From assembly GCA_015686845.1 (NCBI GenBank), contig JADPRS010000021.1:1-64000 (forward strand): a stretch of 64,000 nt of DNA, read 5' to 3'. The notes under the pieces were generated by a model, which had not been told where the DNA came from, did no database searches, and saw only the letters and a list, made by a program, of their open reading frames with translations. Positions within the stretch are counted from its first letter, which is position 1, and every line of letters begins with the position of its first letter. Shown here piece by piece: positions 1-64,000 of the stretch. Both the position numbers and the translations under genes were made by a program. This DNA comes from Lutibacter sp. B2. GTDB taxonomy: Bacteria > Bacillota > Clostridia > Peptostreptococcales > Thermotaleaceae.

Positions 1-57
1 TTGACAAGAAGAAGTCTATTTTATTCAGTTTACACAAAATTTTTTACACGGCCAATT

Positions 58-100
58 AAAATCAGTCTAGGCGCATAAGTTCCTAGACTGATTTTATGTT
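58..100 (-). terminator. Intrinsic terminator hairpin
   Basis: Inverted repeat with 14-base arms (58-71 and 82-95) around a 10-base loop. Read on the minus strand it ends in a short T-run, so it should end the lipoprotein transcript whose stop codon lies just before it. On the plus strand T-rich sequence also follows, so it may work both ways. Confidence 0.7.
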
Positions 101-103
101 TTT

Positions 104-1135
104 TTAATCGTTAGCATTTAATGCGTTAAAATCTATAGGAAATTCTAATTCTGTTATTGATTTTATCATGTAATAATTATTTTTTTGTAGTTTTACAAGA
201 TACTCATACTCTAATTTTTCACCTTCTTCTGGAAAATCAGATACATAATCAACGATAACGTAGTAAACACCTTCATTTTCAGTGTCTTTCATCAAATATT
301 GAACTTTGGCCTCATCTATTACTCCTCCTGAAGCAAAGACTATATATTTTCCATTTTTAAATGTAGCTATTTCATTTGATTTATGTTCTTTTATCTCTAC
401 ACCAAAAAATCTTTTTGCTAATGCATTCATTACGGACTTATCAAATATTATTTTTCCTTCTTCTATAGTTACTGATTTTTCACCAAATTCACTTACATCA
501 ATATGTCCTAAAGAAATCCCATTTGCGATAACATTTATAATCATATCATCTGTTAAATTTCCTTCATCAAAAGGTTTAATTACATCTTTTCTTACAAGGC
601 TTAAAACTTCTGTTAGCATATTCTTTTCATTATCTGAGATTTTTATTCTTTCCGTTTTAATGGGTCTTATGAATGTAAATTCTCCTGCTGGAATCCCCCA
701 CATTGCAGGCTTTTCTGTTGGATCTCTTGTGATGTTCGCTAAGATCTTTCCATTCTCAAGTGTTAACTCTAGGTTTCCCGTATATTCCCAGCCGTCATCC
801 TTATAGGAAGCGATGATTTTGCCATCTTCTAGGGTACCTTCAAAATCTACCATAGCTTGCCTATAGCTTGGTGCGCCTGTTACTGAATAAATACTACCTT
901 TTACTAGGTTATTGTTTATTTCTGAAATACTGATCCCTGTTAGTCCATAATAGGTTTCTAAAGAGGTGAAAAGATAAAGGTCTTCTTCTCCTCCTGGTAC
1001 TTTTAATTTCCAATCCCCTTTATATTTTTCATAAGTTACATTCTTTTTTTCTGAGATATTACTTTTTGTAGTATCGTTACACCCAGTAATACCAATAAGA
1101 CATAACATGAATGATAATAAAATTACTTTTTTCAT
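104..1135 (-). CDS. Secreted lipoprotein of unknown function
   Basis: A 343-residue protein with a lipoprotein signal: MKK start, hydrophobic stretch and lipobox ending in Cys19 (GITGC). It should be lipidated and held on the outer face of the membrane. The mature part is hydrophilic and mixed alpha/beta in composition; I recognise no catalytic motif or named domain. The gene stands alone, with a terminator hairpin directly after the stop. No strong Shine-Dalgarno is visible before the ATG, so the start rests on the signal peptide. Secretion is well supported; function is unknown. Confidence 0.8.
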   Translation of the reverse strand: MKKVILLSFMLCLIGITGCNDTTKSNISEKKNVTYEKYKGDWKLKVPGGEEDLYLFTSLETYYGLTGISISEINNNLVKGSIYSVTGAPSYRQAMVDFEGTLEDGKIIASYKDDGWEYTGNLELTLENGKILANITRDPTEKPAMWGIPAGEFTFIRPIKTERIKISDNEKNMLTEVLSLVRKDVIKPFDEGNLTDDMIINVIANGISLGHIDVSEFGEKSVTIEEGKIIFDKSVMNALAKRFFGVEIKEHKSNEIATFKNGKYIVFASGGVIDEAKVQYLMKDTENEGVYYVIVDYVSDFPEEGEKLEYEYLVKLQKNNYYMIKSITELEFPIDFNALNAND

Positions 1136-1398
1136 AATTTTTTGCTATGAAGACTTTCTTTCAGCAAACCTACTTATGAATGCCTTTTTTGTAGTAAGTC
1201 TAATAGCTTTCCCCCTTTTTAATATTTTTGTTTTTAGGTTCATATCAAAACATTTTCTACTATTAGTATATATTAAAGTAAATATAAAAATATAGCTGTA
1301 GATATTGAAATTAATGTAGTTCATGAGCTACGTCAAGATGTTGTGAAATGAATAGGAATTTTTATAGGAAAATAACGAATGAAAAATAGGAGGAATTC

Positions 1399-1743
1399 AT
1401 GGAATGGATTATTATAGTAGTGAGTCTTATTTTAACAATAATATTTAATTACATGTTCTATAAAAAGGAGCATCTAAATCCTCTTAAAAACTATGTATAC
1501 AAATTGTTTTGGGTGAATGAAATTGGAAATCTAGAAAAGGATCATAAGTTCGCGTATAGATTTTTAAATTTGGGGGTCAAGTTTTTTATGTATCCATATG
1601 TTGTTTTTAGCAGCTATGTTGTAATAACTTCATTATTGACTCTAAATATAGTACTACTAGGCAGTGCAATACTAATGATGCTGATTTATCCGTTGATGTA
1701 TCGTTTAGTAATGGGATTGCAAAGGAAAATACATGGACTATAA
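1399..1743 (+). CDS. Small integral membrane protein, unknown
   Basis: A 114-residue protein with an N-terminal membrane segment (about residues 3-20), a charged middle stretch and two further hydrophobic segments (about 60-80 and 82-102). The start is set by a strong Shine-Dalgarno (GGAGG) seven bases before the ATG. No family recognised. It is a single-gene unit followed by a long hairpin terminator. Confidence 0.7.
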   Translation: MEWIIIVVSLILTIIFNYMFYKKEHLNPLKNYVYKLFWVNEIGNLEKDHKFAYRFLNLGVKFFMYPYVVFSSYVVITSLLTLNIVLLGSAILMMLIYPLMYRLVMGLQRKIHGL

Positions 1744-1786
1744 ATTTAATTCAATGTATCACAAACAATTCTGTTGCATTAAACAT

Positions 1787-1865
1787 AAAAAGACAACTCT
1801 TTTACTGGTTTTTAAATTGTCCTTGATAGGAAGGACATTTCACTTAGTAGAGTTGTCTTTTTATA
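1787..1865 (+). terminator. Long nested hairpin terminator
   Basis: Outer arms AAAAGACAACTCT and AGAGTTGTCTTTT enclose a second perfect hairpin (TGTCCT / AGGACA, 1819-1836), and a T-rich run follows. It probably ends the membrane-protein transcript. The second hairpin inside the loop is unusual for a plain terminator. Confidence 0.7.
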
Positions 1866-2351
1866 TTTTTAGTTTTAAATCATTCATGTTTTGGTGGACT
1901 CACCCCTTTTATCTAAATTTCTTTAAGTAGTTTGATTTTTAAAACGATAAAAAATTTAGTTTTTAATCATCTCCTTCTTTTTTATATATTTCATATATAC
2001 CCACAGAAATTTTGTTAAAACAGTTTTTTATAAAAAAAGCGATTGGAATTTCAGGTTGGTGGTTTTATGAAACTAAATCTTTAATACTCTGTATATGGGG
2101 ACATGTATTAAACAAATTTATTTATTTTCTGTATACTATTTTTTGTCCAGATTATTCATTTGGACAAAGTATTAACCAGCCTTTATAGATGGATGCAATT
2201 GGGATGATTATTTTATTAATAGGTATTTTTATGTCAATAAAGGTTTTCAAAAATGATTCGAAAAAATTATGGATATAAAAGAGCATAATGGCTTTATCTA
2301 AGGCAATAAAAAAGTCACTTATAAATTATGAAGGAAACAGAGGAGGAACTT
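1866..2351. other. Intergenic stretch with possible decayed membrane-protein gene
   Basis: About 490 bases without an intact gene. On the plus strand one frame from about 1965 to 2187 reads as a plausible hydrophobic protein (GWWFYETKSL, then ILCIWGHVL). It stops at a TAG, then reads on in the same frame as a 29-residue hydrophobic segment to 2276. There is no start codon with a ribosome-binding site. I read this as a relic of a membrane protein; it could also be chance AT-rich sequence. Confidence 0.3.
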
Positions 2352-2489
2352 ATGCAAAAATATTTAGATTTAATAATGGGATTAGTTAGTGGCTTAGCTT
2401 TAATGTTGTTGAGTAATAATGGATTTTTTTATTTTAAAATATATAATAATTTTAACTCTCTCAAATCATACGCCCTTAAAAGTTTATAA
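2352..2489 (+). CDS. Possible small membrane protein or truncated gene
   Basis: A 45-codon frame preceded by a near-perfect Shine-Dalgarno (AGGAGG, ending six bases before the ATG). It encodes one hydrophobic segment (LIMGLVSGLALMLL, residues 7-20) and a short polar tail. The ribosome-binding site is the main support. It may be a true small protein or the surviving 5' end of a broken gene, since the surrounding DNA looks decayed. Confidence 0.4.
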   Translation: MQKYLDLIMGLVSGLALMLLSNNGFFYFKIYNNFNSLKSYALKSL

Positions 2490-2942
2490 GTTTTTTGCCA
2501 ATGGGCAAAAATTAGGGGACAATTAATTAAGGACAGTATGATAGTAGAACAAACAGAAAATTGAGATTAGTAATTTAACTCCAGAAAAATTTGAAGATAT
2601 TAGTGTTTAGAGTATCTTTTTTTATGTATATAACAAAAGATAAAAAAATCATAGAGAATGCAATTGTCACTCCTTTTTTTACAAATTTCACATATTAAAA
2701 AAGTTATTATAAATAGAGAATACTTAATTTTTTGAGGGGGGAGTAATATAGAAAATAATATCAGAATTTTAAGAATAAATAGTTCGAGAAACAGTCCTAA
2801 AAATCATATTGAAAACAAAGTCTATAAATACAATTTGACAAATGAGTTATAGGACTAAAAATAGTAATTGTAAAGTATACAACTCTAAGTTGCAATTATA
2901 ACAGGTTTGCTGGTATTAGGCCGTAACGGAAAGGAAGTTAAG
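2490..2942. promoter_or_regulatory. Upstream region of the sigma-54 activator gene
   Basis: No gene seen. Near its end, TAATTG (2865-2870) and CAATTA (2893-2898) flank a perfect inner palindrome CAACT-CTA-AGTTG (2880-2892). This could be an operator or leader hairpin. A TTGACA at 2835-2840 is a -35 candidate, but the matching -10 is poor. A G-rich Shine-Dalgarno-like run at about 2737-2744 is not followed by a usable start codon. Confidence 0.35.
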
Positions 2943-4361
2943 ATGATAAATACTAAAATATTTCAAGGAAATACCACAAATGATTGGCTCGATAATCAAG
3001 AAATTAGACATATTTTCAATTCCTTAGATATAGGAATTCATATTGTAGATAGTAGTGGTATTACAATTTTATATAATAAGACATGTGAAGAAATTGAAGG
3101 CATTTCTGCTTCTTGGATTGTAGGCAAGAAGATGAAGATGTTGGTTGAAAATGGAGTTTATTCTGATTCTGTTGCTTTAGAAGTGTTAGATAAAAAAATT
3201 AGAGTTGCAAAAACACAAAAAGTAAATGAAAAAAATATTTTTTCGACGGGAATTCCAGTTTTTGAAAAAGGGAAACTTTCAAAAGTACTAGTAAGTGTTA
3301 TGGATATGTCAAGTTTTAAAAATCTAGAAGCTCAACTTAATGAGTTGAAAAAGGTTAATGAAAGATTCCAAAAAGAACTTGAGATATTAAATGCAATAGA
3401 AATTAAAAATAATGCAATTATTTCAAAAAATAATGAAATGAAAAAGATTGAAAATTTAGCACTTAGAGTTGCAAAATTTGATTCTACCATCTTAATAGAG
3501 GGAGAATCTGGAGTTGGTAAAGGATTACTAAGTAAATTTATCCATGAGAATAGTAATAGAAAAAGCAAGCCATTTATAAAAATAGATTGTTCATCTCTTC
3601 CCGAAAGCCTAATAGAGTCTGAACTGTTTGGTTATGAAGAGGGAGCTTTTACGGGAGCTAAAAAAGATGGCAAAATTGGATTAATTGAATTGTCCAATAA
3701 TGGAACTTTGTTTTTAGATGAAATTGGAGAGATTCCATTAAATTTACAAGTGAAATTATTGCATGTAATACAAGATAAATCTTTTCAAAGAGTTGGAGGA
3801 AGAGAAAATATTTCAGTTGATAATAAAATTATTGTTGCTACGAACAAAGATTTATATTCCATGGTAAAACAAGGAAAATTCCGTGAAGATTTATATTATA
3901 GGTTAAAAGTTATTCCTATTAGAATACCTCCTTTAAGAGAAAGAAGAATTGATATTGTACCTCTAATAAAGTTTTTCTTGAAAAAATTAAATGATTATTA
4001 TGGATATGATAAAACTATTTCATCAAAAGCTATGAAATGGCTAATTGATTATAATTGGCCAGGAAACGTTAGAGAATTAGAAAATGAAATCGAAAGACTT
4101 TTTATAATTTCAGAGGGGGATGTAATTTTAGAAGATGATATATTGAGTGGGGATATTAAATCAGAAATTTCAACTAAAATAAATGAAGAAAAAACATTTA
4201 AAGAAAATGTATATGATTATGAAAGAGTTTTATTAAGTGAATTTCTGAATATATCAAATAATATTAATGAACTTAGTGAAAAAACTGGTTTAGAAACAAG
4301 TTCTATAAGGAAAAAAGCTAAAAGATTAGGAGTTAAACTAAACTATAAGAACAGGAATTAG
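2943..4361 (+). CDS. Sigma-54-dependent transcriptional activator (PAS-AAA+-HTH)
   Basis: A 472-residue bacterial enhancer-binding protein that uses ATP to open promoters held by sigma-54 RNA polymerase. Order: PAS-type sensory domain (about 20-122), coiled coil (125-150), AAA+ domain with Walker A GESGVGKG (187-194), sigma-54 contact loop GAFTGA (234-239) and Walker B LFLDE (256-260), then a Fis-type helix-turn-helix at the C-terminus. I chose the ATG at 2943 because an AAAGGAAG ribosome-binding site sits just before it; an in-frame TTG at 2907 would add 12 residues. No receiver domain is present, so a small ligand sensed by the PAS domain is likely. A -24/-12 promoter lies downstream, so it probably controls the next two genes. 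Confidence 0.9.
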   Translation: MINTKIFQGNTTNDWLDNQEIRHIFNSLDIGIHIVDSSGITILYNKTCEEIEGISASWIVGKKMKMLVENGVYSDSVALEVLDKKIRVAKTQKVNEKNIFSTGIPVFEKGKLSKVLVSVMDMSSFKNLEAQLNELKKVNERFQKELEILNAIEIKNNAIISKNNEMKKIENLALRVAKFDSTILIEGESGVGKGLLSKFIHENSNRKSKPFIKIDCSSLPESLIESELFGYEEGAFTGAKKDGKIGLIELSNNGTLFLDEIGEIPLNLQVKLLHVIQDKSFQRVGGRENISVDNKIIVATNKDLYSMVKQGKFREDLYYRLKVIPIRIPPLRERRIDIVPLIKFFLKKLNDYYGYDKTISSKAMKWLIDYNWPGNVRELENEIERLFIISEGDVILEDDILSGDIKSEISTKINEEKTFKENVYDYERVLLSEFLNISNNINELSEKTGLETSSIRKKAKRLGVKLNYKNRN

Positions 4362-4394
4362 TTCACTTGTTACGTGAATTAATTCCTGTTCTTG
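4348..4394 (+). repeat. Long inverted repeat at the end of the activator gene
   Basis: Arms of about 20 bases (4348-4367 and 4375-4394) start inside the last codons of the activator gene. No T-run follows, so it is a poor terminator. Part of the right arm (4376-4396) recurs as a near copy at 4444-4462, upstream of the sigma-54 promoter. These copies could be activator-binding sites, which usually lie 70-200 bases upstream of such promoters. Confidence 0.45.
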
Positions 4395-4519
4395 ATAAAT
4401 GTTGAAATAAAAAGGATTAAATAGATTATTAAGAATTTAAAAGGAATTAATTCTATTTTGATAGATGGCGAAATTTTTGAAAACATGTGACAAGTAATAG
4501 AAAATAGTGATTTTAAATC

Positions 4520-4535
4520 TTGGCACATATCTTGC
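4520..4535 (+). promoter_or_regulatory. Sigma-54 (-24/-12) promoter
   Basis: TTGGCAC, five bases, TTGC matches the classical sigma-54 consensus (TGGCAC-N5-TTGCW) almost exactly, with the required spacing. It lies about 190 bases upstream of the formimidoyltransferase gene and 160 bases after a sigma-54 activator gene. A start site around 4547 would leave a leader of about 175 bases. Confidence 0.85.
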
Positions 4536-4722
4536 GTTAGTTTAATTGTAGATATTAATATCAAATTAGAGTTGGCTTAAGAATTCTTTAATATTTGACC
4601 TAGTTTATGAAAGCTTAAATTCTTAATATGTTAATACATTGAATTACTCTTGTTTTTATAATACAGATTAAATTAATTATATACTAATTAAATATTTACA
4701 AATATAGGGGGAGGTTAACAAC

Positions 4723-5646
4723 ATGAAAAAGAAATATATACTTGCAGTACCAAATTTTAGTGATGGTAGAAGACCAGAAGTGATTGATGCTATAGCTGGA
4801 ACAATAAAAAATAGAGAGGGAGTTAAATTAGTTACATGCGAGCCAGAATATGATTTTAACAGGACTGTTTTAACTATAATAGGTGAACCAGCTCCTTTAA
4901 AGGAAGCATTACTAGAAATGGCTGGCAAATCATACGAGTTAATAGATATGAGAGAACAAAAAGGTACTCATCCTAGAATAGGTGCTCAAGATACTATTCC
5001 ATTATTTCCCTTGTTAAACGTTGAACTTGATGAATGTATTAAATTAGCAGAAGAAATAGGCAACGAAGTATATGAGAAATACCAAGTACCTATATATTTT
5101 TCTGGTGAAAATGCAAGAACTTTAGATAAAAAAAGCATTTCTTTTATTAGAAAGGGTCAGTATGAAGGATTAAAAGCCTTGTTAGAAGATAAAGAAAATC
5201 CAGATTATGATTCTAGAAAACCAGATTTATCTAGTGATGATAAATTAAGCGATAAATATGGTGCTACCATAGTTTCAGCAGATATGGAAGGTTTAACAGC
5301 TTATAATGTTTTCTTAGCAACAGAAGATGTTAGTATTGCAAAGACTATTGCAAAAGCCGTTCGTGGACCAAGCGGTGGTTTCTCAACTATAAGAGCGGTT
5401 GGAATCAAGTTTCCTGAAAGAGATGGTGTAGTCGTATCTATGAATATGTTTGACTGTGCAAGTACACCTCTTTATAGAGCGTTTGAATTTGTAAAACAAG
5501 AAGCAAAAAAATATGGAGTAACAGTAACCGGATCAGCATTAGTAGGACCTGTTAAATTAGATTATCTTCTAAATAATATTGAATACTATTTGGGACTTCA
5601 GGGATTGAAAAAGGATCAAATATTAGAAAATAACCTAATATTCTAA
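4723..5646 (+). CDS. Glutamate formimidoyltransferase
   Basis: A 307-residue protein matching the formiminotransferase part of FTCD enzymes (N- and C-terminal subdomains). It moves the formimino group from formiminoglutamate to tetrahydrofolate, feeding C1 units from histidine breakdown. The start LAVPNFSDGR is typical, and the length fits a stand-alone transferase; the cyclodeaminase half is absent. A strong Shine-Dalgarno (GGGGGAGG) precedes the ATG. No hutH, hutU or hutI gene lies in the window. The upstream sigma-54 promoter suggests induction by a substrate. Confidence 0.88.
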   Translation: MKKKYILAVPNFSDGRRPEVIDAIAGTIKNREGVKLVTCEPEYDFNRTVLTIIGEPAPLKEALLEMAGKSYELIDMREQKGTHPRIGAQDTIPLFPLLNVELDECIKLAEEIGNEVYEKYQVPIYFSGENARTLDKKSISFIRKGQYEGLKALLEDKENPDYDSRKPDLSSDDKLSDKYGATIVSADMEGLTAYNVFLATEDVSIAKTIAKAVRGPSGGFSTIRAVGIKFPERDGVVVSMNMFDCASTPLYRAFEFVKQEAKKYGVTVTGSALVGPVKLDYLLNNIEYYLGLQGLKKDQILENNLIF

Positions 5647-5666
5647 AATTATATTATCAAATTATC

Positions 5667-5708
5667 AAAGCTGTATATTCAAACGTAGAATTAGAATAGA
5701 CAGCTTTT
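5667..5708 (+). terminator. Weak hairpin between transferase and YjiH genes
   Basis: AAAGCTGT and ACAGCTTT are separated by about 26 bases and followed by a few Ts. It could be a partial terminator that lowers expression of the membrane-protein gene relative to the transferase. Low certainty because the loop is long. Confidence 0.35.
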
Positions 5709-5773
5709 ATAATTAAACAAATTTTCAAAAGATCTATATGGAAGACCTATAACATTGAGAAAGGTGTGATAGC

Positions 5774-7252
5774 ATGGAAAAAATCAATTTAAGTAAAAAT
5801 AGAGAGTATGATCTAAACCAATTAGATCTAAATGATCCAAGAGTTCTAGATTATATTGAATTGGATAAAAAAGACTGGATTATTGGATTTATAAAAGCTC
5901 TTATAATCTCAGCAATTGCAATATTTGTATTTTTTGTGCCATTAGGAAATGGTAAAATTCTTTTTGGCGTAATCTATAATAAAGGAATTGAAATTGTTAA
6001 CTCATTACTGGTTATGAATGAAAAACCTGTAGGTGCGTTATTACTTTGTACAATTATATTGCTGGGTACGGGCATTACAAGTATAATAGGTAAATATTTT
6101 TCATCAAAGGATAGTAAGATATATAAATACTATGAAGCGGACTCCATAATACACCCAATTTTGTACATGATTGGTGGAGTATTTATATTACTTTATTTCT
6201 TAAATGAAATAGGCGTTTATAATGCTCCTGAAATGATAGTTGGTCAATCAACAGGTGGAATGGTAATACCTGGGGTAGTCATTGGAGTTGCGTTTATTAT
6301 TCCAGTAGGAGCCTTTTTTATACCGTTTCTTACGGACTATGGCTGCATTGACTTTTTTGGAGTGTTATTAGAGCCTCTAATGAGACCATTATTTAAAGTA
6401 CCTGGTAAAAGTGCAGTAGATGCAAGCGCTTCATTTGTTGGATCAACAACTATGGGAATTATCATTACTAGTAGAATGTACAAAGGGAGTGTATATACAG
6501 AAAAAGAAGCTTCTATAGTATCAACGTGTTTTAGTGCCGTATCCGTAGGCTATGCATTGTTAGTAATGGAGACAGCTGGGATAGGTGAATATTTTATAAA
6601 AACATATTTTATATCTTTTTTCTTAGCTTTTGTAATTGCTGCGATAATTTCTCGAATACCACCAATTAGTAGAAAAAAAGATATTTTTGCTAATGGCAGA
6701 GTTCAGACGGAAGAAGAAAGAAAAGAAAATAGATTAAAATTAGGTCCAAAAATGATTATGACAGGTATTGATAGAGCTTCAAAAAGAGCTCATACTTCTG
6801 GAAATATGACAAAGAGAATAATATTAAGTATAGTAGATTCATTTCCAGTATTACCTAAAGTTGTTACTTTACTATGTTCTATTGGAATATTAGGAATGAT
6901 AGCAGCAAAATATACCCCTATATTTGAATGGATCGGGTATTTATTTTTACCTTTAACTAAAATTCTTGGTGTTCCAGATGCTCAGGTAGCAGCAACAGCT
7001 ATTCCAACTGGAATAACTGAAATGTTTATACCTGTATTAACAATAGCTGATAAAGTTGGAGAATTACATATAAAAACAAGATTTTTCGTTACAACGGTAT
7101 CCATGTTACAAATAATCTTCTTATCGGAATCTGTTGTAGTAATTATGAATACAGGACTTCCTGTTAAATTTAAAGAATTAATGATTGTGTTTTTGCAAAG
7201 GACTGTTATATCTATGCCATTTGTTGCTTTGTTTATGCACTTATTCTTTTGA
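5774..7252 (+). CDS. YjiH-family membrane protein (nucleoside-recognition / GATE domains)
   Basis: A 492-residue polytopic membrane protein with about ten hydrophobic segments and the conserved stretch PGKSAVDASASFVGS typical of GATE (nucleoside recognition) domain proteins of the YjiH group. Members are presumed transporters, but their substrates are poorly defined. It follows the formimidoyltransferase and is probably under the same sigma-54 control, which hints at uptake or export of a histidine-related compound; that is inference. An AAGGTG ribosome-binding site lies before the ATG at 5774. Confidence 0.8.
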   Translation: MEKINLSKNREYDLNQLDLNDPRVLDYIELDKKDWIIGFIKALIISAIAIFVFFVPLGNGKILFGVIYNKGIEIVNSLLVMNEKPVGALLLCTIILLGTGITSIIGKYFSSKDSKIYKYYEADSIIHPILYMIGGVFILLYFLNEIGVYNAPEMIVGQSTGGMVIPGVVIGVAFIIPVGAFFIPFLTDYGCIDFFGVLLEPLMRPLFKVPGKSAVDASASFVGSTTMGIIITSRMYKGSVYTEKEASIVSTCFSAVSVGYALLVMETAGIGEYFIKTYFISFFLAFVIAAIISRIPPISRKKDIFANGRVQTEEERKENRLKLGPKMIMTGIDRASKRAHTSGNMTKRIILSIVDSFPVLPKVVTLLCSIGILGMIAAKYTPIFEWIGYLFLPLTKILGVPDAQVAATAIPTGITEMFIPVLTIADKVGELHIKTRFFVTTVSMLQIIFLSESVVVIMNTGLPVKFKELMIVFLQRTVISMPFVALFMHLFF

Positions 7253-7331
7253 TAAAACTGGTGTTAGTATATAAGTGTGGACACAAAAAGTTTAACACGA
7301 TAAAATAACCAAATGTAGCTATTCAATTAAA

Positions 7332-7371
7332 AATGCTGAGAGGATGTATATCCCCCAGCATTATTTTTTTC
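7332..7371 (+). terminator. Intrinsic terminator between convergent genes
   Basis: AATGCTG and CAGCATT arms followed by seven Ts. It ends the transferase/YjiH transcript. The A-rich left flank means it may also serve the symporter gene on the other strand. Confidence 0.8.
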
Positions 7372-7404
7372 ATTCAACGAGTAACGATCTTAACTGAACT
7401 TGTA

Positions 7405-8769
7405 TCAACTAATATTTTTCTTATCATTATAATTACTGAAAAAATCTTTTTTCTGAGCAACTACAACACCACTAAGTGCTAAAATAGCGATTAGGTTAGG
7501 TATAGCCATTAATCCATTAGCCGTATCTGCTAATGCCCAAACAAACTCTAAACCTCCTACAGATCCTATTAATATAAATACAATCCATAAAATTCTTATT
7601 GGTAAAATACTTTTAATTCCAAATAGATATTGTCCAGCACTTTCGCAATAATAGTTTGCTGATATTAAACAAGAATACCCAAATAACATTGCTGAAAATA
7701 CAACAACATAACCTCCTATATTCCCTGGTAGCACATTCGTAAAAGCTCTTATCGTTAAGGCAGCTCCAGAAACACCAGTGGTCCATTCACCAGAGATTAT
7801 TATTGCTAATGCAGTTATCGTACAAATTACTAAACTATCAACAAAAACCTCTGCAATACCCCACATACCTTGTCTGGCAGAATGATCAGTTTTAGCACTA
7901 CTATGAATAATAGGAGAACTACCCATACCAGCTTCATTGGAAAACAATCCTCTTGCTGTACCAATTGTCATCATTCTGGCAACTGTTGCACCTGCAAATC
8001 CTCCTGTAGCAGCAGCTGGTCTAAATGCACTTGTAAAAATTGCTGCAATTGCATCTGGTACTTGCCCTACATTTAAAATTAATATTGATAATCCTGCAAA
8101 AATATAAATGCCACCCATAAAAGGAGTTAAAAACTCACAAACTTCACCTATCCTTTTTATACCTCCTAATACAACAATTCCTGTAATAATCGCTAAAAAT
8201 ATTCCAGTATAGAAAGGATTAACGCCCCATTGTTCTTGCACTGAAAGTGCAATCGTATTGGTATCAACAATAGCGCCAATAATGAAATAAGTAATAATAA
8301 CCATAATGCTAAAGAAATATGCCATCCATTTTTGCTTTAGCCCTTTTGCTAAATAAAACATGGCTCCACCAGCATAGCTTCCATCTTCTCTTTTTTCACG
8401 ATAATGCACACCCAGTGTGATTTCAGAAAATTTTGTAGCCATTCCAAAGAATGCGGATAACCACATCCAGAAAACCGCACCTGGACCCCCAATAGAAATG
8501 GCTGTAGCAACCCCTGCAATATTACCTGTTCCAACAACGGCAGCAATTGCTGTTAAACCAGCTTGCCCAGGGCTAATATCTCCTTCTCCTTCTAATGTTT
8601 TATCAAACATCTTTCCAAGAGTATGCTTCATGATATATTTGAAATTACAGATTTGAAGAAAGCCTAATCTAAAAGACATGTAAATTCCAGTACCTACTAA
8701 TAAAACAATCATATATGGCCCCCAAACAATTCCGTTCAACCAATCATTCCACATGTTGATCATATCCAT
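7405..8769 (-). CDS. Alanine/glycine:cation symporter (AGCS family)
   Basis: A 454-residue membrane protein of the AGCS (AlsT/DagA) family, which takes up alanine or glycine with sodium or protons. Family signatures are the stretch AAVVGTGNIAGVATAI (about residues 75-90) and later SNEAGMGSSPI. Eight to eleven hydrophobic segments and a standard length support a complete gene. A G-rich Shine-Dalgarno (AGGGGGGA) lies before the ATG. I looked for a glycine riboswitch upstream, often found before such genes, and saw none. Confidence 0.92.
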   Translation of the reverse strand: MDMINMWNDWLNGIVWGPYMIVLLVGTGIYMSFRLGFLQICNFKYIMKHTLGKMFDKTLEGEGDISPGQAGLTAIAAVVGTGNIAGVATAISIGGPGAVFWMWLSAFFGMATKFSEITLGVHYREKREDGSYAGGAMFYLAKGLKQKWMAYFFSIMVIITYFIIGAIVDTNTIALSVQEQWGVNPFYTGIFLAIITGIVVLGGIKRIGEVCEFLTPFMGGIYIFAGLSILILNVGQVPDAIAAIFTSAFRPAAATGGFAGATVARMMTIGTARGLFSNEAGMGSSPIIHSSAKTDHSARQGMWGIAEVFVDSLVICTITALAIIISGEWTTGVSGAALTIRAFTNVLPGNIGGYVVVFSAMLFGYSCLISANYYCESAGQYLFGIKSILPIRILWIVFILIGSVGGLEFVWALADTANGLMAIPNLIAILALSGVVVAQKKDFFSNYNDKKNIS

Positions 8770-9240
8770 GCAAATATCCCCCCTATTTTTTAGTAAGTGA
8801 ATCCTGAATCTCTCGTAATATTATTTTTTTTTGATATATAAATTTTGACGTCTAAATAGTAGTTGATTTCCGAATTCACTATTCACATATACTAAATCTT
8901 ATTTTTAAAAGGGGACAAATATTCTATATGAATTGAAAAAAATGGGTTAATCATAATAAATAAAAATATAGTAAATTCAATATATGCAGATATTAAATGT
9001 GAAAAATTACAATTGAGTTTGCACTAGGTGACAGTTACCCTGGTAACACCCCATAGCCATCAAGCTAAGCAATCATCATAGTTTTGAATACTGCTGTATT
9101 TAAGAAAAAAGAAAAAGAAGAATCTCAGTCTGAATAAAAAGTAAGAAAGGGTGTACTTCTTTTATATCCTGTATTGTTTAGATATTGTTTTGTAGAATTA
9201 AATTTCTTGTTTGTTGACGTGTTAAAATTTCATTTCCCAT
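8770..9240. other. Intergenic region with a short perfect palindrome
   Basis: Upstream of the symporter (minus strand) there is only AT-rich sequence. At 9036-9049 a perfect GTTACC-CT-GGTAAC palindrome sits in an unusually GC-rich patch (about 9015-9080). On the plus strand, in-frame stops interrupt a frame whose end (VLNTAVFKKKEKEE, stop at about 9138) resembles the tail of a membrane permease. It may therefore be the 3' relic of a lost transporter gene. No intact gene found. Confidence 0.3.
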
Positions 9241-9294
9241 AAAAAAATCTCTTTTCTGGTATTATTTAAATTATTGCCAGAAAAGAGATTTTTA
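9241..9294 (-). terminator. Strong terminator of the lsrRK-cupin-lsrF operon
   Basis: Near-perfect stem of about 17 base pairs (arms 9243-9260 and 9276-9293), followed by a T-run on the minus strand. It lies 56 bases after the lsrF stop codon. Confidence 0.85.
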
Positions 9295-9349
9295 TAAAGT
9301 TTATTTTACATCCTTCATCAACACTTGACGAGGGGGTATAGGGGCTAAA

Positions 9350-10249
9350 TTAAATATTAAGGGTATACTTTGCTTTTAATTCATTGTACATATCAAAGGC
9401 TTCTTTATTATCAATACCATCATGAACGATAGCACGTACAGATTGAACCATTGCAATAGGAGATTCTGATTGGAAAATATTTCTTCCCATATCAACACCA
9501 GCAGCGCCCATTGATATAGCATTATAGCACATTTCAAGAGCATCTTTTTCTGGCATTTTTTTACCGCCTGCAATTACAATTGGAACAGGGCATGAAGCAA
9601 CTACGCTATCAAAATCGTCACAATAGTAGCTTTTTACAACTTGAGCTCCAACTTCAGCAATGATTCTAGTTGCAAGTCTAAAGTATTTGGCGTTTCTTTC
9701 CATTTCTTTGCCTACAGCAACAACACCCATTGTAGGTACTCCATAAGTATTACCAGCACTAATTACTTTTGAAAGATTATCGATTGATTCTTTTTGGTGT
9801 GGTGCACCAATAAAGACTTGTGTAGCCATCAAATCAGCGTTCATACGAATAGCTTCTGCAATATCAACGGAAACTATTTCGTTGCTAAGGTCATCATTTA
9901 AAATAGATGAGCCTGATGAAACACGAAGTGCAATTGATTTATTTGCTGTTATAGCAGGATCAATGCAAGTAGTCATTCCACCACGAGTTCCCATGAAGCA
10001 ATCAATATAATCTGCAAGGGGCGGTATTTTTAAATCTAATCTTTCTAAACCTGAAGTAGGTCCTAAGAAATAACCATGATCAAAAGCTAACATTAGAGAT
10101 TTTCCGCTTTTTGGGTTGAAAATTTTGCTAAGTCTTGATTTCATTCCCCAACCATAGTGGTTACATCCTTTTACATGAAATCCTTCTGTTACTTGTGGTA
10201 TTCCAATACCAAATTCCTTTGCGTCCTTGATTCCGTCTTTATCTGCCAT
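9350..10249 (-). CDS. lsrF: 3-hydroxy-5-phosphonooxypentane-2,4-dione thiolase LsrF
   Basis: A 299-residue class I aldolase-fold protein. LsrF transfers an acetyl group from the keto form of phospho-AI-2 to CoA, ending AI-2 breakdown. The MLAFDHGYFLGPTSGLE stretch and ADLMATQVFIGAPHQKES are characteristic of the LsrF group. A longer frame reaches 10342, but I chose the internal ATG at 10249 because GGAGGAAAAG precedes it and the extra basic N-terminus overlaps the cupin gene. It is the last gene of the lsrR-lsrK-cupin-lsrF operon. Confidence 0.9.
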   Translation of the reverse strand: MADKDGIKDAKEFGIGIPQVTEGFHVKGCNHYGWGMKSRLSKIFNPKSGKSLMLAFDHGYFLGPTSGLERLDLKIPPLADYIDCFMGTRGGMTTCIDPAITANKSIALRVSSGSSILNDDLSNEIVSVDIAEAIRMNADLMATQVFIGAPHQKESIDNLSKVISAGNTYGVPTMGVVAVGKEMERNAKYFRLATRIIAEVGAQVVKSYYCDDFDSVVASCPVPIVIAGGKKMPEKDALEMCYNAISMGAAGVDMGRNIFQSESPIAMVQSVRAIVHDGIDNKEAFDMYNELKAKYTLNI

Positions 10250-10265
10250 TTTTCTTTTCCTCCTT

Positions 10266-10619
10266 TTATTTCTTCTCTTTATCTTCAATAATAAATTTAT
10301 CTTGTAATTGGAAAGGCGCAAGCATAAATACTGCTTTTGCAACTTGGTTACTAGTGTTTACAATATAATGACTTTCACCAGGTTCTGCTGTGATAAGATC
10401 ACCTTTAACGCACTTTGCGAGCTTATCATCAATATAAAAATCTAGTTCACCTTCAATCATTAAAAAACTTTCTTCCATAATTTTATGGTGGTGACATTGA
10501 AAATCTTGACCTGGATTAAATGCAACAATCCCTGTGCTTAAAAAAGGACCTTTACGTAAATATTTTGGTCCACTATCCCCGAAACGATATTCTTTTTCTG
10601 ATTCATTTACTTTGATCAT
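10266..10619 (-). CDS. Small cupin protein in the lsr operon
   Basis: A 117-residue single-domain cupin. The first cupin motif, with metal ligands, is visible in FQCHHHKIMEESFLMIEGEL (about residues 37-56), and the second in GESHYIV (about 82-88). It lies between lsrK and lsrF with short gaps, so it is co-transcribed. In enteric bacteria this slot holds LsrG, an ABM-fold isomerase of phospho-DPD; no LsrG homologue is present here. A cupin could replace it as isomerase or bind the phosphorylated signal. That role is inferred from position only. Confidence 0.8.
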   Translation of the reverse strand: MIKVNESEKEYRFGDSGPKYLRKGPFLSTGIVAFNPGQDFQCHHHKIMEESFLMIEGELDFYIDDKLAKCVKGDLITAEPGESHYIVNTSNQVAKAVFMLAPFQLQDKFIIEDKEKK

Positions 10620-10639
10620 GTTTTCACCTCATTCACATT

Positions 10640-12202
10640 TTAAATTCCAGGAGCTCGCCACATGTGATGTAAAAAACCGTTATCGCTGTTTTTTGTTTGA
10701 GCTTCTGATAATTGTTTCCAGTTATTAAAAATTGCTTCATACAATGCATTGTTTTCTTTATTAGGTGTATAGACATTTTCTATGTTTACATATTTTTCAG
10801 CAGCGATCTCAAAATTAGGTAATAACCCGATACCAACACCAGCACAAAAAGCGGCTCCTAAAGCTGTAGCTTCTTTTATTATTGGCACTTTTATTGTGAC
10901 GCCTAAAACATCAGCGACAATTTGACACCAAAGTGAGCTATTTGAAGCCCCTGATGCAAATATAAGAGTATCTGGGAAACTGCCTGTGAGATCTTCAATA
11001 ACTTTTTTATGCCCTAAAGTCACTAAGGCTGCATTTTCTAAAATTGCCCTATAAAAAGTTGCTTTGCTATATTTTTCGGAATCTATTCCAAAATTTGTAA
11101 AACAAGGAGAGGGGTGTTTCCACTGCTTATAGTCCATTATGCTTGAAAAAGAACAAAGAATACCATTTGAACCTACAGGGACATTTTTAGCTTGCTCGTT
11201 AAGTAAAGCATAGACATCATCACCTGCTTTTTCAGCAAGTTGTGCTTCGTATTGGCAAAAACAATCTCTAAACCAACGAAGGACAAGACCTGGATAAAAA
11301 GCAATAAGTTCCTGTTGCCACATTTCTGGTATAGCATGACAATTAACTCTAATACGTCCCATTTTATCTATGTTTGGTGATGCTGTATTATATTCTAGTT
11401 GCCAAAAACTTCCACCTAAAAGTGCTACTTGACTTTCTTTTATTACACCAATACCAATACACCCCATTTGGACATCACCGCCGCCTACAACAACAGTACA
11501 ATTTTCACTTAGACCTGTAAGTTCAGCAATTTCTTTCGTGATTTTTCCAACAGGGGTGCCACTTTCATATATAGGAGGATACATGTCTTGTTTGAGACCA
11601 CATTTTTCTAAGATGGACATATCCCAGTTACGCTTATTACTATCTAATATTCCAGTAGTAGAAGCATTGGAGGGTTCAATAGATAAAATACCTGTTAGAC
11701 GATAGATAATCCAGTCATTAAGCATTGTGATAGACTTAGTTTTTTCATAGACGTCAGGTAGATTATTTTTTACCCATAGGAGTCTTGGGATGGCTCCAAG
11801 AGCAAATGTTTGACCTGAAATGGAATAAATATCTTCTTCAATATGATCAGAGAGTGCTTTTAATTCAATAACTTCCTTAGAAGCTCTTGCATCAACATTA
11901 GAAACGGCCCATATTTCATTACCACTTTCATCATATAGGACAAACGCTTCTCTCATGCTAGTTGTTGATATTGCAATAATGTCTTTTCCGTCAATACCAG
12001 AGGTTTTAATAGATTGACGAATTGTATCAAACATTAGTTTTGTGTTTTTCTCAACATCAAAGTCAATAGCGCCTTCATAGCGAGGATCTTCTTTGTGCGT
12101 CCACTCATGTTGAGCTACAGCAATTTGGGTAAAGTTTTCATCAAAAATAACGGAACGAACACTTCCAGTGCCAGCATCTATTGCCATTACATATTTTTTC
12201 AT
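10640..12202 (-). CDS. lsrK: Autoinducer-2 kinase LsrK
   Basis: A 520-residue FGGY-family kinase that phosphorylates imported AI-2 (DPD) with ATP, trapping it and making the inducer of LsrR. The N-terminal phosphate-binding motif is AIDAGTGSVR, and TTSMREAFVLYD and NVDARA match LsrK enzymes closely. Length fits the family (about 530 in E. coli). It has its own ribosome-binding site and follows lsrR by 57 bases on the minus strand. Confidence is raised by the complete surrounding lsr system. Confidence 0.93.
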   Translation of the reverse strand: MKKYVMAIDAGTGSVRSVIFDENFTQIAVAQHEWTHKEDPRYEGAIDFDVEKNTKLMFDTIRQSIKTSGIDGKDIIAISTTSMREAFVLYDESGNEIWAVSNVDARASKEVIELKALSDHIEEDIYSISGQTFALGAIPRLLWVKNNLPDVYEKTKSITMLNDWIIYRLTGILSIEPSNASTTGILDSNKRNWDMSILEKCGLKQDMYPPIYESGTPVGKITKEIAELTGLSENCTVVVGGGDVQMGCIGIGVIKESQVALLGGSFWQLEYNTASPNIDKMGRIRVNCHAIPEMWQQELIAFYPGLVLRWFRDCFCQYEAQLAEKAGDDVYALLNEQAKNVPVGSNGILCSFSSIMDYKQWKHPSPCFTNFGIDSEKYSKATFYRAILENAALVTLGHKKVIEDLTGSFPDTLIFASGASNSSLWCQIVADVLGVTIKVPIIKEATALGAAFCAGVGIGLLPNFEIAAEKYVNIENVYTPNKENNALYEAIFNNWKQLSEAQTKNSDNGFLHHMWRAPGI

Positions 12203-12259
12203 TACTTCACCTTCTTTATTGTTATTTTTTATTAAAAGCTTTTTAATATATAAAAATAA

Positions 12260-13192
12260 TTAATCATTTTCGAAAGTTAATAAACTGCTAGCAGTATCCT
12301 CATCTGTAATTAAGACATTGAGATAACCACCAGCAAGGGCTGAATAGATAGCTTGAACTTTTTCTTTGCCACCTGCAACACCAATTGTTTTAGAAGAGCT
12401 TTTTAAGGTGTCGAGTTTAATGCTTATAAGCTTTTTATGTAAGTCGGATTGAATGATTTTTCCGTTTTTATCGTAAAATTGACTTAGAATATCTCCAACA
12501 GCGCCTTGCATTTTTAATAAAATGCGATCAGAGTCGTTGGCAATGTTGTATTTGAAAATAGTTGCACTATCTGAAACACAGCCGATACCAACAATTGACA
12601 TGCTTGCTAATTCTGACATATTCATGATACTTTTAACACATTCTTCATTTAAAAAGATGTTTGCAATTTCTTCAGAAGAAGCTAATAAAGGTGCAGGAAG
12701 AATATGAATATTAGGTGTGATGCTTGTTGAAGCTTTTTTATGAGCATCTGAGACAATTGAGGAGATGTAATAGGACACGCCTCCTGATAAGGTAACTAAG
12801 GATATTGGCTTTTCTAAAGAATAAATTAAGTGATTTATTGTGCGAGAAATGGTGTCGCCGTAACCAATGTTTATGAAAGTATTTGATTCGACTTTTTCTT
12901 CTATATATTGAGCAGCACCTTTTGCGATATTATCATTAACATTATCTGGAGTAGATGGAACAATAAAAATATCATCTAAATGAAATTTTTCTATTAAAGC
13001 ACGTTCTAAACTAATGCAAGCTTTAGCGTCATGATTTATTTTGAATTTGACAATGCCATCATTTTTTGATTGGTTTAAAAGTTTTACTACTTTCATTCTA
13101 GAGATACCAAGATGCTCTGCTATTTCTTTTTGGGTCATATTATCCATATAATAGAACCAAGTTACCTTATAAATTAAATTGTTTTCGTACAT
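12260..13192 (-). CDS. lsrR: Lsr operon repressor LsrR (SorC/DeoR type)
   Basis: A 310-residue SorC-family regulator. The N-terminal helix-turn-helix (TQKEIAEHLGISRMKVVKLL, about residues 19-38) is followed by the sugar-phosphate sensor domain. LsrR represses lsr genes until phospho-AI-2 binds. It is the first gene of the minus-strand operon and faces the transporter operon. An AAGGAG ribosome-binding site lies before the ATG. The shared control region holds an inverted repeat across the lsrA promoter, as expected for its target. Confidence 0.92.
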   Translation of the reverse strand: MYENNLIYKVTWFYYMDNMTQKEIAEHLGISRMKVVKLLNQSKNDGIVKFKINHDAKACISLERALIEKFHLDDIFIVPSTPDNVNDNIAKGAAQYIEEKVESNTFINIGYGDTISRTINHLIYSLEKPISLVTLSGGVSYYISSIVSDAHKKASTSITPNIHILPAPLLASSEEIANIFLNEECVKSIMNMSELASMSIVGIGCVSDSATIFKYNIANDSDRILLKMQGAVGDILSQFYDKNGKIIQSDLHKKLISIKLDTLKSSSKTIGVAGGKEKVQAIYSALAGGYLNVLITDEDTASSLLTFEND

Positions 13193-13285
13193 AGTTTTGT
13201 CTCCTTAAGTAATTATTAATTGTCGAATATTGAATCAATAAACGAACAAATGTTTTTAAAAGAATAATTTGTTATCGTTAAAAAA

Positions 13286-13314
13286 ATTATACCAGTGGGC
13301 AAAGTTAATGTCAA
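13286..13314 (-). promoter_or_regulatory. Sigma-A promoter of lsrRK-cupin-lsrF
   Basis: Read on the minus strand: TTGACA (13314-13309), 17-base spacer, TATAAT (13291-13286). A consensus promoter, about 95 bases before the lsrR start. Confidence 0.85.
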
Positions 13315-13340
13315 TAGATTGAATTGAAGTAAAATGGCAT

Positions 13341-13377
13341 ATATTGTATTGACAAATTGTGTAAAATACAATATAAT
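13341..13377 (+). promoter_or_regulatory. lsrACDB promoter overlapped by a perfect inverted repeat (LsrR operator candidate)
   Basis: TTGACA (13349-13354), 17 bases, TATAAT (13372-13377) form a consensus sigma-A promoter. ATATTGTATT (13341-13350) and AATACAATAT (13365-13374) are perfect 10-base inverted arms 14 bases apart, covering the start of the -35 and most of the -10. A protein bound here would block polymerase directly. LsrR is the obvious candidate because its gene is divergent, but binding is inferred. Confidence 0.8.
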
Positions 13378-13451
13378 CTAAAACAACAAATGATTATATG
13401 GTAATAAAATGTTTGGAGTGCTAAAAAAAATGAAGTGAGGAGAATGATCAA

Positions 13452-14930
13452 ATGAGTGAAAAAAAATCTCTAATAAGATTAAAAGAGATATATAAATCAT
13501 TTGCTGATAACGAAGTTCTCAAAGGGGCATCACTTGAGCTATCAGAGGGGGAGATTGTTGCTATTATTGGCGGTAATGGTGCAGGAAAGAGTACATTGAT
13601 GAAAATTATTATGGGCATATATCCTCTTGATAGAGGTGACATATATATAGAAAATGAAAAGATACATATGAGTTCACCTTCAGTAGCACTTGAAAAAGGA
13701 ATTTATTTAGTACCTCAAGAACCTCGCCTTTTTCCTAATATGACGGTTGAAGAAAACGTTGTCATAGGATTTAATCAAAACAAAGCAGCGTTAGGAGAAA
13801 AACTTAGAGAACTTATTAAGCAGTTAGGATGGAATATATCATTAAGTAGAAAAGCAGCTACTCTTTCTATTGCAGAACAGCAACTGGTTGAAATTTTAAG
13901 AGGGCTATTAAGGCAAGCTAAAATTTTAATTCTTGATGAACCTACATCTACCCTTACGTTTAATGAAATTAAATCTTTCTTTAAATTGATGAAGGATCTT
14001 CAAGCAAAAGGTATAGGAATGTTTTATATCACTCATAGGCTAACAGAAGTTTTTGAAATTGCTACATCTGTTGTTATTTTAAGAGATGGGGAAATTACTG
14101 TTAGTGGTCCTGTATCTGATTTTACAAAAGAAATATTGATTAAAGGTTTAATGCCCGATAATGCAGAGAATGTAAAAGAAGGTATTGAAAATAATCAAGT
14201 AGATCATGAAAAAGATCCAGTATTAAAAGTAGATTCTTTATCAGGTTATGGATTTAATGATGTATCTTTCTCTATTTATGAAGGTGAGATTTTAGGCCTT
14301 GCTGGAGTAGTTGGATCAGGAAGAACAGAATTGGCTGAAGCGATATTTGGTATGGGAGAAATCACAGGTGGTGATGTATTTTTAAATGGAAAGAGTATAA
14401 AAGGTTATAAAACGAAGGAAATTATTAATTTAGGATTAAACTATGTCCCAGAAGATAGACATTTGAATGGTATTTTTGATATGGCGGATGTAAGGCTTAA
14501 TATAACTTCGGCTATTTTAAGTCGGATTAGTAAAGTTTTTATTAATAGTAAAAAAGAAAAAGAGATTACACAAAAATATATAGATGATTTTAGGATTAAA
14601 GTGACAGGACAAGATCAATCTTTAAAATCACTTTCTGGAGGTAACCAACAGAAGGTTGTTATTGGAAGGATCCTTTCATCAAATCCAAAAGTGATTATTC
14701 TAGATGAGCCAACAAGAGGTATTGATGCGGGAGCAAGAGGAGATGTCTATAAGATTATTTATCAACTCAAAAAACTTGGTTTGGCAATATTACTTATTTC
14801 ATCTGATTTTGAAGAAATCTATGAACTTTCAGATCATGCAGAGGTCATGTATCATGGTAGCAATACCGTAGAGTTATCGAAGGAAGATATTACGATGGAT
14901 ACATTAACACAAGCAGCTTTTGGAGCGTAA
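13452..14930 (+). CDS. lsrA: AI-2 ABC importer, ATP-binding protein LsrA
   Basis: A 492-residue protein with two tandem ABC ATPase domains, as in sugar importers of the CUT2 type. Domain 1 has Walker A GGNGAGKST (about residues 38-46) and Walker B ILILDEPTS, but the signature is degenerate (LSIAEQQ), normal for LsrA and RbsA proteins. Domain 2 has the intact signature LSGGNQQK and LDEPTRGID. It powers AI-2 uptake through LsrC/LsrD. A GGAG ribosome-binding site precedes the ATG. First gene of lsrA-C-D-B. Confidence 0.93.
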   Translation: MSEKKSLIRLKEIYKSFADNEVLKGASLELSEGEIVAIIGGNGAGKSTLMKIIMGIYPLDRGDIYIENEKIHMSSPSVALEKGIYLVPQEPRLFPNMTVEENVVIGFNQNKAALGEKLRELIKQLGWNISLSRKAATLSIAEQQLVEILRGLLRQAKILILDEPTSTLTFNEIKSFFKLMKDLQAKGIGMFYITHRLTEVFEIATSVVILRDGEITVSGPVSDFTKEILIKGLMPDNAENVKEGIENNQVDHEKDPVLKVDSLSGYGFNDVSFSIYEGEILGLAGVVGSGRTELAEAIFGMGEITGGDVFLNGKSIKGYKTKEIINLGLNYVPEDRHLNGIFDMADVRLNITSAILSRISKVFINSKKEKEITQKYIDDFRIKVTGQDQSLKSLSGGNQQKVVIGRILSSNPKVIILDEPTRGIDAGARGDVYKIIYQLKKLGLAILLISSDFEEIYELSDHAEVMYHGSNTVELSKEDITMDTLTQAAFGA

Positions 14931-14984
14931 TTGATGATTTTTGATTAATTCTATTTTAATCAAGGGAAGGTGGATTAAGGTGTT

Positions 14985-15986
14985 ATGACAATTATAAAGA
15001 GAATATTTAAAAAAAGAGAAATTACAGCATTGGCATTTTTGATAGTCCTCTTTTTAGGAGTCGGTTTAAGAAACCCAGATTTTATTAATATGCAAAGTGT
15101 ATCAACGGTATTAAAAGGAAGTGTTATATATATATTGCTAGCAGTTGGTATGACGTTTGTTCTATTAACTGGAGGTATTGATGTTTCAGTTGGAGCAACT
15201 CTTGGTATTTCGGCTGCTATATCAGCAACCATGATTAGAGATGGATCAAGTGTTGTGTTATCTATATTAGTAGCTTTAGCTATTGGAATTATTATCGGTC
15301 TGATTAATGGTATTGGTGTTGCAATCGTTAAGGTTCCAGCTATTATCATGACGTTAGGTATTTTGGGAATAACTAGAGGTACCATGATTGTTTATACAAA
15401 TGGAAGATGGGTTGAAAATCTACCCGATTTTTTTAAAAAGGCTTCGCAGGCAAGTTTTGGTGGGTTAAATCACTATTTTGTATTAGCGGTGATAACGGTT
15501 GCTTTGGTTCAATTATATTTTAGTAAAGCAAAAACAGGTAGATTCTTTGCAGCTATTGGAGATAATGTTGAAGGTGCTGTTTTAGTTGGGATTCCAGTTA
15601 AAAAGATGATGATTATTGCATATGTTGTTTCTGGATTTTGTGCAGCTATTGCAGGTGTTATTTTTGCGTCACAGGTAGGATTTGTAACAAGTAATACAGG
15701 ATTTGACATTGAGATGGTTGCCATTGCTGCTTGTGTACTTGGTGGGGTGAGTTTGAGTGGTGGTATAGGCTCAGTGATTGGCTCAAGCATTGGTGCTATA
15801 ATTATGACCGCTATTAATTCAGCACTAATCTTCTTAAAAGTTCCATCATTTTGGAACAAATCAATACAAGGATTGTTACTCATACTTATTGTTGTATCAG
15901 ATGTTTTGATTCATAAATATTTTCAAGAGAAGGCTAGGAAGCAACGTCTTTCAGCTAAATCCTCTTTTGTAGGAGGTGATGAATAA
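14985..15986 (+). CDS. lsrC: AI-2 ABC importer permease LsrC
   Basis: A 333-residue permease of the branched/ribose (CUT2) type with about eight to ten membrane segments. The conserved loop LLTGGIDVSVGATLG and the later LGGVSLSGGIGSVIG are typical of RbsC-like permeases. With LsrD it forms the membrane channel for AI-2. Its stop overlaps the lsrD start by one base, indicating coupled translation. Confidence 0.92.
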   Translation: MTIIKRIFKKREITALAFLIVLFLGVGLRNPDFINMQSVSTVLKGSVIYILLAVGMTFVLLTGGIDVSVGATLGISAAISATMIRDGSSVVLSILVALAIGIIIGLINGIGVAIVKVPAIIMTLGILGITRGTMIVYTNGRWVENLPDFFKKASQASFGGLNHYFVLAVITVALVQLYFSKAKTGRFFAAIGDNVEGAVLVGIPVKKMMIIAYVVSGFCAAIAGVIFASQVGFVTSNTGFDIEMVAIAACVLGGVSLSGGIGSVIGSSIGAIIMTAINSALIFLKVPSFWNKSIQGLLLILIVVSDVLIHKYFQEKARKQRLSAKSSFVGGDE

Positions 15987-16993
15987 TGGAAAAGTGGAAG
16001 GAGTTTAAAGGAAAATGGGAGATATCTCTTGCCCTGTTTTTAATAATTGAAATTTTAATATTTGGATTTATTAATCCAAGATTTTTAAAGATTAAAGTAC
16101 TTATGAATAGTGCAAATGATTTTGTTACAGTGGCTATTATTGCCTTGTTTATGACTTTAGTTATTATTACCGGTGGCATTGATATATCTATAGGATCAGT
16201 TGTAGGTTTATCCTCGGTTGTAATGGGACTTCTATGGCAAGAATTGGGTTTTAATATCTGGTTTGCTCTTAGTATTGCAATTATGGTGGGTGCCTTATGC
16301 GGAGCTTTCAATGGATTTTTAGTAGCCTATGTTGGAGTGCAAGCTATGGTAGCAACTCTTGGAACGAGTTTTCTTTATGCAGGGATATCCTTAGTTATTA
16401 TTGGATTTTCAGGTATTAGTCCTGCAGAAGGGATTACAGGATTTCCTGATAGCTTTAGGGCTCTCGGACATGGTGAGCTTTTCGGAGTTCCTAGTTCATT
16501 GATTATTTTTGTATTACTGATTATTAGTGTATATATCATATTGCATAAAACAACTTATGGTAGAAGAGTATATCTTACTGGAATTAATAAAGCTGCAGCA
16601 GAGTTTTCTGGTATTAAAACAAAATTAGTGATTTTAAGCACACATATGCTTGTAGGTATGGGTGCAGCGATTTCAGGGATGTATATAACTTCTTATTTGA
16701 GTTCTTCACGTGCAGATCATGGAGCCACGCTTACCCTATCTGTTATTACAGCGGTTGTTCTTGGGGGAACTGCAATAACAGGAGGAGAGGGTTCTATTGT
16801 TGGAACGGCATTAGCTAGTGTTATCATAGGGTTGATGACATTAGGATTACAAATGGCAGGGCTATCTACACAATTTGTTGGTATAGGTATAGGACTATTA
16901 CTTGTTATTTCGGTAGCTATAAAGAGTTCATTAGGAGAAGGAAATCTTTTTTCAGATATTAAGAGAAAGATTAAATCAAAGGTTAGTGGTTGA
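15986..16993 (+). CDS. lsrD: AI-2 ABC importer permease LsrD
   Basis: A 335-residue second CUT2-type permease, with ITGGIDISIGSVVGLSS and LGGTAITGGEGSIVG as family signatures. It pairs with LsrC. The ATG overlaps the lsrC stop, and a GGAGGTGAT ribosome-binding site lies inside the lsrC 3' end. Confidence 0.92.
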   Translation: MEKWKEFKGKWEISLALFLIIEILIFGFINPRFLKIKVLMNSANDFVTVAIIALFMTLVIITGGIDISIGSVVGLSSVVMGLLWQELGFNIWFALSIAIMVGALCGAFNGFLVAYVGVQAMVATLGTSFLYAGISLVIIGFSGISPAEGITGFPDSFRALGHGELFGVPSSLIIFVLLIISVYIILHKTTYGRRVYLTGINKAAAEFSGIKTKLVILSTHMLVGMGAAISGMYITSYLSSSRADHGATLTLSVITAVVLGGTAITGGEGSIVGTALASVIIGLMTLGLQMAGLSTQFVGIGIGLLLVISVAIKSSLGEGNLFSDIKRKIKSKVSG

Positions 16994-17078
16994 AAAGGTA
17001 GTATAAATAATATATAGAAATTAGCTATTTATATAATTAGATAGTTAATATATATAAATTAAAAGGGGGTAAATCATT

Positions 17079-18206
17079 ATGAAAAAGAAATATTTATCAC
17101 TAGCAGTAGTAATGCTTATGATGTTTAGTGTTATCACAGGATGTGGAAAAGATACTGTTAACACGGACTCTCAAAGCGCAGACAACACTAAAAAAGTGGA
17201 AGAGAAAGCAGGGGATGCTGATGCACCTAAGTTGTTAGATCCTTCAGATGTTTCAGTTGTTTTTATTCCAAAATTAACAGGTAATATGTTCTTTGAATCA
17301 GCAAATGTAGGAGCACAAAAAATGGCCCAAAAAGTAGGTTTTGAGTGCAAGTATGATGGTACAACAAATGCGACTGTTGCAGATCAAGTACAAGTAATTA
17401 ATAGTGCAGTTAATCAAGGTTATAGCGCTGTTGCAGTATCATCAAATTCACCCGATGGACTTAATGAAGCACTTAAATCTGCAGCAGATTCTGGTCTTAA
17501 GGTTGTTACATGGGACTCTGATGTTAATCCAGAATATCGTTCAATTATGGTAAGTCAAGGAACACCAGATCAATTAGGTAAAATGCTAGTTGACATGGTT
17601 GCAGAACAAGTTGATGATGCTAAAAATGCAGAAATTGACTTTGCTTTCTTCTATTCTAGTCCAACCGTAACTGATCAAAATTCATGGGTAGAAGCTGCTA
17701 AAAAATATATTGCGGCAGACTTTCCTAAATGGAATCTAGTAACAACAGAATATGGAGACTCAGACGCACAAAAATCTATTCAAGTTGGAGAGTCTATTCT
17801 TAATACATACAAAGAAGTTGACGCAATTATTTGTCCAGACTCAACAGCACTACCAGGTATGGCTCAAGCAGCAAAAAATCTTGGGAAAAATGCTGATGAT
17901 GTAATTATTACAGGATTTGCAACACCTAGCTCAATGAGAGGTTTTGTTAAAGATGGTACATTAAAACAATTTGGTCTTTGGGATTGTGGCGTTCAAGGAT
18001 CTATGGGAGCTTATATTGCATATTGGTTAGCTGCAGGTAACGAGGTTGTTGTTGGTGAAAAAATTGATATTCCTACAATTGGTGAAGTAGAAATTATGCC
18101 TAACTCAGTTTTAGGACATGAATACGTATCTGATGATTCTGGAATTGTTTTAATGCCAGAAAGAACAGTTTTTAATATTAATAACATCGATGACTTTGAT
18201 TTCTAA
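17079..18206 (+). CDS. lsrB: AI-2 receptor lipoprotein LsrB
   Basis: A 375-residue substrate-binding lipoprotein: lipobox VITGC gives Cys22, a polar linker follows to about residue 50, then a periplasmic-binding fold. The mature part resembles enteric LsrB strongly (FIPKLTGNMFF, FFYSSPTVTDQN, IVLMPER near the C-terminus). Known ligand residues are visible: Lys in PKLTG, Asp in TWDSD, Asp-Gln in TDQN and Pro in CPDSTALP. The enteric Ala222 position appears to be Ser (PDS rather than PDA). It captures AI-2 outside the cell for LsrACD. A strong GGGGG ribosome-binding site precedes it. Confidence 0.93.
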   Translation: MKKKYLSLAVVMLMMFSVITGCGKDTVNTDSQSADNTKKVEEKAGDADAPKLLDPSDVSVVFIPKLTGNMFFESANVGAQKMAQKVGFECKYDGTTNATVADQVQVINSAVNQGYSAVAVSSNSPDGLNEALKSAADSGLKVVTWDSDVNPEYRSIMVSQGTPDQLGKMLVDMVAEQVDDAKNAEIDFAFFYSSPTVTDQNSWVEAAKKYIAADFPKWNLVTTEYGDSDAQKSIQVGESILNTYKEVDAIICPDSTALPGMAQAAKNLGKNADDVIITGFATPSSMRGFVKDGTLKQFGLWDCGVQGSMGAYIAYWLAAGNEVVVGEKIDIPTIGEVEIMPNSVLGHEYVSDDSGIVLMPERTVFNINNIDDFDF

Positions 18207-18308
18207 ACAAGGTTGAAAGTAATGTAGCGTTTAGTTAAAATAAAGGGTTTTATATGTCTATGAGTTATCGTTGTTATGTGAATGACATGAATTATGTAAA
18301 ATCAATAG

Positions 18309-18346
18309 AAAAGAGTTCGTGCCTTTTAAGGCATGGCTCTTTTTTG
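18309..18346 (+). terminator. Terminator of lsrACDB
   Basis: AAAAGAG...GTGCCTT and AAGGCAT...CTCTTTTTT pair with one internal mismatch region and end in a T-run. The rest of the 18207-18608 gap shows no gene and no clear regulatory motif. Confidence 0.8.
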
Positions 18347-18608
18347 TGTTTCTCTTTTTATAAAGTGAAAATATTATGTTTTATCTTTGATGTGCTCCCC
18401 TTAATAGGGTAACATTAGAACTATAAAAAAAGGACTGTATCAAAAAAAAATTAAGGCTACTACCATGCGTCTAAAGGGGAATATATGAAGTTTTGTGTAA
18501 GCAACTAATTTTTTTTACATCTATAAATTTGATAATATTTGGTCAAATGATTTTTATAAGTATCAAATATTAAATGAAAGATTTTGCTTTGATAGGGGAA
18601 TAATAAAT

Positions 18609-18917
18609 ATGAAAGGAAGTGATCTATTGTTAAACAATATTAAAGAAAGAAGAGTAAAGCTTAGTGATAAATATGAGTTATATATGGAGATTCCAGAAAA
18701 AGAATATCTATTGGCCTATGATAATAATATCAATGAAGAAAATGCACAGGATGTTTTGCTTCAATACTTAAATAAGTATCAGGATGATGGAATTGCTAAA
18801 AATGTTCGGATTAAGCATGACCTAAGTAATCACAGTGTAAATATAAGAGCAGATTTGATCTATGAAGGCAATGAGCATACAGAACCTAGAAATACACCAG
18901 ATTATTTAGCACATTAA
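18609..18917 (+). CDS. Small hypothetical protein
   Basis: A 102-residue hydrophilic, acidic protein without signal or membrane segment; no family recognised. Two starts are possible. The ATG at 18609 has AGGGGA nine bases before it. A TTG at 18627 has AAAGGAAGTGA just upstream and would give 96 residues. It is flanked by terminators on both sides, so it is a one-gene unit. Confidence 0.65.
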   Translation: MKGSDLLLNNIKERRVKLSDKYELYMEIPEKEYLLAYDNNINEENAQDVLLQYLNKYQDDGIAKNVRIKHDLSNHSVNIRADLIYEGNEHTEPRNTPDYLAH

Positions 18918-18921
18918 ATAA

Positions 18922-18953
18922 AAAAGGTTAGGATAAATTTATCCTAACCTTTT
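18922..18953. terminator. Bidirectional terminator between convergent genes
   Basis: Fully symmetrical hairpin (AAAAGGTTAGGATAAA / TTTATCCTAACCTTTT), with A-run before and T-run after, so it can end both the small hypothetical gene and lysC. Confidence 0.85.
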
Positions 18954-20190
18954 AAACTGCTTTATTTTCAAGGGCATCTATACCAAGAGAAAATTGATCA
19001 TGAAGATATACTAAAGATTTTTCTCCATGTTGCTCATCTATAATACAAGAAATTTTAATTTCTGAAGTACTAATCATTTGGATATTTACACTCAAATCAT
19101 AAAGAGATTCAAAGAATGTAGAGGCTACCTCAGCACTGCCAGCAATACCTGTTCCTACTACTGATAATTTTGATACACCTTCATCATAAATAACTTCTTT
19201 TGCACCAATCTCATCTACTATGTTCTGAGATATTTTAATAGCTTCTTGTAAATCTTCTTGTTTTACTGTAAAAGATATATCATTTACAGAATCCCTATTA
19301 ATATTTTGTATAATCATATCCACTTGGATATTATTTTTAGATAGTGTAGAAAATAATTTAAATGCAATACCAGGTTGATCTGGTACTTCTAATATAGATA
19401 GTTTTGCAATATTTTTATCTAGGGATACTCCTCTTACGGATACTTTTTCCACAGCATTCACCTCCACGACTTCTGTTCCTTTTGATTGTTTAAAGCTTGA
19501 TTTTACTACGAGTGGAATCTTAAATTTTCTTGCAAGTTCTACGGAGCGAGAGTGAAGAACTTTTGCACCTAAGCTTGCAAGTTCTAACATTTCATCATAA
19601 GAAATTTTATCTAGTAGTCTAGCATTTTTTACGATTCTAGGGTCTGTTGTATAAATACCATCTACATCAGTATAGATTTCACATTGATCTGCTTTAAGTG
19701 CAGCGGCTATAGCTACAGCCGTTGTATCAGAACCGCCTCTTCCTAATGTGGTAATGTCATTGTCCTTTGATACGCCTTGAAAACCAGCAACGATTACTAT
19801 CTTATCTTCTAATAATTCTTTTGAAATTCGATCTGTATTAATTTCAGTAATTCTGGCTTTTTTATGGTTTGTATCTGTTACAATTCCACACTGATGACCT
19901 GTTAAAGAGACTACCTTGTGATCTAGTGATTGTATTGCCATAGCTAAGAGAGAGATGGATATTTGCTCTCCAGTGGATAAAAGCATATCTAGTTCTCGAT
20001 CAGATGGATCTGGATTAATTGCTTTTGCTTTTGCGATTAAGCTATTTGTAGTTTTTGCCATTGCAGATACAACAACAACCACTTTATTTCCTTTATTTTT
20101 CACGGATACTATTTGTTTGGCTACATGTTTGATTCGATCAATAGAGCCTACGGATGTTCCACCGTATTTTTGAACGATAATTCGCTCCAT
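18952..20190 (-). CDS. lysC: Aspartate kinase
   Basis: A 412-residue aspartokinase that phosphorylates aspartate in the first step to threonine, methionine and lysine. N-terminal motif VQKYGGTSVG and the later GRGGSDTTAVAIAAAL are signatures of the kinase domain. Two C-terminal ACT domains (about 265-412) suggest feedback control by end products. It is third in asd-hom-lysC, which implies a threonine/methionine role. Confidence 0.93.
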   Translation of the reverse strand: MERIIVQKYGGTSVGSIDRIKHVAKQIVSVKNKGNKVVVVVSAMAKTTNSLIAKAKAINPDPSDRELDMLLSTGEQISISLLAMAIQSLDHKVVSLTGHQCGIVTDTNHKKARITEINTDRISKELLEDKIVIVAGFQGVSKDNDITTLGRGGSDTTAVAIAAALKADQCEIYTDVDGIYTTDPRIVKNARLLDKISYDEMLELASLGAKVLHSRSVELARKFKIPLVVKSSFKQSKGTEVVEVNAVEKVSVRGVSLDKNIAKLSILEVPDQPGIAFKLFSTLSKNNIQVDMIIQNINRDSVNDISFTVKQEDLQEAIKISQNIVDEIGAKEVIYDEGVSKLSVVGTGIAGSAEVASTFFESLYDLSVNIQMISTSEIKISCIIDEQHGEKSLVYLHDQFSLGIDALENKAV

Positions 20191-20205
20191 AATAAGTCCC
20201 CCTAA

Positions 20206-21465
20206 CTAGATTGCTATGCATTTATCGATATCAAAAATATTTGCTTCTATTCTCATATAAGAATAATCATTTTCAAATATTTTTAATTGCTCAATAAAAT
20301 GTTCTATTGATTTGGCAGATACTAAATCTGTAATTAAAATAAGTTCTTGATTCATACTGATTAATTTATGTTTTATGTTGTTTTTGTTAAGTAAATCAAG
20401 TACTTTTTGCTTATTTTTAGTATCTATTCTTATATAATACTTTCCACTAAATAAATCAATTCCAGCAGACTTTATTTCACCATTTTGAATAAAATGATCT
20501 GTCTTATATTGTCCGCTTATAATATCGTATATATCACAAACCACTGCATTGGCTGTTGGATTTTTTCCAGCCCCTTGACCGTAAAATTGAAGTTCTCCTA
20601 TGGTATCTCCTGTGATGGAAACGATGTTAAAAGCTTCTTTTACAGTAGCAATTGTTGAATTCTCATCAACTAAGATGGGTTCAACGGATGCAGAAATAGT
20701 ATCATTAGAAGCAATGGCACTTCCTACTAATTTTACTGTAAGCTTCATTTTTTTAAACATATGAATGTCTTTCGAAGATATAGTGCTAATTCCTCTGCAT
20801 TTGATACTATCCACATCTACTTGATTATGAAAAGCAATGGAAGATAAAATAGCAAGTTTTCTTTGTACATCATATCCTTCAATATCATCTGTAGGATCTG
20901 CTTCTGCATATCCTAATTTGCTTGCAAGATCTAGTGCTTCATTGAAAGTTAGTCCTGCTTCAGCCATTTTTGTTAATATAAAATTCGTAGTTCCGTTTAA
21001 AATTCCTTTTATTTCGCTGATTTGATTGATTCTTACGTTTTGCTTTAGCGGTTTTATGATTGGAATTCCCCCAGCTACACTTGCTTCAAATAGAAAACCT
21101 TTATTATTTTCATCGGCTAAAGCTAGAAATTGAGCTAGATATTTTGATACGACGGCTTTATTTGCAGTTACTACGTGTTTACCGTTTTTAAATGCAGTGC
21201 ATATGTACGCATATGCTTTGTCTATTCCACCCATAACTTCTATTATGATATCAATTTCTGGATCATTTAATATGTCATAAGGATCTTCCGTAAGAATTTC
21301 AGTTGGAATATCTATATTTCTTTTTTTATTTTTATCACGAACCAAAACTTTACTAATCTCTATATTTTTATTTAATAATTTCCTAAGATTATTTTTAGGG
21401 TTATTGATTATTTCATATACACCAGAACCGACTGTACCTAATCCAAGTAATCCGATTTTCACCAT
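20206..21465 (-). CDS. hom: Homoserine dehydrogenase
   Basis: A 419-residue NAD(P)-dependent enzyme that reduces aspartate semialdehyde to homoserine. The N-terminal dinucleotide-binding motif is GLLGLGTVGSGV, and KGILNGTTNFIL and GYAEADPTDDIEGYD are catalytic-domain signatures. A C-terminal ACT domain (about 345-419) probably binds threonine. I chose the ATG at 21465 (AAGGAG eight bases upstream) over an in-frame GTG at 21474 that lies in the ribosome-binding site. It overlaps the end of asd by seven bases. Confidence 0.93.
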   Translation of the reverse strand: MVKIGLLGLGTVGSGVYEIINNPKNNLRKLLNKNIEISKVLVRDKNKKRNIDIPTEILTEDPYDILNDPEIDIIIEVMGGIDKAYAYICTAFKNGKHVVTANKAVVSKYLAQFLALADENNKGFLFEASVAGGIPIIKPLKQNVRINQISEIKGILNGTTNFILTKMAEAGLTFNEALDLASKLGYAEADPTDDIEGYDVQRKLAILSSIAFHNQVDVDSIKCRGISTISSKDIHMFKKMKLTVKLVGSAIASNDTISASVEPILVDENSTIATVKEAFNIVSITGDTIGELQFYGQGAGKNPTANAVVCDIYDIISGQYKTDHFIQNGEIKSAGIDLFSGKYYIRIDTKNKQKVLDLLNKNNIKHKLISMNQELILITDLVSAKSIEHFIEQLKIFENDYSYMRIEANIFDIDKCIAI

Positions 21466-22475
21466 TTTATACACTCCTTATCAATCATATATTCAAGTAT
21501 TTGAACTGCATTTAGTGCAGCACCTTTTCTTAAGTTATCTCCAACTACCCACATGCTTAAAGCGTTTTGTGCTATGAATCCCTTTCTGATTCTTCCAACA
21601 TATACATCATCTTTACCAGCTACATCTAATGGGGTAGGGTAGATGAGTTCTTCTATATTGTCCATTACACAAACGCCATTAGCAGCATCTAAAAGCGCCC
21701 TCGCCTTTTGTGGCGTAATTTCTTTTTCTGTTTCGATGGTTACTGCTTCCGAGTGACAATTGATAACTGGGACTCTTACAGCTGTAGGTTCTACTATTAT
21801 TTCTTCATCTTCAAATATCTTTTTTGTTTCGTTCACCATTTTCATTTCTTCTAGTGTGTATCCATTTGGTTGGAATACATCTAAATGAGGTAAAACGTTA
21901 AAAGCAATTGCTTTAGGATAAACCTTGGGATTTAATTCTTTACCGTCTAGTGCGTTTTGAGATAATTCTTTTAGTTCCTTTATTGCTTTTGTACCTGTTC
22001 CTGATACGGATTGATAGGTAGATACCCAAATCTTTTTAATTTTAGAGTAATCATATAGTGGCTTTAGAGCTACTAACATTTGTATAGTTGAACAATTGGG
22101 ATTGGATATAAGTCCTTTATGCTTATGGATTGCATGAGGATTTATTTCTGGTATTACCAAAGGAACATCTGTTTCCATTCTAAAGGCGTTACTATTATCT
22201 ATTACAACGGTTCCTCTTTTTACTGCTTCAGGTCCTAAAATTTTACTTATACTTCCTCCAGCACTAAAGATTGCTACATCTATATTTTCAAAAGAGTCTG
22301 GCGTTGCTTCTTCTACTACAAGCTTTTCCCCTCTAAACTCAATGGTTTTTCCTGCTGATCTTTTTGATGCTAGTAATTTAAGTGAATTTATTTTTACGTT
22401 TCTTTCATTTAGTATTTTTAGTACTTCCTGACCTACAGCTCCCGTGGAGCCTACCATTGCAAGATTTATATTCAT
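21459..22475 (-). CDS. asd: Aspartate-semialdehyde dehydrogenase
   Basis: A 338-residue enzyme reducing aspartyl phosphate to aspartate semialdehyde. NADP-binding motif VGSTGAVGQEVL at the N-terminus; the catalytic cysteine lies in SNPNCSTIQ. First gene of asd-hom-lysC. A sigma-A-like promoter (TTGCTT, 16 bases, TATAAT on the minus strand, around 22535-22560) and a GGAG ribosome-binding site lie upstream. Confidence 0.94.
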   Translation of the reverse strand: MNINLAMVGSTGAVGQEVLKILNERNVKINSLKLLASKRSAGKTIEFRGEKLVVEEATPDSFENIDVAIFSAGGSISKILGPEAVKRGTVVIDNSNAFRMETDVPLVIPEINPHAIHKHKGLISNPNCSTIQMLVALKPLYDYSKIKKIWVSTYQSVSGTGTKAIKELKELSQNALDGKELNPKVYPKAIAFNVLPHLDVFQPNGYTLEEMKMVNETKKIFEDEEIIVEPTAVRVPVINCHSEAVTIETEKEITPQKARALLDAANGVCVMDNIEELIYPTPLDVAGKDDVYVGRIRKGFIAQNALSMWVVGDNLRKGAALNAVQILEYMIDKECIKW

Positions 22476-22634
22476 TTTTGTACACTCCTTTTTTATGTTC
22501 GTGTATAAAAAACACTTGTTTTTCTGTTGAGAACATTATATCATGTATAGTGTAATAAGCAATACCTTTTTTGGAAAAATTTTATTTTATAAATTTTCAT
22601 AGAATGTTATGATATTATTTTTAGGGGTGATGAG

Positions 22635-24122
22635 ATGTTATATAAAAGTACAAGAGGAAAAGAAAAGAAAATTTATTCTTCAGATGCAATCGTAAAGGGG
22701 TTAGCTGAAGATGGAGGACTTTATGTACCTGTAGAGATTCCTGTTATAGATCAACCATTTAATGAATTAAAGGATAAAAATTATTTAGAAATTGCATATG
22801 AGGTTATGAGCAAGTTTTTTGATGATTTTGATAAAAATAGTCTTTTAGAATGTGTTGAAAGCGCTTATGATCATAAATTTGATAAAAAAGAGATTGTGGA
22901 TATAAAAGAAATAAATGATGCTTATTTTTTAGAACTTTATCATGGTCCTACCATTGCTTTTAAGGATATGGCATTATCCATACTGCCACATCTTTTAAAG
23001 ACAGCTTGTAAAAAGCTTAACTTTAATAAAGAAGTTGTAATTTTGACAGCAACATCTGGAGATACAGGAAAAGCTGCACTTGAAGGATTTGCTGATGTAG
23101 AAGGAACAAAAATTATTGTGTTTTATCCTAAGGATGGCGTTAGTGATATACAAGAAAGACAAATGACGACTCAAGAAGGAAAAAATACTTTCGTCGTTTC
23201 CATAGATGGTAATTTTGATGATGCACAAAGAGGGGTAAAGGAAATATTTTCAGATGAAAATATGAATAAAATACTAGAAGAGAATAATTATGTTTTTTCT
23301 TCAGCCAATTCTATTAACATTGGAAGATTGGTTCCACAGATCGTTTATTATGTTTATTCTTATCTACAATTACTTAAAAATGAAGAAATTAAGGATGGAG
23401 AAAAAATAAATGTGGTAGTGCCTACAGGAAATTTTGGGAATATTTTAGCAGCTTATTATGCAAAACAGATGGGGATTCCCATTGATCAATTGATCTGTGC
23501 ATCGAATGAAAATAATGTACTTTGTGATTTTTTTAATACAGGTGTTTATGATAGAAAGAGAGATTTTAAGGTGACGAATTCTCCTTCAATGGATATTTTA
23601 GTATCAAGTAATCTTGAAAGATTGCTATATGAAATAAGCGGGAAAAATGAAAATGCTGTAAATGAATTGATGGAAAAACTAAGTACAGAGGGTGAATATA
23701 GAATTACAGATGAAATGAAAAATAATATGAAAGATTTTCATGCTGATTTTGCAACAGAAAAAGAAACACAAGAGGTTATTAATAAGGTATATAAAGAATC
23801 AGAATATCTAATGGATACACATACTGCTGTGGCTTATTCAGTATACAAAAAATATAAAGAAGAAACAAAAGACAATACAAAGACAATCATAGTTTCTACA
23901 GCAAGTCCTTTTAAATTTACTAGAAGTGTCATTGAATCGATCGGAAAAAAATGCGAATCTATGGATGACTTTGAATTAATGAAAGAGTTATCAATAATGT
24001 CAAAGGTAGATATACCAAATGCGGTAACTGACTTAGATAAAAGAGAAATTCTTCACAATAATGTTTGTAGTAAAGATGAAATGAAAGATGTTATTAAAGA
24101 ATTATTAGGGGTGAGAAAATGA
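22635..24122 (+). CDS. thrC: Threonine synthase
   Basis: A 495-residue PLP enzyme converting phosphohomoserine to threonine. The PLP lysine is in the typical [11 protein letters not shown] context (about residues 100-110), and [16 protein letters not shown] is the phosphate-binding region. The length fits the longer (yeast/E. coli-like) class. It is divergent from asd and overlaps thrB by four bases (ATGA). Confidence 0.94.
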
Positions 24123-25000
24123 TGAAAGTAATCGTACCTGCTACAACAGCAAATGTAGGACCAGGATTTGACTGTTTAGGAATTGCACTTAATTTATATA
24201 ATACTTTTTATATAGAAGAAATTGAAGAAGGTTTAATAATAGAGGGTTGTGAAGAAACGTATGCCAATGAAAATAACCTCATCTATAGATCAATGAAGAA
24301 ATGCTTTGAAAAGGTAGGCTATGACCATAAGGGGATAAAAATTAAAATAGAAAATGATATACCTATTTCAAGAGGCTTAGGGAGTAGTGCTTCTTGTATC
24401 GTAGGAGGAATTGTTGCTGCAAATGAAATTGCAGGAGGCATATTAAGTAAAAAAGAATTATTGGATTTGGCTACAGAAATTGAAGGTCATCCAGATAATG
24501 TAGCACCTTGTATATTTGGAGGAATGACTGTTGCCATTTCACAGGATCAAGAAATATATTATAGTCAGATTAAAGTTTCTGAAGGATTGAAATTTTGTGC
24601 AATGATTCCTAATTTCAGACTATCTACGGAAAGGGCAAGAGGGGTACTTCCAAAGAAAATAGATTATAAGGATGGAATTTTTAATGTAGGAAGAGTATCA
24701 TTGCTATTATCAGCATTAGCAAATGGAGAGTGGGATTTGGTAAAGCATGGGTGCAAGGATCGATTACATCAACCATATAGAGGAGGACTTATAGAAAATT
24801 TTGATCATATTATTGAAAAATGTGAGCAGTTAAATAGCATAGGGGTGTTTTTAAGTGGAGCAGGCCCTACTATTATGGCTATGGTTAATGATGATCAATT
24901 TGCTGATGATATTAGTGAATATGTAAGTGGTTTAAAAAATAGGTGGATGGTTAAAAAATTAAATATTGATTATGATGGTGTGAGGGTTCAGAAGGGGTAA
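24119..25000 (+). CDS. thrB: Homoserine kinase
   Basis: A 293-residue GHMP kinase that phosphorylates homoserine for threonine synthase. The ATP-binding motif is [16 protein letters not shown] (about residues 82-97), with [16 protein letters not shown] at the N-terminus and GAGPTIMAM near the C-terminus. ATGA overlap with thrC shows translational coupling. Together with asd, hom and lysC it completes aspartate-to-threonine synthesis. Confidence 0.94.
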
Positions 25001-25116
25001 TATAAAAAGGAAGCATATTTCAATCTAAAAAAGCATAAAAATAAATAAAAAGATAATAAAAGAAAAAACAAGTGTAAATAAGAATGAAAAATGAAGAATG
25101 AGTGGGAGGTGGATGG

Positions 25117-26310
25117 GTGGAAAAAAAAATAAAGGAACTGGCAATTAAATATAATGACCTAGTTATAGACTACAGGCGAGATATTCACAAGTATCCAGAA
25201 TTAGGACATAAAGAAATAAGGACGGCAAAAAAAGTAGCAGAAATATTAAAACAACTTGGTATTGAAGTAATGACAGAAGTAGGTAAAACAGGGGTAGTAG
25301 GAATTATAAGAGGAAAAAAAGAAGGGAACGTAATTGCACTAAGAGCCGATATGGATGCACTGCCAATTAAAGAGCAGACAGACTTACCTTTTTCCTCTAG
25401 GAATGATGGTGTAATGCATGCTTGTGGACATGATATGCATACAGCTATATTATTAGGAACTGCACATATCCTTAATGAAATAAAGCATGAATTTGATGGA
25501 ACGATAAAATTAATTTTTCAACCAGCAGAAGAAAATAGTCCTAATGGTGGCGCAAAATATATGATTGAAGATGGTGTACTTGATCATCCTAAGGTAGATT
25601 GTATGTTAGGGCTTCATGTATGGACTGAAATTGAGACAGGAAAAATTGGATGTAAACCTGGCTCAATAATGTCTGCTTCAGATAGAATTTTTATAAAAGT
25701 AAAAGGAAATAGTGCACATGGTTCTATGCCACATGAAGGTGTAGATGCAGGTGTGATTGCTGCACAAGTTATTACAGCACTACAAACCATCGTATCTAGA
25801 AATATTGATTCTTTAGATTCATGTGTCATTTCAATTGGAAAAATCAATGGTGGATACAGATATAATGTAGTTCCAGATGAAATGATATTAGAAGGAACGG
25901 TAAGAAACTTAAACCCTGAAGTTAGAAAAAAAATACCAGAAAGAATGGGGAATTTAATAAAAGGGATTGTTGAAGGAATGGGTGGAAAATTTGAATTTGA
26001 ATATGTACCAGGATATCCACCTCTTGTAAACGATATAAATTTAGAGCAAAAGATTAGGAAAAATATTCAGAATATTATGGGAATTGAAAATTTCATACAG
26101 ATAGAGAAGCCCTCATTAGGAGGCGAGGATTTTGCATTCTTCGCTAAAAAAGTACCAGCCGTATATATGTTCTTGGGCTGTAGACCAAAAGGAATTCCAA
26201 TAAATGATTTTCCAACGATTCATAATCCGCAATTTAATCCAGATGAAGGAGCACTTAAAATAGGAATAGAGTCATTGTCAAATATGGTATATGATTTGCT
26301 AAGAGGATAA
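25117..26310 (+). CDS. M20-family amidohydrolase (N-acyl amino acid / aminoacyl amidase)
   Basis: A 397-residue metallopeptidase of the M20D group (hippurate hydrolase / N-acetyl amino acid deacetylase type). Metal-binding motifs are RADMDALPI, HACGHDMHTA and FQPAEEN. These enzymes release amino acids from N-acyl forms in the cytoplasm. I prefer the GTG at 25117, which has GGGAGGTGG just before it, over the GTG at 25102 that lies inside that site. The stop overlaps the next start by one base; both precede an AbgT-type transporter, so imported amides are likely substrates. Confidence 0.88.
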   Translation: MEKKIKELAIKYNDLVIDYRRDIHKYPELGHKEIRTAKKVAEILKQLGIEVMTEVGKTGVVGIIRGKKEGNVIALRADMDALPIKEQTDLPFSSRNDGVMHACGHDMHTAILLGTAHILNEIKHEFDGTIKLIFQPAEENSPNGGAKYMIEDGVLDHPKVDCMLGLHVWTEIETGKIGCKPGSIMSASDRIFIKVKGNSAHGSMPHEGVDAGVIAAQVITALQTIVSRNIDSLDSCVISIGKINGGYRYNVVPDEMILEGTVRNLNPEVRKKIPERMGNLIKGIVEGMGGKFEFEYVPGYPPLVNDINLEQKIRKNIQNIMGIENFIQIEKPSLGGEDFAFFAKKVPAVYMFLGCRPKGIPINDFPTIHNPQFNPDEGALKIGIESLSNMVYDLLRG

Positions 26311-27605
26311 TGAGCAAAGGAGAGAGGATATTGAATACTTTAAAAGAAAAACTAGTAGTTCTCAGAAGAGATTTTCATAAATATGCTGAAGCAGGATGGA
26401 CCGAATTTAGGACTTCATCAAAAATTGCAGATAGATTAGAAACTTTGGGATATGACGTTTTAGTAGGAAAAGAAGTTATAAACACAGAAGCTGTAATGGG
26501 AAGAATGGATGAAGAAAAAATACAAAGACATATTGAGCGAGCTTTATGTCAAGGAGCAGATCAAAAGTGGATTGATAGAATGGAAGGATATACAGGCGTC
26601 GTTGGAATAGTAGATACAAAAATACCAGGTCCTACAACTGCTCTTCGGTTTGATATTGATTCAAATGATGCAATAGAAATGGAAGAAGATCATCATCGGC
26701 CATATAGAGAAGGGTTTAGTTCTGTAAATAAAGGTGCTATGCATGCATGTGGACATGATGGTCATGCTGCCATTGGATTAGGGGTAGCAGAAGCATTAAT
26801 GGAAATAAAAGATCAGTTAAAAGGAAAAATAAAATTAATTTTTCAGCCAGCGGAAGAAGGAGTAAGAGGAGCAAAGGCAATGGTTGAAAAAGGAATTGTA
26901 GATGATGTAGATAATTTTTTGGCAGCGCATATTGGATTTGGATATCCTATTGGAACAGTAGTTGCAAAGCCTTCGGGGTTTTTATGTACGACAAAAGCAA
27001 ATGTTTTTTATAAAGGAAAAGGTTCTCATGCTGGAGGCGCACCAAATGAAGGAAAAAATGCATTGCTTGCAGCTTCTAGTGCAGTTATGAACTTATATGC
27101 TATTCCTAGACATAATGATGGCGCTACAAGAATTAATGTAGGAAGACTACAAGCAGGTGTAGGGAGAAATGTGATTGCTCCAAATGCTTTTATGGAAATA
27201 GAAACCAGAGGTAGTAGTGATGAGATTAATCAGTATATGTACAATCAAGCACATAGAATTTTAGAACATAGTGCGAAGATGTATGATGTTGATTATAAGA
27301 TTGAAAAGGTAGGAGAAGCAGTTGCTTGTCCATCGGATGATGAATTAGTTGAAGAAATAATAAAAGAATCCCAAAAATTAAAATCAGTATTAAATGTTGA
27401 AAAAGAAGTATATTTTGGTGGAAGTGAAGATGCTACTTGGTTAATGAAAAGAGTACAAGAAAAGGGTGGGAAAAGTGCTTATATGTTATTAGGTACAACA
27501 ATTGCTGCACCTCACCATAATGAGTGTTTTGATTTCGATGAAGATATTTTAGAAACGGGCGTTTTTCTTTTCGGTAATTTGATTAAGAAATTGAATGGTA
27601 TTTAG
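26310..27605 (+). CDS. M20-family amidohydrolase, AbgA-like
   Basis: A 431-residue M20D peptidase most like the p-aminobenzoyl-glutamate hydrolase subunit A group: an inserted region (about 55-95) precedes the catalytic motif, RFDIDSNDA replaces the usual RADMDAL, and HACGHDGHAA and QPAEEG carry metal ligands. Position before an AbgT transporter supports an abg-like operon for aminoacyl or p-aminobenzoyl-glutamate amides. It is not certain that it acts with the preceding paralogue as AbgA does with AbgB. Confidence 0.82.
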   Translation: MSKGERILNTLKEKLVVLRRDFHKYAEAGWTEFRTSSKIADRLETLGYDVLVGKEVINTEAVMGRMDEEKIQRHIERALCQGADQKWIDRMEGYTGVVGIVDTKIPGPTTALRFDIDSNDAIEMEEDHHRPYREGFSSVNKGAMHACGHDGHAAIGLGVAEALMEIKDQLKGKIKLIFQPAEEGVRGAKAMVEKGIVDDVDNFLAAHIGFGYPIGTVVAKPSGFLCTTKANVFYKGKGSHAGGAPNEGKNALLAASSAVMNLYAIPRHNDGATRINVGRLQAGVGRNVIAPNAFMEIETRGSSDEINQYMYNQAHRILEHSAKMYDVDYKIEKVGEAVACPSDDELVEEIIKESQKLKSVLNVEKEVYFGGSEDATWLMKRVQEKGGKSAYMLLGTTIAAPHHNECFDFDEDILETGVFLFGNLIKKLNGI

Positions 27606-27630
27606 AAAAAAGTATAAGAGGAGGGACTAT

Positions 27631-29199
27631 ATGGCAAGTACAGTAGAGAAGAAAAAAGGATTTGCAAAGTTTATTAAAGGCATAGAAGTTGTTGGTAATA
27701 AATTACCTCATCCATTTACTTTATTCGTAGGGTTGACTGTAATTGTATTAATTTTATCTTATATTTTAGGAAAAGCAGGTGTATCTGTTAGTTATTTAGC
27801 AGCTTCTAAAAACCCAGGAGAAGCACCCGTACAGACCACTATAGCAGTTAATAACCTATTAAGTTATGACGGGATGAGACCATTTTTTGAACAATTTGTT
27901 AAAACCTATGCAGGTTTTGCACCTCTTGGGTTAATTATGGTTATGATGATAGGCATTGCTTTAGTAGAGCAAACTGGGCTTATTTCTGCCCTTATGAGAA
28001 AGACAATATTAGGCGCACCATCTTATATGGTCGTTGGTGTTTTAGCGATTGTTGGAATTAATGCAAACTTAGCCTCAGATGCAGGTATGATCTTTACTGC
28101 TGCAATTGGAGGCGCTTTATTCAAGGCCTTAGGTCGTAATCCAAAGGTTGGGATTGTAGCTGGATTTGCTGCTGCATCAGGCGGATTTACAGCAAACTTC
28201 TTGATTGCAGGAACAGATGCATTACTTGCAGGTATTACTGAGTCAGCATCTAAAGGAATGGGAATAGATGCGCCAACCCATCCACTTATTAACTGGTATT
28301 TTATGATTGCAGCTACAATCGTTGTTACTTTTGTCACTACTTTTGTTACAGAGAAATTTACGGTTAAGTTTTTAGGTGATGATGGAGGAACCAAAGATGC
28401 ATCAGAACTTGAAAAACATAAGGTAACCGAATTAGAATTAAAGGGATTAAAATATGCAGGGATCGTAGCAGCCGTATATATTGGGATTATTATTTTATTA
28501 TCTGTACCATCAGGTTCATTTTTGAGAAATGAAAGTGATAAGATTTTACCAAAATCTACATTGACGCAAGGGATTGTGCCAATTTTATTCTTCTTCTTTG
28601 TAGCTGTTGGTGTAACGTATGGTAAAATTATAGGGGTAATTAAATCAGAGAAAGATATTCCAAAGTTAATGCAAAAAGGATTACATGGTTGTTTAAGCTT
28701 TTTAGTAGTTGCACTTCCAGCAGCAATGTTTATTTACTTATTTAAACAAAGTAATTTAACAACAATTCTTGCTGTAAATGGTGCAGATTTCTTAAAGGCT
28801 ATGAATATTGGTGGAATAGGACTTATCATAATGTTTATATTACTATCCACATTTATTAACTTATTCTTAACAAGTGGTTCAGCAAAATGGTTAATATTAG
28901 CACCTATTTTTGTGCCAATGTTTTCAATATTAAATTTATCTCCAGCACTTACTCAACTTGCCTATAGAATAGGAGATTCATCTACAAATATTATTTCACC
29001 ATTATCTTATTATATTCCAGTGGTGATTGGTTTGATGGATCAGTATAAACAAGAGGGTGATGAAGATAATGGTATAGGTACAGTGATTTCATTAATGATG
29101 CCGTATTCAATCGCATATTTAATTGCATTTACAGCATTATTATTTGTTTGGTATTTATTAAAACTTCCATTAGGACCAGGAACATCTATGTTTATGTAG
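27631..29199 (+). CDS. AbgT-family transporter
   Basis: A 522-residue membrane protein of the AbgT family (p-aminobenzoyl-glutamate uptake in E. coli; some members export antifolates). NANLASDAGMIF and the second repeat with LFLTSGSAKWLILAPIFVPMF are family features. I chose the ATG at 27631 because GAGGAGGGA precedes it; an upstream in-frame ATG at 27595 overlaps the amidohydrolase stop. Gene order suggests import of an amide that the two amidohydrolases cleave. Confidence 0.9.
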   Translation: MASTVEKKKGFAKFIKGIEVVGNKLPHPFTLFVGLTVIVLILSYILGKAGVSVSYLAASKNPGEAPVQTTIAVNNLLSYDGMRPFFEQFVKTYAGFAPLGLIMVMMIGIALVEQTGLISALMRKTILGAPSYMVVGVLAIVGINANLASDAGMIFTAAIGGALFKALGRNPKVGIVAGFAAASGGFTANFLIAGTDALLAGITESASKGMGIDAPTHPLINWYFMIAATIVVTFVTTFVTEKFTVKFLGDDGGTKDASELEKHKVTELELKGLKYAGIVAAVYIGIIILLSVPSGSFLRNESDKILPKSTLTQGIVPILFFFFVAVGVTYGKIIGVIKSEKDIPKLMQKGLHGCLSFLVVALPAAMFIYLFKQSNLTTILAVNGADFLKAMNIGGIGLIIMFILLSTFINLFLTSGSAKWLILAPIFVPMFSILNLSPALTQLAYRIGDSSTNIISPLSYYIPVVIGLMDQYKQEGDEDNGIGTVISLMMPYSIAYLIAFTALLFVWYLLKLPLGPGTSMFM

Positions 29200-29229
29200 A
29201 CTAAATATTTCTTATTACAAATAAAAAAT

Positions 29230-29276
29230 GGAGCTGTCTCAAAAGGATTAAATAAATCCTTTTGAGACAGCTTTTA
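29230..29276. terminator. Strong terminator, near copy of one at 30686-30733
   Basis: 18-base perfect arms (AGCTGTCTCAAAAGGATT and complement) with a 5-base loop and T-run. It ends the AbgT transcript and probably also the selenoprotein gene on the other strand. A second hairpin of nearly the same sequence lies 1.4 kb away. Confidence 0.9.
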
Positions 29277-29305
29277 TTTAAGAATATGACGTAGCGATAT
29301 TTTTT

Positions 29306-29971
29306 TTAATAGGTTCCTACATAGTCCCATCCAATTTTTATACCAGGATCTCCAGGTTTCCAGCCAGCTGGAGCACCTAAACCAGTTTTTCTATTAAATT
29401 GAAGACCTTGTATAATTCTTAATAGCTCATCTATGTTTCTTCCTACAGGTTGTGGATTTACTAAAAAGCCTTGGATGGTACCTTCTGGATCTATGATAAA
29501 AGCAGCTCTATAGGCAAATCCGCCCTTTTCATTTAATATACCATATCTTTTAGAAACAGTTTGTGTTCGATCAGATAAAAGAGGATAATTTATCTTTTTC
29601 CCAGAGGGGGAAGTTTGGGTAAATATTTTATGAGAATAAATACTATCTGTACTGATGGCTAAGACTTCTGTATCTAGTTTTTTAAACATAGGGTATCTGT
29701 CAGCAACTGCTGCAAGTTCTGTAGGTCATACAAAAGTAAAGTCTGAACCATAAAAGAATAATAAAACCCATTTTCCTTTGTAATCACTTAGGGTAACCTT
29801 CTTTGGATTTTTATTTACGATGCCTTCTAATGTAAAATCGGGAGCAGGGTCTCCTAAATCAAAATAGTCGTAAGAACCTGTTGTTTGCATATTTAATGGT
29901 TTTATATTTTCCCTAGGGGCTGTATGCTTATGGAATGCATAGGGATATGGATACAAAAATGGACCATTCAT
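29306..29971 (-). CDS. Selenocysteine-containing peroxiredoxin (UGA decoded)
   Basis: A 221-residue AhpC/TSA-type peroxiredoxin whose peroxidatic position is an in-frame UGA (29728-29726, residue 82). The surrounding protein reads FYGSDFTFV[15 protein letters not shown], where ordinary peroxiredoxins have FTFVCPTEL. Frame and sequence continue perfectly on both sides, so this is a selenoprotein (PrxU type, known from amino-acid-fermenting clostridia), not a pseudogene. It reduces peroxides with a selenol. Downstream motifs [19 protein letters not shown] and the tail [11 protein letters not shown] are intact. A possible SECIS hairpin follows the UGA. AGGAG lies before the ATG. Automatic annotation would split it into two frames. 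Confidence 0.93.
29699..29722 (-). promoter_or_regulatory. Putative bacterial SECIS hairpin
   Basis: On the minus strand, 13-24 bases after the UGA, CAGC-AGTT-GCTG forms a small stem with a GU in its loop. The position and the apical GU fit bacterial SECIS elements bound by SelB. The wider stem is only partly paired by eye, so exact limits are uncertain. Confidence 0.6.
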
Positions 29972-30099
29972 GTTAAATCTCCTTTCATTGAATTGATTAT
30001 TTAAACAAATAAAGTTGGTTATCTATAATGACCTTACATAGACATTTAATACATTATATGTTCCATAGGCTTATTTTGTTATAAAAGAGAGCAAAGGAA

Positions 30100-30128
30100 T
30101 TGTTATAAAAATTTCCATTTGGTATAAT
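30100..30128 (+). promoter_or_regulatory. Sigma-A promoter of yjdF
   Basis: TTGTTA (30100-30105), 17-base spacer, TATAAT (30123-30128), placed just before the riboswitch. Confidence 0.75.
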
Positions 30129-30145
30129 AGTATATACATAGGGAT

Positions 30146-30226
30146 AAAAACACAGTTTCGGTTGGTAGTCCGAACGCATGGAATATGGTAAATGTCAGTA
30201 ACCTGCCCCCCCTGGGGTTGTCCATT
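30146..30226 (+). ncRNA. yjdF riboswitch
   Basis: The leader contains the conserved yjdF-motif segments GTTTCGGTTGGTAGTCCGAACG, shown here as GGTTGGTAGTCC and CGAACGCATGGAAT, then GTCAGTAACCTGCCC and a C-run ending GGGGTTGTCC. It lies between a promoter and the yjdF gene, as expected. The yjdF RNA is reported to respond to azaaromatic compounds. A short distance to the ribosome-binding site suggests control of translation, which is inference. Confidence 0.88.
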
Positions 30227-30260
30227 CTTTATGAGTTTTATGATACAGGGGGAGAAAAAA

Positions 30261-30680
30261 ATGAATAAAGTAACAACAAAGCTTACTGTGTGTTTTGAAA
30301 GACCATTTTGGATAGGCGTAGTTGAAAGAATAGACGAAGGCAAGTATCAAACTACAAGAATTGTATTTGGGCCTGAGCCTAAGGATTATGATGTATATGA
30401 TTTCATAATGAAAAATTATTTTAAGTTAAGATTTAGCAATCCAATACAAAATGGGGATATGAGCCAAAAGAAAATAAATCCCAAAAGACTACACAGAATG
30501 ATAAAAAGTGAAGTACAAGATGTAGGGATTGGGACAAAGGCACAAAGAGCTTTAAAAAAGCAACAAGAAGTAAATAAAATGGAAAGAAAGAAACTTTCTA
30601 AAGAGCGTAAAGAGGAACAGCAAAAAAGAAAGTTTGAACTAAAACAACAAAAGAAAAAAGAGAAAAAAAAAGGGCATTAG
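30261..30680 (+). CDS. yjdF: YjdF family protein (DUF2992)
   Basis: A 139-residue protein beginning TTKLTVCFERPFWIGVVER, typical of YjdF, and ending in a long lysine/glutamate-rich tail (about 95-139) that is probably a charged helix. Biochemical function is unknown; the riboswitch suggests a response to toxic planar aromatic compounds. I chose the ATG at 30261 (GGGGGAG upstream); a longer frame to 30192 runs through the riboswitch. Confidence 0.88.
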   Translation: MNKVTTKLTVCFERPFWIGVVERIDEGKYQTTRIVFGPEPKDYDVYDFIMKNYFKLRFSNPIQNGDMSQKKINPKRLHRMIKSEVQDVGIGTKAQRALKKQQEVNKMERKKLSKERKEEQQKRKFELKQQKKKEKKKGH

Positions 30681-30685
30681 GAATG

Positions 30686-30733
30686 AGGCTGTCTCAAAAT
30701 GATTAAATAAATCATTTTGAGACAGCCTTTTTT
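30686..30733 (+). terminator. Terminator of yjdF
   Basis: 19-base arms (AGGCTGTCTCAAAATGATT and complement), 5-base loop, T-run. Almost the same sequence as the terminator at 29230-29276. Confidence 0.9.
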
Positions 30734-30879
30734 ATAAATTTTGAGCAACATGGGAATTTTTTATTGAAGTATTTTTAAAGTTAAATCATCATAAAATAAA
30801 TGATATATTTAATCACAAAAAAGGAGCTAAGACATAGAAAAATAGAAAATTATAAATAATACCAATGAGGAGATTTAAT

Positions 30880-32034
30880 ATGGACAAAATTTATTCTATT
30901 TTAGAAAAAGAATATGAGTGCTATATAGACATGCTTACAAGTTTGGTAAATATAGATTGTAAAAGCACAAATATTGAAGGTGTAAATGAAGTGGGAAATA
31001 TACTAAAAGAAAAATTTCAAGCGTTAGATGGAGAATATGATATTGAAACGATTGAACAAAAAAATTGTGGCAATCATTTATTAATTACGAAAAAGGGGAA
31101 AATACCTGGAAAAATATTATTGATAGGGCATATGGATACGGTTTTTCCAAAGGGAACCGTTGAAAAACGTTCTTTTAGAATAGAAGGAGACAGTGCATTT
31201 GGACCTGGTGTATCAGATATGAAATGTGGAATTACTTCTATTTATTTTGCGTTAAAAGCTCTTCATAATCTTTATGAGGATAATATGAAAACCATTCAGG
31301 TTTTATTTAATTCTGATGAAGAAATCAGCTCTATTAACTCTAGAGAATATATAGAAAAATATGCAGGGGATTCAGAATATGTACTGGTAATGGAAGCTGG
31401 ACGTATGAATGGAAATGTGGTTACATCAAGAAAAGGAATTTCTAAATATGCTTTAAAAGTATATGGAAAGGCCACACATGCAGGAGGTAATCATCATAAT
31501 GGGTGCAATGCCATCGTTGAACTTTCTAATAAGGTGGTAGCTTTATCGAAGTTAACCGATTATGAAAAACAAACGACGATAAATGTGGGAATTATCCATG
31601 GTGGAAGTGCTTCTAATGTAGTCCCAAACTTTGCTGAGGCTATGATTGATGTAAGAACTTCTTCCATGAATGAAGCAGAAAAAATAGATCAAGAAATAAG
31701 AGGAATTTGTAAAAAAAGTAATGTTGTTGGTACATCCATAGTACTTGAAGGAGGAATGAAACGTCCTCCAATGGAGAAAAAAGAAGGAACAGAAAAACTT
31801 TACAATATAATTAAAGATATTGGTGAAAACATGGGGGTTTGTATAGGAGAAACTTTTGCAGGGGGAGTTTCAGATGCAAATTTTACTAGTTGTTTAGGCA
31901 TACCAACCATTGATGGATTAGGGCCAGTAGGTGGAGGTTGTCATAGTGAGCGAGAGTATTTAGATATGACAAGTATTATTCCGAGAACGGGTTTAGTAGT
32001 TGAATTATTAAGTAGATTATCTCATATACAATAA
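30880..32034 (+). CDS. M20-family metallopeptidase (carboxypeptidase G2-like)
   Basis: A 384-residue zinc peptidase of the M20A/ArgE-CPG2 group. Metal-site motifs: GHMDTVFP (about 81-88), GPGVSDMKCG, NSDEEI and the C-terminal GGGCHSEREY. Enzymes of this type remove glutamate or other C-terminal residues, or deacylate amino acids. The ATG at 30880 is chosen because GAGGAGAT precedes it; an upstream ATG at 30865 overlaps that site. Single-gene unit ended by a hairpin. Confidence 0.85.
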   Translation: MDKIYSILEKEYECYIDMLTSLVNIDCKSTNIEGVNEVGNILKEKFQALDGEYDIETIEQKNCGNHLLITKKGKIPGKILLIGHMDTVFPKGTVEKRSFRIEGDSAFGPGVSDMKCGITSIYFALKALHNLYEDNMKTIQVLFNSDEEISSINSREYIEKYAGDSEYVLVMEAGRMNGNVVTSRKGISKYALKVYGKATHAGGNHHNGCNAIVELSNKVVALSKLTDYEKQTTINVGIIHGGSASNVVPNFAEAMIDVRTSSMNEAEKIDQEIRGICKKSNVVGTSIVLEGGMKRPPMEKKEGTEKLYNIIKDIGENMGVCIGETFAGGVSDANFTSCLGIPTIDGLGPVGGGCHSEREYLDMTSIIPRTGLVVELLSRLSHIQ

Positions 32035-32047
32035 TGTGTAAGAGAAA

Positions 32048-32082
32048 AATAAGCATTCTCTATGAGAGAATGCTTATTTTTT
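32048..32082. terminator. Terminator between convergent genes
   Basis: AATAAGCATTCTC-TAT-GAGAGAATGCTTATT followed by Ts; symmetrical enough to serve both the peptidase and the aminomutase gene. Confidence 0.85.
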
Positions 32083-32084
32083 AA

Positions 32085-33335
32085 CTATATAAGGTCTTTA
32101 ATATTTTTAGATTCATGGTTAGGATATTCGAATACTTTACCTTCCCAAGTTCTTATTGTGATATATCCTTTTCCTCGAGAAATCATGTATTGTGGAAGTA
32201 AGGGTGTCTTACCATTTCCGTTAGGCGCATTTACGATATAATTAGGAATAGCAAGTCCTGAAGTATATCCTCTTAAATATTCCATGATTTCTAAACCATC
32301 ATCAATAGATGTATTAAAGTGTGTTGTTCCAGTAACATGCTTCGCATGGAAGATGTAGTATGGACGAACTCTGATTTTTACTAGTTCATGGTTAAGACAT
32401 CTCATAACGAATTTATCATTATTGATTCCATTTAGTAATACGGCTTGATTACCTAAAGGAACGCCCGCATTTGCAAGTCTTTCACATGCAGCTTTCGCTT
32501 CTTCTGTAACTTCTTGTGGATGATTGAAGTGTGTATTTAAAAATATTGGATGATATTTTTTAATGATATTAATTAAATTTTCTGTAATTCTTTGTGGGGC
32601 TGTAACAGGTGTTCTAGATCCAAGACGAATGATTTCTACATGCGGAATTTTTCTTAGAGAACTTAAAATCCACTCTATGGTTTCGTCCGTTAAGCATAGA
32701 GAATCTCCACCAGTGATTAATACGTCTCGAATTTCTGGACAATTAGCTACATAATCGATGGATTCTTGAAGAACAGCTCGAGATCTATGTTCATCTGTTC
32801 CACCAATATTTCTTCTTCTTTGACAATGTCTACAATACATAGCACATTGGTTGGTAACATTGATAATTAATCTGTCTGGATATCTTCTTGTAATAGATCC
32901 TGCTGGATTTGTAGTTTCTTCTCCCATTGGATCGGCAACACCTTCAGTGTCAAGAATTTCTACACCTGTTGGGATGGATAATAATCTTACGGCATCATAT
33001 CTGTCATCTGGATTAATTAAACTTAAATAGTAGGGTGTAAGTGCCCAACGATATTCCTTTCCAACGTTTCTTATAGCTTCTTTTTCTTCATCTGTTAAAT
33101 TTATAAACTTTTCTAAAGTCTCCACTGTAGAGATTCTATTTTTAATTTGCCAATCGTAAGAATTCCAATCTTCCGCAGTAGCACCAAAGAATTCTAATAA
33201 ATTAGCTCTTCTTTTTGAAATTTGATCTTCTATATCTATACCTCTAACAATAGATTCTCTAGCTTCAAGGTAATCTGTAATTCGGCTTTTTAATTCAGCA
33301 GCTCTTTCTAAAGAAACGTCTCTTTTAGTTGGCAT
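32085..33335 (-). CDS. eam: Glutamate 2,3-aminomutase
   Basis: A 416-residue radical-SAM, PLP-dependent aminomutase of the KamA family. The 4Fe-4S motif is C164-x3-C168-x2-C171 (NQCAMYCRHCQRRR). Substrate residues separate it from lysine 2,3-aminomutase: the two aspartates that bind lysine's side chain are replaced by Lys332 (HAKH) and Asn369 (VNAPNGNGK), exactly the residues reported for Clostridium difficile glutamate 2,3-aminomutase. It should convert L-glutamate to L-beta-glutamate, a compatible solute. Single gene with GGAGG upstream. Confidence 0.9.
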   Translation of the reverse strand: MPTKRDVSLERAAELKSRITDYLEARESIVRGIDIEDQISKRRANLLEFFGATAEDWNSYDWQIKNRISTVETLEKFINLTDEEKEAIRNVGKEYRWALTPYYLSLINPDDRYDAVRLLSIPTGVEILDTEGVADPMGEETTNPAGSITRRYPDRLIINVTNQCAMYCRHCQRRRNIGGTDEHRSRAVLQESIDYVANCPEIRDVLITGGDSLCLTDETIEWILSSLRKIPHVEIIRLGSRTPVTAPQRITENLINIIKKYHPIFLNTHFNHPQEVTEEAKAACERLANAGVPLGNQAVLLNGINNDKFVMRCLNHELVKIRVRPYYIFHAKHVTGTTHFNTSIDDGLEIMEYLRGYTSGLAIPNYIVNAPNGNGKTPLLPQYMISRGKGYITIRTWEGKVFEYPNHESKNIKDLI

Positions 33336-33607
33336 GTTAGATTCCTCCGATGAAAAAATGTATTTTAGAAGTTACTAATAATAATATGGGTAATAAAGTG
33401 AATCATTATACGAGTGATTGTGCAATGGAATAAATTTTAAAATATGGCATTTAAATTTAAAATGTAAAAATTAGTAAAAGAGAACTCGTATATAGAGAAC
33501 GAAAAAAGATATTCTTAATAATAGAAAGAGTTTTGATATGTTTAAAAATTAAATAATAAATTATAGGAGATGCTATTCTTAAATACAAAGATATAGGAGG
33601 AATTGTT

Positions 33608-34786
33608 ATGGAATATAATTTTGATAAGGTGATCAATCGGAAAGGAACAAATTCTGTTAAATGGGAATTTATGAATGATATGTTTGGAACAAATGATCTT
33701 TTACCATTGTGGGTAGCTGATATGGATTTTGAGTGTCCAAAGCCAGTAATAGAAGCGATTCAAAAAAGAGCAACCCATGGAATTTTTGGATATAGTTCAA
33801 ATGATTATGAAGAATACTATATTTCAATCATGAATTGGATGAAAAAAAGATATAATTGGGAAATAGAAAAAGATTGGATTGTGCATACACCTGGTGTTGT
33901 ACCAGCATTAGCTATTTGTGTTCAAACTTTTACAAACCCAGGGGATCAAGTAATTATTCAAAGACCTGTATATTATCCATTTACAAGGGTGATTGTAAAC
34001 AACGGAAGAATAATTTCTAACAATAGCCTTAAATATGAAAACAATAAATACAGTATAGATTATGAGGATTTAGAAAGAAGAGCAAAAGATTCTACTACAA
34101 AGTTGATGATTTTATGTAGTCCACATAATCCAGTAGGTAGAGTATGGACAAAAGATGAACTTACTAAGATTGGTGAAATTTGTTTGAGAAATAATGTTAT
34201 CTTAGTATCGGATGAAATTCATGGGGATTTAGTTCATAGTGGAAATAAACACATTCCATTTACATCTATATCAAAGGACTTTGAAAAAAATACGATCGTT
34301 TGTACTGCTTTAAGTAAAACGTTCAATTTAGCAGGGTTAAATACGTCTAGTATAATCATAGCAAATGAAGAATTAAGAGCTAATTTTAAAAAAACATCAG
34401 AAGATAGAAATGCAAGCCCTAAGCCAAATCCATTTGGAATTGTTGCAACTCAAGCAGCTTATAATCATGGAGAAGAGTGGCTAGAACAAGTAATTGAATA
34501 TATAGAGGATAATATGAGTTATATAGATGAATTTTTAAAAGATAAACTGACTAAAGTAAAAATGATTAAATCAGAAGGGACTTATTTAGCATGGCTTGAT
34601 TTTTCGGATTTAGGATTAAGTAAAGATGAATTATGGGATATTATTGTAAAAAAGGCAAAGGTAGGTTTAGATGATGGTTCTATTTTTGGAGAAGAAGGCA
34701 TAGGATTTCAAAGGATTAATGTGGGTTGTCCTAGAAGTATATTAGAAGAATGTATGAATCGTATAGAGAAAGTTTTAAAAGAATGA
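33608..34786 (+). CDS. MalY/PatB-family PLP enzyme (C-S beta-lyase type)
   Basis: A 392-residue fold-type I aminotransferase. NxxKW-like N-terminus, LPLWVADMDF, the HTPGVVPA region and the PLP lysine in ALSKTFNLAG place it with MalY/PatB cystathionine beta-lyases. It probably cleaves cystathionine or cysteine conjugates to pyruvate, ammonia and a thiol. Strong AGGAGG ribosome-binding site. The stop codon runs into the ribosome-binding site of the following acetyltransferase gene, so they are co-transcribed. Confidence 0.88.
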   Translation: MEYNFDKVINRKGTNSVKWEFMNDMFGTNDLLPLWVADMDFECPKPVIEAIQKRATHGIFGYSSNDYEEYYISIMNWMKKRYNWEIEKDWIVHTPGVVPALAICVQTFTNPGDQVIIQRPVYYPFTRVIVNNGRIISNNSLKYENNKYSIDYEDLERRAKDSTTKLMILCSPHNPVGRVWTKDELTKIGEICLRNNVILVSDEIHGDLVHSGNKHIPFTSISKDFEKNTIVCTALSKTFNLAGLNTSSIIIANEELRANFKKTSEDRNASPKPNPFGIVATQAAYNHGEEWLEQVIEYIEDNMSYIDEFLKDKLTKVKMIKSEGTYLAWLDFSDLGLSKDELWDIIVKKAKVGLDDGSIFGEEGIGFQRINVGCPRSILEECMNRIEKVLKE

Positions 34787-34849
34787 GAGGAGGCGTTTTT
34801 TATAAATAATCAATTACTAATAAGAGAATGTGAACCAAAAGATGAAAAA

Positions 34850-35287
34850 ATGTATATAAGTATGAATTTAGAATTTATGAAATCAGAAAGATTAAAACAT
34901 CCCTATTGGAATAGACTTAAATTCCCTACAGAAGAAGAAATGAAAATTGTATTTAAACAGGCCATATCATCAGAGGATGAAATTAATATTTTTGTTGCTG
35001 AATATAATAGTAAAGTTGTAGGATATGCAAATACATGGTGTGTATATAGTATTTGGACCATGGGAAAATCTTTAATTGTTGATGATTTATATGTCTGTCA
35101 AGAATATAGAAATAAAGGATTTGGAAAAGAAATAATGAAGTATTTGATTGATTATGCAAAAGTAAATAGATTTAAACGTGTTCAATTGAATGCTGAGAAA
35201 AATAATATCATAGCACAAAATTTATATAAAAAACTTGATTTTGCTGATGAAGATATGGTTTTTTTTATGAAAAAGTTAGATGAATAA
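34850..35287 (+). CDS. GNAT-family N-acetyltransferase
   Basis: A GNAT acetyltransferase. The acetyl-CoA loop is VCQEYRNKGFGKEI (about 85-98 from this start), and VGYANTWCVYS and NIIAQNLYKKLDF are standard. Substrate unknown. The first ATG gives 145 residues but lacks a ribosome-binding site and cuts off the usual first strand (LLIREC). A GGAGG at 34788-34792 points nine bases on to an in-frame ATA at 34802, which would give 161 residues and a whole domain. The true start is probably there, by a non-canonical codon or after a start-codon mutation. Confidence 0.8.
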   Translation: MYISMNLEFMKSERLKHPYWNRLKFPTEEEMKIVFKQAISSEDEINIFVAEYNSKVVGYANTWCVYSIWTMGKSLIVDDLYVCQEYRNKGFGKEIMKYLIDYAKVNRFKRVQLNAEKNNIIAQNLYKKLDFADEDMVFFMKKLDE

Positions 35288-35338
35288 TTGGTGTGATTTT
35301 AATTTTATATTTATTTTTAAATAAAATACATTTCAAAA

Positions 35339-35394
35339 ATGACATTTTCGTTCCGGAAATGTTATTTTTTTGAATAAAAGATGTATAATCATAA
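35339..35394 (+). promoter_or_regulatory. Shared upstream element, copy 1 (hairpin plus -10)
   Basis: A 55-base segment: imperfect inverted repeat (ACATTTTCG / GGAAATGT), T-run, then TATAATCATA (-10 at 35384-35389). About 48 of 56 aligned positions match the element before the AgrD-like gene. No -35 box is visible 17 bases upstream, suggesting an activated promoter. The hairpin and T-run could also be the terminator of the acetyltransferase gene. Confidence 0.6.
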
Positions 35395-35415
35395 GTAATA
35401 AGGGGGGATAAGATA

Positions 35416-35604
35416 TTGAATTTTAAAGACATAAAATATATTTTTAAAGAAAAGGGAAGTGTTATTAGTTATACATTGGTATATATGCTTCTATTTAGTA
35501 ATTTCAATGATAAAAGTTCACTAGAGAAAATATGTATAACTATAGGTTTTATTTCATATATAATGCTACTATATCTGAACATAAAATCATTATATGATAA
35601 ATAA
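35416..35604 (+). CDS. Small membrane protein with shared agrD-type upstream element
   Basis: A 62-residue protein starting at TTG after a strong AGGGGGG ribosome-binding site. Two hydrophobic stretches (about 17-30 and 40-57) suggest a small integral membrane protein; there is no known family. Its upstream region is nearly identical to that of the AgrD-like peptide gene, so both are probably controlled together. It lacks the Cys ring and Pro-rich tail of AgrD peptides. Confidence 0.55.
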   Translation: MNFKDIKYIFKEKGSVISYTLVYMLLFSNFNDKSSLEKICITIGFISYIMLLYLNIKSLYDK

Positions 35605-35671
35605 TGCATATAGTAGAATAGGTGTTAAACGTGTGTATAGAGGAGTCTAATTAAAATGGAGGCGTTAGATT

Positions 35672-36208
35672 ATGGAAGTTCTGATTGTTACAGAAAGATT
35701 AAATATTTGTTTAGCGGAAGAACAAGATATTCATACCATCATTGAACTCGAGAATCATAAAGAAAATAAAAATTTTGTTTGGCAAGGTACATATGAACAA
35801 CATGTAGATGAAATTAATAGTGATACTGCCTTACTACTTACCTTCAAAGAAAAAAATGGAAATCAAATGGTAGGCTATGCATTAGCTAAGATTGATTTTA
35901 AGTCTGAGGTTTTTGAATTACGTAGAATTGTAATTTCGAAAAAAGGTTGTGGCTATGGAAAGGAATCTATTTTGGGAATCATAAAATATAGTTTTGAGGA
36001 ATTGAATACAAATAGATTTTGGTTAGATGTATATCCTGATAACGAAATTGGGATTAATTTATATAAGGGTATTGGTATGCATTTTGATGGTATGTTGCGT
36101 AAATCCTATAAAAGTGAAAGAGGATATCTGGATCAAATGATTTTTTCCATTCTAAGAGAAGAGTATTTTATAGATAAAAAACAAGTGTATTTTCATGTCT
36201 CTAAATGA
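35672..36208 (+). CDS. GNAT-family N-acetyltransferase (RimJ/RimL-like)
   Basis: A 178-residue GNAT protein. ELRRIVISKKGCGYGKES carries the acetyl-CoA loop (about 88-105), and NEIGINLYKGIGMHFDG is the usual C-terminal helix-strand. GGAGG lies eight bases before the ATG. The target is unknown. The stop codon touches the second copy of the shared upstream element. Confidence 0.8.
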   Translation: MEVLIVTERLNICLAEEQDIHTIIELENHKENKNFVWQGTYEQHVDEINSDTALLLTFKEKNGNQMVGYALAKIDFKSEVFELRRIVISKKGCGYGKESILGIIKYSFEELNTNRFWLDVYPDNEIGINLYKGIGMHFDGMLRKSYKSERGYLDQMIFSILREEYFIDKKQVYFHVSK

Positions 36209-36260
36209 CATTTTCGTTCTGAAAATGCCATTTTTTTTGAGAAAAAATGTATAATCATAG
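36205..36260 (+). promoter_or_regulatory. Shared upstream element, copy 2, before the AgrD-like gene
   Basis: Same layout as 35339-35394: ATGACATTTTCGTTC is identical, then GAAAATG, T-run and ATGTATAATCATA (-10 at 36250-36255). A start site near 36262 would give a leader of about 24 bases. Likely regulator is the LytTR protein at 40173; the same hairpin could also terminate the acetyltransferase transcript. Confidence 0.6.
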
Positions 36261-36285
36261 AGAAAGCTGTTGAGGAGGGAAAATA

Positions 36286-36417
36286 ATGAAATATAAAATA
36301 GTATCTATGTGCATTTCATTTTTTGCAATGATTGGAGCATTTGGAGCACAAATGTATTGCCAAGGTTGGTATTATAAACCTCAAATACCAAAGGAAATGG
36401 AAAATATCTATAAGTGA
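36286..36417 (+). CDS. AgrD-like cyclic (thio)lactone autoinducer precursor
   Basis: A 43-residue peptide gene too short for most gene finders. It has a hydrophobic/amphipathic N-terminal leader (about 1-24), a single candidate ring cysteine at residue 25 followed by QGWY, then a charged, proline-rich tail (PQIPKEMENIYK). This matches AgrD precursors, where AgrB makes a thiolactone from Cys to the fifth residue and removes the tail; the ring would be C-Q-G-W-Y. GGAGGG lies seven bases before the ATG. The only AgrB in the window is 5.8 kb downstream. Confidence 0.82.
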   Translation: MKYKIVSMCISFFAMIGAFGAQMYCQGWYYKPQIPKEMENIYK

Positions 36418-36511
36418 AGTTAGTACGATAAATTTAAAATGCTAAAGGGATTAAAGGAAGTATAGAAAAGTATAAAAGTTATATATGTATAAAACAAAAT
36501 GATATGGATTA

Positions 36512-36994
36512 TCAACACTTTGTTAGATAACTTTTAAGGCGATTCGATTTATACTGGTATGGTGTTAAATAACCTAATATATACTGTAACTTCCGCAAAA
36601 ATCTAAATATTTGACATTTTATTAATTCGGTCTTTATTAGTTTGAAAGGAGCTTCAGTAACTGCGTTTAAATTCGTTTTTACACTAGTAAAAGCTCTTGA
36701 CACCAATGATATATCTTTGTTTCTGCCAGGATTCATAGTAATAGGTACTTCTAGGAACTTGTAGGACTTTACACAATTCTGATACAGAGTATTTGTGACA
36801 GTGTGGTTATCTTTTTCATGGAAAGAACCGGTTGTTTGAGATTGTTTAATTCATTTATCAAGCACAGATGCGGCAAGATCATATTCCTTGACAATATCGT
36901 ATTTTCTTTTGCCATTAAGGTAAAATTGAACCATTTGATTATTGAATTCATCTGTGAATGTACGGCGTGATCGTTTGGATGATTGATTGGTCAT
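36512..36994 (-). pseudogene. IS3-family transposase remnant (orfA + orfB ends)
   Basis: Read on the minus strand from 36994: KRSRRTFTDEFNNQMVQFY is the start of an IS3-type OrfA, with TGA replacing the Trp of the usual DKWIKQ. Then, in another frame, ELCKVLQVPRSTYYYE is the OrfB start, and LGYLTPYQYK near 36530 is the OrfB end. Most of OrfB is deleted. Clearly non-functional. I could not define terminal inverted repeats. Confidence 0.8.
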
Positions 36995-37155
36995 GATAAT
37001 TATCCTTTTCATTATTGATTGTATATTATATGACCTTGAAAATTCTGTGCAATTTAGTATAGTATATCCAATTTATTAAATTAGTTCTATAAGGAGGTGT
37101 AAATTAACTTATATGTAAGAAACCATTATAAATTAACTTCAGGGGGGTATTAGAA

Positions 37156-37944
37156 ATGAAAAAGTTTATATCTGTAATTTTAACATTATCTATGCTATTA
37201 ACATTTTCTTTATGTCAAGTAAGTTTTGCTAGTGAAAAAATAATTAATAAAGGTACAATTAATGGAGAAACTTTTACTGCAAGAGAAATTGAAAATAATT
37301 CACAAGTACGTATAGTAACAGTAGAAAATAATACAAGTATTATAAAAGCAATATATGATAAAAATACTAATAAAATAAAATTATCTAGATTAGCAAAAAG
37401 TGAAAGTAAAGCAAGATTTTTAAGCAATCAGTCATTTGATTATATAACTACTATTAATCTTTCTCAAATGAATGAATTGAGCACTAGGAGTGGCTATAGC
37501 TATAAATACGTATCAGAGTACTATTCTAAATATAAATATAATATTATAAAGGCCTCAAATTCAGGACGAATTTTTAACCTAGCAATTCCAAATGATAGAT
37601 TAACTACTCCTATTGTAAGTGATGGTCGAATAATGAGCAGTTGTTATGAATTTGAAGAGGATTTAAAGTCAGCTGATAGTCATACTTCAAGTGCTATACG
37701 TGCTGGATGTGGATTTATACCAGGCGTTGGAACATGTGTCTCTGTGGCTAGTATTCTTGAAAGTCTATCTTTTGAAGATTTAAGCAAAGCAGATTATATT
37801 TCTGCTGTAATATCAGCTGTTGAATTAGTACCTGGAATTGGTCAACTAGTAAATATGGCAGACTTTGGTTCGCATGCTTCTTTAGCCGGAGCACAATTAT
37901 TCAATACTCGTCAAGACTTTAGAAATGTAAAAAAACGTATTTAA
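37156..37944 (+). CDS. Secreted bacteriocin-like protein (possible geobacillin-26 family)
   Basis: A 262-residue protein with a classical signal peptide (cleavage after VSFA, residue 25). The mature C-terminal half has two glycine-containing hydrophobic segments, GCGFIPGVGTCVSVAS (about 184-199) and ISAVELVPGIGQLVNMA (about 218-234), as in membrane-active toxins. It reminds me of the large secreted bacteriocin geobacillin 26, but the family call is tentative. Strong GGGGGG ribosome-binding site. It lies between decayed transposases and two small membrane proteins that could give immunity. Confidence 0.6.
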   Translation: MKKFISVILTLSMLLTFSLCQVSFASEKIINKGTINGETFTAREIENNSQVRIVTVENNTSIIKAIYDKNTNKIKLSRLAKSESKARFLSNQSFDYITTINLSQMNELSTRSGYSYKYVSEYYSKYKYNIIKASNSGRIFNLAIPNDRLTTPIVSDGRIMSSCYEFEEDLKSADSHTSSAIRAGCGFIPGVGTCVSVASILESLSFEDLSKADYISAVISAVELVPGIGQLVNMADFGSHASLAGAQLFNTRQDFRNVKKRI

Positions 37945-37964
37945 TATAAGGTACATAAAAAATT

Positions 37965-38010
37965 AAAAAGAGATTTTCTGATGTTTAAAAACAGAAAATC
38001 TCTTTTTAAA
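37965..38010 (+). terminator. Terminator of the secreted-protein gene
   Basis: Perfect 16-base arms (AAAAAGAGATTTTCTG and complement) around an 11-base loop; T-rich end. Confidence 0.85.
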
Positions 38011-38225
38011 ATGATTATATTTATAAAGTGGTTTTTAAATTTTATAACCTTCTTCTTAAAAGAAAAATTATTATGAAGAGAATGTAGTATTAATTGCAAA
38101 AATAAATGTGACTGTTAATGAATTTGGATAAATTTTTTTAGAATGATATAATAATCTTAGACTATAAAGTTTATATACGTGAATTAAATAAAATAAAGTA
38201 GCATTATTAATAATGGGGGAGAAAT

Positions 38226-38531
38226 ATGAATAATAATGAAGAAAACAAAGGAAAAAAAATAATAGAAAAGTTTCAAAGACGACAAACAATAAGTATAATA
38301 CTTACCGCTATAATTGTTTTTTTATCTCCTTTTCTTATAATTTCTTTTTATTTTTCCAAATTTTATAAATTGGAAATTTTAAAAAGTATACAAGTAATAA
38401 TGCTAGTCTTAATTTTAATAATACCCGTTATTACTGTATTTTTAAGAAGATGTCCAAATTGTGGACATTTTTTTGGAAGATACAATATAGCTCCAACATA
38501 TTGTTCTAAATGTGGCATTAAATTAAAATAA
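38226..38531 (+). CDS. Small two-TM membrane protein with C-terminal zinc ribbon (paralogue 1)
   Basis: A 101-residue protein: charged N-terminus, two membrane segments (about 22-43 and 52-72), then CPNCGHFFGRYNIAPTYCSKCG, a four-cysteine zinc ribbon facing the cytoplasm or outside. GGGGGAG lies before the ATG. A homologue with the same layout is at 39010. No known family; immunity or membrane-stress roles are possible given the neighbouring bacteriocin-like gene. Confidence 0.65.
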   Translation: MNNNEENKGKKIIEKFQRRQTISIILTAIIVFLSPFLIISFYFSKFYKLEILKSIQVIMLVLILIIPVITVFLRRCPNCGHFFGRYNIAPTYCSKCGIKLK

Positions 38532-38644
38532 ATAACATAAATGGTGTTGTATATAAGTAATTAATATTATATTCTAGTTAATGAAAAAAAAATATATATA
38601 TTTTCCAGTACATTTTCTCAAGAAGATATACCCTTAGGAAATTA

Positions 38645-38900
38645 AACTTTTAAGGATTTTGATAATACTTTGTTGATATTTAATGGCTATGTCAGCTGTG
38701 AAAAAACTATTTCTATTCGTCTCCTCATTTTAAAAATAAGTTGGCGAAATCATTTTGGATAAGGGTTTTTACTATTATCTCTTTTCATAAATATCAAATT
38801 AATTCCTTTTGCATGCTGTAGCATTTGTTTTTGCCCTATCTTGATTGTTACAGATTTCAATAATAGGTTAACATAACTGCTAGAGCGTTTCTATTTGTAA
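38645..38900 (-). pseudogene. DDE transposase C-terminal remnant
   Basis: In the 478-base gap between the paralogues, the minus strand reads QMLQHAKGINLIFMKRD, NPYPK-stop-FRQLIFKMRRR, IEIVFSQLT-stop and LNINKVLSKSLK. This is the end of an IS982-like DDE transposase with several stops, one in place of a Trp. Decayed; limits approximate. Confidence 0.6.
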
Positions 38901-39009
38901 TTTTCAACTAGTACAACGGGTTAATGTAAGATATATGCTTTAAAACATAAAGAAATATGATAGATGATTTATTTTACATAAAATAGAGGGTATTTGGAGG
39001 ATGTAATTT

Positions 39010-39297
39010 ATGCAAAATAAAAATAGTAATAATATTATAAACGAATTTAAAAAAAGACAAATCAAACAATATATAATCACGATATTAGTTGTTCTAGTGC
39101 TTATATATATACAATGTGACAAATTCAATTTACTTATAAGAAAGCACATTCAGATTAATGGATTTATCTTGATATTAATTATAGCTATTTGTATATTTTT
39201 CAGTTTTTTTAATTGGAGATGTCCAGCATGTAATGTATACTTAGGTAGAAATATTTTCCCTAAATATTGTAATAAGTGTGGTAGTAAACTATGCTAA
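39010..39297 (+). CDS. Small two-TM membrane protein with C-terminal zinc ribbon (paralogue 2)
   Basis: A 95-residue protein with two membrane segments (about 20-35 and 50-67) and a C-terminal ribbon (RCPACNVYLGRN, YCNKCGSKLC). It aligns end to end with the 38226 protein: basic N-terminus with F-x-x-RQ, two membrane segments, CPxC...GR...YCxKCGxKL. GGAGGATG precedes the ATG. Duplicate copies separated by a dead transposase suggest local duplication. Confidence 0.65.
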   Translation: MQNKNSNNIINEFKKRQIKQYIITILVVLVLIYIQCDKFNLLIRKHIQINGFILILIIAICIFFSFFNWRCPACNVYLGRNIFPKYCNKCGSKLC

Positions 39298-39432
39298 ATA
39301 GTAATTTGATCAAGTATAATATTGGCTGTAGGCCAAGATGCATGTAAAAAGCACTAGTTTTTGTAAATAAATAATATTTTATTGAAATAAAAAAATATAG
39401 ACATTTCCCACATCTTTGTGTAGTATATTTCT

Positions 39433-39990
39433 GTGACAAAACAAAGGTCGATAAGGAAAATAAAAAAATTCACTAAAATTCATATAGCAATTACTGCAAG
39501 ATCATCCCTACCCAAACCTCCAAATCAAGGGTTTATTTTACGAAATAGTTGGTACAGTGCTGAAAAAATTGTCAAAGCACCACAAAATAAAGACTTTTAT
39601 TATTTAGATGCATTAAAAACAAATCGAATTATTTGTCCAAAACAATGCCGTATGAATTATAAAATCAAAGATTTTGTTAAATTGTTAAACAATGAAGATT
39701 TTCACCTTGTAACTGTGAACCAAAAATCTTATTATGTTTATAGATATCAAGGCAAAATCAACGGATTTTAAAATATAACCATTTTGTTAAGTTATTCTAA
39801 AGAAGCTTTTTGTAATGAAAGTAATCTAAAATCTTTTATAACAACAGATACAAATCTTACGCCAAAAGATATGCATGTTTGATATTGTAATAGGTCTTTT
39901 GTTGATAGTAATTTTGTTAGAAAAAGCAAGAAAATCAACTGTAAATATAGAAAACAGAAATAATATTATTATAGTCCATGAAGGCAGAAA
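39433..39990 (+). pseudogene. DDE transposase remnant (IS4-like)
   Basis: RSSLPKPPNQGFILRNSWYSAEKIV, quoted in part as PPNQGFILRNSWYSAEK, then YYVYRYQGKINGF-stop-NITILLSYSKEAF, TTDTNLTPKDM and CNRSFVDSNFVRKS form the catalytic middle of an IS4-like DDE transposase. It is interrupted by stops, has no proper start, and the end is lost before about 39990. Confidence 0.75.
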
Positions 39991-40019
39991 GAATGAGGTT
40001 TATGAGCATAAATAATGGT

Positions 40020-40062
40020 TAGAGCAGTTAGGGAAAATTTTAATCCTATAGCTCTATTTTTT
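40020..40062 (+). terminator. Hairpin terminator before the agr-like operon
   Basis: TAGAGC..TTAGGG and CCTATAGCTCTA pair around an A/T loop, followed by TTTTTT. It isolates the operon from the transposase remnant. Confidence 0.6.
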
Positions 40063-40076
40063 GCATAAAAAACACT

Positions 40077-40122
40077 AATGTCGCAAAGAACGACATTTTT
40101 TTTGTTGTTTTTATATTATAAT
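40077..40122 (+). promoter_or_regulatory. Operator-like repeat and -10 of the agr-like operon
   Basis: AATGTCG (40077-40083) and CGACATT (40091-40097) are perfect inverted arms, followed by a T-run and, 14 bases on, TATTATAAT (-10 at 40117-40122). The layout matches the elements at 35339 and 36205, although the repeat sequence is only partly alike. No -35 box is seen. This could make the response regulator control its own operon. Confidence 0.5.
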
Positions 40123-40172
40123 TTTTTTGTATTACAATAGGTTTTTAAATTATTAGGGAAAGAGGTCTCAAT

Positions 40173-40883
40173 ATGAAGTTAAGAATTGTTCTTGCAGAAG
40201 ACAACGAATTGCTGAGAAAATCACTAATGAAAAAACTTTCTATAATGGAAGGAATAGAAGTCGTATATTTTTCAGAAGACGGAGAGGATTTTGTTAAGGC
40301 AGTAAGAAAAATAAAACCTGATATAGCTATAACTGATATTGATATGCCAAAGATGAATGGAATTGAAGCTGCAAAAAAAATTCGAGAAGAATTATCAGAT
40401 ACAGAAATAATATTTATTACTTCTTATAGTGAGTACATAAAAGAGGCTGTGGAACTCTATGCTTTTGATTATATAGAAAAGCCCATAAATATTTTGAGAT
40501 TAGAAGCCACTATAGAAAGATTGAAAAGAAAATATGACAAAGTAGAAAGCATATTTCAGTTCAAAACAGAAGAAGGATTAGAATGTGTTAGTACAAAGGA
40601 TTTGTATTTGGTTGAGGCATTTCAAAAAAAGACAATTATTTATACCTTAAATAATAAATTTATATCACAACAGTCTTTAAAAGAAGTTGACAAAATGTTG
40701 AACAATGAAAAATTCTTTAAGACAAGCAGATCATATATTGTGAACATTGAAAAAATAGCAGAGATTCATTCAATGTCTAGAACTTCATGTGAGCTATCAT
40801 TTAAAGGGAAAGGATATAAGGCACAACTTACAAAAAAGAATTTTGAAGAATTAAGGAAAAGAATAAAAGAAATATCTAGATAG
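40173..40883 (+). CDS. LytTR-type response regulator (AgrA-like)
   Basis: A 236-residue two-domain regulator. The receiver domain (1-120) has acidic residues E9/D10, phospho-acceptor Asp55 (ITDIDMP) and the conserved Lys in EKP (about 108). The C-terminal LytTR DNA-binding domain (about 135-236) has the typical RSYIVNIEKI segment. It should be phosphorylated by the kinase two genes on and drive agr-type promoters. First gene of a four-gene operon. GGGAAAGAGG ribosome-binding site. Confidence 0.9.
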   Translation: MKLRIVLAEDNELLRKSLMKKLSIMEGIEVVYFSEDGEDFVKAVRKIKPDIAITDIDMPKMNGIEAAKKIREELSDTEIIFITSYSEYIKEAVELYAFDYIEKPINILRLEATIERLKRKYDKVESIFQFKTEEGLECVSTKDLYLVEAFQKKTIIYTLNNKFISQQSLKEVDKMLNNEKFFKTSRSYIVNIEKIAEIHSMSRTSCELSFKGKGYKAQLTKKNFEELRKRIKEISR

Positions 40884-40894
40884 GGGAGAAATAA

Positions 40895-41359
40895 GTGGAG
40901 CAATACGTACTAGTAAAAATATTTATGTTTTCAACACTGGAGAATATCGTAATTTTGAGTATGGCTCATGGATTCTTAGGTAAAAAGATAAATTGGATAA
41001 AATGGATATTCATTTCAATGATTATAGCTATAGTGTTACATTTTATCAGAATAAGTAGTGATAACTATATTTTATACAGTGTAATTTCGACGTGTATATT
41101 TATAGTAGGTTTAATTACGATAAAAGCAGTAGGTCTATTCTATGCAATAATCGTTATTTTTTTAAGCGAAGCTATTTATAATATGATTGAGTTTTTAACC
41201 ATAAAAATGCTTATTATTATTTTTAAAATAAATCCTTTAAATTTTGCTCACGATTTATTTTTAGCTATTTATTGTTTTATCCCTCAGATATTATTAGCTT
41301 TTGGTATTTCGTACATGATTAGTTACTATAATTTCTCGATTTTTAATGACAATAGGTGA
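40895..41359 (+). CDS. Five-TM membrane protein, possible split AgrC sensor part
   Basis: A 154-residue protein starting at GTG (GGGGAG upstream), almost entirely hydrophobic with about five membrane segments and ending in a short cytoplasmic tail. No family recognised. It overlaps the kinase gene by four bases. AgrC receptors carry a five- or six-TM sensor domain fused to the kinase; here the kinase has only two TM segments. This protein may therefore be the separate peptide-sensing part. That is inference from size, topology and position. Confidence 0.7.
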   Translation: MEQYVLVKIFMFSTLENIVILSMAHGFLGKKINWIKWIFISMIIAIVLHFIRISSDNYILYSVISTCIFIVGLITIKAVGLFYAIIVIFLSEAIYNMIEFLTIKMLIIIFKINPLNFAHDLFLAIYCFIPQILLAFGISYMISYYNFSIFNDNR

Positions 41360-42237
41360 TGGGAATGAAGATGAATTCAATAAAAATATACAGGAGAGCG
41401 ATTATTTACAATGCTATTCAAATTATTTTGATAACACTTTTGATCAATAATAACTTTATGAAAGAATTGAATTATTTTCAGCCAGCTGATAGGGATGCAT
41501 TTGAATTGATACTTGGGATGATTATTTTTATAATCAATTTTTGCGTAATATTTGTTATAAAGGGATTATATATAGCATCTAAAGAAGAAGAAGAAAAGAA
41601 CATAAATCTATTAAGATACCAGCATATAGAAGAACAAAAACAACTGTATATTCGTCAAAAGCATGATATGAAGAATCATTTGATGGTTATATCTGAATTA
41701 GCAAAAGAAAAGGAATATAGTAGATTAGATAAATATTTAGTAGCGTATGAAAAGGAAGTGGATCAAAGTTTTATGTTAGTAGATACGGGATGTAAGGAAC
41801 TGGATATATTATTTTATACTAAAATCAAAAAAGCAAAACAATTGTATATGGATGTAAACTTTAAATGCAGTACGCGTATAAAATGTAGTAATAAAAGAAT
41901 ACTTGATTTGATTTCAATTTCATCTAATATTTTAGATAATGCCTTGGAAGCGTGTGAAATAATAGATGACGATAATAAAAAAGAGATATCTATAGAGATT
42001 TATGATGATGTGGTTGATCATATCTTGATTGTTAAAAATACATTTAATAAAATGCAAGAAATAAATAAGGAAAAAATCTTTAAAGAGGGTTTTTCTACAA
42101 AAGGGAGTAATGCACGAGGGCAAGGTCTTTATATTGTTAAAAAGAAGGTTTCAAAACTTAATGGGAAATTTCATGTTGATATAATAGATCAATATTTTCA
42201 AATAAAAATTGAAATACCTAAATACATGATGGAGTGA
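41356..42237 (+). CDS. GHKL sensor histidine kinase (AgrC-like, short sensor)
   Basis: A 293-residue kinase. Two membrane segments (about 14-31 and 50-72), a coiled linker, the H-box with His103 (KHDMKNHL, as in AgrC), and a GHKL ATPase domain with the N-box DNALEAC and G-rich GFSTKGSNARGQGLYIV. It should autophosphorylate His103 and pass phosphate to the LytTR regulator. Overlaps the preceding gene and the agrB-like gene by four bases each, indicating tight coupling. Confidence 0.9.
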   Translation: MMGMKMNSIKIYRRAIIYNAIQIILITLLINNNFMKELNYFQPADRDAFELILGMIIFIINFCVIFVIKGLYIASKEEEEKNINLLRYQHIEEQKQLYIRQKHDMKNHLMVISELAKEKEYSRLDKYLVAYEKEVDQSFMLVDTGCKELDILFYTKIKKAKQLYMDVNFKCSTRIKCSNKRILDLISISSNILDNALEACEIIDDDNKKEISIEIYDDVVDHILIVKNTFNKMQEINKEKIFKEGFSTKGSNARGQGLYIVKKKVSKLNGKFHVDIIDQYFQIKIEIPKYMME

Positions 42238-42833
42238 GTAAAATGATCAATATAGAAAAGATATCCCGAAAAATTTTAACAATGAATATAGTACAAAATA
42301 TTGATCTTAATCCTATGGAAAAATCAAAAGCAGAATATGGATTGAGCATATTTCTAGGAATTGTTATTGAGTTTTTAGTAGCATTAATAATTTCTTGTTT
42401 TATAAAAACTTCATTTTATTTATGGATTATTATGCTTTCATCTATGTCGCTTAGAATATTTATAGGAGAAGCACATTGTTCTAGCTATGATAGGTGTTTT
42501 ATATTTACATTACTGTATTTTATACCAGCTTCTATTTTTACAAAATTTATTCATTATAATTATTCGGATTTTCATATTTTGATGTTTTGTATGGGTTTAC
42601 TTATACTGAATCTATTGATTTTACTTTCAAAAAAAGAACTATATTCCTTAGTTGTAATAGCTGCATATGGAGTATTTGTAATTTTTCTTGATTATGTAGT
42701 TATGAAAGATATATTATTGGGCGTATTGTTATCGATAACCGTTGGATTCACATTACAATCTTTTTCAGCAACATTTGTAGGAAAGTACTATGTCATGTTT
42801 ATGGATGAACTTATGAAAAGAAATAGAATTTAA
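42234..42833 (+). CDS. agrB: AgrB-like peptide-processing membrane endopeptidase
   Basis: A 199-residue membrane protein of the AgrB family. Catalytic His81 and Cys88 (GEAHCSSYDRC) have the same seven-residue spacing as His77/Cys84 of Staphylococcus AgrB, followed by four to five membrane segments. It cleaves and cyclises AgrD-type peptides. The start is GTG at 42234 overlapping the kinase stop, or ATG at 42243, which has GGAG eight bases upstream. No agrD lies next to it; the candidate precursor is at 36286. Confidence 0.9.
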   Translation: MSKMINIEKISRKILTMNIVQNIDLNPMEKSKAEYGLSIFLGIVIEFLVALIISCFIKTSFYLWIIMLSSMSLRIFIGEAHCSSYDRCFIFTLLYFIPASIFTKFIHYNYSDFHILMFCMGLLILNLLILLSKKELYSLVVIAAYGVFVIFLDYVVMKDILLGVLLSITVGFTLQSFSATFVGKYYVMFMDELMKRNRI

Positions 42834-42862
42834 CTATCTGTATATTTACAGGTAGTTTTTTT
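42832..42862 (+). terminator. Terminator of the agr-like operon
   Basis: AACTATCTGTA and TACAGGTAGTT arms with a G-T pair, then a seven-base T-run, overlapping the agrB stop codon. Confidence 0.8.
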
Positions 42863-42870
42863 ATTACTCT

Positions 42871-42910
42871 TTTGGAATAATTCAACATGTTTGGAATACA
42901 ACTGTATAAA
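42871..42910 (+). promoter_or_regulatory. Direct repeat before the DUF819 gene
   Basis: TTTGGAATA occurs at 42871-42879 and 42890-42898 (19-base period), followed by TATAAA at 42905-42910 as a possible -10. Two helical-turn-spaced direct repeats just upstream of a weak promoter suggest an activator site. Regulator unknown. Confidence 0.4.
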
Positions 42911-42978
42911 GATGATAAAAGGTACAAACTTTATATTCAAAAATAGTTGAAGAAAATAAAGAAAAGGGGGAATAGGGT

Positions 42979-44190
42979 ATGAGTTCATTCATCAGTTCAG
43001 AAAACACGTGGGCATTATGGGCAATATTAACAGGTATTGCTGCTATCAGTATTTATCTAGAACAAACATATTCTTGGGCGTCAAAAATTACAGGATGTGT
43101 AATAGGCTTAATAATAGCAATGGTATTATCTAACTTTAAAATTATTCCTGTAGATGCACCTGCATATGACCAAGTATGGGGGTATGTAGTACCTTTAGCA
43201 ATTCCACTGCTCTTATACAAGGCAGACATAAGGAAAATATGGAAAGAAAGTGGAAGAGTATTGGTTATTTATTTGATTAGTTCTATGGGAACATTGCTTG
43301 GAGGGTACATTGCATTTATACTATTAAAAGATCATGTTCCAGAGTTGTATAAAGTAGGTGCCATGATGGCAGGTTCTTATACAGGGGGAGGCGTAAACTT
43401 CGCAGCTATGGCAGAATCCTTTGAAGCACCAGGAGAATTAGTATCTGCGGCAGTTGTGTCAGACAATCTTTTGATGGCATTATATTTCTTTGTATTAATT
43501 GCAATACCAACAATGAACATTTTCCTTGATAAATATACACATCCCCATATTGATGCTTTAAATGAAAAAGGCGAAGATGAAACAGGAAAGACACAAGCGG
43601 CAGCTTTCTGGGGAGCGAAAGAAATCTCATTAAAAGACATTGCTTTTGCTATATCTTCTGCATTTATTATTGTAGCGTGTTCTGCTCAAATAGCAGGAGT
43701 TTTTAAAACAATCATTCCAACAGGCAATATATTCTTAGATTTATTAAATGGTTTATTTGGAAATAAATATTTGATCATGACAACCCTTACAATGCTTCTA
43801 GCAACGTATAAAGCTGATTTTTTTGGAAATATAAGAGGGTCACAAGAGATTGGAACATTTTTAATATATATTTTCTTCGTGGTAATTGGGGTACCTGCTT
43901 CAATCGGTTTGATTATTCAAAAATCACCACTACTATTGGTTTTCTGCTTTATTATTGTACTTGTAAATATGATTGTAAGTTTTGGATTTGGAAAGTTATT
44001 CAAGTTTAGCTTAGAAGAGATTATACTAGCATCTAATGCAAACATTGGAGGACCTACTACCGCAGCGGCTATGGCTATTGCAAAAGGATGGGATAAATTA
44101 ATTGTTCCAATACTACTTGTTGGTACATTAGGCTATGTTATAGGAAACTATTATGGATTATTCTTAGGAAGTATTATGAAAGTGATGTAA
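42979..44190 (+). CDS. DUF819 family membrane protein
   Basis: A 403-residue polytopic membrane protein of the DUF819 family (YjcL-like), with about eleven hydrophobic segments. Family-typical stretches are YTGGGVNFAAMAE and the repeated SNANIGGPTTAAAMA, which look like inverted-repeat transporter re-entrant loops. Function is not established; transport of an organic anion or amino acid is plausible. AAAAGGGGG precedes the ATG. It begins the cluster with a dipeptidase and glycine decarboxylase-like genes. Confidence 0.85.
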   Translation: MSSFISSENTWALWAILTGIAAISIYLEQTYSWASKITGCVIGLIIAMVLSNFKIIPVDAPAYDQVWGYVVPLAIPLLLYKADIRKIWKESGRVLVIYLISSMGTLLGGYIAFILLKDHVPELYKVGAMMAGSYTGGGVNFAAMAESFEAPGELVSAAVVSDNLLMALYFFVLIAIPTMNIFLDKYTHPHIDALNEKGEDETGKTQAAAFWGAKEISLKDIAFAISSAFIIVACSAQIAGVFKTIIPTGNIFLDLLNGLFGNKYLIMTTLTMLLATYKADFFGNIRGSQEIGTFLIYIFFVVIGVPASIGLIIQKSPLLLVFCFIIVLVNMIVSFGFGKLFKFSLEEIILASNANIGGPTTAAAMAIAKGWDKLIVPILLVGTLGYVIGNYYGLFLGSIMKVM

Positions 44191-44191
44191 T

Positions 44192-44218
44192 AAAAAGGGA
44201 AGGACTTCTTCCCTTTTT
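44192..44218 (+). terminator. Hairpin after the DUF819 gene
   Basis: AAAAAGGGAAG-GACT-TCTTCCCTTTTT. It separates or partly attenuates transcription into the dipeptidase gene 30 bases later. Confidence 0.75.
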
Positions 44219-44248
44219 CCTATTAGAGATTTAAAGGAGGTCGTTTAA

Positions 44249-45229
44249 ATGATATTTGATGCACATGGAGATATATGGACAGATGTAACTGTGAAAAGAC
44301 AAAAGGGTGAAAGAAATGTTTTCAAAAAACATCATTTGAAAGGATATGAACAAGGACAAATTAAAGGGGGTATTTTTGTTATATGGGTAGATCCGCCTTA
44401 TGATAAAGATCCTATGAGAAGAACGATAGAGATTATTGAAAATATGTCTGTTGAGATTATAGAAAATCAAGATATTTTCCAAATTATTAGAGGGTATGAG
44501 GATATAGAAAAGGCAGTAAAAAATCATAAGCTCGCAATCCTTATAGGGATGGAAGGATTAAGCGCTATAGGGAAAAATGTAGATTTGTTAAATGCTTTTT
44601 ATATGTTTGGAGCAAGACATGCATCTCTTACATGGAATGAAGAAAATGAATTAGGAACAGGTTCAAAAGGAAATCCAGACAGAGGGATTACAAAATACGG
44701 AATAGAAGCAGTTAAAAAACTAGAACAATTAGGGATGATTGTAGATGTATCCCATGCCAATGAAAAAACATTTTGGGGAATACATGATGTAGCAACAAAG
44801 CCTTTTATAGCTTCTCATTCAAATTGTAAGGCATTATGTGATGCTCCAAGAAATTTGACAGATGAACAGTTAAAAGCTATAGCAAAAAGAGGCGGGGTTG
44901 TGGGGCTCAATGCTTTTTCAGACTTTGTTCATGGGGATAAAGATAAAAGAGATATAGAGCATCTTATGGATCATATGGATCATATGGTAGGAATTATGGG
45001 GATTGATCATGTGGGTTTTGGATTTGATTTTAATGATTATTTAGAAGGGAGCCTTCTGAGTGGTTTCGCTGATGAAGATGAAGCACTTACCAAAGGGTTA
45101 GAAAATGTTACGAAGGTACCTGATGTGATCTCTATGTTACAAAAAAGAGGTTATTCATATGATGATATTGAGAAAATAAAATATAAAAATTTCTTTAGGG
45201 TTATAAAAGAAGTCACTTGTGGTCAATAA
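44249..45229 (+). CDS. M19 family dipeptidase (renal dipeptidase-like)
   Basis: A 326-residue zinc dipeptidase of peptidase family M19. Motifs: FDAHGDIW (first metal site, residues 3-10), the bridging Glu in GMEGLS, VDVSHANEKTFWG, ASHSNCKALCDAPRNLTDEQ and GFGFDF. These enzymes hydrolyse dipeptides, including those with C-terminal D-residues. AAGGAGG lies before the ATG. Linked to glycine decarboxylase-like genes, so glycyl or D-amino-acid dipeptides may be the source substrate (inference). Confidence 0.88.
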   Translation: MIFDAHGDIWTDVTVKRQKGERNVFKKHHLKGYEQGQIKGGIFVIWVDPPYDKDPMRRTIEIIENMSVEIIENQDIFQIIRGYEDIEKAVKNHKLAILIGMEGLSAIGKNVDLLNAFYMFGARHASLTWNEENELGTGSKGNPDRGITKYGIEAVKKLEQLGMIVDVSHANEKTFWGIHDVATKPFIASHSNCKALCDAPRNLTDEQLKAIAKRGGVVGLNAFSDFVHGDKDKRDIEHLMDHMDHMVGIMGIDHVGFGFDFNDYLEGSLLSGFADEDEALTKGLENVTKVPDVISMLQKRGYSYDDIEKIKYKNFFRVIKEVTCGQ

Positions 45230-45255
45230 GTTAAAACTATATAGGAGGGAGTTAT

Positions 45256-46641
45256 ATGAAAAATAATATAGTTTACCCTTATATGCCCAATAGTGTTGAA
45301 AGCATAAAGAAAGAAATGATGGAGGAATTAGGCATTCAAAAAGTGGAAGAATTGTATTCGGATATCCCAGATCATTTAAGATTTAAGGGAAAGATGAACT
45401 TACCAGAACCTTTATTATCAGAGATTGAGCTAAAGGAACATGTACAAGGATTATTAGAAAAGAATATTTCTTGTAATGATTATCCTAGCTTTTTAGGAGC
45501 AGGATGCTATCAACATTATGTACCTGCTATTTGTGATGAGATTAATAGTAGAAGCGAATTTTTAACAGCCTATTGTGGGGATACTTATGCTGATCATGGA
45601 AAGTGTCAGGCCATTTTTGAATTTACCAGTTTGATGGGTGAACTTGTAGACATGGATGTTGTTGCTTTGCCTACTTATGATGGAGGGCAGGCAATTTGTA
45701 CTTCTTTGCGTATGGCAAATCGTATTACAGATAGAAAAGAATTGCTTGTTCCAAGAACGATGAATCCTGAAATTTTTATACAACTGAAAGAATTTGTTGA
45801 TTTTATGGATATAAAATTTATCGATTATGATCATAAATCAGGTCAAATGAATATTGAGGATTTAAAGAATAAGATTTCATATCAGACAGCTGCTGTTTTT
45901 ATAGAAAATCCTTCCTATTTAGGATTTATAGAAGAAAAGGGAGCGGAAATTTCTAAAATCGTTCATGAAAATGGAGCTTTATTTGTTGTTTCAGCAGCGC
46001 CTGATAGTCTGGGTGTTTTAGAATCGCCTGCAAACTATGGAGCAGATGTTGTTTGTGGAGATATTCAATCTCTTGGAATGCATATGGGCTTTGGAAGTGG
46101 TCAATCTGGATATATTGCAAGTAAAAATGACCCTAAGTTCATAATGAATTTTCCAAATCATTTTTATAGCTTATATACAAATGAGCAAGGTGAATTTGGT
46201 TTCTCACGTTCACTAAATGAAAGAACAAGTTATGGAAGCAGAGAAAATGCTATTGAGTATCTGGGCACAAATACAGGATTATGGGCAATTACAGCAGGGG
46301 TATATTTATCCCTCATGGGACCACTGGGAATGTATGAATTGGGCGAAAATATCATGTATAAGAGTCATTATGCACAAAAGATATTATCTGAACTAAAAGG
46401 TGTAAAGATTTTATTTAATGAGAGCACAAACTTTAAAGAATTTATTGTAAACTTTGATGGAACGGGTAAGGGTGTAGTAGAAATAAATAAAGAATTATTA
46501 AAAAGGGGTATTTTTGGAGGGAAAGATTTATGCGGAGAATTTAAAGAACTTGGTAATAGTGCTTTATTTTGTGTAACAGAAATCATGAAGAAGTCAGACA
46601 TAGATCGATTAGCAAAAGAATTATCAGAAATTATTAGTTGA
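45256..46641 (+). CDS. Glycine dehydrogenase (decarboxylating) subunit 1-like protein
   Basis: A 461-residue protein of the GcvPA group: YMPNSVESIKKEMMEELG at the N-terminus, FLGAGCYQHYVPA, and ALPTYDGGQAI. GcvPA is the non-PLP half of the two-subunit glycine decarboxylase (P-protein). The region usually reading PYQPEISQG is here DTYADHGKCQAI, a sizeable departure from canonical GcvPA. The subunit 2-like gene follows directly; the T and H protein genes do not. Confidence 0.85.
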   Translation: MKNNIVYPYMPNSVESIKKEMMEELGIQKVEELYSDIPDHLRFKGKMNLPEPLLSEIELKEHVQGLLEKNISCNDYPSFLGAGCYQHYVPAICDEINSRSEFLTAYCGDTYADHGKCQAIFEFTSLMGELVDMDVVALPTYDGGQAICTSLRMANRITDRKELLVPRTMNPEIFIQLKEFVDFMDIKFIDYDHKSGQMNIEDLKNKISYQTAAVFIENPSYLGFIEEKGAEISKIVHENGALFVVSAAPDSLGVLESPANYGADVVCGDIQSLGMHMGFGSGQSGYIASKNDPKFIMNFPNHFYSLYTNEQGEFGFSRSLNERTSYGSRENAIEYLGTNTGLWAITAGVYLSLMGPLGMYELGENIMYKSHYAQKILSELKGVKILFNESTNFKEFIVNFDGTGKGVVEINKELLKRGIFGGKDLCGEFKELGNSALFCVTEIMKKSDIDRLAKELSEIIS

Positions 46642-46682
46642 TTATATCCAATCCTTAAAATGATATGAGAGGAGTGGTATGT

Positions 46683-48230
46683 ATGGCGAAAGATTTTAAA
46701 TTGAGAAATTATCATCAAGCAAAATGGGATGAACCAATTATATTTGAATTAAGTTCACCTGGGCAAAGGGGTATTTTACTTCCTAAGATAGATCAGGAAA
46801 TAAAGGATACAGTAGGTGATATGAAAGATTTATTACCAAAAACAATGAGCAGAAAAAAGAAACCCAATTTACCAGAGATCGCTCAACCTCAAGTTTTAAG
46901 ACATTATCTAAGGTTATCACAGGAAACACTTGGACAGGAGTTAAATATTGATATAGGTCTTGGAACCTGCACCATGAAGTATAGTCCAAAAATTAATGAA
47001 ACATTTGTTAAAAACCACAAATTTTCAGAACTTCATCCTTTTCAAGATGAAGAAACCCTTCAAGGTGTTTTAGAAATTATTTATAAATTTGAAGGGTTCT
47101 TGAAAGAAATATCAGGAATGGATGCATTTTCATTCCAACCAGGGGGTGGCGGGCAAGGTGTTTATTCAAATGCATCTATTCTGAAAGCATATCATAAAGA
47201 TCATGGAGAAGGAAAACAAAGAGATGAAATAATAACAACAATGCTATCTCATCCAGTCAATGCAGCTGCACCTCGTACAAAAGGATTTAAAGTAATTACA
47301 CTGATGCCTACTGAAACAGGATATCCAGATATAGAGTCACTAAAAGCAGTTGTTTCTGAAAGAACGGCTGGGATGTTTATAACCAATCCTGAAGACACGG
47401 GTATATTTAATCCAATCATCCATGAGTTTGTAGATATTGTCCATAAGGCAGGAGGGTTATGTATCTATGATCAAGCAGATGCAAATGGCTTATTTGGAAT
47501 TGCAAGAGCAAAAGAAGCAGGAATCGATATGTGTCACTTTAATTTACATAAAGCTTTTTCATCACCCCATGGTAGCATGGGACCAGGTTGTGGTGCTCAA
47601 GGGGTAACTGAAAAATTAGCAAAGTATTTACCCGTACCTGTTATTAAATATGATGGTAAAAAATATTTCCTTGATTATGATCATAAAGATAGTATTGGGA
47701 AAGTAAGATCATTTTATGGAGCTATAGCAGTAGTAGTTAGGGCGTATGCATGGATTATGGCTATTGGAGCAGATGGATTAAAAGAGGTATCGGAGTTATC
47801 CATCTTAAATAATAATTATTTAATGAAGAAATTTTTACAAGAAGTAAAAGGGATTGGTATGCCATGGGCAAAAGGAAAGAATCGATTAGAGCAAGTACGA
47901 TATAGTTGGGAAAAACTTAAAGAAGACACAGGTGTAGGAACAGATGATATTGACAGAAGAAGTATGGATTATGGCCTTCAAGGTTACTTCCAAAGTCATC
48001 ATCCATGGATAATACAAGAACCATTTACCCCAGAATGTAATGAAACATATGCAAAACAAGAATTGGATGAGTACTTTCAGATATTCAAGAAAATATCTGA
48101 AGAAGCTTATACAGATTCTGAATTAGTAAAAACAGCACCACATAATGGATCTATTTCTTTCATACAAACTGGAGAAATAACAGATCCTGAAAATTTAGTA
48201 GTGACTTGGAGAGTTTATAAGAAAAATTAA
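46683..48230 (+). CDS. Glycine dehydrogenase (decarboxylating) subunit 2-like protein
   Basis: A 515-residue PLP-binding partner of the GcvPB group. The PLP lysine lies in HFNLHKAFSSPHGSMGPGCG, close to the canonical NLHKTFSTPHGGGGPGSG, with DQADANGLFG upstream. Members carry out glycine decarboxylation onto lipoyl H-protein. It is some 25-30 residues longer than usual. I chose the ATG at 46683 (GAGAGGAG eight bases upstream) over 46665. The variant lysine loop and missing gcvT/gcvH leave open a different amino-acid substrate. Confidence 0.85.
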   Translation: MAKDFKLRNYHQAKWDEPIIFELSSPGQRGILLPKIDQEIKDTVGDMKDLLPKTMSRKKKPNLPEIAQPQVLRHYLRLSQETLGQELNIDIGLGTCTMKYSPKINETFVKNHKFSELHPFQDEETLQGVLEIIYKFEGFLKEISGMDAFSFQPGGGGQGVYSNASILKAYHKDHGEGKQRDEIITTMLSHPVNAAAPRTKGFKVITLMPTETGYPDIESLKAVVSERTAGMFITNPEDTGIFNPIIHEFVDIVHKAGGLCIYDQADANGLFGIARAKEAGIDMCHFNLHKAFSSPHGSMGPGCGAQGVTEKLAKYLPVPVIKYDGKKYFLDYDHKDSIGKVRSFYGAIAVVVRAYAWIMAIGADGLKEVSELSILNNNYLMKKFLQEVKGIGMPWAKGKNRLEQVRYSWEKLKEDTGVGTDDIDRRSMDYGLQGYFQSHHPWIIQEPFTPECNETYAKQELDEYFQIFKKISEEAYTDSELVKTAPHNGSISFIQTGEITDPENLVVTWRVYKKN

Positions 48231-48263
48231 GGCTTCTGGATATATCCAAGAAGCCTTTGTTTT
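48229..48263. terminator. Terminator between convergent genes
   Basis: AAGGCTTCTGGATAT and its complement (12 pairs), followed by TTTGTTTT. It overlaps both stop codons and probably serves both strands. Confidence 0.8.
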
Positions 48264-48726
48264 ATTTACTCATACATTGCATAGCACGCATTTTACAAGC
48301 TTCTGCTTCACACATATGAGCCATATATCTATTCATATGCTCCATATAGCATAACTGACTCTTATCCTGCATTTCACCCATCATTGGATAAGGCATAGGC
48401 ATCATACCCATTCCTGGGTTCATACCCATGTCAGGACCCATTCCCATTCCTGGATTCATACCCATTTGTGGATGCATTGGGCATGGGTAAGGATTTTCCA
48501 TTTCACCCATCATTGGATAAGGCGTAGGCATCATACCCATTCCCGGGCCCATACCCATGCCAGGATGCATTGGGCATGGATATGGATTTTCCATTTCACC
48601 CATCATTGGATAAGGCATAGGCATCATACCCATACCAGGATTCATTCCCATGCCAGGCATTTGCCCATACATTGGATATTCACTATACATATCCTGATCT
48701 TGCATACAATTTTTTTCATGTTCCAT
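48262..48726 (-). CDS. Methionine-rich tandem-repeat protein
   Basis: A 154-residue low-complexity protein, roughly a quarter methionine, rich in Pro, Gly and Tyr. A repeat of about 31 residues (93 bases) built from GMGMMPxPYPMMGEMENPYPCPMHP occurs fully twice and partly a third time. The ends are non-repetitive and Cys-containing (EKNCMQDQ; EAEACKMRAMQC). No signal peptide. Possibilities are a spore-coat or crust protein, or a copper/soft-metal binding or oxidant-scavenging protein; the sequence cannot decide. GGGAGG lies before the ATG. Confidence 0.75.
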   Translation of the reverse strand: MEHEKNCMQDQDMYSEYPMYGQMPGMGMNPGMGMMPMPYPMMGEMENPYPCPMHPGMGMGPGMGMMPTPYPMMGEMENPYPCPMHPQMGMNPGMGMGPDMGMNPGMGMMPMPYPMMGEMQDKSQLCYMEHMNRYMAHMCEAEACKMRAMQCMSK

Positions 48727-48853
48727 ATAAATTTCCTCCCTTTAGTCAATTTAAAATAATCATTGTAATAACAAAATATGCATATGCATGGGATTGTGAT
48801 ACAAAAAAATAAAAAAAGGGTAAAACTTCAAGTATGTAGAAATAACTAAAGAT

Positions 48854-50911
48854 ATGGAGGTGAGTAGGATCAAGTACATAGATGTAGAAAAAAAAGTGTT
48901 AAACAATGACTTTGTAGGGAAGGGTATATTAATAAGTGGAAAAAGAGGTAGTGGAAAGACTACTTTAGCGATAGAAAAATATAAGCACTTAATAAATAAA
49001 GAAAAAGTAAAGAGTGAGAATATCTTGTGTTTATATATGAATAGATTTCAATCACTGAAATGGAAAGAAGAATTAGTATTTAATAAGGTGGGGGCTGTTA
49101 ATACCCTTTCCTATTTAGGATTCATAAGAAAAGAGCTGATTAAATATTGGCCAATAGTAACGGAAAACTGTAAAGAAATGAATAAGAATTTATTAAAACC
49201 CAAATTTATGAGTACAGATGTATCGAATTATATGATGAAAATGCTTGTTGATTATTATAGAGGTCAAAAAAATTGGTTTTTAGATCTTAATACTTCTTCT
49301 ATAAATATAGCAAAATCAATTATTTCCAATATGAATTATTCAGCAGTTTCGTCTGTTCCATTTGAGCAAATTGGAAATAGACTGTTTTACTCAATTGAAA
49401 TTAGTGATTTAACGAAAAAACAAACCTATGATGAAATAGATAAAATAACGAGCTATTATAGATCTAGATTAATACCTAATGGAATAGTAGATTATGGATT
49501 AAGTATATCTGTGTATAATGAATATTTATTGTCAGATAAAACATATCAAAATATATTGAAAAAGAGAATTGATTATGTAATGATAGATAATTTTGAAGAA
49601 ATATCTCCAGTCGTAGGAAATTTATTAAATATAATTATGCCTTCATCTAAAAAAAACTATTTTTTCAAAAATCCAGAAGGTGGATTTTGGAATTTTTATG
49701 GAGCAGATAAAAAACATATAGAAAAAAATTTAAACTGGGATATTGAAGAAATATCAATAGAGGAAGAATTTTTATCTAGGAAAGAATTGATCTGTTTTGC
49801 AGAAAACTTGGAAAAGATTTTGATCACCAATAAAAAAATAGATAAAAGAATTACAGCACCCATATATATGGATCTTTCAGCTCAGTTTAGAAATGAAATG
49901 ATTACTAACGTTTGTGAGAAAATAAATACATTAGTAGAACAAGGACAAGCCCCTGAAGATATATGTATAATCTCACCCAATAATGATTTGTTATTGATTC
50001 ATGAAATTAAAAAACTTTTGAAATCTAAGAAAATAAATCTGTTTTTAACTTCGAAAAAAGATCGACTGATTGAAAATAGTTTTATACATGGACTTATTGT
50101 ATTGGCAGTCTTATGTAATAAATATGAAAATATAAAATTGACAGTAGATGATTATAGAATATTTTTTTCATTTATTTTAGAAACGAATCCATTGAAAATT
50201 TCTGCATTATCAAAATTAGTATATGAAAATAATGAACTTATTGAAATGGACCAAGAAATAGATCATTCAAAATATAAGTATTTAAAAGAGTGGATAGAGA
50301 AATATAGACTTGAAAATATAAGTTTAGAAGAATTCTTTAGAATTGCTTACTTAGAAATATTGATTACACTAAAGGGTGCCAATGAGAATATACACTATGT
50401 AAAAAAGCTCATAGAAAGTGCAGAAGACTTTATAAATGTGATTAGTGATTTTGATACGATAAAAAATGTGGATGAAAAATTTATAGATTTTATTATGAAT
50501 GGAGCAGTAGACTTCTCTTCTTTAAATGAAATAAAAGAAACTTTTATAAATGGAAACTATATAACACTAACAAGTCCATACACATTTGTTAATTCTAATA
50601 TGTCTAGTAAAATTCAAATATGGGTAGATATAAATAGTGATATGTGGGTTATGAGAAATAAGAAAGAAATTACAAATCCGTATGTTTTGAAAAATAATTG
50701 GAAGGAGTATCAGGTGTATACAGATGAGATGGAAAGAGAGCATATCAATAATAATGTAGGATCACTTTTAAATGGAATGATAAAAAAATGTAGTAAGGCA
50801 ATATACATATATGGAAGCGAATATTCCATCAAGGGATATCAGCAGCAAAATATTTTGTGTGATGCAATCATAGATACTTTAAATGAAACAGGTGATAATT
50901 ATGAAGTATAG
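48854..50911 (+). CDS. Helicase-like ATPase subunit with degenerate Walker B (AddB/UvrD-related)
   Basis: A 685-residue P-loop protein of superfamily 1 helicase appearance. Walker A is SGKRGSGKTT (28-37). The motif II region reads YVMIDNFEEISP where active helicases have DExQD, so the catalytic Glu is missing. Motif VI and the usual RecB/UvrD C-terminal motifs are not recognisable. It resembles inactivated helicase subunits such as AddB or RecC. The ATG at 48854 has no ribosome-binding site of its own; GGAGGTGAG at 48856-48864 points to an in-frame ATC at 48869. Overlaps the helicase gene by 11 bases. Confidence 0.75.
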   Translation: MEVSRIKYIDVEKKVLNNDFVGKGILISGKRGSGKTTLAIEKYKHLINKEKVKSENILCLYMNRFQSLKWKEELVFNKVGAVNTLSYLGFIRKELIKYWPIVTENCKEMNKNLLKPKFMSTDVSNYMMKMLVDYYRGQKNWFLDLNTSSINIAKSIISNMNYSAVSSVPFEQIGNRLFYSIEISDLTKKQTYDEIDKITSYYRSRLIPNGIVDYGLSISVYNEYLLSDKTYQNILKKRIDYVMIDNFEEISPVVGNLLNIIMPSSKKNYFFKNPEGGFWNFYGADKKHIEKNLNWDIEEISIEEEFLSRKELICFAENLEKILITNKKIDKRITAPIYMDLSAQFRNEMITNVCEKINTLVEQGQAPEDICIISPNNDLLLIHEIKKLLKSKKINLFLTSKKDRLIENSFIHGLIVLAVLCNKYENIKLTVDDYRIFFSFILETNPLKISALSKLVYENNELIEMDQEIDHSKYKYLKEWIEKYRLENISLEEFFRIAYLEILITLKGANENIHYVKKLIESAEDFINVISDFDTIKNVDEKFIDFIMNGAVDFSSLNEIKETFINGNYITLTSPYTFVNSNMSSKIQIWVDINSDMWVMRNKKEITNPYVLKNNWKEYQVYTDEMEREHINNNVGSLLNGMIKKCSKAIYIYGSEYSIKGYQQQNILCDAIIDTLNETGDNYEV

Positions 50912-53054
50912 AATTGATCAAGAGCCTATTATGGAATATGAAGGGGGTACTATGGCGGTCCCTGCTGTTCCAGGGGCAGGAAAAACCTTTATTGTAGCTA
51001 ATTTAGTTGCAAAACTCATAGAACAGCAAAAGAATAAGCCAGGAAAGATTTTGATCGTAACTTATATGAATAGTGCTGTTAATAATTTTAAATCTAGAAT
51101 TGCTAAGATTCTTGAAAAAAAAGGGATTTTAGGTAATAAAGAGTTTGAAGTTATGACCATCCATAGTTTGGCACTAAAAGTATTAAAAGATAGACCAGAT
51201 ATCGTTTTGGTCAATGAAGATTTTATGGTTGTAGATGATATACAACAAAATATACATTTAAATGAGGCTGTTGATGAATGGTTAAGAAAAGGTGGAGAAA
51301 ATGTATTTAGAAGTTTTTTGAAAAATCCTCATAGCAAAAAAGATTATGATAAATGGAAAATAGAATTTCAAAGGGTTATATCTACTTTGATTAGCAAATT
51401 AAAATTAAATGATATTACCCCGTCTAAATTTAATGAATTGATGAAAGGAAATTATGATCATTTAATAAAAGCTCTTGCCATTATATATATGCTTTATGAT
51501 AAAAAATTAAAGTTAGAGGGATTGATAGATTATGACGATATTTTAAATTTAGCATATAAAATATTGGAAAAAGATAAAAAAGCGAGAGAAAAGTTTCAAA
51601 ATAAATATACGTATATATTTGAAGATGAATGCCAAGATTCCAATATTGTACAATGTCAAATATTAAAGTTATTGTCTAAAAAAAATAATAATCTAGTAAA
51701 AGTAGGAGATATAAACCAAAGTATAACAGGCACTTTTTCCTCCTCAAGTCCAGAGTTTTTTAAGTCCTTTTGTAAAGAAGTCGAGCATAAAAAAGTCATG
51801 GATATGGCAAGTAGAAGTTCAAAAGATATTATAGATTTGGCTAATTATCTAGTGGATTTTGTAATAAAAGAACATCCAACACCAGACTGTAGAGAAGCAT
51901 TAGTAGACCAAAAGGTAAAAGAAGTGCCTAAAGGCTCTTGGGGAGAAAACCCTAAACCTAACAGTTATAATATATCAATAAATAGTGTTTACTCATGGGA
52001 GCAAGAGATAGAATATACGATAAAGAGGATAAAGGAATTTAAAGGTGAATATCCAGATAAAACAATAGGCGTATTAGTTCCTTTTAACGGCCATGTGAAT
52101 GAGATAGCATTAAAACTAAAACAAGAAAATATAGAGTATGATGAGCTAAGTGGCAATTCGGAAAGAAAAGTTAAAGTTGCTAAGACATTAGGATCTATAT
52201 TCAAATTTTTATCAAAACCACATGATATAACGAGACTTGTAAATCTAATAGATGATTTATTTGAACACAAAGATATGGAGAATAAAAAGATTTTATTAGA
52301 ATCATTGTTATCCTATAGTACAGAAGATATATTGTATCCTGTAGATGGACTATTAGAAAATAAAATGTTTCTAAAGGCTAGAAAGGATATCGTTCATATA
52401 AGAGAAATTTTAGAAAAAAATCAAAATTCTCCAGCTAAATTGGTGTTAGAAATAGGGGATCTATTGGAATTTGAATCAGAAGATAAAGCTATGGCAGAAG
52501 CAGTCGCATTTTACATAAGAAATTCATTAAATAACAATCCTAGATTTACGTTTGAAGACATAGCACATGAACTAATAGAAAATAGTCAGGTGTTATTTAG
52601 ACATATGGCAGATATGATCTATGAATTAAACGGGTATGAACCTACACCAGATAGAGTAACACTATGTACTTATCATAAATCAAAAGGGTTAGAATGGGAC
52701 TGTGTATTTTTACTTGGATTTACAGGATATAACTTTCCTTCTTTGTTAAGCGATTATATACGTTCAGAAGCTTGGTATTTAAAAACCTACTATAGGAATC
52801 CAGCAGCAATAGGGAAATTTTTGATAGATCAATTAATAGGAGAAAAAACAAAAGGAAATCCAGTATTAGATGCAAAAGTAAGTATCATAAATGAAAAAAT
52901 TAGACTTCTTTATGTAGCCATTACACGTGCAAAAGAATTCCTTGTTTTAATAAGTCATAAGCATAATACGATTCTAGATAAAGATGAAAAAGTATCTTTA
53001 TACTTCAATAAATTACAGGAATATATAGATCATCAAAGGAGTAAAAAATTATGA
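50901..53054 (+). CDS. UvrD/Rep-family ATP-dependent DNA helicase
   Basis: A 717-residue superfamily 1A helicase with all key motifs: Walker A VPGAGKT (23-29), motif II FEDECQDS, motif III VGDINQSI, motif V TYHKSKGLEWDCV and motif VI LLYVAITRAKEFL. It should translocate on single-stranded DNA. It lacks the nuclease domain of AddA; the nuclease is encoded separately just downstream with a four-base overlap. The ATG at 50901 is chosen over 50883 because ACAGGTGAT precedes it. Confidence 0.88.
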   Translation: MKYRIDQEPIMEYEGGTMAVPAVPGAGKTFIVANLVAKLIEQQKNKPGKILIVTYMNSAVNNFKSRIAKILEKKGILGNKEFEVMTIHSLALKVLKDRPDIVLVNEDFMVVDDIQQNIHLNEAVDEWLRKGGENVFRSFLKNPHSKKDYDKWKIEFQRVISTLISKLKLNDITPSKFNELMKGNYDHLIKALAIIYMLYDKKLKLEGLIDYDDILNLAYKILEKDKKAREKFQNKYTYIFEDECQDSNIVQCQILKLLSKKNNNLVKVGDINQSITGTFSSSSPEFFKSFCKEVEHKKVMDMASRSSKDIIDLANYLVDFVIKEHPTPDCREALVDQKVKEVPKGSWGENPKPNSYNISINSVYSWEQEIEYTIKRIKEFKGEYPDKTIGVLVPFNGHVNEIALKLKQENIEYDELSGNSERKVKVAKTLGSIFKFLSKPHDITRLVNLIDDLFEHKDMENKKILLESLLSYSTEDILYPVDGLLENKMFLKARKDIVHIREILEKNQNSPAKLVLEIGDLLEFESEDKAMAEAVAFYIRNSLNNNPRFTFEDIAHELIENSQVLFRHMADMIYELNGYEPTPDRVTLCTYHKSKGLEWDCVFLLGFTGYNFPSLLSDYIRSEAWYLKTYYRNPAAIGKFLIDQLIGEKTKGNPVLDAKVSIINEKIRLLYVAITRAKEFLVLISHKHNTILDKDEKVSLYFNKLQEYIDHQRSKKL

Positions 53055-53797
53055 TAGATATAAGAAAACTTGATTATTTTTATTATAGTCAAAACTCTTT
53101 AAATACTTTTGAACAATGTCCATTAAAGTTCAAGTTAAAGTACATGGATAATATTAAGTGGAAAAAAGATGAGGATGAAAAATACTACGAAAATATGAAA
53201 ATAGGTTTAAATTATCACTTGCTGTGTGAACGATATTTTTCTAATATACCTATTCCTATATCTGAGAATGAAAAAAACCATAAAGAACTAAGTCAATGGA
53301 TAGACAATTTAAAAGAGATCGTCCCCATGGTAGATGAAAATATATATCTACCGGAATATGAAATAAAGATGATTAAAGATTCTATCAAGATACAAGCCAA
53401 ATATGACTTAATAATCCTAAAGCCCAATAGAGAAATAGAGATTTGGGATTGGAAGACCGAAGACAGAAAGCTTAAAAAAAGTGAAATGGAAAATAGAATT
53501 CAAACCATTGTGTATATGTATATGATAAAGGAAAATGCAAAACAAATTTTTGATATAGAGATAGAATTTGAAAATATAAAAATGATATTTTGGCAACCGC
53601 ACTATAAAGAAGACAAGATCGTCATTGATTATTCTAAAGATCAGCATTTGAAAAATGAAGGGAAGATAAAAGATAATATAGAGCGAATATGTAATTATAA
53701 TTTTGAACCATTTTTTGATAAAGAATTATATAAAAAGAGCTGTAAATATTGTGAATTTAATTATTTGTGTAATATAAGTAAATTTTCAGCCCAATAG
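53051..53797 (+). CDS. PD-(D/E)XK nuclease with Fe-S cluster (Cas4/AddB-type)
   Basis: A 248-residue stand-alone nuclease. His in GLNYHLLCERYF, Asp in AKYDLII, the WDWKTED core (D-x-K) and the QTIVYMY motif make up the RecB-family active site. Cys23 (FEQCPLKF) with C231-x2-C234-x5-C240 at the end matches the iron-sulfur staple of AddB and Cas4. It overlaps the helicase gene by four bases. Together with the two helicase-like proteins it would make a three-subunit DNA end-processing complex. No cas genes or CRISPR repeats are in the window. Confidence 0.88.
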   Translation: MIDIRKLDYFYYSQNSLNTFEQCPLKFKLKYMDNIKWKKDEDEKYYENMKIGLNYHLLCERYFSNIPIPISENEKNHKELSQWIDNLKEIVPMVDENIYLPEYEIKMIKDSIKIQAKYDLIILKPNREIEIWDWKTEDRKLKKSEMENRIQTIVYMYMIKENAKQIFDIEIEFENIKMIFWQPHYKEDKIVIDYSKDQHLKNEGKIKDNIERICNYNFEPFFDKELYKKSCKYCEFNYLCNISKFSAQ

Positions 53798-53900
53798 AAT
53801 TGGGTGAAATCTCCTCATTTTATATATTTATCTTACCTTATTTTATATGTTATAATAAAATCGATAGACAAAAATCGACGAATAACGAGGTGAATAATAC

Positions 53901-55517
53901 ATGAATCGGTTTATAACAAATTTGATTTTTAAAGTGGCATCAAACAAATCTACAAGAAAAAGTATGATTTTTACAATGATTACATGTGTTCTTTTTAGCA
54001 ATATGATGATTCATTTGTTTAGAATTACCAATATTTTTGCAATCACATTTATAAGCAGTATGATTATAATAATACCTACATATTTAATGGCAAATACGTT
54101 ACTTATAAAATCCTATGAAGATATTAAAAATATGATTATTGAAATTGCTGAGGGGAATTACAAGTTAAAGATTCCAGTTTTTAGCGATGATGAAGTAGGA
54201 AAAACCATAAAAGCAATTAACTTATTAGCTTCAAATTATCAAAGTATGATTGAAAAAATTATTGCTAGTTCTATTAAAACTTCAGATACAACAGAATCAT
54301 TAAAAGGATCTATGAAAGAACATAATGAAAGAGCTGAAGAAATTTCAAATTCACTAGAAAATGTAGCTACACATAATAAAGAACATCTTAATACGATCAG
54401 TGAATCTACAAATAAATTAAGCCATGTAGAAGAAAAATTAATGACCATAGAGAAAATCATGAAAACAGCAAAGGATGCATCCATTGAATCAAAAACCCTT
54501 TCTAAGGATGCCGCAATTGTAATCCATGATAATTTTACAAAATTTAAAGAAGTGCAAGAAAACGTAGAGGATGTAAATAGCATTATAAATATGCTAGGGG
54601 GAAGAATAAACGAAATTGTTAAAATATCAGATACAATAGAAGATATAGCCAATCGAACAAATATGTTGGCATTAAATGCTGCTATAGAAAGTGCCAGAGC
54701 TGGAACTGCGGGACGAGGGTTTGCAGTGGTTTCAGAAGAAATTAGAAAATTATCTTTAGATACTTCAGAATCATTAAAGGAAATAAAACTTCTGGTATCA
54801 AAAATATTTGAAGATGTAGAATCAGCAGTCATAAAAACACAAGACAATTTACAAATTAGTAAATTTGCTTTGGATAAGGCCAATCATTCTAAAGAAGGAT
54901 TCGATAACATGGTAGAAATTCTAAATGATGCAGAATCAAGCGTAAATGAATCTTTTGATGTATTAGTAGAACTTAGAAAAAATGTTACTTATGTGATCAA
55001 TCGTGTGAATGACATATATAAAAGTACGGAGATTACAGTGGAACAAAGTGATTGTTCTTATGAGATTATGAATAATCTAGTACATAATATCAATGAATTG
55101 TCTGCGTCAGTAGAAGTATTAACGGATGATGCAAATATGCTTTATAATTTTACTGCTGGAGATACAATGGATAAAATATTAATAAATCAGGCTAGAAAAT
55201 TAAATGAATATGGAAATGATTTTGATGAATTAAAAGAAGCAAGCGAGATGTTTTATATAGAAAATTTTCAAGTGATAGACAAAAAAGGGATCATTATAAT
55301 GGCTACAGAGAAAGAAAGTATGGGATTAAACCTTTTTGAAATATACAAACCATATAAGGATTTTTATGAAGATCAAAAAAATAAAGAATACTTCCTGAGC
55401 CCACTTGTAAAGAAGGTAGATGGAGTATGCGCAAGATTTTGTGCAATAAGAAGAAAACACAATGAAGGGTTACTTATTATAGAATATAAGATAGATTTAA
55501 ATGAAATAAGTGCATAA
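53901..55517 (+). CDS. Chemoreceptor-like protein with C-terminal sensor domain
   Basis: A 538-residue methyl-accepting chemotaxis-type protein. Two close membrane segments (about 22-41 and 46-66) leave almost no external domain; a HAMP domain (about 68-118) and coiled-coil signalling region (about 130-415) follow, with tip [24 protein letters not shown] (254-277). Unusually, a further globular domain of about 115 residues (425-538) sits after the signalling region; it contains CARFC and may sense a cytoplasmic ligand or metal. GAGGTG ribosome-binding site; a TATAAT at 53851-53856 may be its own promoter. Confidence 0.85.
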
Positions 55518-55551
55518 AGGTATATTTATATAGATAAAAGTTAAAAGTTAT

Positions 55552-55724
55552 TTGACTTATAGAGTTGTTTATGATACGATTGCATAGAAAAATTGAATAG
55601 CCTTTAAACTCGTCCAGAGAGGCGGAGAAGGAAAATGTGAACAAGGAAAGCAGTGTGTATATTCTGCTAGTATCTTGTTATACTAATATAGAAATAAAGC
55701 CTTCTCTTTGAGAAGGCTTTTTAT
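55552..55724 (+). promoter_or_regulatory. PyrR-controlled attenuator leader of pyrFE
   Basis: Promoter TTGACT (55552-55557), 17 bases, TACGAT. The leader then has CTCGTCCAGAGAGGCGGAG (about 55609-55627), matching the PyrR binding loop (GTCCAGAGAGGC). A strong terminator AAAGCCTTCTC/GAGAAGGCTTT with T-run follows at 55696-55723. PyrR bound with UMP should expose the terminator and lower pyrimidine synthesis. pyrR itself is not in the window. Confidence 0.88.
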
Positions 55725-55776
55725 AATTTAATGCTTTTTTAAGATAGTACAGAGAGACTAAAAAGGAGTGGTGTAT

Positions 55777-56637
55777 ATGATGATGGATAGACTTTATGAA
55801 AAGGTAGAAGAAAATGGACATGTGTGTGTGGGTTTGGATACAGATCTAAGCTATATACCAAAATGGTTTTTAGACAAACATGAAAATCTAGAAGATGTGT
55901 TATTTAACTTTAACAAGAAATTAATCGATGCTACAAAGGACATATCAGCATGTTATAAGTTACAAATTGCATACTATGAAGCTTATGGAATAAAAGGACT
56001 TACAGCATATATGAAAACGTTAAAATATATAAAAGAAAATGGACTTATTTCAATAGGGGATATAAAAAGAGGAGATATTTCAAGTACTGCTAAAATGTAT
56101 GCGAAAGCACATTTTGAAGGAGATTTTGAAAGTGATTTTATTACCCTGAATCCGTATATGGGATTAGATAGTATTACCCCATATATATCTTACTTGGAAA
56201 GTGGGAAAAAAGGGGTATTTGCACTCCTTAGAACATCTAATGAAGGGGCTAAGGATATACAGTATATAAAAACAGAAGCAAAGACAAATGTATACGATGA
56301 AGTTGGAAAAGGACTCTCTAAATTAGGGAAAGATTTAATAGGAAAAAGAGGATATAGTGCAATTGGAGCAGTAGTAGGTTGTACACATGAAGGACAAGAA
56401 ATTAGAAAAGATTTTAAAGATTTATTTTTCTTAATTCCTGGATATGGAGCACAAGGTGGAGGCGCTAAAGATGTAGCACCATACTTGCAAAATGGAAATG
56501 GTGGAGTGGTAAATTCATCAAGAGGAATTTTACTTGCATATAAAAAAGAAGAAAATGGAGAAAAGATCTTTGATCAACTAGCTAGAAAAGAAGTATTAAG
56601 AATGAGCGCAGATATAAAATCAGGGGGGAATTTATAA
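55777..56637 (+). CDS. pyrF: Orotidine 5'-phosphate decarboxylase (type 2)
   Basis: A 286-residue enzyme making UMP from OMP. The type 2 subfamily motif [13 protein letters not shown] carries the catalytic Lys and Asp; [11 protein letters not shown] at the N-terminus is also typical. I chose the ATG at 55777 (AAGGAG eight bases upstream); in-frame GTGs at 55768 and 55771 lie too close to that site. Its stop overlaps the pyrE ATG by one base. Confidence 0.93.
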
Positions 56638-57215
56638 TGAATACAGAAAATATGATTATAGAAGAATTAAAGGACTCAAAAGCATTACTAGAAGGACATT
56701 TCTTATTATCATCAGGTAGACATAGTGATAAATACTGCCAATGTGCAAGATTACTTCAATATCCAGATAAGGCTGAAAAAGTGGTTAAAGTAATAAAGGA
56801 AAAATTAAAAAATGTAGATTTTGATATAGTCGTAGGACCAGCAATGGGCGGAATTGTAGTAGGGTATGAATTGGCTAGACAGATGAACAAAATAGGAATA
56901 TTTTCTGAAAGAGTAGATGGAGAGATGGCCCTAAGAAGAGGATTTGAAATTGAAAAAGGGGATAAGGTTATTATTTGTGAGGATGTAGTAACTACTGGAA
57001 AATCATCTTTAGAGGTAGCAAACATGCTAAAAGAGTTAGGGGCAGAGGTAGTAGCAATAGCTTGTTTAGTAGATAGAAGAGATGAAAGCGTAGAGTTACC
57101 GTATGAAGTATATGAAGCTATAAAGATTGATGTTAAGAGTTATGATAAAGAGAATTGCCCACTTTGTAAGGACGGCATCCCTTATGTAAAACCAGGAAGT
57201 AGAAACATAAAATAG
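56637..57215 (+). CDS. pyrE: Orotate phosphoribosyltransferase
   Basis: A 192-residue phosphoribosyltransferase joining orotate to PRPP. The PRPP motif is [14 protein letters not shown] (about 115-128), with [14 protein letters not shown] upstream. It ends with CPLCKDGIP, common in the clostridial form. Co-transcribed with pyrF and ended by a hairpin at 57222. Confidence 0.94.
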
Positions 57216-57221
57216 TATCCC

Positions 57222-57257
57222 AAAAGACCAATTTCTATATGAAATTGGTCTTTTTTT
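57222..57257 (+). terminator. Terminator of pyrFE
   Basis: AAAAGACCAATTTC-TATAT-GAAATTGGTCTTTTTTT; a strong intrinsic terminator seven bases after the pyrE stop. Confidence 0.9.
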
Positions 57258-57310
57258 CCTTTTGTGTTAGAATGAATATGGAGTACATGTTCAGTAAAAG
57301 GAGGACAAAA

Positions 57311-58162
57311 ATGAAGAAAAAAGAAATGGGAATGACTATCGCAATTGCCGTCTTGCTTATTTTAAATATTATAACAGGTTATAAGCTACGGGAAATTCAA
57401 AATTCAATATCTAAAGTAAGCTCATCCGTCAATAATATAGATGGAAAAATTAATGGCATTTATGGAACAGTTAGTAATACTATTTCAGAGGTTAGAAAAG
57501 AGCAGATGTGGATTGTTGATAAAGACTATGACATTATCAATGTAGAAGATCAATTTAAGGAAGCGAAAATAACTTTTAATTGGACATTTAGAGAACTGGG
57601 GAAAAATGAAAAAGTATATGTTTTATATGGAGAAGAAAATAATGGAGAAATAGAAAAATGGAATAAGATAGAATCTACTCATATAGCAGGATTAAATTAT
57701 AAAACTGAAATAGATTTATCTTACGATAAAAATTATGAATTTCAGGTAGTTGCAGAAAATGCAAATAGTAAAAAAACGGAAAAACTTGAGAAGATAGATT
57801 TATATGATCAATTAATGAATAGAATGTATTTTGAAGAAGACTTTCAAAGTATGAATAATTCAGAAGTGGAAGTTTATGCAAGAATTGAAAATTTCTATAG
57901 AGATTTAAAAGCACTTAAAATAAAGTCTGCAAAGGTAAATATATATTATGAAGAAAAGTTATTAAAAAGTATTGATATTACAGAGATGGCAGAAAAAGAA
58001 TCTCCACAGGGTGATATAGATAAATGGGAATATAGGAATACATTTAAATTTGAAGAGTTATTTAAAAATATAAACTTTGAGGAATCAGATAAGGTGAAAA
58101 TACAAATTATTGCTAAAGATTATACAGGCAGAGAATATAAAAGTAAATTAGAAGATTTTTAA
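57311..58162 (+). CDS. Membrane-anchored surface protein, unknown
   Basis: A 283-residue protein with one N-terminal membrane segment (about 8-24), a short heptad-like coiled coil (about 28-62) and a largely beta-type hydrophilic region that should lie outside. The alternating YVLYGEENN / YEFQVVAENA pattern resembles fibronectin-like or Ig-like strands, but I do not recognise a family. The ATG at 57311 is set by AAAGGAGGA; the upstream frame runs through the pyrE terminator. Confidence 0.7.
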   Translation: MKKKEMGMTIAIAVLLILNIITGYKLREIQNSISKVSSSVNNIDGKINGIYGTVSNTISEVRKEQMWIVDKDYDIINVEDQFKEAKITFNWTFRELGKNEKVYVLYGEENNGEIEKWNKIESTHIAGLNYKTEIDLSYDKNYEFQVVAENANSKKTEKLEKIDLYDQLMNRMYFEEDFQSMNNSEVEVYARIENFYRDLKALKIKSAKVNIYYEEKLLKSIDITEMAEKESPQGDIDKWEYRNTFKFEELFKNINFEESDKVKIQIIAKDYTGREYKSKLEDF

Positions 58163-58188
58163 AAGGTTAGCACTTTGCTAACCTTTTA
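58161..58188 (+). terminator. Terminator after the surface-protein gene
   Basis: AAAAGGTTAGC-ACTTT-GCTAACCTTTT directly at the stop codon. Confidence 0.85.
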
Positions 58189-58201
58189 AATTTAAAAAAG
58201 G

Positions 58202-58260
58202 TTGCAAAATAGAAAAGAAGAACATATAATATAAATGAACATATGAATACATATTCATAT
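58202..58260 (+). promoter_or_regulatory. Promoter and perfect operator palindrome of the cad-type operon
   Basis: TTGCAA (58202-58207), 17 bases, TATAAT (58225-58230). Just downstream ATATGAATA-CA-TATTCATAT (58241-58260) is a perfect inverted repeat of the type bound by ArsR/SmtB repressors. It lies over the likely start site, so binding would block transcription until metal releases the repressor. Confidence 0.85.
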
Positions 58261-58275
58261 ATAAGGAGTGAGAAT

Positions 58276-58638
58276 ATGACCAATAAAAATTCTGATACAT
58301 GTAATTGCAATATTATTCATGAAGAAACAGTTAAAAAGGTAAGGGCAAATATGCCAGAAGAAGAAATATTATATGATTTAGCAGATTTATTTAAAGTATT
58401 TGGGGATAGTACGCGAATCAAAATATTATGTGCTTTACAAGAAGAAGAAATGTGTGTATGTGATATAGCTGCATTACTTTCCATGAATCAATCAGCAATA
58501 TCCCATCAATTAAGAGTATTAAAACAAGCTAGGATTGTAAAATACAGAAAAGAAGGAAAAGTAGTGTATTACTCATTGGATGATGAACATGTTAAAAATA
58601 TTTTTGACCAAGGATTTAACCATATAAATCATAGATAA
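58276..58638 (+). CDS. ArsR/SmtB-family metal-sensing repressor (CadC-like)
   Basis: A 120-residue winged-helix repressor. Helix-turn-helix MNQSAISHQLRVLKQARIV (about 75-93). Both known metal sites can be seen: MCVCD in the alpha-3 helix with N-terminal cysteines (TCNCN), as in CadC for Cd/Pb/Zn, and the alpha-5 site DDEHVKNIF...HINH, as in CzrA for Zn/Co. The ATG at 58276 follows AAGGAG; a longer frame starts inside the operator. It precedes a metal ATPase by 22 bases and should repress both. Confidence 0.9.
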   Translation: MTNKNSDTCNCNIIHEETVKKVRANMPEEEILYDLADLFKVFGDSTRIKILCALQEEEMCVCDIAALLSMNQSAISHQLRVLKQARIVKYRKEGKVVYYSLDDEHVKNIFDQGFNHINHR

Positions 58639-58660
58639 TCATATGAAGGAGGGGGACGTC

Positions 58661-60844
58661 ATGAATGAAAGTTCTAAAATTGAACTTATATTAGATGGAT
58701 TGCATTGCGCAAATTGTGCAAATAAGATTGAAAAAAAAGTGAATACATTAGAAAGTGTAAATGAAGCAACATTTAATTTCGTAACAAAAAAATTAGGCGT
58801 AAAGATCAAGAATAACGCAAAAGCAAATGAAATCATTGATGAAGTAAAAATGATTGTAAAAAAATTAGAACCTCATGTTGCTGTAATAGAAGCGAAAAAA
58901 AGCATAACACATTCTGAACATAACCATAGCCATAATAATGGTCAGTGTTGTGATCACGATCACGGACATAGTCACGAACATAGTCATGGAGAAGGAAATA
59001 ATAAAAGAGCGTTAATTAGATTAGGAATAGGCGCAGTGATATTTGCAATTGCTGTTGCTTTAAAATTTCCACATAAAGTTGAATTTGCACTATATGCAAT
59101 AAGTTATCTTTTAGTGGGTGGAGAAGTACTATTGATAGCTTTTAAAAATATTCTTAGAGGGCAAATATTTGATGAAAACTTTCTAATGACAATCGCAACC
59201 ATAGGTGCTTTTTCTATTGGAGAATTTCCAGAAGGCGTAGCCGTTATGCTGTTCTATCAAGCCGGAGAATTTATGCAAGGGCTAGCAGTAAATCGTTCAA
59301 GAAAATCAATTGCATCACTTATGGATATAAGACCAGACTTTGCTAATCTAAAAATAGGAAATGATATAAAGAAAGTATCCCCTGAAGAAGTTGATATTGG
59401 AGATCTAATCATTGTAAAACCAGGAGAAAAGATTCCACTTGATGGAAAAGTAATAGATGGAAAATCAATGATGGATACATCTGCATTGACAGGTGAATCT
59501 GTTTTAAGAGATGTAGAGGTAGAAGATGAGGTATTAGGTGGATTTATAAATAAAAATGGTGTACTTACAATTGAGGTAACAAAAACATTTGAGGAGTCAA
59601 CCATAGCTAAAATATTAGATATGGTTGAAAATGCAAGTAGTAAAAAGGCACCAATTGAAAACTTCATTACAAAATTTGCTAGATACTATACGCCAGCAGT
59701 GGTATTTTCAGCACTTGCTGTAGCATTTATTCCACCACTTACAATGGAAGGAGCAACTTTTTCAGCGTGGATCTATAAGGCATTAATATTCTTAGTAATA
59801 TCTTGTCCGTGTGCATTAGTTGTATCCATCCCATTAGGATTTTTTGGCGGAATTGGTGGAGCTTCTAAAAATGGAATATTAGTAAAGGGTGGAAACTTCT
59901 TAGAAGGATTAAATAATGTAGGAACAATCGTATTTGATAAAACAGGAACATTAACAAAAGGTGTATTTAAAGTAAATAAAATATATACAGAAAATTTTAT
60001 TAGTGAGGAAGAAGTTTTAGAATATGCAGCTTTTGCAGAAAGCTATTCAAATCATCCTATTGCAATTTCTATATTAAAGGAATATAAAAAAGAAGTGAAT
60101 AAGGATGAATTAGAAGACTATGAGGAACTATCAGGATATGGTGTTCGTGTAAAAGTAAAGGGAAAAGAAGTATTAGCAGGAAATACTAAATTAATGGAAC
60201 AAGAAAATATTGAATATAGAAAAATAGATGATGTGGGTACAATAATTTATGTAGCTATTGATAAAAAGTTTGCAGGTGCTATCCTTATAGCTGATGAAAT
60301 CAAAGAAGATGCTAAAGAAGCAATAAAGGGATTAAAAGCCATAGGGATTAAAAAAATTGTTATGCTTACAGGTGATAATATCTCCGCAGCAGGAAAGGTA
60401 GCTCGAGAATTAAGCATTGACGAAGTATACTCAGAATTACTGCCAGATCAAAAAGTTGAAAAATTAGAGATGATTAACGATCAAAAAGATAAAAATGAGA
60501 AAGTAATATTTGTTGGTGATGGGATTAATGATGCGCCCGTAATTGCAAGAGCTGATATAGGTATAGCCATGGGTGCACTTGGTTCTGATGCTGCCATTGA
60601 AGCAGCAGACGTTGTACTTATGACCGATGAACCATCAAAAATTGTAAGTGCCATTAAGATTGCTAAAATGACGAAAAAGATTGTATGGCAAAATATTATA
60701 TTTGCACTAGGTACAAAAGGGATTGTGTTAGCCCTTGGAGTTATGGGTCATGCTACTATGTGGGAAGCAGTATTTGCAGATGTAGGTGTTGCACTGATTG
60801 CAATTTTAAATTCAATGAGAGCAATGAAAGTACAAATAAAATAA
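58661..60844 (+). CDS. cadA: Zinc/cadmium/lead-exporting P1B-type ATPase
   Basis: A 727-residue heavy-metal P-type ATPase. An N-terminal HMA domain has the C16-x-x-C19 metal site (LHCANC). A His-rich stretch with more than ten histidines (about 87-110) follows. The transmembrane metal motif is C382-P-C384 and the phosphorylated Asp426 lies in DKTGTLT; TGES and GDGINDAP complete the catalytic set. The CPC motif with C-terminal DVGVAL fits the Zn/Cd/Pb (P1B-2) group. GGAGGGGG precedes the ATG at 58661. Induced through the adjacent ArsR protein. Confidence 0.92.
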   Translation: MNESSKIELILDGLHCANCANKIEKKVNTLESVNEATFNFVTKKLGVKIKNNAKANEIIDEVKMIVKKLEPHVAVIEAKKSITHSEHNHSHNNGQCCDHDHGHSHEHSHGEGNNKRALIRLGIGAVIFAIAVALKFPHKVEFALYAISYLLVGGEVLLIAFKNILRGQIFDENFLMTIATIGAFSIGEFPEGVAVMLFYQAGEFMQGLAVNRSRKSIASLMDIRPDFANLKIGNDIKKVSPEEVDIGDLIIVKPGEKIPLDGKVIDGKSMMDTSALTGESVLRDVEVEDEVLGGFINKNGVLTIEVTKTFEESTIAKILDMVENASSKKAPIENFITKFARYYTPAVVFSALAVAFIPPLTMEGATFSAWIYKALIFLVISCPCALVVSIPLGFFGGIGGASKNGILVKGGNFLEGLNNVGTIVFDKTGTLTKGVFKVNKIYTENFISEEEVLEYAAFAESYSNHPIAISILKEYKKEVNKDELEDYEELSGYGVRVKVKGKEVLAGNTKLMEQENIEYRKIDDVGTIIYVAIDKKFAGAILIADEIKEDAKEAIKGLKAIGIKKIVMLTGDNISAAGKVARELSIDEVYSELLPDQKVEKLEMINDQKDKNEKVIFVGDGINDAPVIARADIGIAMGALGSDAAIEAADVVLMTDEPSKIVSAIKIAKMTKKIVWQNIIFALGTKGIVLALGVMGHATMWEAVFADVGVALIAILNSMRAMKVQIK

Positions 60845-60871
60845 AGGAATGGTCTTTGACCATTCCTTTTT
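60843..60871 (+). terminator. Terminator of the cad-type operon
   Basis: AAAGGAATGGTC-TTT-GACCATTCCTTTTT overlapping the ATPase stop codon. Confidence 0.9.
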
Positions 60872-60959
60872 AGATTTAAAAAATATAAATAGTTCTACAA
60901 AATGTGTTAAAATACTCAATAATGATAATAAAGTTCATCTATATAAGGAAATATAAAAT

Positions 60960-62813
60960 ATGAGGAAAATTGGTACCAAAATAACAAGTGCTATTATAAT
61001 GTGTTCTCTTATTATTTCCATACTAGTGGGGAGTATAAGTATATTTCAGAGTTCTAAATATATAGGAGAAGAATCATTTGGTAAACTAGAATTTATGGCT
61101 AAAGACTATGCAAATGAATTTAGTCAAACATTAAAAATAGTAGAAAGTACAACGAATACGTTGGCTTCTGTTATAAAGGCCAATATGGATATGAATAAAA
61201 TAAAGAATGATCCAGAATATATGAAAAATCACATAGAAACATTTGTAGCACCAAACCTAAAGCATTGCTTAGAAAATACACAAGGAGTACAAGTATTAGG
61301 AGGATATTTTTATCTCAATCCTAAACTAACAGGAGAAGCAGCGGATGCTTGGTATGCAGATTTAAAAGCAAATGGAGATTTTAAAAGGCAAGAACAAATA
61401 AAATTTGAAGAATATGATCCTAATAATGAAGATTTTGAATGGTTTTACGGACTTACAAAAGAGAAAAATAAAAGATGGGGTGATCCTTATATATGGGATT
61501 CTATAGATATGAAGATGGTTCCTTATACAATGGCAATATATGAAGGTGATACTTTTATTGGTGTAGTTGGCATGGATATAGCTTTTGATAATATAGAAAA
61601 TATGGTAAAAAACATGAAGGTATATGATAATGGATATGCTTTTTTATATAATAGTAAATTTGATTATTTAGTTCATCCTTTTTTTACATCAGATGATAAT
61701 CTTAAAAATGTAGAAAATGGTAGTATTAAGTTTATGGCCGATAAAATGGATAAAAACAATTCCGGTGTTATAGAGTTTGAATTTGAAGGTGAAGATAAGG
61801 TGATCAGCTATGCACATCTGACAAATATCTCATCTTTAGCTGTTGGACCACCTAAAGATGAGATATTTAAACCTATACAAAATTTAAAAATTATAATAAC
61901 TCAAATAATACTTTTAGGAATTGTGATATTTATAATTATTTCTTTATACATAGGGAGATCAATTTCTAAACCAATTATAAAAGTTACAGAACTAATAAAT
62001 AAAACAGCAAATTTTGACTTAGGCTATGATACTTCAGCTACTACACAAGAATTATCAGCAGGAACAGAGGAAACAGCAGCTACATCAGAAGAAATAAATG
62101 CATCTACACAAGAACTTAATCATGTAGTAAGTATGATTGCTAAAAAAGCCAAAGAAAGTGCAATTGCTTCAGCTAAAAAATCAGAGGATATATATGGTGG
62201 AGTAAAAAAAGATTTAGATTCAGCTATTGAAAAAGCAAAAACCGTGGAAAAAATTAATTTACTTGCAGAGAGTATTTTAGATATTACACATAAAACAAAT
62301 TTACTAGCTTTAAATGCTGCGATAGAAGCTGCAAGGGCAGGAGAAGCAGGCAAAGGCTTTGCAGTAGTTGCCGATGAAATAAGAAGTTTAGCAGAGCAAT
62401 CTTCTAAAACAATTGTAGATATTCAAAATGTAGTAGAGGTTGTAAATGTATCTGTAGCTAATTTAGTGAGAAGTTCAGAAAAGATCCTTCATTTTATGGA
62501 TGAAGATGTAATGAAAGATTATGAAATATTTATTGAAGTAACTCAGCAATATAGTAAAGACGCAGAATTCTTTAATAATATTATGATGGATTTTAGTGCT
62601 ACATCTGAAGAATTAAATATTTCTATTGAAAACATATCAATTGCTATAGATGAAGTTTCTAAAACCACAAATGAAGGAGCTTGTGGAATTGAAAATGTTG
62701 CTGTTAAGACATCAAACATTGTTGAAAATCTAAGTGATATTCAACAAAGTACAAGGGATAATTTAGAGAGTGCTAAAATCTTAAAAGATAATATTTCTAA
62801 ATTCAAGTTATAA
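60960..62813 (+). CDS. Methyl-accepting chemotaxis protein with dCache-type sensor and shortened HAMP
   Basis: A 617-residue chemoreceptor. First membrane segment about 11-29, external double-Cache-like domain (about 35-305; [18 protein letters not shown] and [12 protein letters not shown] are typical), second membrane segment about 312-333. The HAMP-like stretch starts [20 protein letters not shown] but breaks off after about 25 residues and runs directly into [13 protein letters not shown]; related receptors have some 30-40 more residues there. The signalling tip [27 protein letters not shown] is intact. Ribosome-binding site AAGGAAA is modest. Confidence 0.88.
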
Positions 62814-62897
62814 TTTCTATTTTTCTAATACAATAAAAGTTCAATATGATAATATAAAGAACTTTATTTGATGAGAAAGGTTAAAAATAAGGAAACC

Positions 62898-62931
62898 CAA
62901 AAAACTCTATTTTACAAATAGAGTTTTTTTG
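62898..62931 (+). terminator. Terminator after the chemoreceptor gene
   Basis: AAAAAACTCTATTT-TAC-AAATAGAGTTTTTTT; a strong intrinsic terminator. Confidence 0.85.
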
Positions 62932-63420
62932 ATAATCAAATATGTAAATATAAATGAACCGTCCCTAACTTCCCGAATAGGACGATTTATCAAACTTTTA
63001 TACGTTGATGTATCACGAACTAAAAAGAAGTTTGAATTAGTATTTAGAAATAGATCTGAGGGAAATTGATTGGCCTCAAATTTTTTTGATTAATAGGACT
63101 TAATTGCTATTTGAAAATGTTTACAAATATATATAAAAGTTTATCTCATTGTAAGTAATTATACAAATTCATGGCAGTAGGTGGAAACAGAATATCATCA
63201 CAGGGTAAACGCTGCCCATCTAGAACAAAAAGATATTATTACTTGAAGATAAAGTGAAGTTTTTTTATTTAGAATTGTAAAATATTTCATATTACTGTAT
63301 TATAAAATCATCTTGTATAAGTGAATATTCTCGAACCCTGGTTCGCAAATACTACCCTAAAGATATATAAAACGAACTTTCAATGGCGATAATCAATCGT
63401 TAGCCAAAATAGGAGGTAAA
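62932..63420. other. Intergenic region with two unexplained paired structures
   Basis: No convincing gene. Two items stand out. ATGGCAG (63171-63177) and CTGCCCAT (63212-63219) could pair around a G-rich 34-base loop, in a patch richer in GC than its surroundings. CGAACC-CT-GGTTCG (63332-63345) is a perfect palindrome 76 bases before the kinase-like gene and may be its operator. A 28-codon frame from 63171 lacks a ribosome-binding site. Confidence 0.4.
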
Positions 63421-64000
63421 ATGAGAAAACTATTAGAAAGATTTAATTTAAATAAGATTAAAGACTATGTTTTTCAAAAAGAAATTGGTGGTGGTAACAT
63501 GTCAGCTACTGCAATGTACAAAAATAGTGAGGGTGAACATGTTCTTGTTAAATTTTTATTATATCCAAGAAACAAATTTGAATTAGATAGATTTTATCAA
63601 GAAGTTTCTTCGATGAAAAAAATATTAAGTATAAACCCTGATGCATGTATACCTAAATTGATTACAGAAGTAGTTCAAATAGAAGATACTCAAATATACT
63701 ATTTTATGATGGAGTATATTGATGGCATACCTTTGAGTAATATTATTGATAGTAGTTCTGAAATCTTAACAAATATAAACATAGCAAGAATAATGAGAGA
63801 CTTAACTTCTATAGTATGTGACAGTTTATCTTCAGGAATACTTCATAAAGATATCCACCCTGGCAATATATTGATTTGTAACAATGAAACTAATGATTAT
63901 AAATCATTAGTTTTGCTTGACTTTGGTGTATCAGAATATTGGTGGAAATCTCACTGCATGGGCTCTGTAGAAGATGCTTTTAGACACATAGGAGCAGTTT
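63421..64000 (+). CDS. Protein kinase-like protein (partial, runs off the window)
   Basis: The first 193 residues of a protein kinase-fold enzyme; the 3' end lies outside the window. Seen: glycine-rich loop EIGGGNMSATAMY (about 21-33), ATP-anchoring Lys in VLVKFLL, hinge MEYIDG, catalytic loop HKDIHPGNILI with Asp, and the metal-binding LLDFG. It belongs to the eukaryotic-like / ABC1- or aminoglycoside kinase-related group; protein, lipid or small-molecule targets are all possible. AGGAGG ribosome-binding site six bases before the ATG. Confidence 0.85.
   Translation, partial: MRKLLERFNLNKIKDYVFQKEIGGGNMSATAMYKNSEGEHVLVKFLLYPRNKFELDRFYQEVSSMKKILSINPDACIPKLITEVVQIEDTQIYYFMMEYIDGIPLSNIIDSSSEILTNINIARIMRDLTSIVCDSLSSGILHKDIHPGNILICNNETNDYKSLVLLDFGVSEYWWKSHCMGSVEDAFRHIGAV

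Follow-up and report, generated by a model that had tools for sequence, protein, structure and literature searches.

A probable dispersed agr-type quorum-sensing locus with a split AgrC-like receptor in Lutibacter sp. B2

The window analysed here is a 64,000-nucleotide stretch of contig JADPRS010000021.1 from Lutibacter sp. B2 (Clostridia), and all coordinates refer to it. The features of the locus are:

35342-35389, + strand, promoter-like element 5' of ORF62 (ACATTTTCGTTC...AAATG..T-run), containing TATAAT at 35384-35389
35416-35604, + strand, ORF62, a 62-residue hydrophobic ORF with a TTG start, no family found
35672-36208, + strand, GNAT acetyltransferase (PF00583 and PF13420 over cut-off)
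36208-36255, + strand, promoter-like element 5' of agrD, containing TATAAT at 36250-36255
36286-36417, + strand, agrD-like peptide precursor of 43 residues (TIGR04223; alignment of 18 AgrDs)
36515-37012, - strand, decayed IS3-like transposase remnant (rve_2, HTH_Tnp_1 and IS3 matches, all below cut-off)
37156-37944, + strand, geobacillin-26-like protein, candidate class III bacteriocin (NF035925)
38226-38531, + strand, small hydrophobic protein with CxxC...CxxC, paralogue of 39010-39297
39010-39297, + strand, second small hydrophobic protein with CxxC...CxxC, paralogue of 38226-38531
39433-39771, + strand, IS701-like transposase remnant (NF033540, 21.3 bits, cut-off 150)
40095-40122, + strand, T-run to TATAAT stretch 5' of the regulator gene (25 of 28 bases shared with a site in genome G005)
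40173-40883, + strand, AgrA-like response regulator, REC and LytTR (PF00072, PF04397)
40895-41359, + strand, small membrane protein that reads as a detached AgrC sensor half (hhalign; AlphaFold2 model)
41356-42237, + strand, GHKL histidine kinase that reads as an AgrC kinase half (PF14501; hhalign)
42234-42833, + strand, divergent AgrB (PF04647; alignment of 22 AgrBs; model pLDDT 88)
42834-42862, + strand, terminator-like hairpin and T-run directly 3' of agrB (-10.2 kcal/mol)

Family matches bear out the operon of regulator, membrane protein, kinase and AgrB that the preliminary description had placed at 40173-42833, in which the REC and LytTR regulator is followed by a 154-residue hydrophobic protein, the GHKL kinase and AgrB, the last two genes overlapping or abutting according to the agrB start chosen. 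The regulator has both domains of an AgrA-like protein (PF00072 and PF04397). The 154-residue protein, modelled by AlphaFold2 as all-helical (pLDDT 89), matched no family and aligned with AgrC residues 11-154 (hhalign E 4.8e-7, probability 92.5), while the kinase aligned with AgrC residues 164-431 (E 2.7e-21), such that the two jointly have the makeup of an AgrC-like receptor kinase. By these alignments the membrane protein looks like an AgrC sensor half that exists as a separate protein, and together with the kinase it would span AgrC; a narrow search of the open-access literature returned no published description of a split AgrC. The AgrB scored 58.8 bits against PF04647 (cut-off 23) and has the catalytic histidine and cysteine of an AgrB peptidase, with His78 and Cys85 invariant across the 22 aligned AgrBs and corresponding to the His77/Cys84 dyad described for Staphylococcus aureus AgrB. 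A PxDTxxKPI-type loop present in 20 of the 22 is absent from the window AgrB, although the tail of the peptide is still canonical-looking. Comparison of the AgrB and membrane-protein models with the PDB gave no fold match with E <= 0.001, nor did the AgrB profile match any PDB sequence, and the models therefore add helical topology only. Searches for the AgrB in viral contigs and in plasmids were negative.

The 43-residue precursor proposed at 36286-36417 was upheld by a profile search, with 27 bits against TIGR04223 (quorum_AgrD; curated cut-off 19, E 3.7e-6), and has the leader, ring Cys/Ser and proline-containing tail of an AgrD. The proposed CQGWY ring is consistent with the alignment of 18 AgrDs, which places the ring candidate at Cys25-QGWY and a P32xxP35 motif in the tail. 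The gene is preceded by a strong RBS, GAGGAGGG. The bare ring/tail motif, derived from the peptide's own sequence, fitted one of 272 short ORFs of the window, and 6 of 30 shuffled windows contained one or more such ORFs; by itself it is weak evidence for an AgrD. Conservation of the frame among relatives, which the preliminary description had made a point against the peptide if lacking, was not seen, there being no match in the 97 other genomes searched; because AgrD sequences are highly variable, this is not decisive.

The separation of agrD and agrB also stands. The two genes are 5.8 kb apart, without the adjacency that is usual, if not universal, in agr loci, and no AgrD over the TIGR04223 cut-off lies in or adjoining the operon; two antisense ORFs of that region found with a looser pattern, 40766-40903 and 43377-43640 (- strand), have no TIGR04223 match. 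Adjacency as a rule for canonical loci, as previously asserted, fails in Clostridia, both in the C72 locus of this same genome, with the order D-C-B and a D-to-B gap of about 1.4 kb, and in Clostridium autoethanogenum (PMC8748961). The genome (98% complete) encodes three AgrBs (151.1, 136.2 and 52.4 bits) and three AgrDs over the cut-off (49.3, 33.7 and 25.6 bits), with the window proteins scoring lowest in each set and every AgrD in an agr-type locus; 14 control genomes had no AgrD over the cut-off. The remaining two AgrDs are sited in separate agr loci, C74 and C72, and the window peptide was accordingly rejected as the sole AgrD of either.

Because those two AgrDs belong to other loci, the window peptide is paired with the window AgrB by elimination, and this is the likeliest reading of the sequences since the census of three B and three D genes is joined by a promoter-like element tying agrD to this regulator family. 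The search for further agrD and agrB genes that had been suggested thus found two others of each, the canonical AgrBs having their own AgrDs; the agr-like character of the locus is supported, and the pairing is its likeliest form. Alternatively, the peptide could be processed in trans by a canonical AgrB from C74 or C72, the divergent AgrB having another substrate or role. The absence of the loop found in 20 of 22 AgrBs and the retention of PxxP in the peptide tail would fit such an arrangement, and the C. autoethanogenum agrD2C2 pair, without an agrB, is thought to use the sole AgrB encoded elsewhere (PMC8748961). Against this, both other AgrBs have their own AgrDs and the lowest-scoring D and B of the genome share one locus, and processing in trans is considered unlikely.

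The elements upstream of agrD and ORF62 are identical at 40 of 48 bases, with the similarity continuing through the -10 box. Within 3 mismatches of a consensus, they are the only two sites in the 3.24 Mb genome, and among ten genomes scanned a third occurs in G005 beside a homologous regulator-kinase module, with none in eight other genomes of the family; the consensus was built from these same three sites. In rankings with two window-only 30-mers, the G005 site came first in 518 kb of loci from other genomes (24/30, next 23) and first again with the second 30-mer (25/30, next 21), was merely tied with an Anaerophilus stretch for a 24-base query, and fell outside the eight best matches for the full 48 bases. 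The stretch 40095-40122, which is AT-rich, had the G005 site as its best match among the other-genome loci compared (25/28, next 22), and resembles the 3' half of the promoter of the G005 exporter. The G005 site contains an exact repeat at 21 bases (none of 200 shuffles), the period given by two 9 bp AgrA sites 12 bp apart (PMC10482373). In the window, the best repeats near this period were reached by 75 (agrD), 48 (ORF62) and 141 (regulator) of 200 shuffles, and 20-23-base repeats, being within chance, were rejected as stand-alone evidence. Likewise rejected when taken alone were the motif CATTTTCRTTC (11 window matches, 5.4 expected) and a 20-base hairpin pattern (2 matches, 1.24 expected); a general repeat search of 36200-42900 gave nothing useful.

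Because the sole other site in the ten genomes adjoins the G005 regulator-kinase module, the predicted element suggests, short of proof, that the regulator controls agrD. The same sequences could instead be intrinsic terminators only, with agrD outside the control of this regulator, as all copies are located at a stop codon or beyond one and form a hairpin followed by a T-run (agrD -8.6, ORF62 -12.7 and G005 -7.2 kcal/mol). Folding was also found for the stretch 5' of the regulator gene (-6.5 kcal/mol). A terminator role alone is nonetheless improbable given the rarity of the element (two sites in 3.24 Mb), the extension of the agrD/ORF62 similarity through the -10 box and the exact 21-base repeat of the G005 site.

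The contents of the interval between agrD and the operon agree in part with what had been described. Two transposase remnants are present, and the 37156-37944 protein has a signal-like N-terminus by eye, though with 37.8 bits against NF035925 it is just under the cut-off of 40 and is not classed as a member of that family. It was not found in plasmids; 39 other genomes yielded weak matches within two ORFs, of 693 and 383 residues (E 0.002 and 0.008). Across 391 genomes of the class, this one included, four had a geobacillin-26 family match and none over cut-off, and the stretches fetched for three other geobacillin-26-type loci had no match to the agr proteins of the window. The two small hydrophobic proteins are paralogous (phmmer, 1.9e-13), and that at 38226-38531 is a candidate immunity protein. 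The earlier proposal that the locus was broken by insertion is consistent with the remnants; as intact genes with their own RBS share the interval, breakage is not established.

A stronger form of this proposal, in which insertions split D from B and left a defunct relic, would account for the two remnants that separate D from the operon, and in Anaerophilus, where the same four-gene operon is found at 38-60% identity, ORFs of serine-recombinase/TnpB type (by reading of translations) lie just upstream and no third AgrD was found. The Anaerophilus contig stops just after agrB, so the missing AgrD is not decisive. All four ORFs of the operon remain intact here and in Anaerophilus, the agrD frame is intact with an RBS and promoter-like element, and both remnants lie outside the signalling genes, which makes a relic quite unlikely. 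That the 43-residue ORF arose by chance is very improbable, since, despite the shuffled windows that also yield its bare motif and the lack of a match in 97 genomes, it exceeds a curated family cut-off that nothing in 14 control genomes exceeds and has a strong RBS and a rare upstream element.

Based on the genes and families observed, the AgrC split and the distribution of the element in the scanned genomes, it is reasonably probable that 36286-42833 as a whole constitutes a dispersed agr-type quorum-sensing unit with a split AgrC and feedback on agrD. The divergent AgrB (42234) would process AgrD (36286) to a cyclic peptide whose thiolactone ring probably comprises the five residues CQGWY, and the split AgrC (sensor part at 40895, kinase part at 41356) would sense this peptide as its receptor. 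The LytTR regulator (40173) would then bind the element and activate the agrD promoter, giving a feedback loop, and would also activate the promoter of ORF62 and the acetyltransferase, which are possibly co-transcribed. Plausible cargo of the locus would be the geobacillin-26-like protein together with its neighbours, with the bacteriocin-like gene putatively under the control of the system; the region upstream of that gene has no copy of the element.

The receptor module may have a wider history. A scan of named genomes for AgrB with two short patterns, sensitive to close relatives only, found one locus, that of Anaerophilus. In G005 a C39 peptide exporter, and not AgrB, comes after the regulator-kinase module, with a peptide bearing a double-glycine-type leader and no AgrB alongside. 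An alignment that included the kinases of G004 and G005, when searched against the 391 genomes of the class (E <= 1e-40), matched the present genome alone; both genomes presumably fall outside that sample, because their kinases would have matched. It is possible, if doubtful, that the regulator and split-AgrC module swapped its signal-making partner in evolution and retained a similar promoter element, its partners being a detached AgrD with an AgrB that lacks the loop here, and the C39 exporter and double-glycine-type peptide in G005. Such a swap would mean that a receptor lineage changed between cyclic pheromones made by AgrB and linear ones made by an exporter, and one rare receptor module with two kinds of signal maker would make receptor/signal co-evolution directly testable. 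If the proposed pairing is right, agr peptide genes can lie kilobases from the processing gene, and AgrD searches confined to the surroundings of agrB therefore overlook some. The split AgrC form, found in several genomes of the order, would offer a natural test of the peptide-binding part.

Several known systems share parts of this arrangement. The geobacillin 26 and alicyclobacillin 24 proteins have a family resemblance and broadly similar size to the 37156-37944 protein, and the available portion of their account mentions neither quorum sensing nor AgrD (PMC13176240). In Clostridioides difficile, the agr-type two-component system RgaS-RgaR activates an AgrD gene placed apart, a likeness to the window, whereas agrB1 and agrD1 share an operon and the kinase is reportedly not the receptor of the Agr1 peptide, unlike the proposal made here (PMC10602386). 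C. autoethanogenum has D1-C1-B1 and a D2-C2 pair without an adjoining agrB, and in both systems, as in the window, AgrD is not adjacent to AgrB; there D adjoins its kinase, while the window D is solitary, with cargo-like genes and remnants between (PMC8748961). The C. difficile agr2 system, agrACDB, likewise has a LytTR regulator first, the kinase next and AgrB last, and differs in that its D lies between C and B whereas the window D is 3.8 kb upstream of the regulator, the window C is split over two genes and the window AgrB is without the common loop (PMC3754575). Three loci in related genomes with the order membrane protein, kinase, AgrB, AgrD and regulator (G014 L027, G045 L029 and G077 L071) have the same split AgrC of membrane protein and short kinase, with B and D adjacent and the regulator last, unlike the window. 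Set beside these systems, the window locus appears to be an unusual arrangement of the known agr type.

At 36286-42833 the window appears to carry a dispersed, intact-looking agr-type locus, in which the gene for the putative signal peptide stands apart from an operon ending in agrB:

36286-36417 (+): agrD, a 43-codon ORF
36515-37012: IS3-like remnant, between agrD and the intervening putative cargo genes
37156-37944: putative cargo gene for a geobacillin-26-like protein
39433-39771: IS701-like remnant, between the cargo and the operon
40173-42833: operon; gene 1, REC-LytTR regulator; gene 2, 154-residue hydrophobic protein with no family assigned; gene 3, GHKL kinase; gene 4, AgrB (PF04647, 58.8 bits, cut-off 23)

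The short ORF and the four-gene operon named in the preliminary description are both present in the ORF list and the sequence, and the AgrD-like nature of the peptide was confirmed with hmmscan (TIGR04223 quorum_AgrD, 27 bits against a cut-off of 19, E 3.7e-6). A motif derived from the window peptide itself occurs in one of the 272 short ORFs of the window and in at least one ORF in 6 of 30 shuffles, and this count by itself is weak evidence for agrD. Across 18 aligned AgrDs the second proline of PxxP is invariant, and from this alignment a five-residue ring, CQGWY, is predicted for the window peptide, which has the layout Cys25, four residues, YKPQIP. The window peptide is alone among the 18 in having K before the first proline (Q or E otherwise), and its leader is without the ASA common to many of them. 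As for conservation of the peptide frame in relatives, the lack of which the preliminary description had named as a refutation, no match to the window peptide was found at E ≤ 0.01 among 97 other genomes. In another genome (locus L042 of G010, 1480-2203), AgrB is followed by a 54-residue ORF, a possible divergent AgrD that is absent from the TIGR04223 matches of that genome.

In the Lutibacter sp. B2 genome, an assembly of 77 contigs totalling 3.24 Mb and 98.4% complete, AgrB was found at three places and AgrD, above the cut-off, at three as well. Since two of each sit in other loci, C74 (membrane protein, AgrB and AgrD adjacent) and C72 (AgrD, full-length AgrC, AgrB, with a D-to-B gap of ~1.4 kb), and the window holds the third of both, the window AgrD is paired by elimination with the window AgrB; processing in trans by another AgrB of the genome is a possible alternative. 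There is little space for an agrD beside the window agrB, because agrB overlaps the kinase gene, or abuts it should its start be the ATG at 42243, and a hairpin plus T-run lies directly 3' of agrB. In 22 aligned AgrBs no variation is seen at His78 or Cys85 (numbered as in the window protein); PMC10482373 gives the S. aureus dyad as His77/Cys84. About 16 residues holding a PxDTxxKPI-type loop are absent from two of the 22, those of the window and of Anaerophilus nitritogenes, and a loss common to two genera suggests an AgrB subfamily rather than decay.

Judged by profile alignment, the membrane protein and the kinase jointly tile AgrC. Against full-length AgrC, profiled from two sequences (C72 and genome G009), the membrane-protein profile, built on 21 such proteins, aligns with residues 11-154 (probability 92.5, E 4.8e-7) and the kinase profile (three sequences) with residues 164-431 (E 2.7e-21), with no alignment between the two (E 0.47). 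A local sequencing frameshift as the origin of the split is ruled out by the same two-gene form in agr loci of other genomes with B and D adjacent (e.g., L021, L024, L025, L027, L029 and L071). The AlphaFold2 model of the membrane protein is confident and all-helical (pLDDT 89), and a PDB search with it returned no significant match.

Copies of the AgrC-sensor-like membrane protein also occur in L066, L067, L068 and L069, where the stretches examined contain neither an AgrB nor a kinase match; by eye, their neighbours resemble tsaE/tsaB genes, with an amidohydrolase in L066-L068. In six genomes (L030 6948-9964 on C74, L061, L063, L064, L065 and L070), gene order and Pfam matches give an AgrC-sensor-like membrane protein, AgrB, AgrD and then a membrane GGDEF-HD protein with no histidine kinase next to it, an arrangement pointing to a link between the peptide signal and c-di-GMP turnover. 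The C74 GGDEF-HD gene may be interrupted, as a partial HD match is followed by a separate 99-residue ORF.

The preliminary description had suggested a locus broken or rebuilt by insertion; two IS remnants are indeed present, but the putative cargo genes would part D from B even without them. The 262-residue product of the first of these genes is geobacillin-26-like, scoring 37.8 bits against a cut-off of 40, and two small proteins between D and B are paralogues.

The regulator-membrane protein-kinase module seems uncommon among the genomes sampled, given few matches in the AgrB, membrane-protein and kinase searches. Among 98 genomes (own included), nine matched the window AgrB at E ≤ 1e-5, with one close homologue, in Anaerophilus (38% identity, E 3.6e-27). 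There the operon has the same gene order (regulator 60%, membrane protein 43%, kinase 44% identity), the contig stops a few bases past agrB, and adjoining ORFs upstream of the regulator read as serine-recombinase/TnpB type in translation. Its two other AgrBs each have an AgrD in their locus, and no third AgrD was found in that genome. When 393 genomes of the order were searched with the membrane-protein alignment of the own and Anaerophilus genomes, 10 matched at E ≤ 0.001, and G005 was the only strong match besides these two (1.7e-17; next 3.2e-7). At E ≤ 1e-40 the kinase search of 391 genomes of the class matched the own genome alone. In G005 (L060 8841-15303) regulator, membrane protein and kinase (51% identical to the window kinase, against 44% for Anaerophilus) are followed by a C39-domain peptide cleavage/export ABC transporter (TIGR01193, 691 bits, cut-off 524) with no AgrB adjoining; also present are an HlyD-like protein and a peptide whose leader is of double-glycine type (family matches below cut-off). 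In the G005 genome neither the window AgrB (at E ≤ 1e-5) nor AgrD (at E ≤ 0.01) gave a match.

A regulatory tie of agrD to the operon's regulator is moderately supported by putative promoter sequence. Upstream of agrD (36208-36255) and of ORF62, a 62-residue hydrophobic ORF at 35416-35604 (element 35342-35389), the 48-base stretches that end with the -10 box are identical at 40 positions, and the runner-up in the window reaches 32; no copy lies upstream of the geobacillin-26-like gene. ORF62, which has this upstream element in common with agrD, and the acetyltransferase gene after it (35416-36208) are possible regulon members. A consensus of these two sites and one in G005, with ≤3 mismatches allowed, hit the own genome twice, G005 once (in the gap separating kinase from exporter) and eight others not at all, in a scan of 10 hand-picked genomes of the 16 listed for the family; the reversed control pattern gave no sites and 0.00 matches are expected in shuffled window sequence. 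As the consensus came from the very sites it finds, the window's own sequences were also ranked against 80 loci from other genomes (518 kb, some overlapping). The G005 site came first for the agrD 30-mer (24, next 23), the ORF62 30-mer (25, next 21) and the regulator-upstream 28-mer (25/28, next 22), tied with an Anaerophilus stretch for the agrD 24-mer (18 each), and fell outside the eight best for the 48-mer. AT-rich sequence weakens all of this promoter-element evidence, and the element's hairpin may instead be a terminator. Repeats in the window are within chance (75/200 shuffles for agrD, 48/200 for ORF62, 141/200 for the regulator). The G005 site holds an exact repeat at 21 bases (0/200 shuffles), the same spacing as that given for AgrA sites in PMC10482373.
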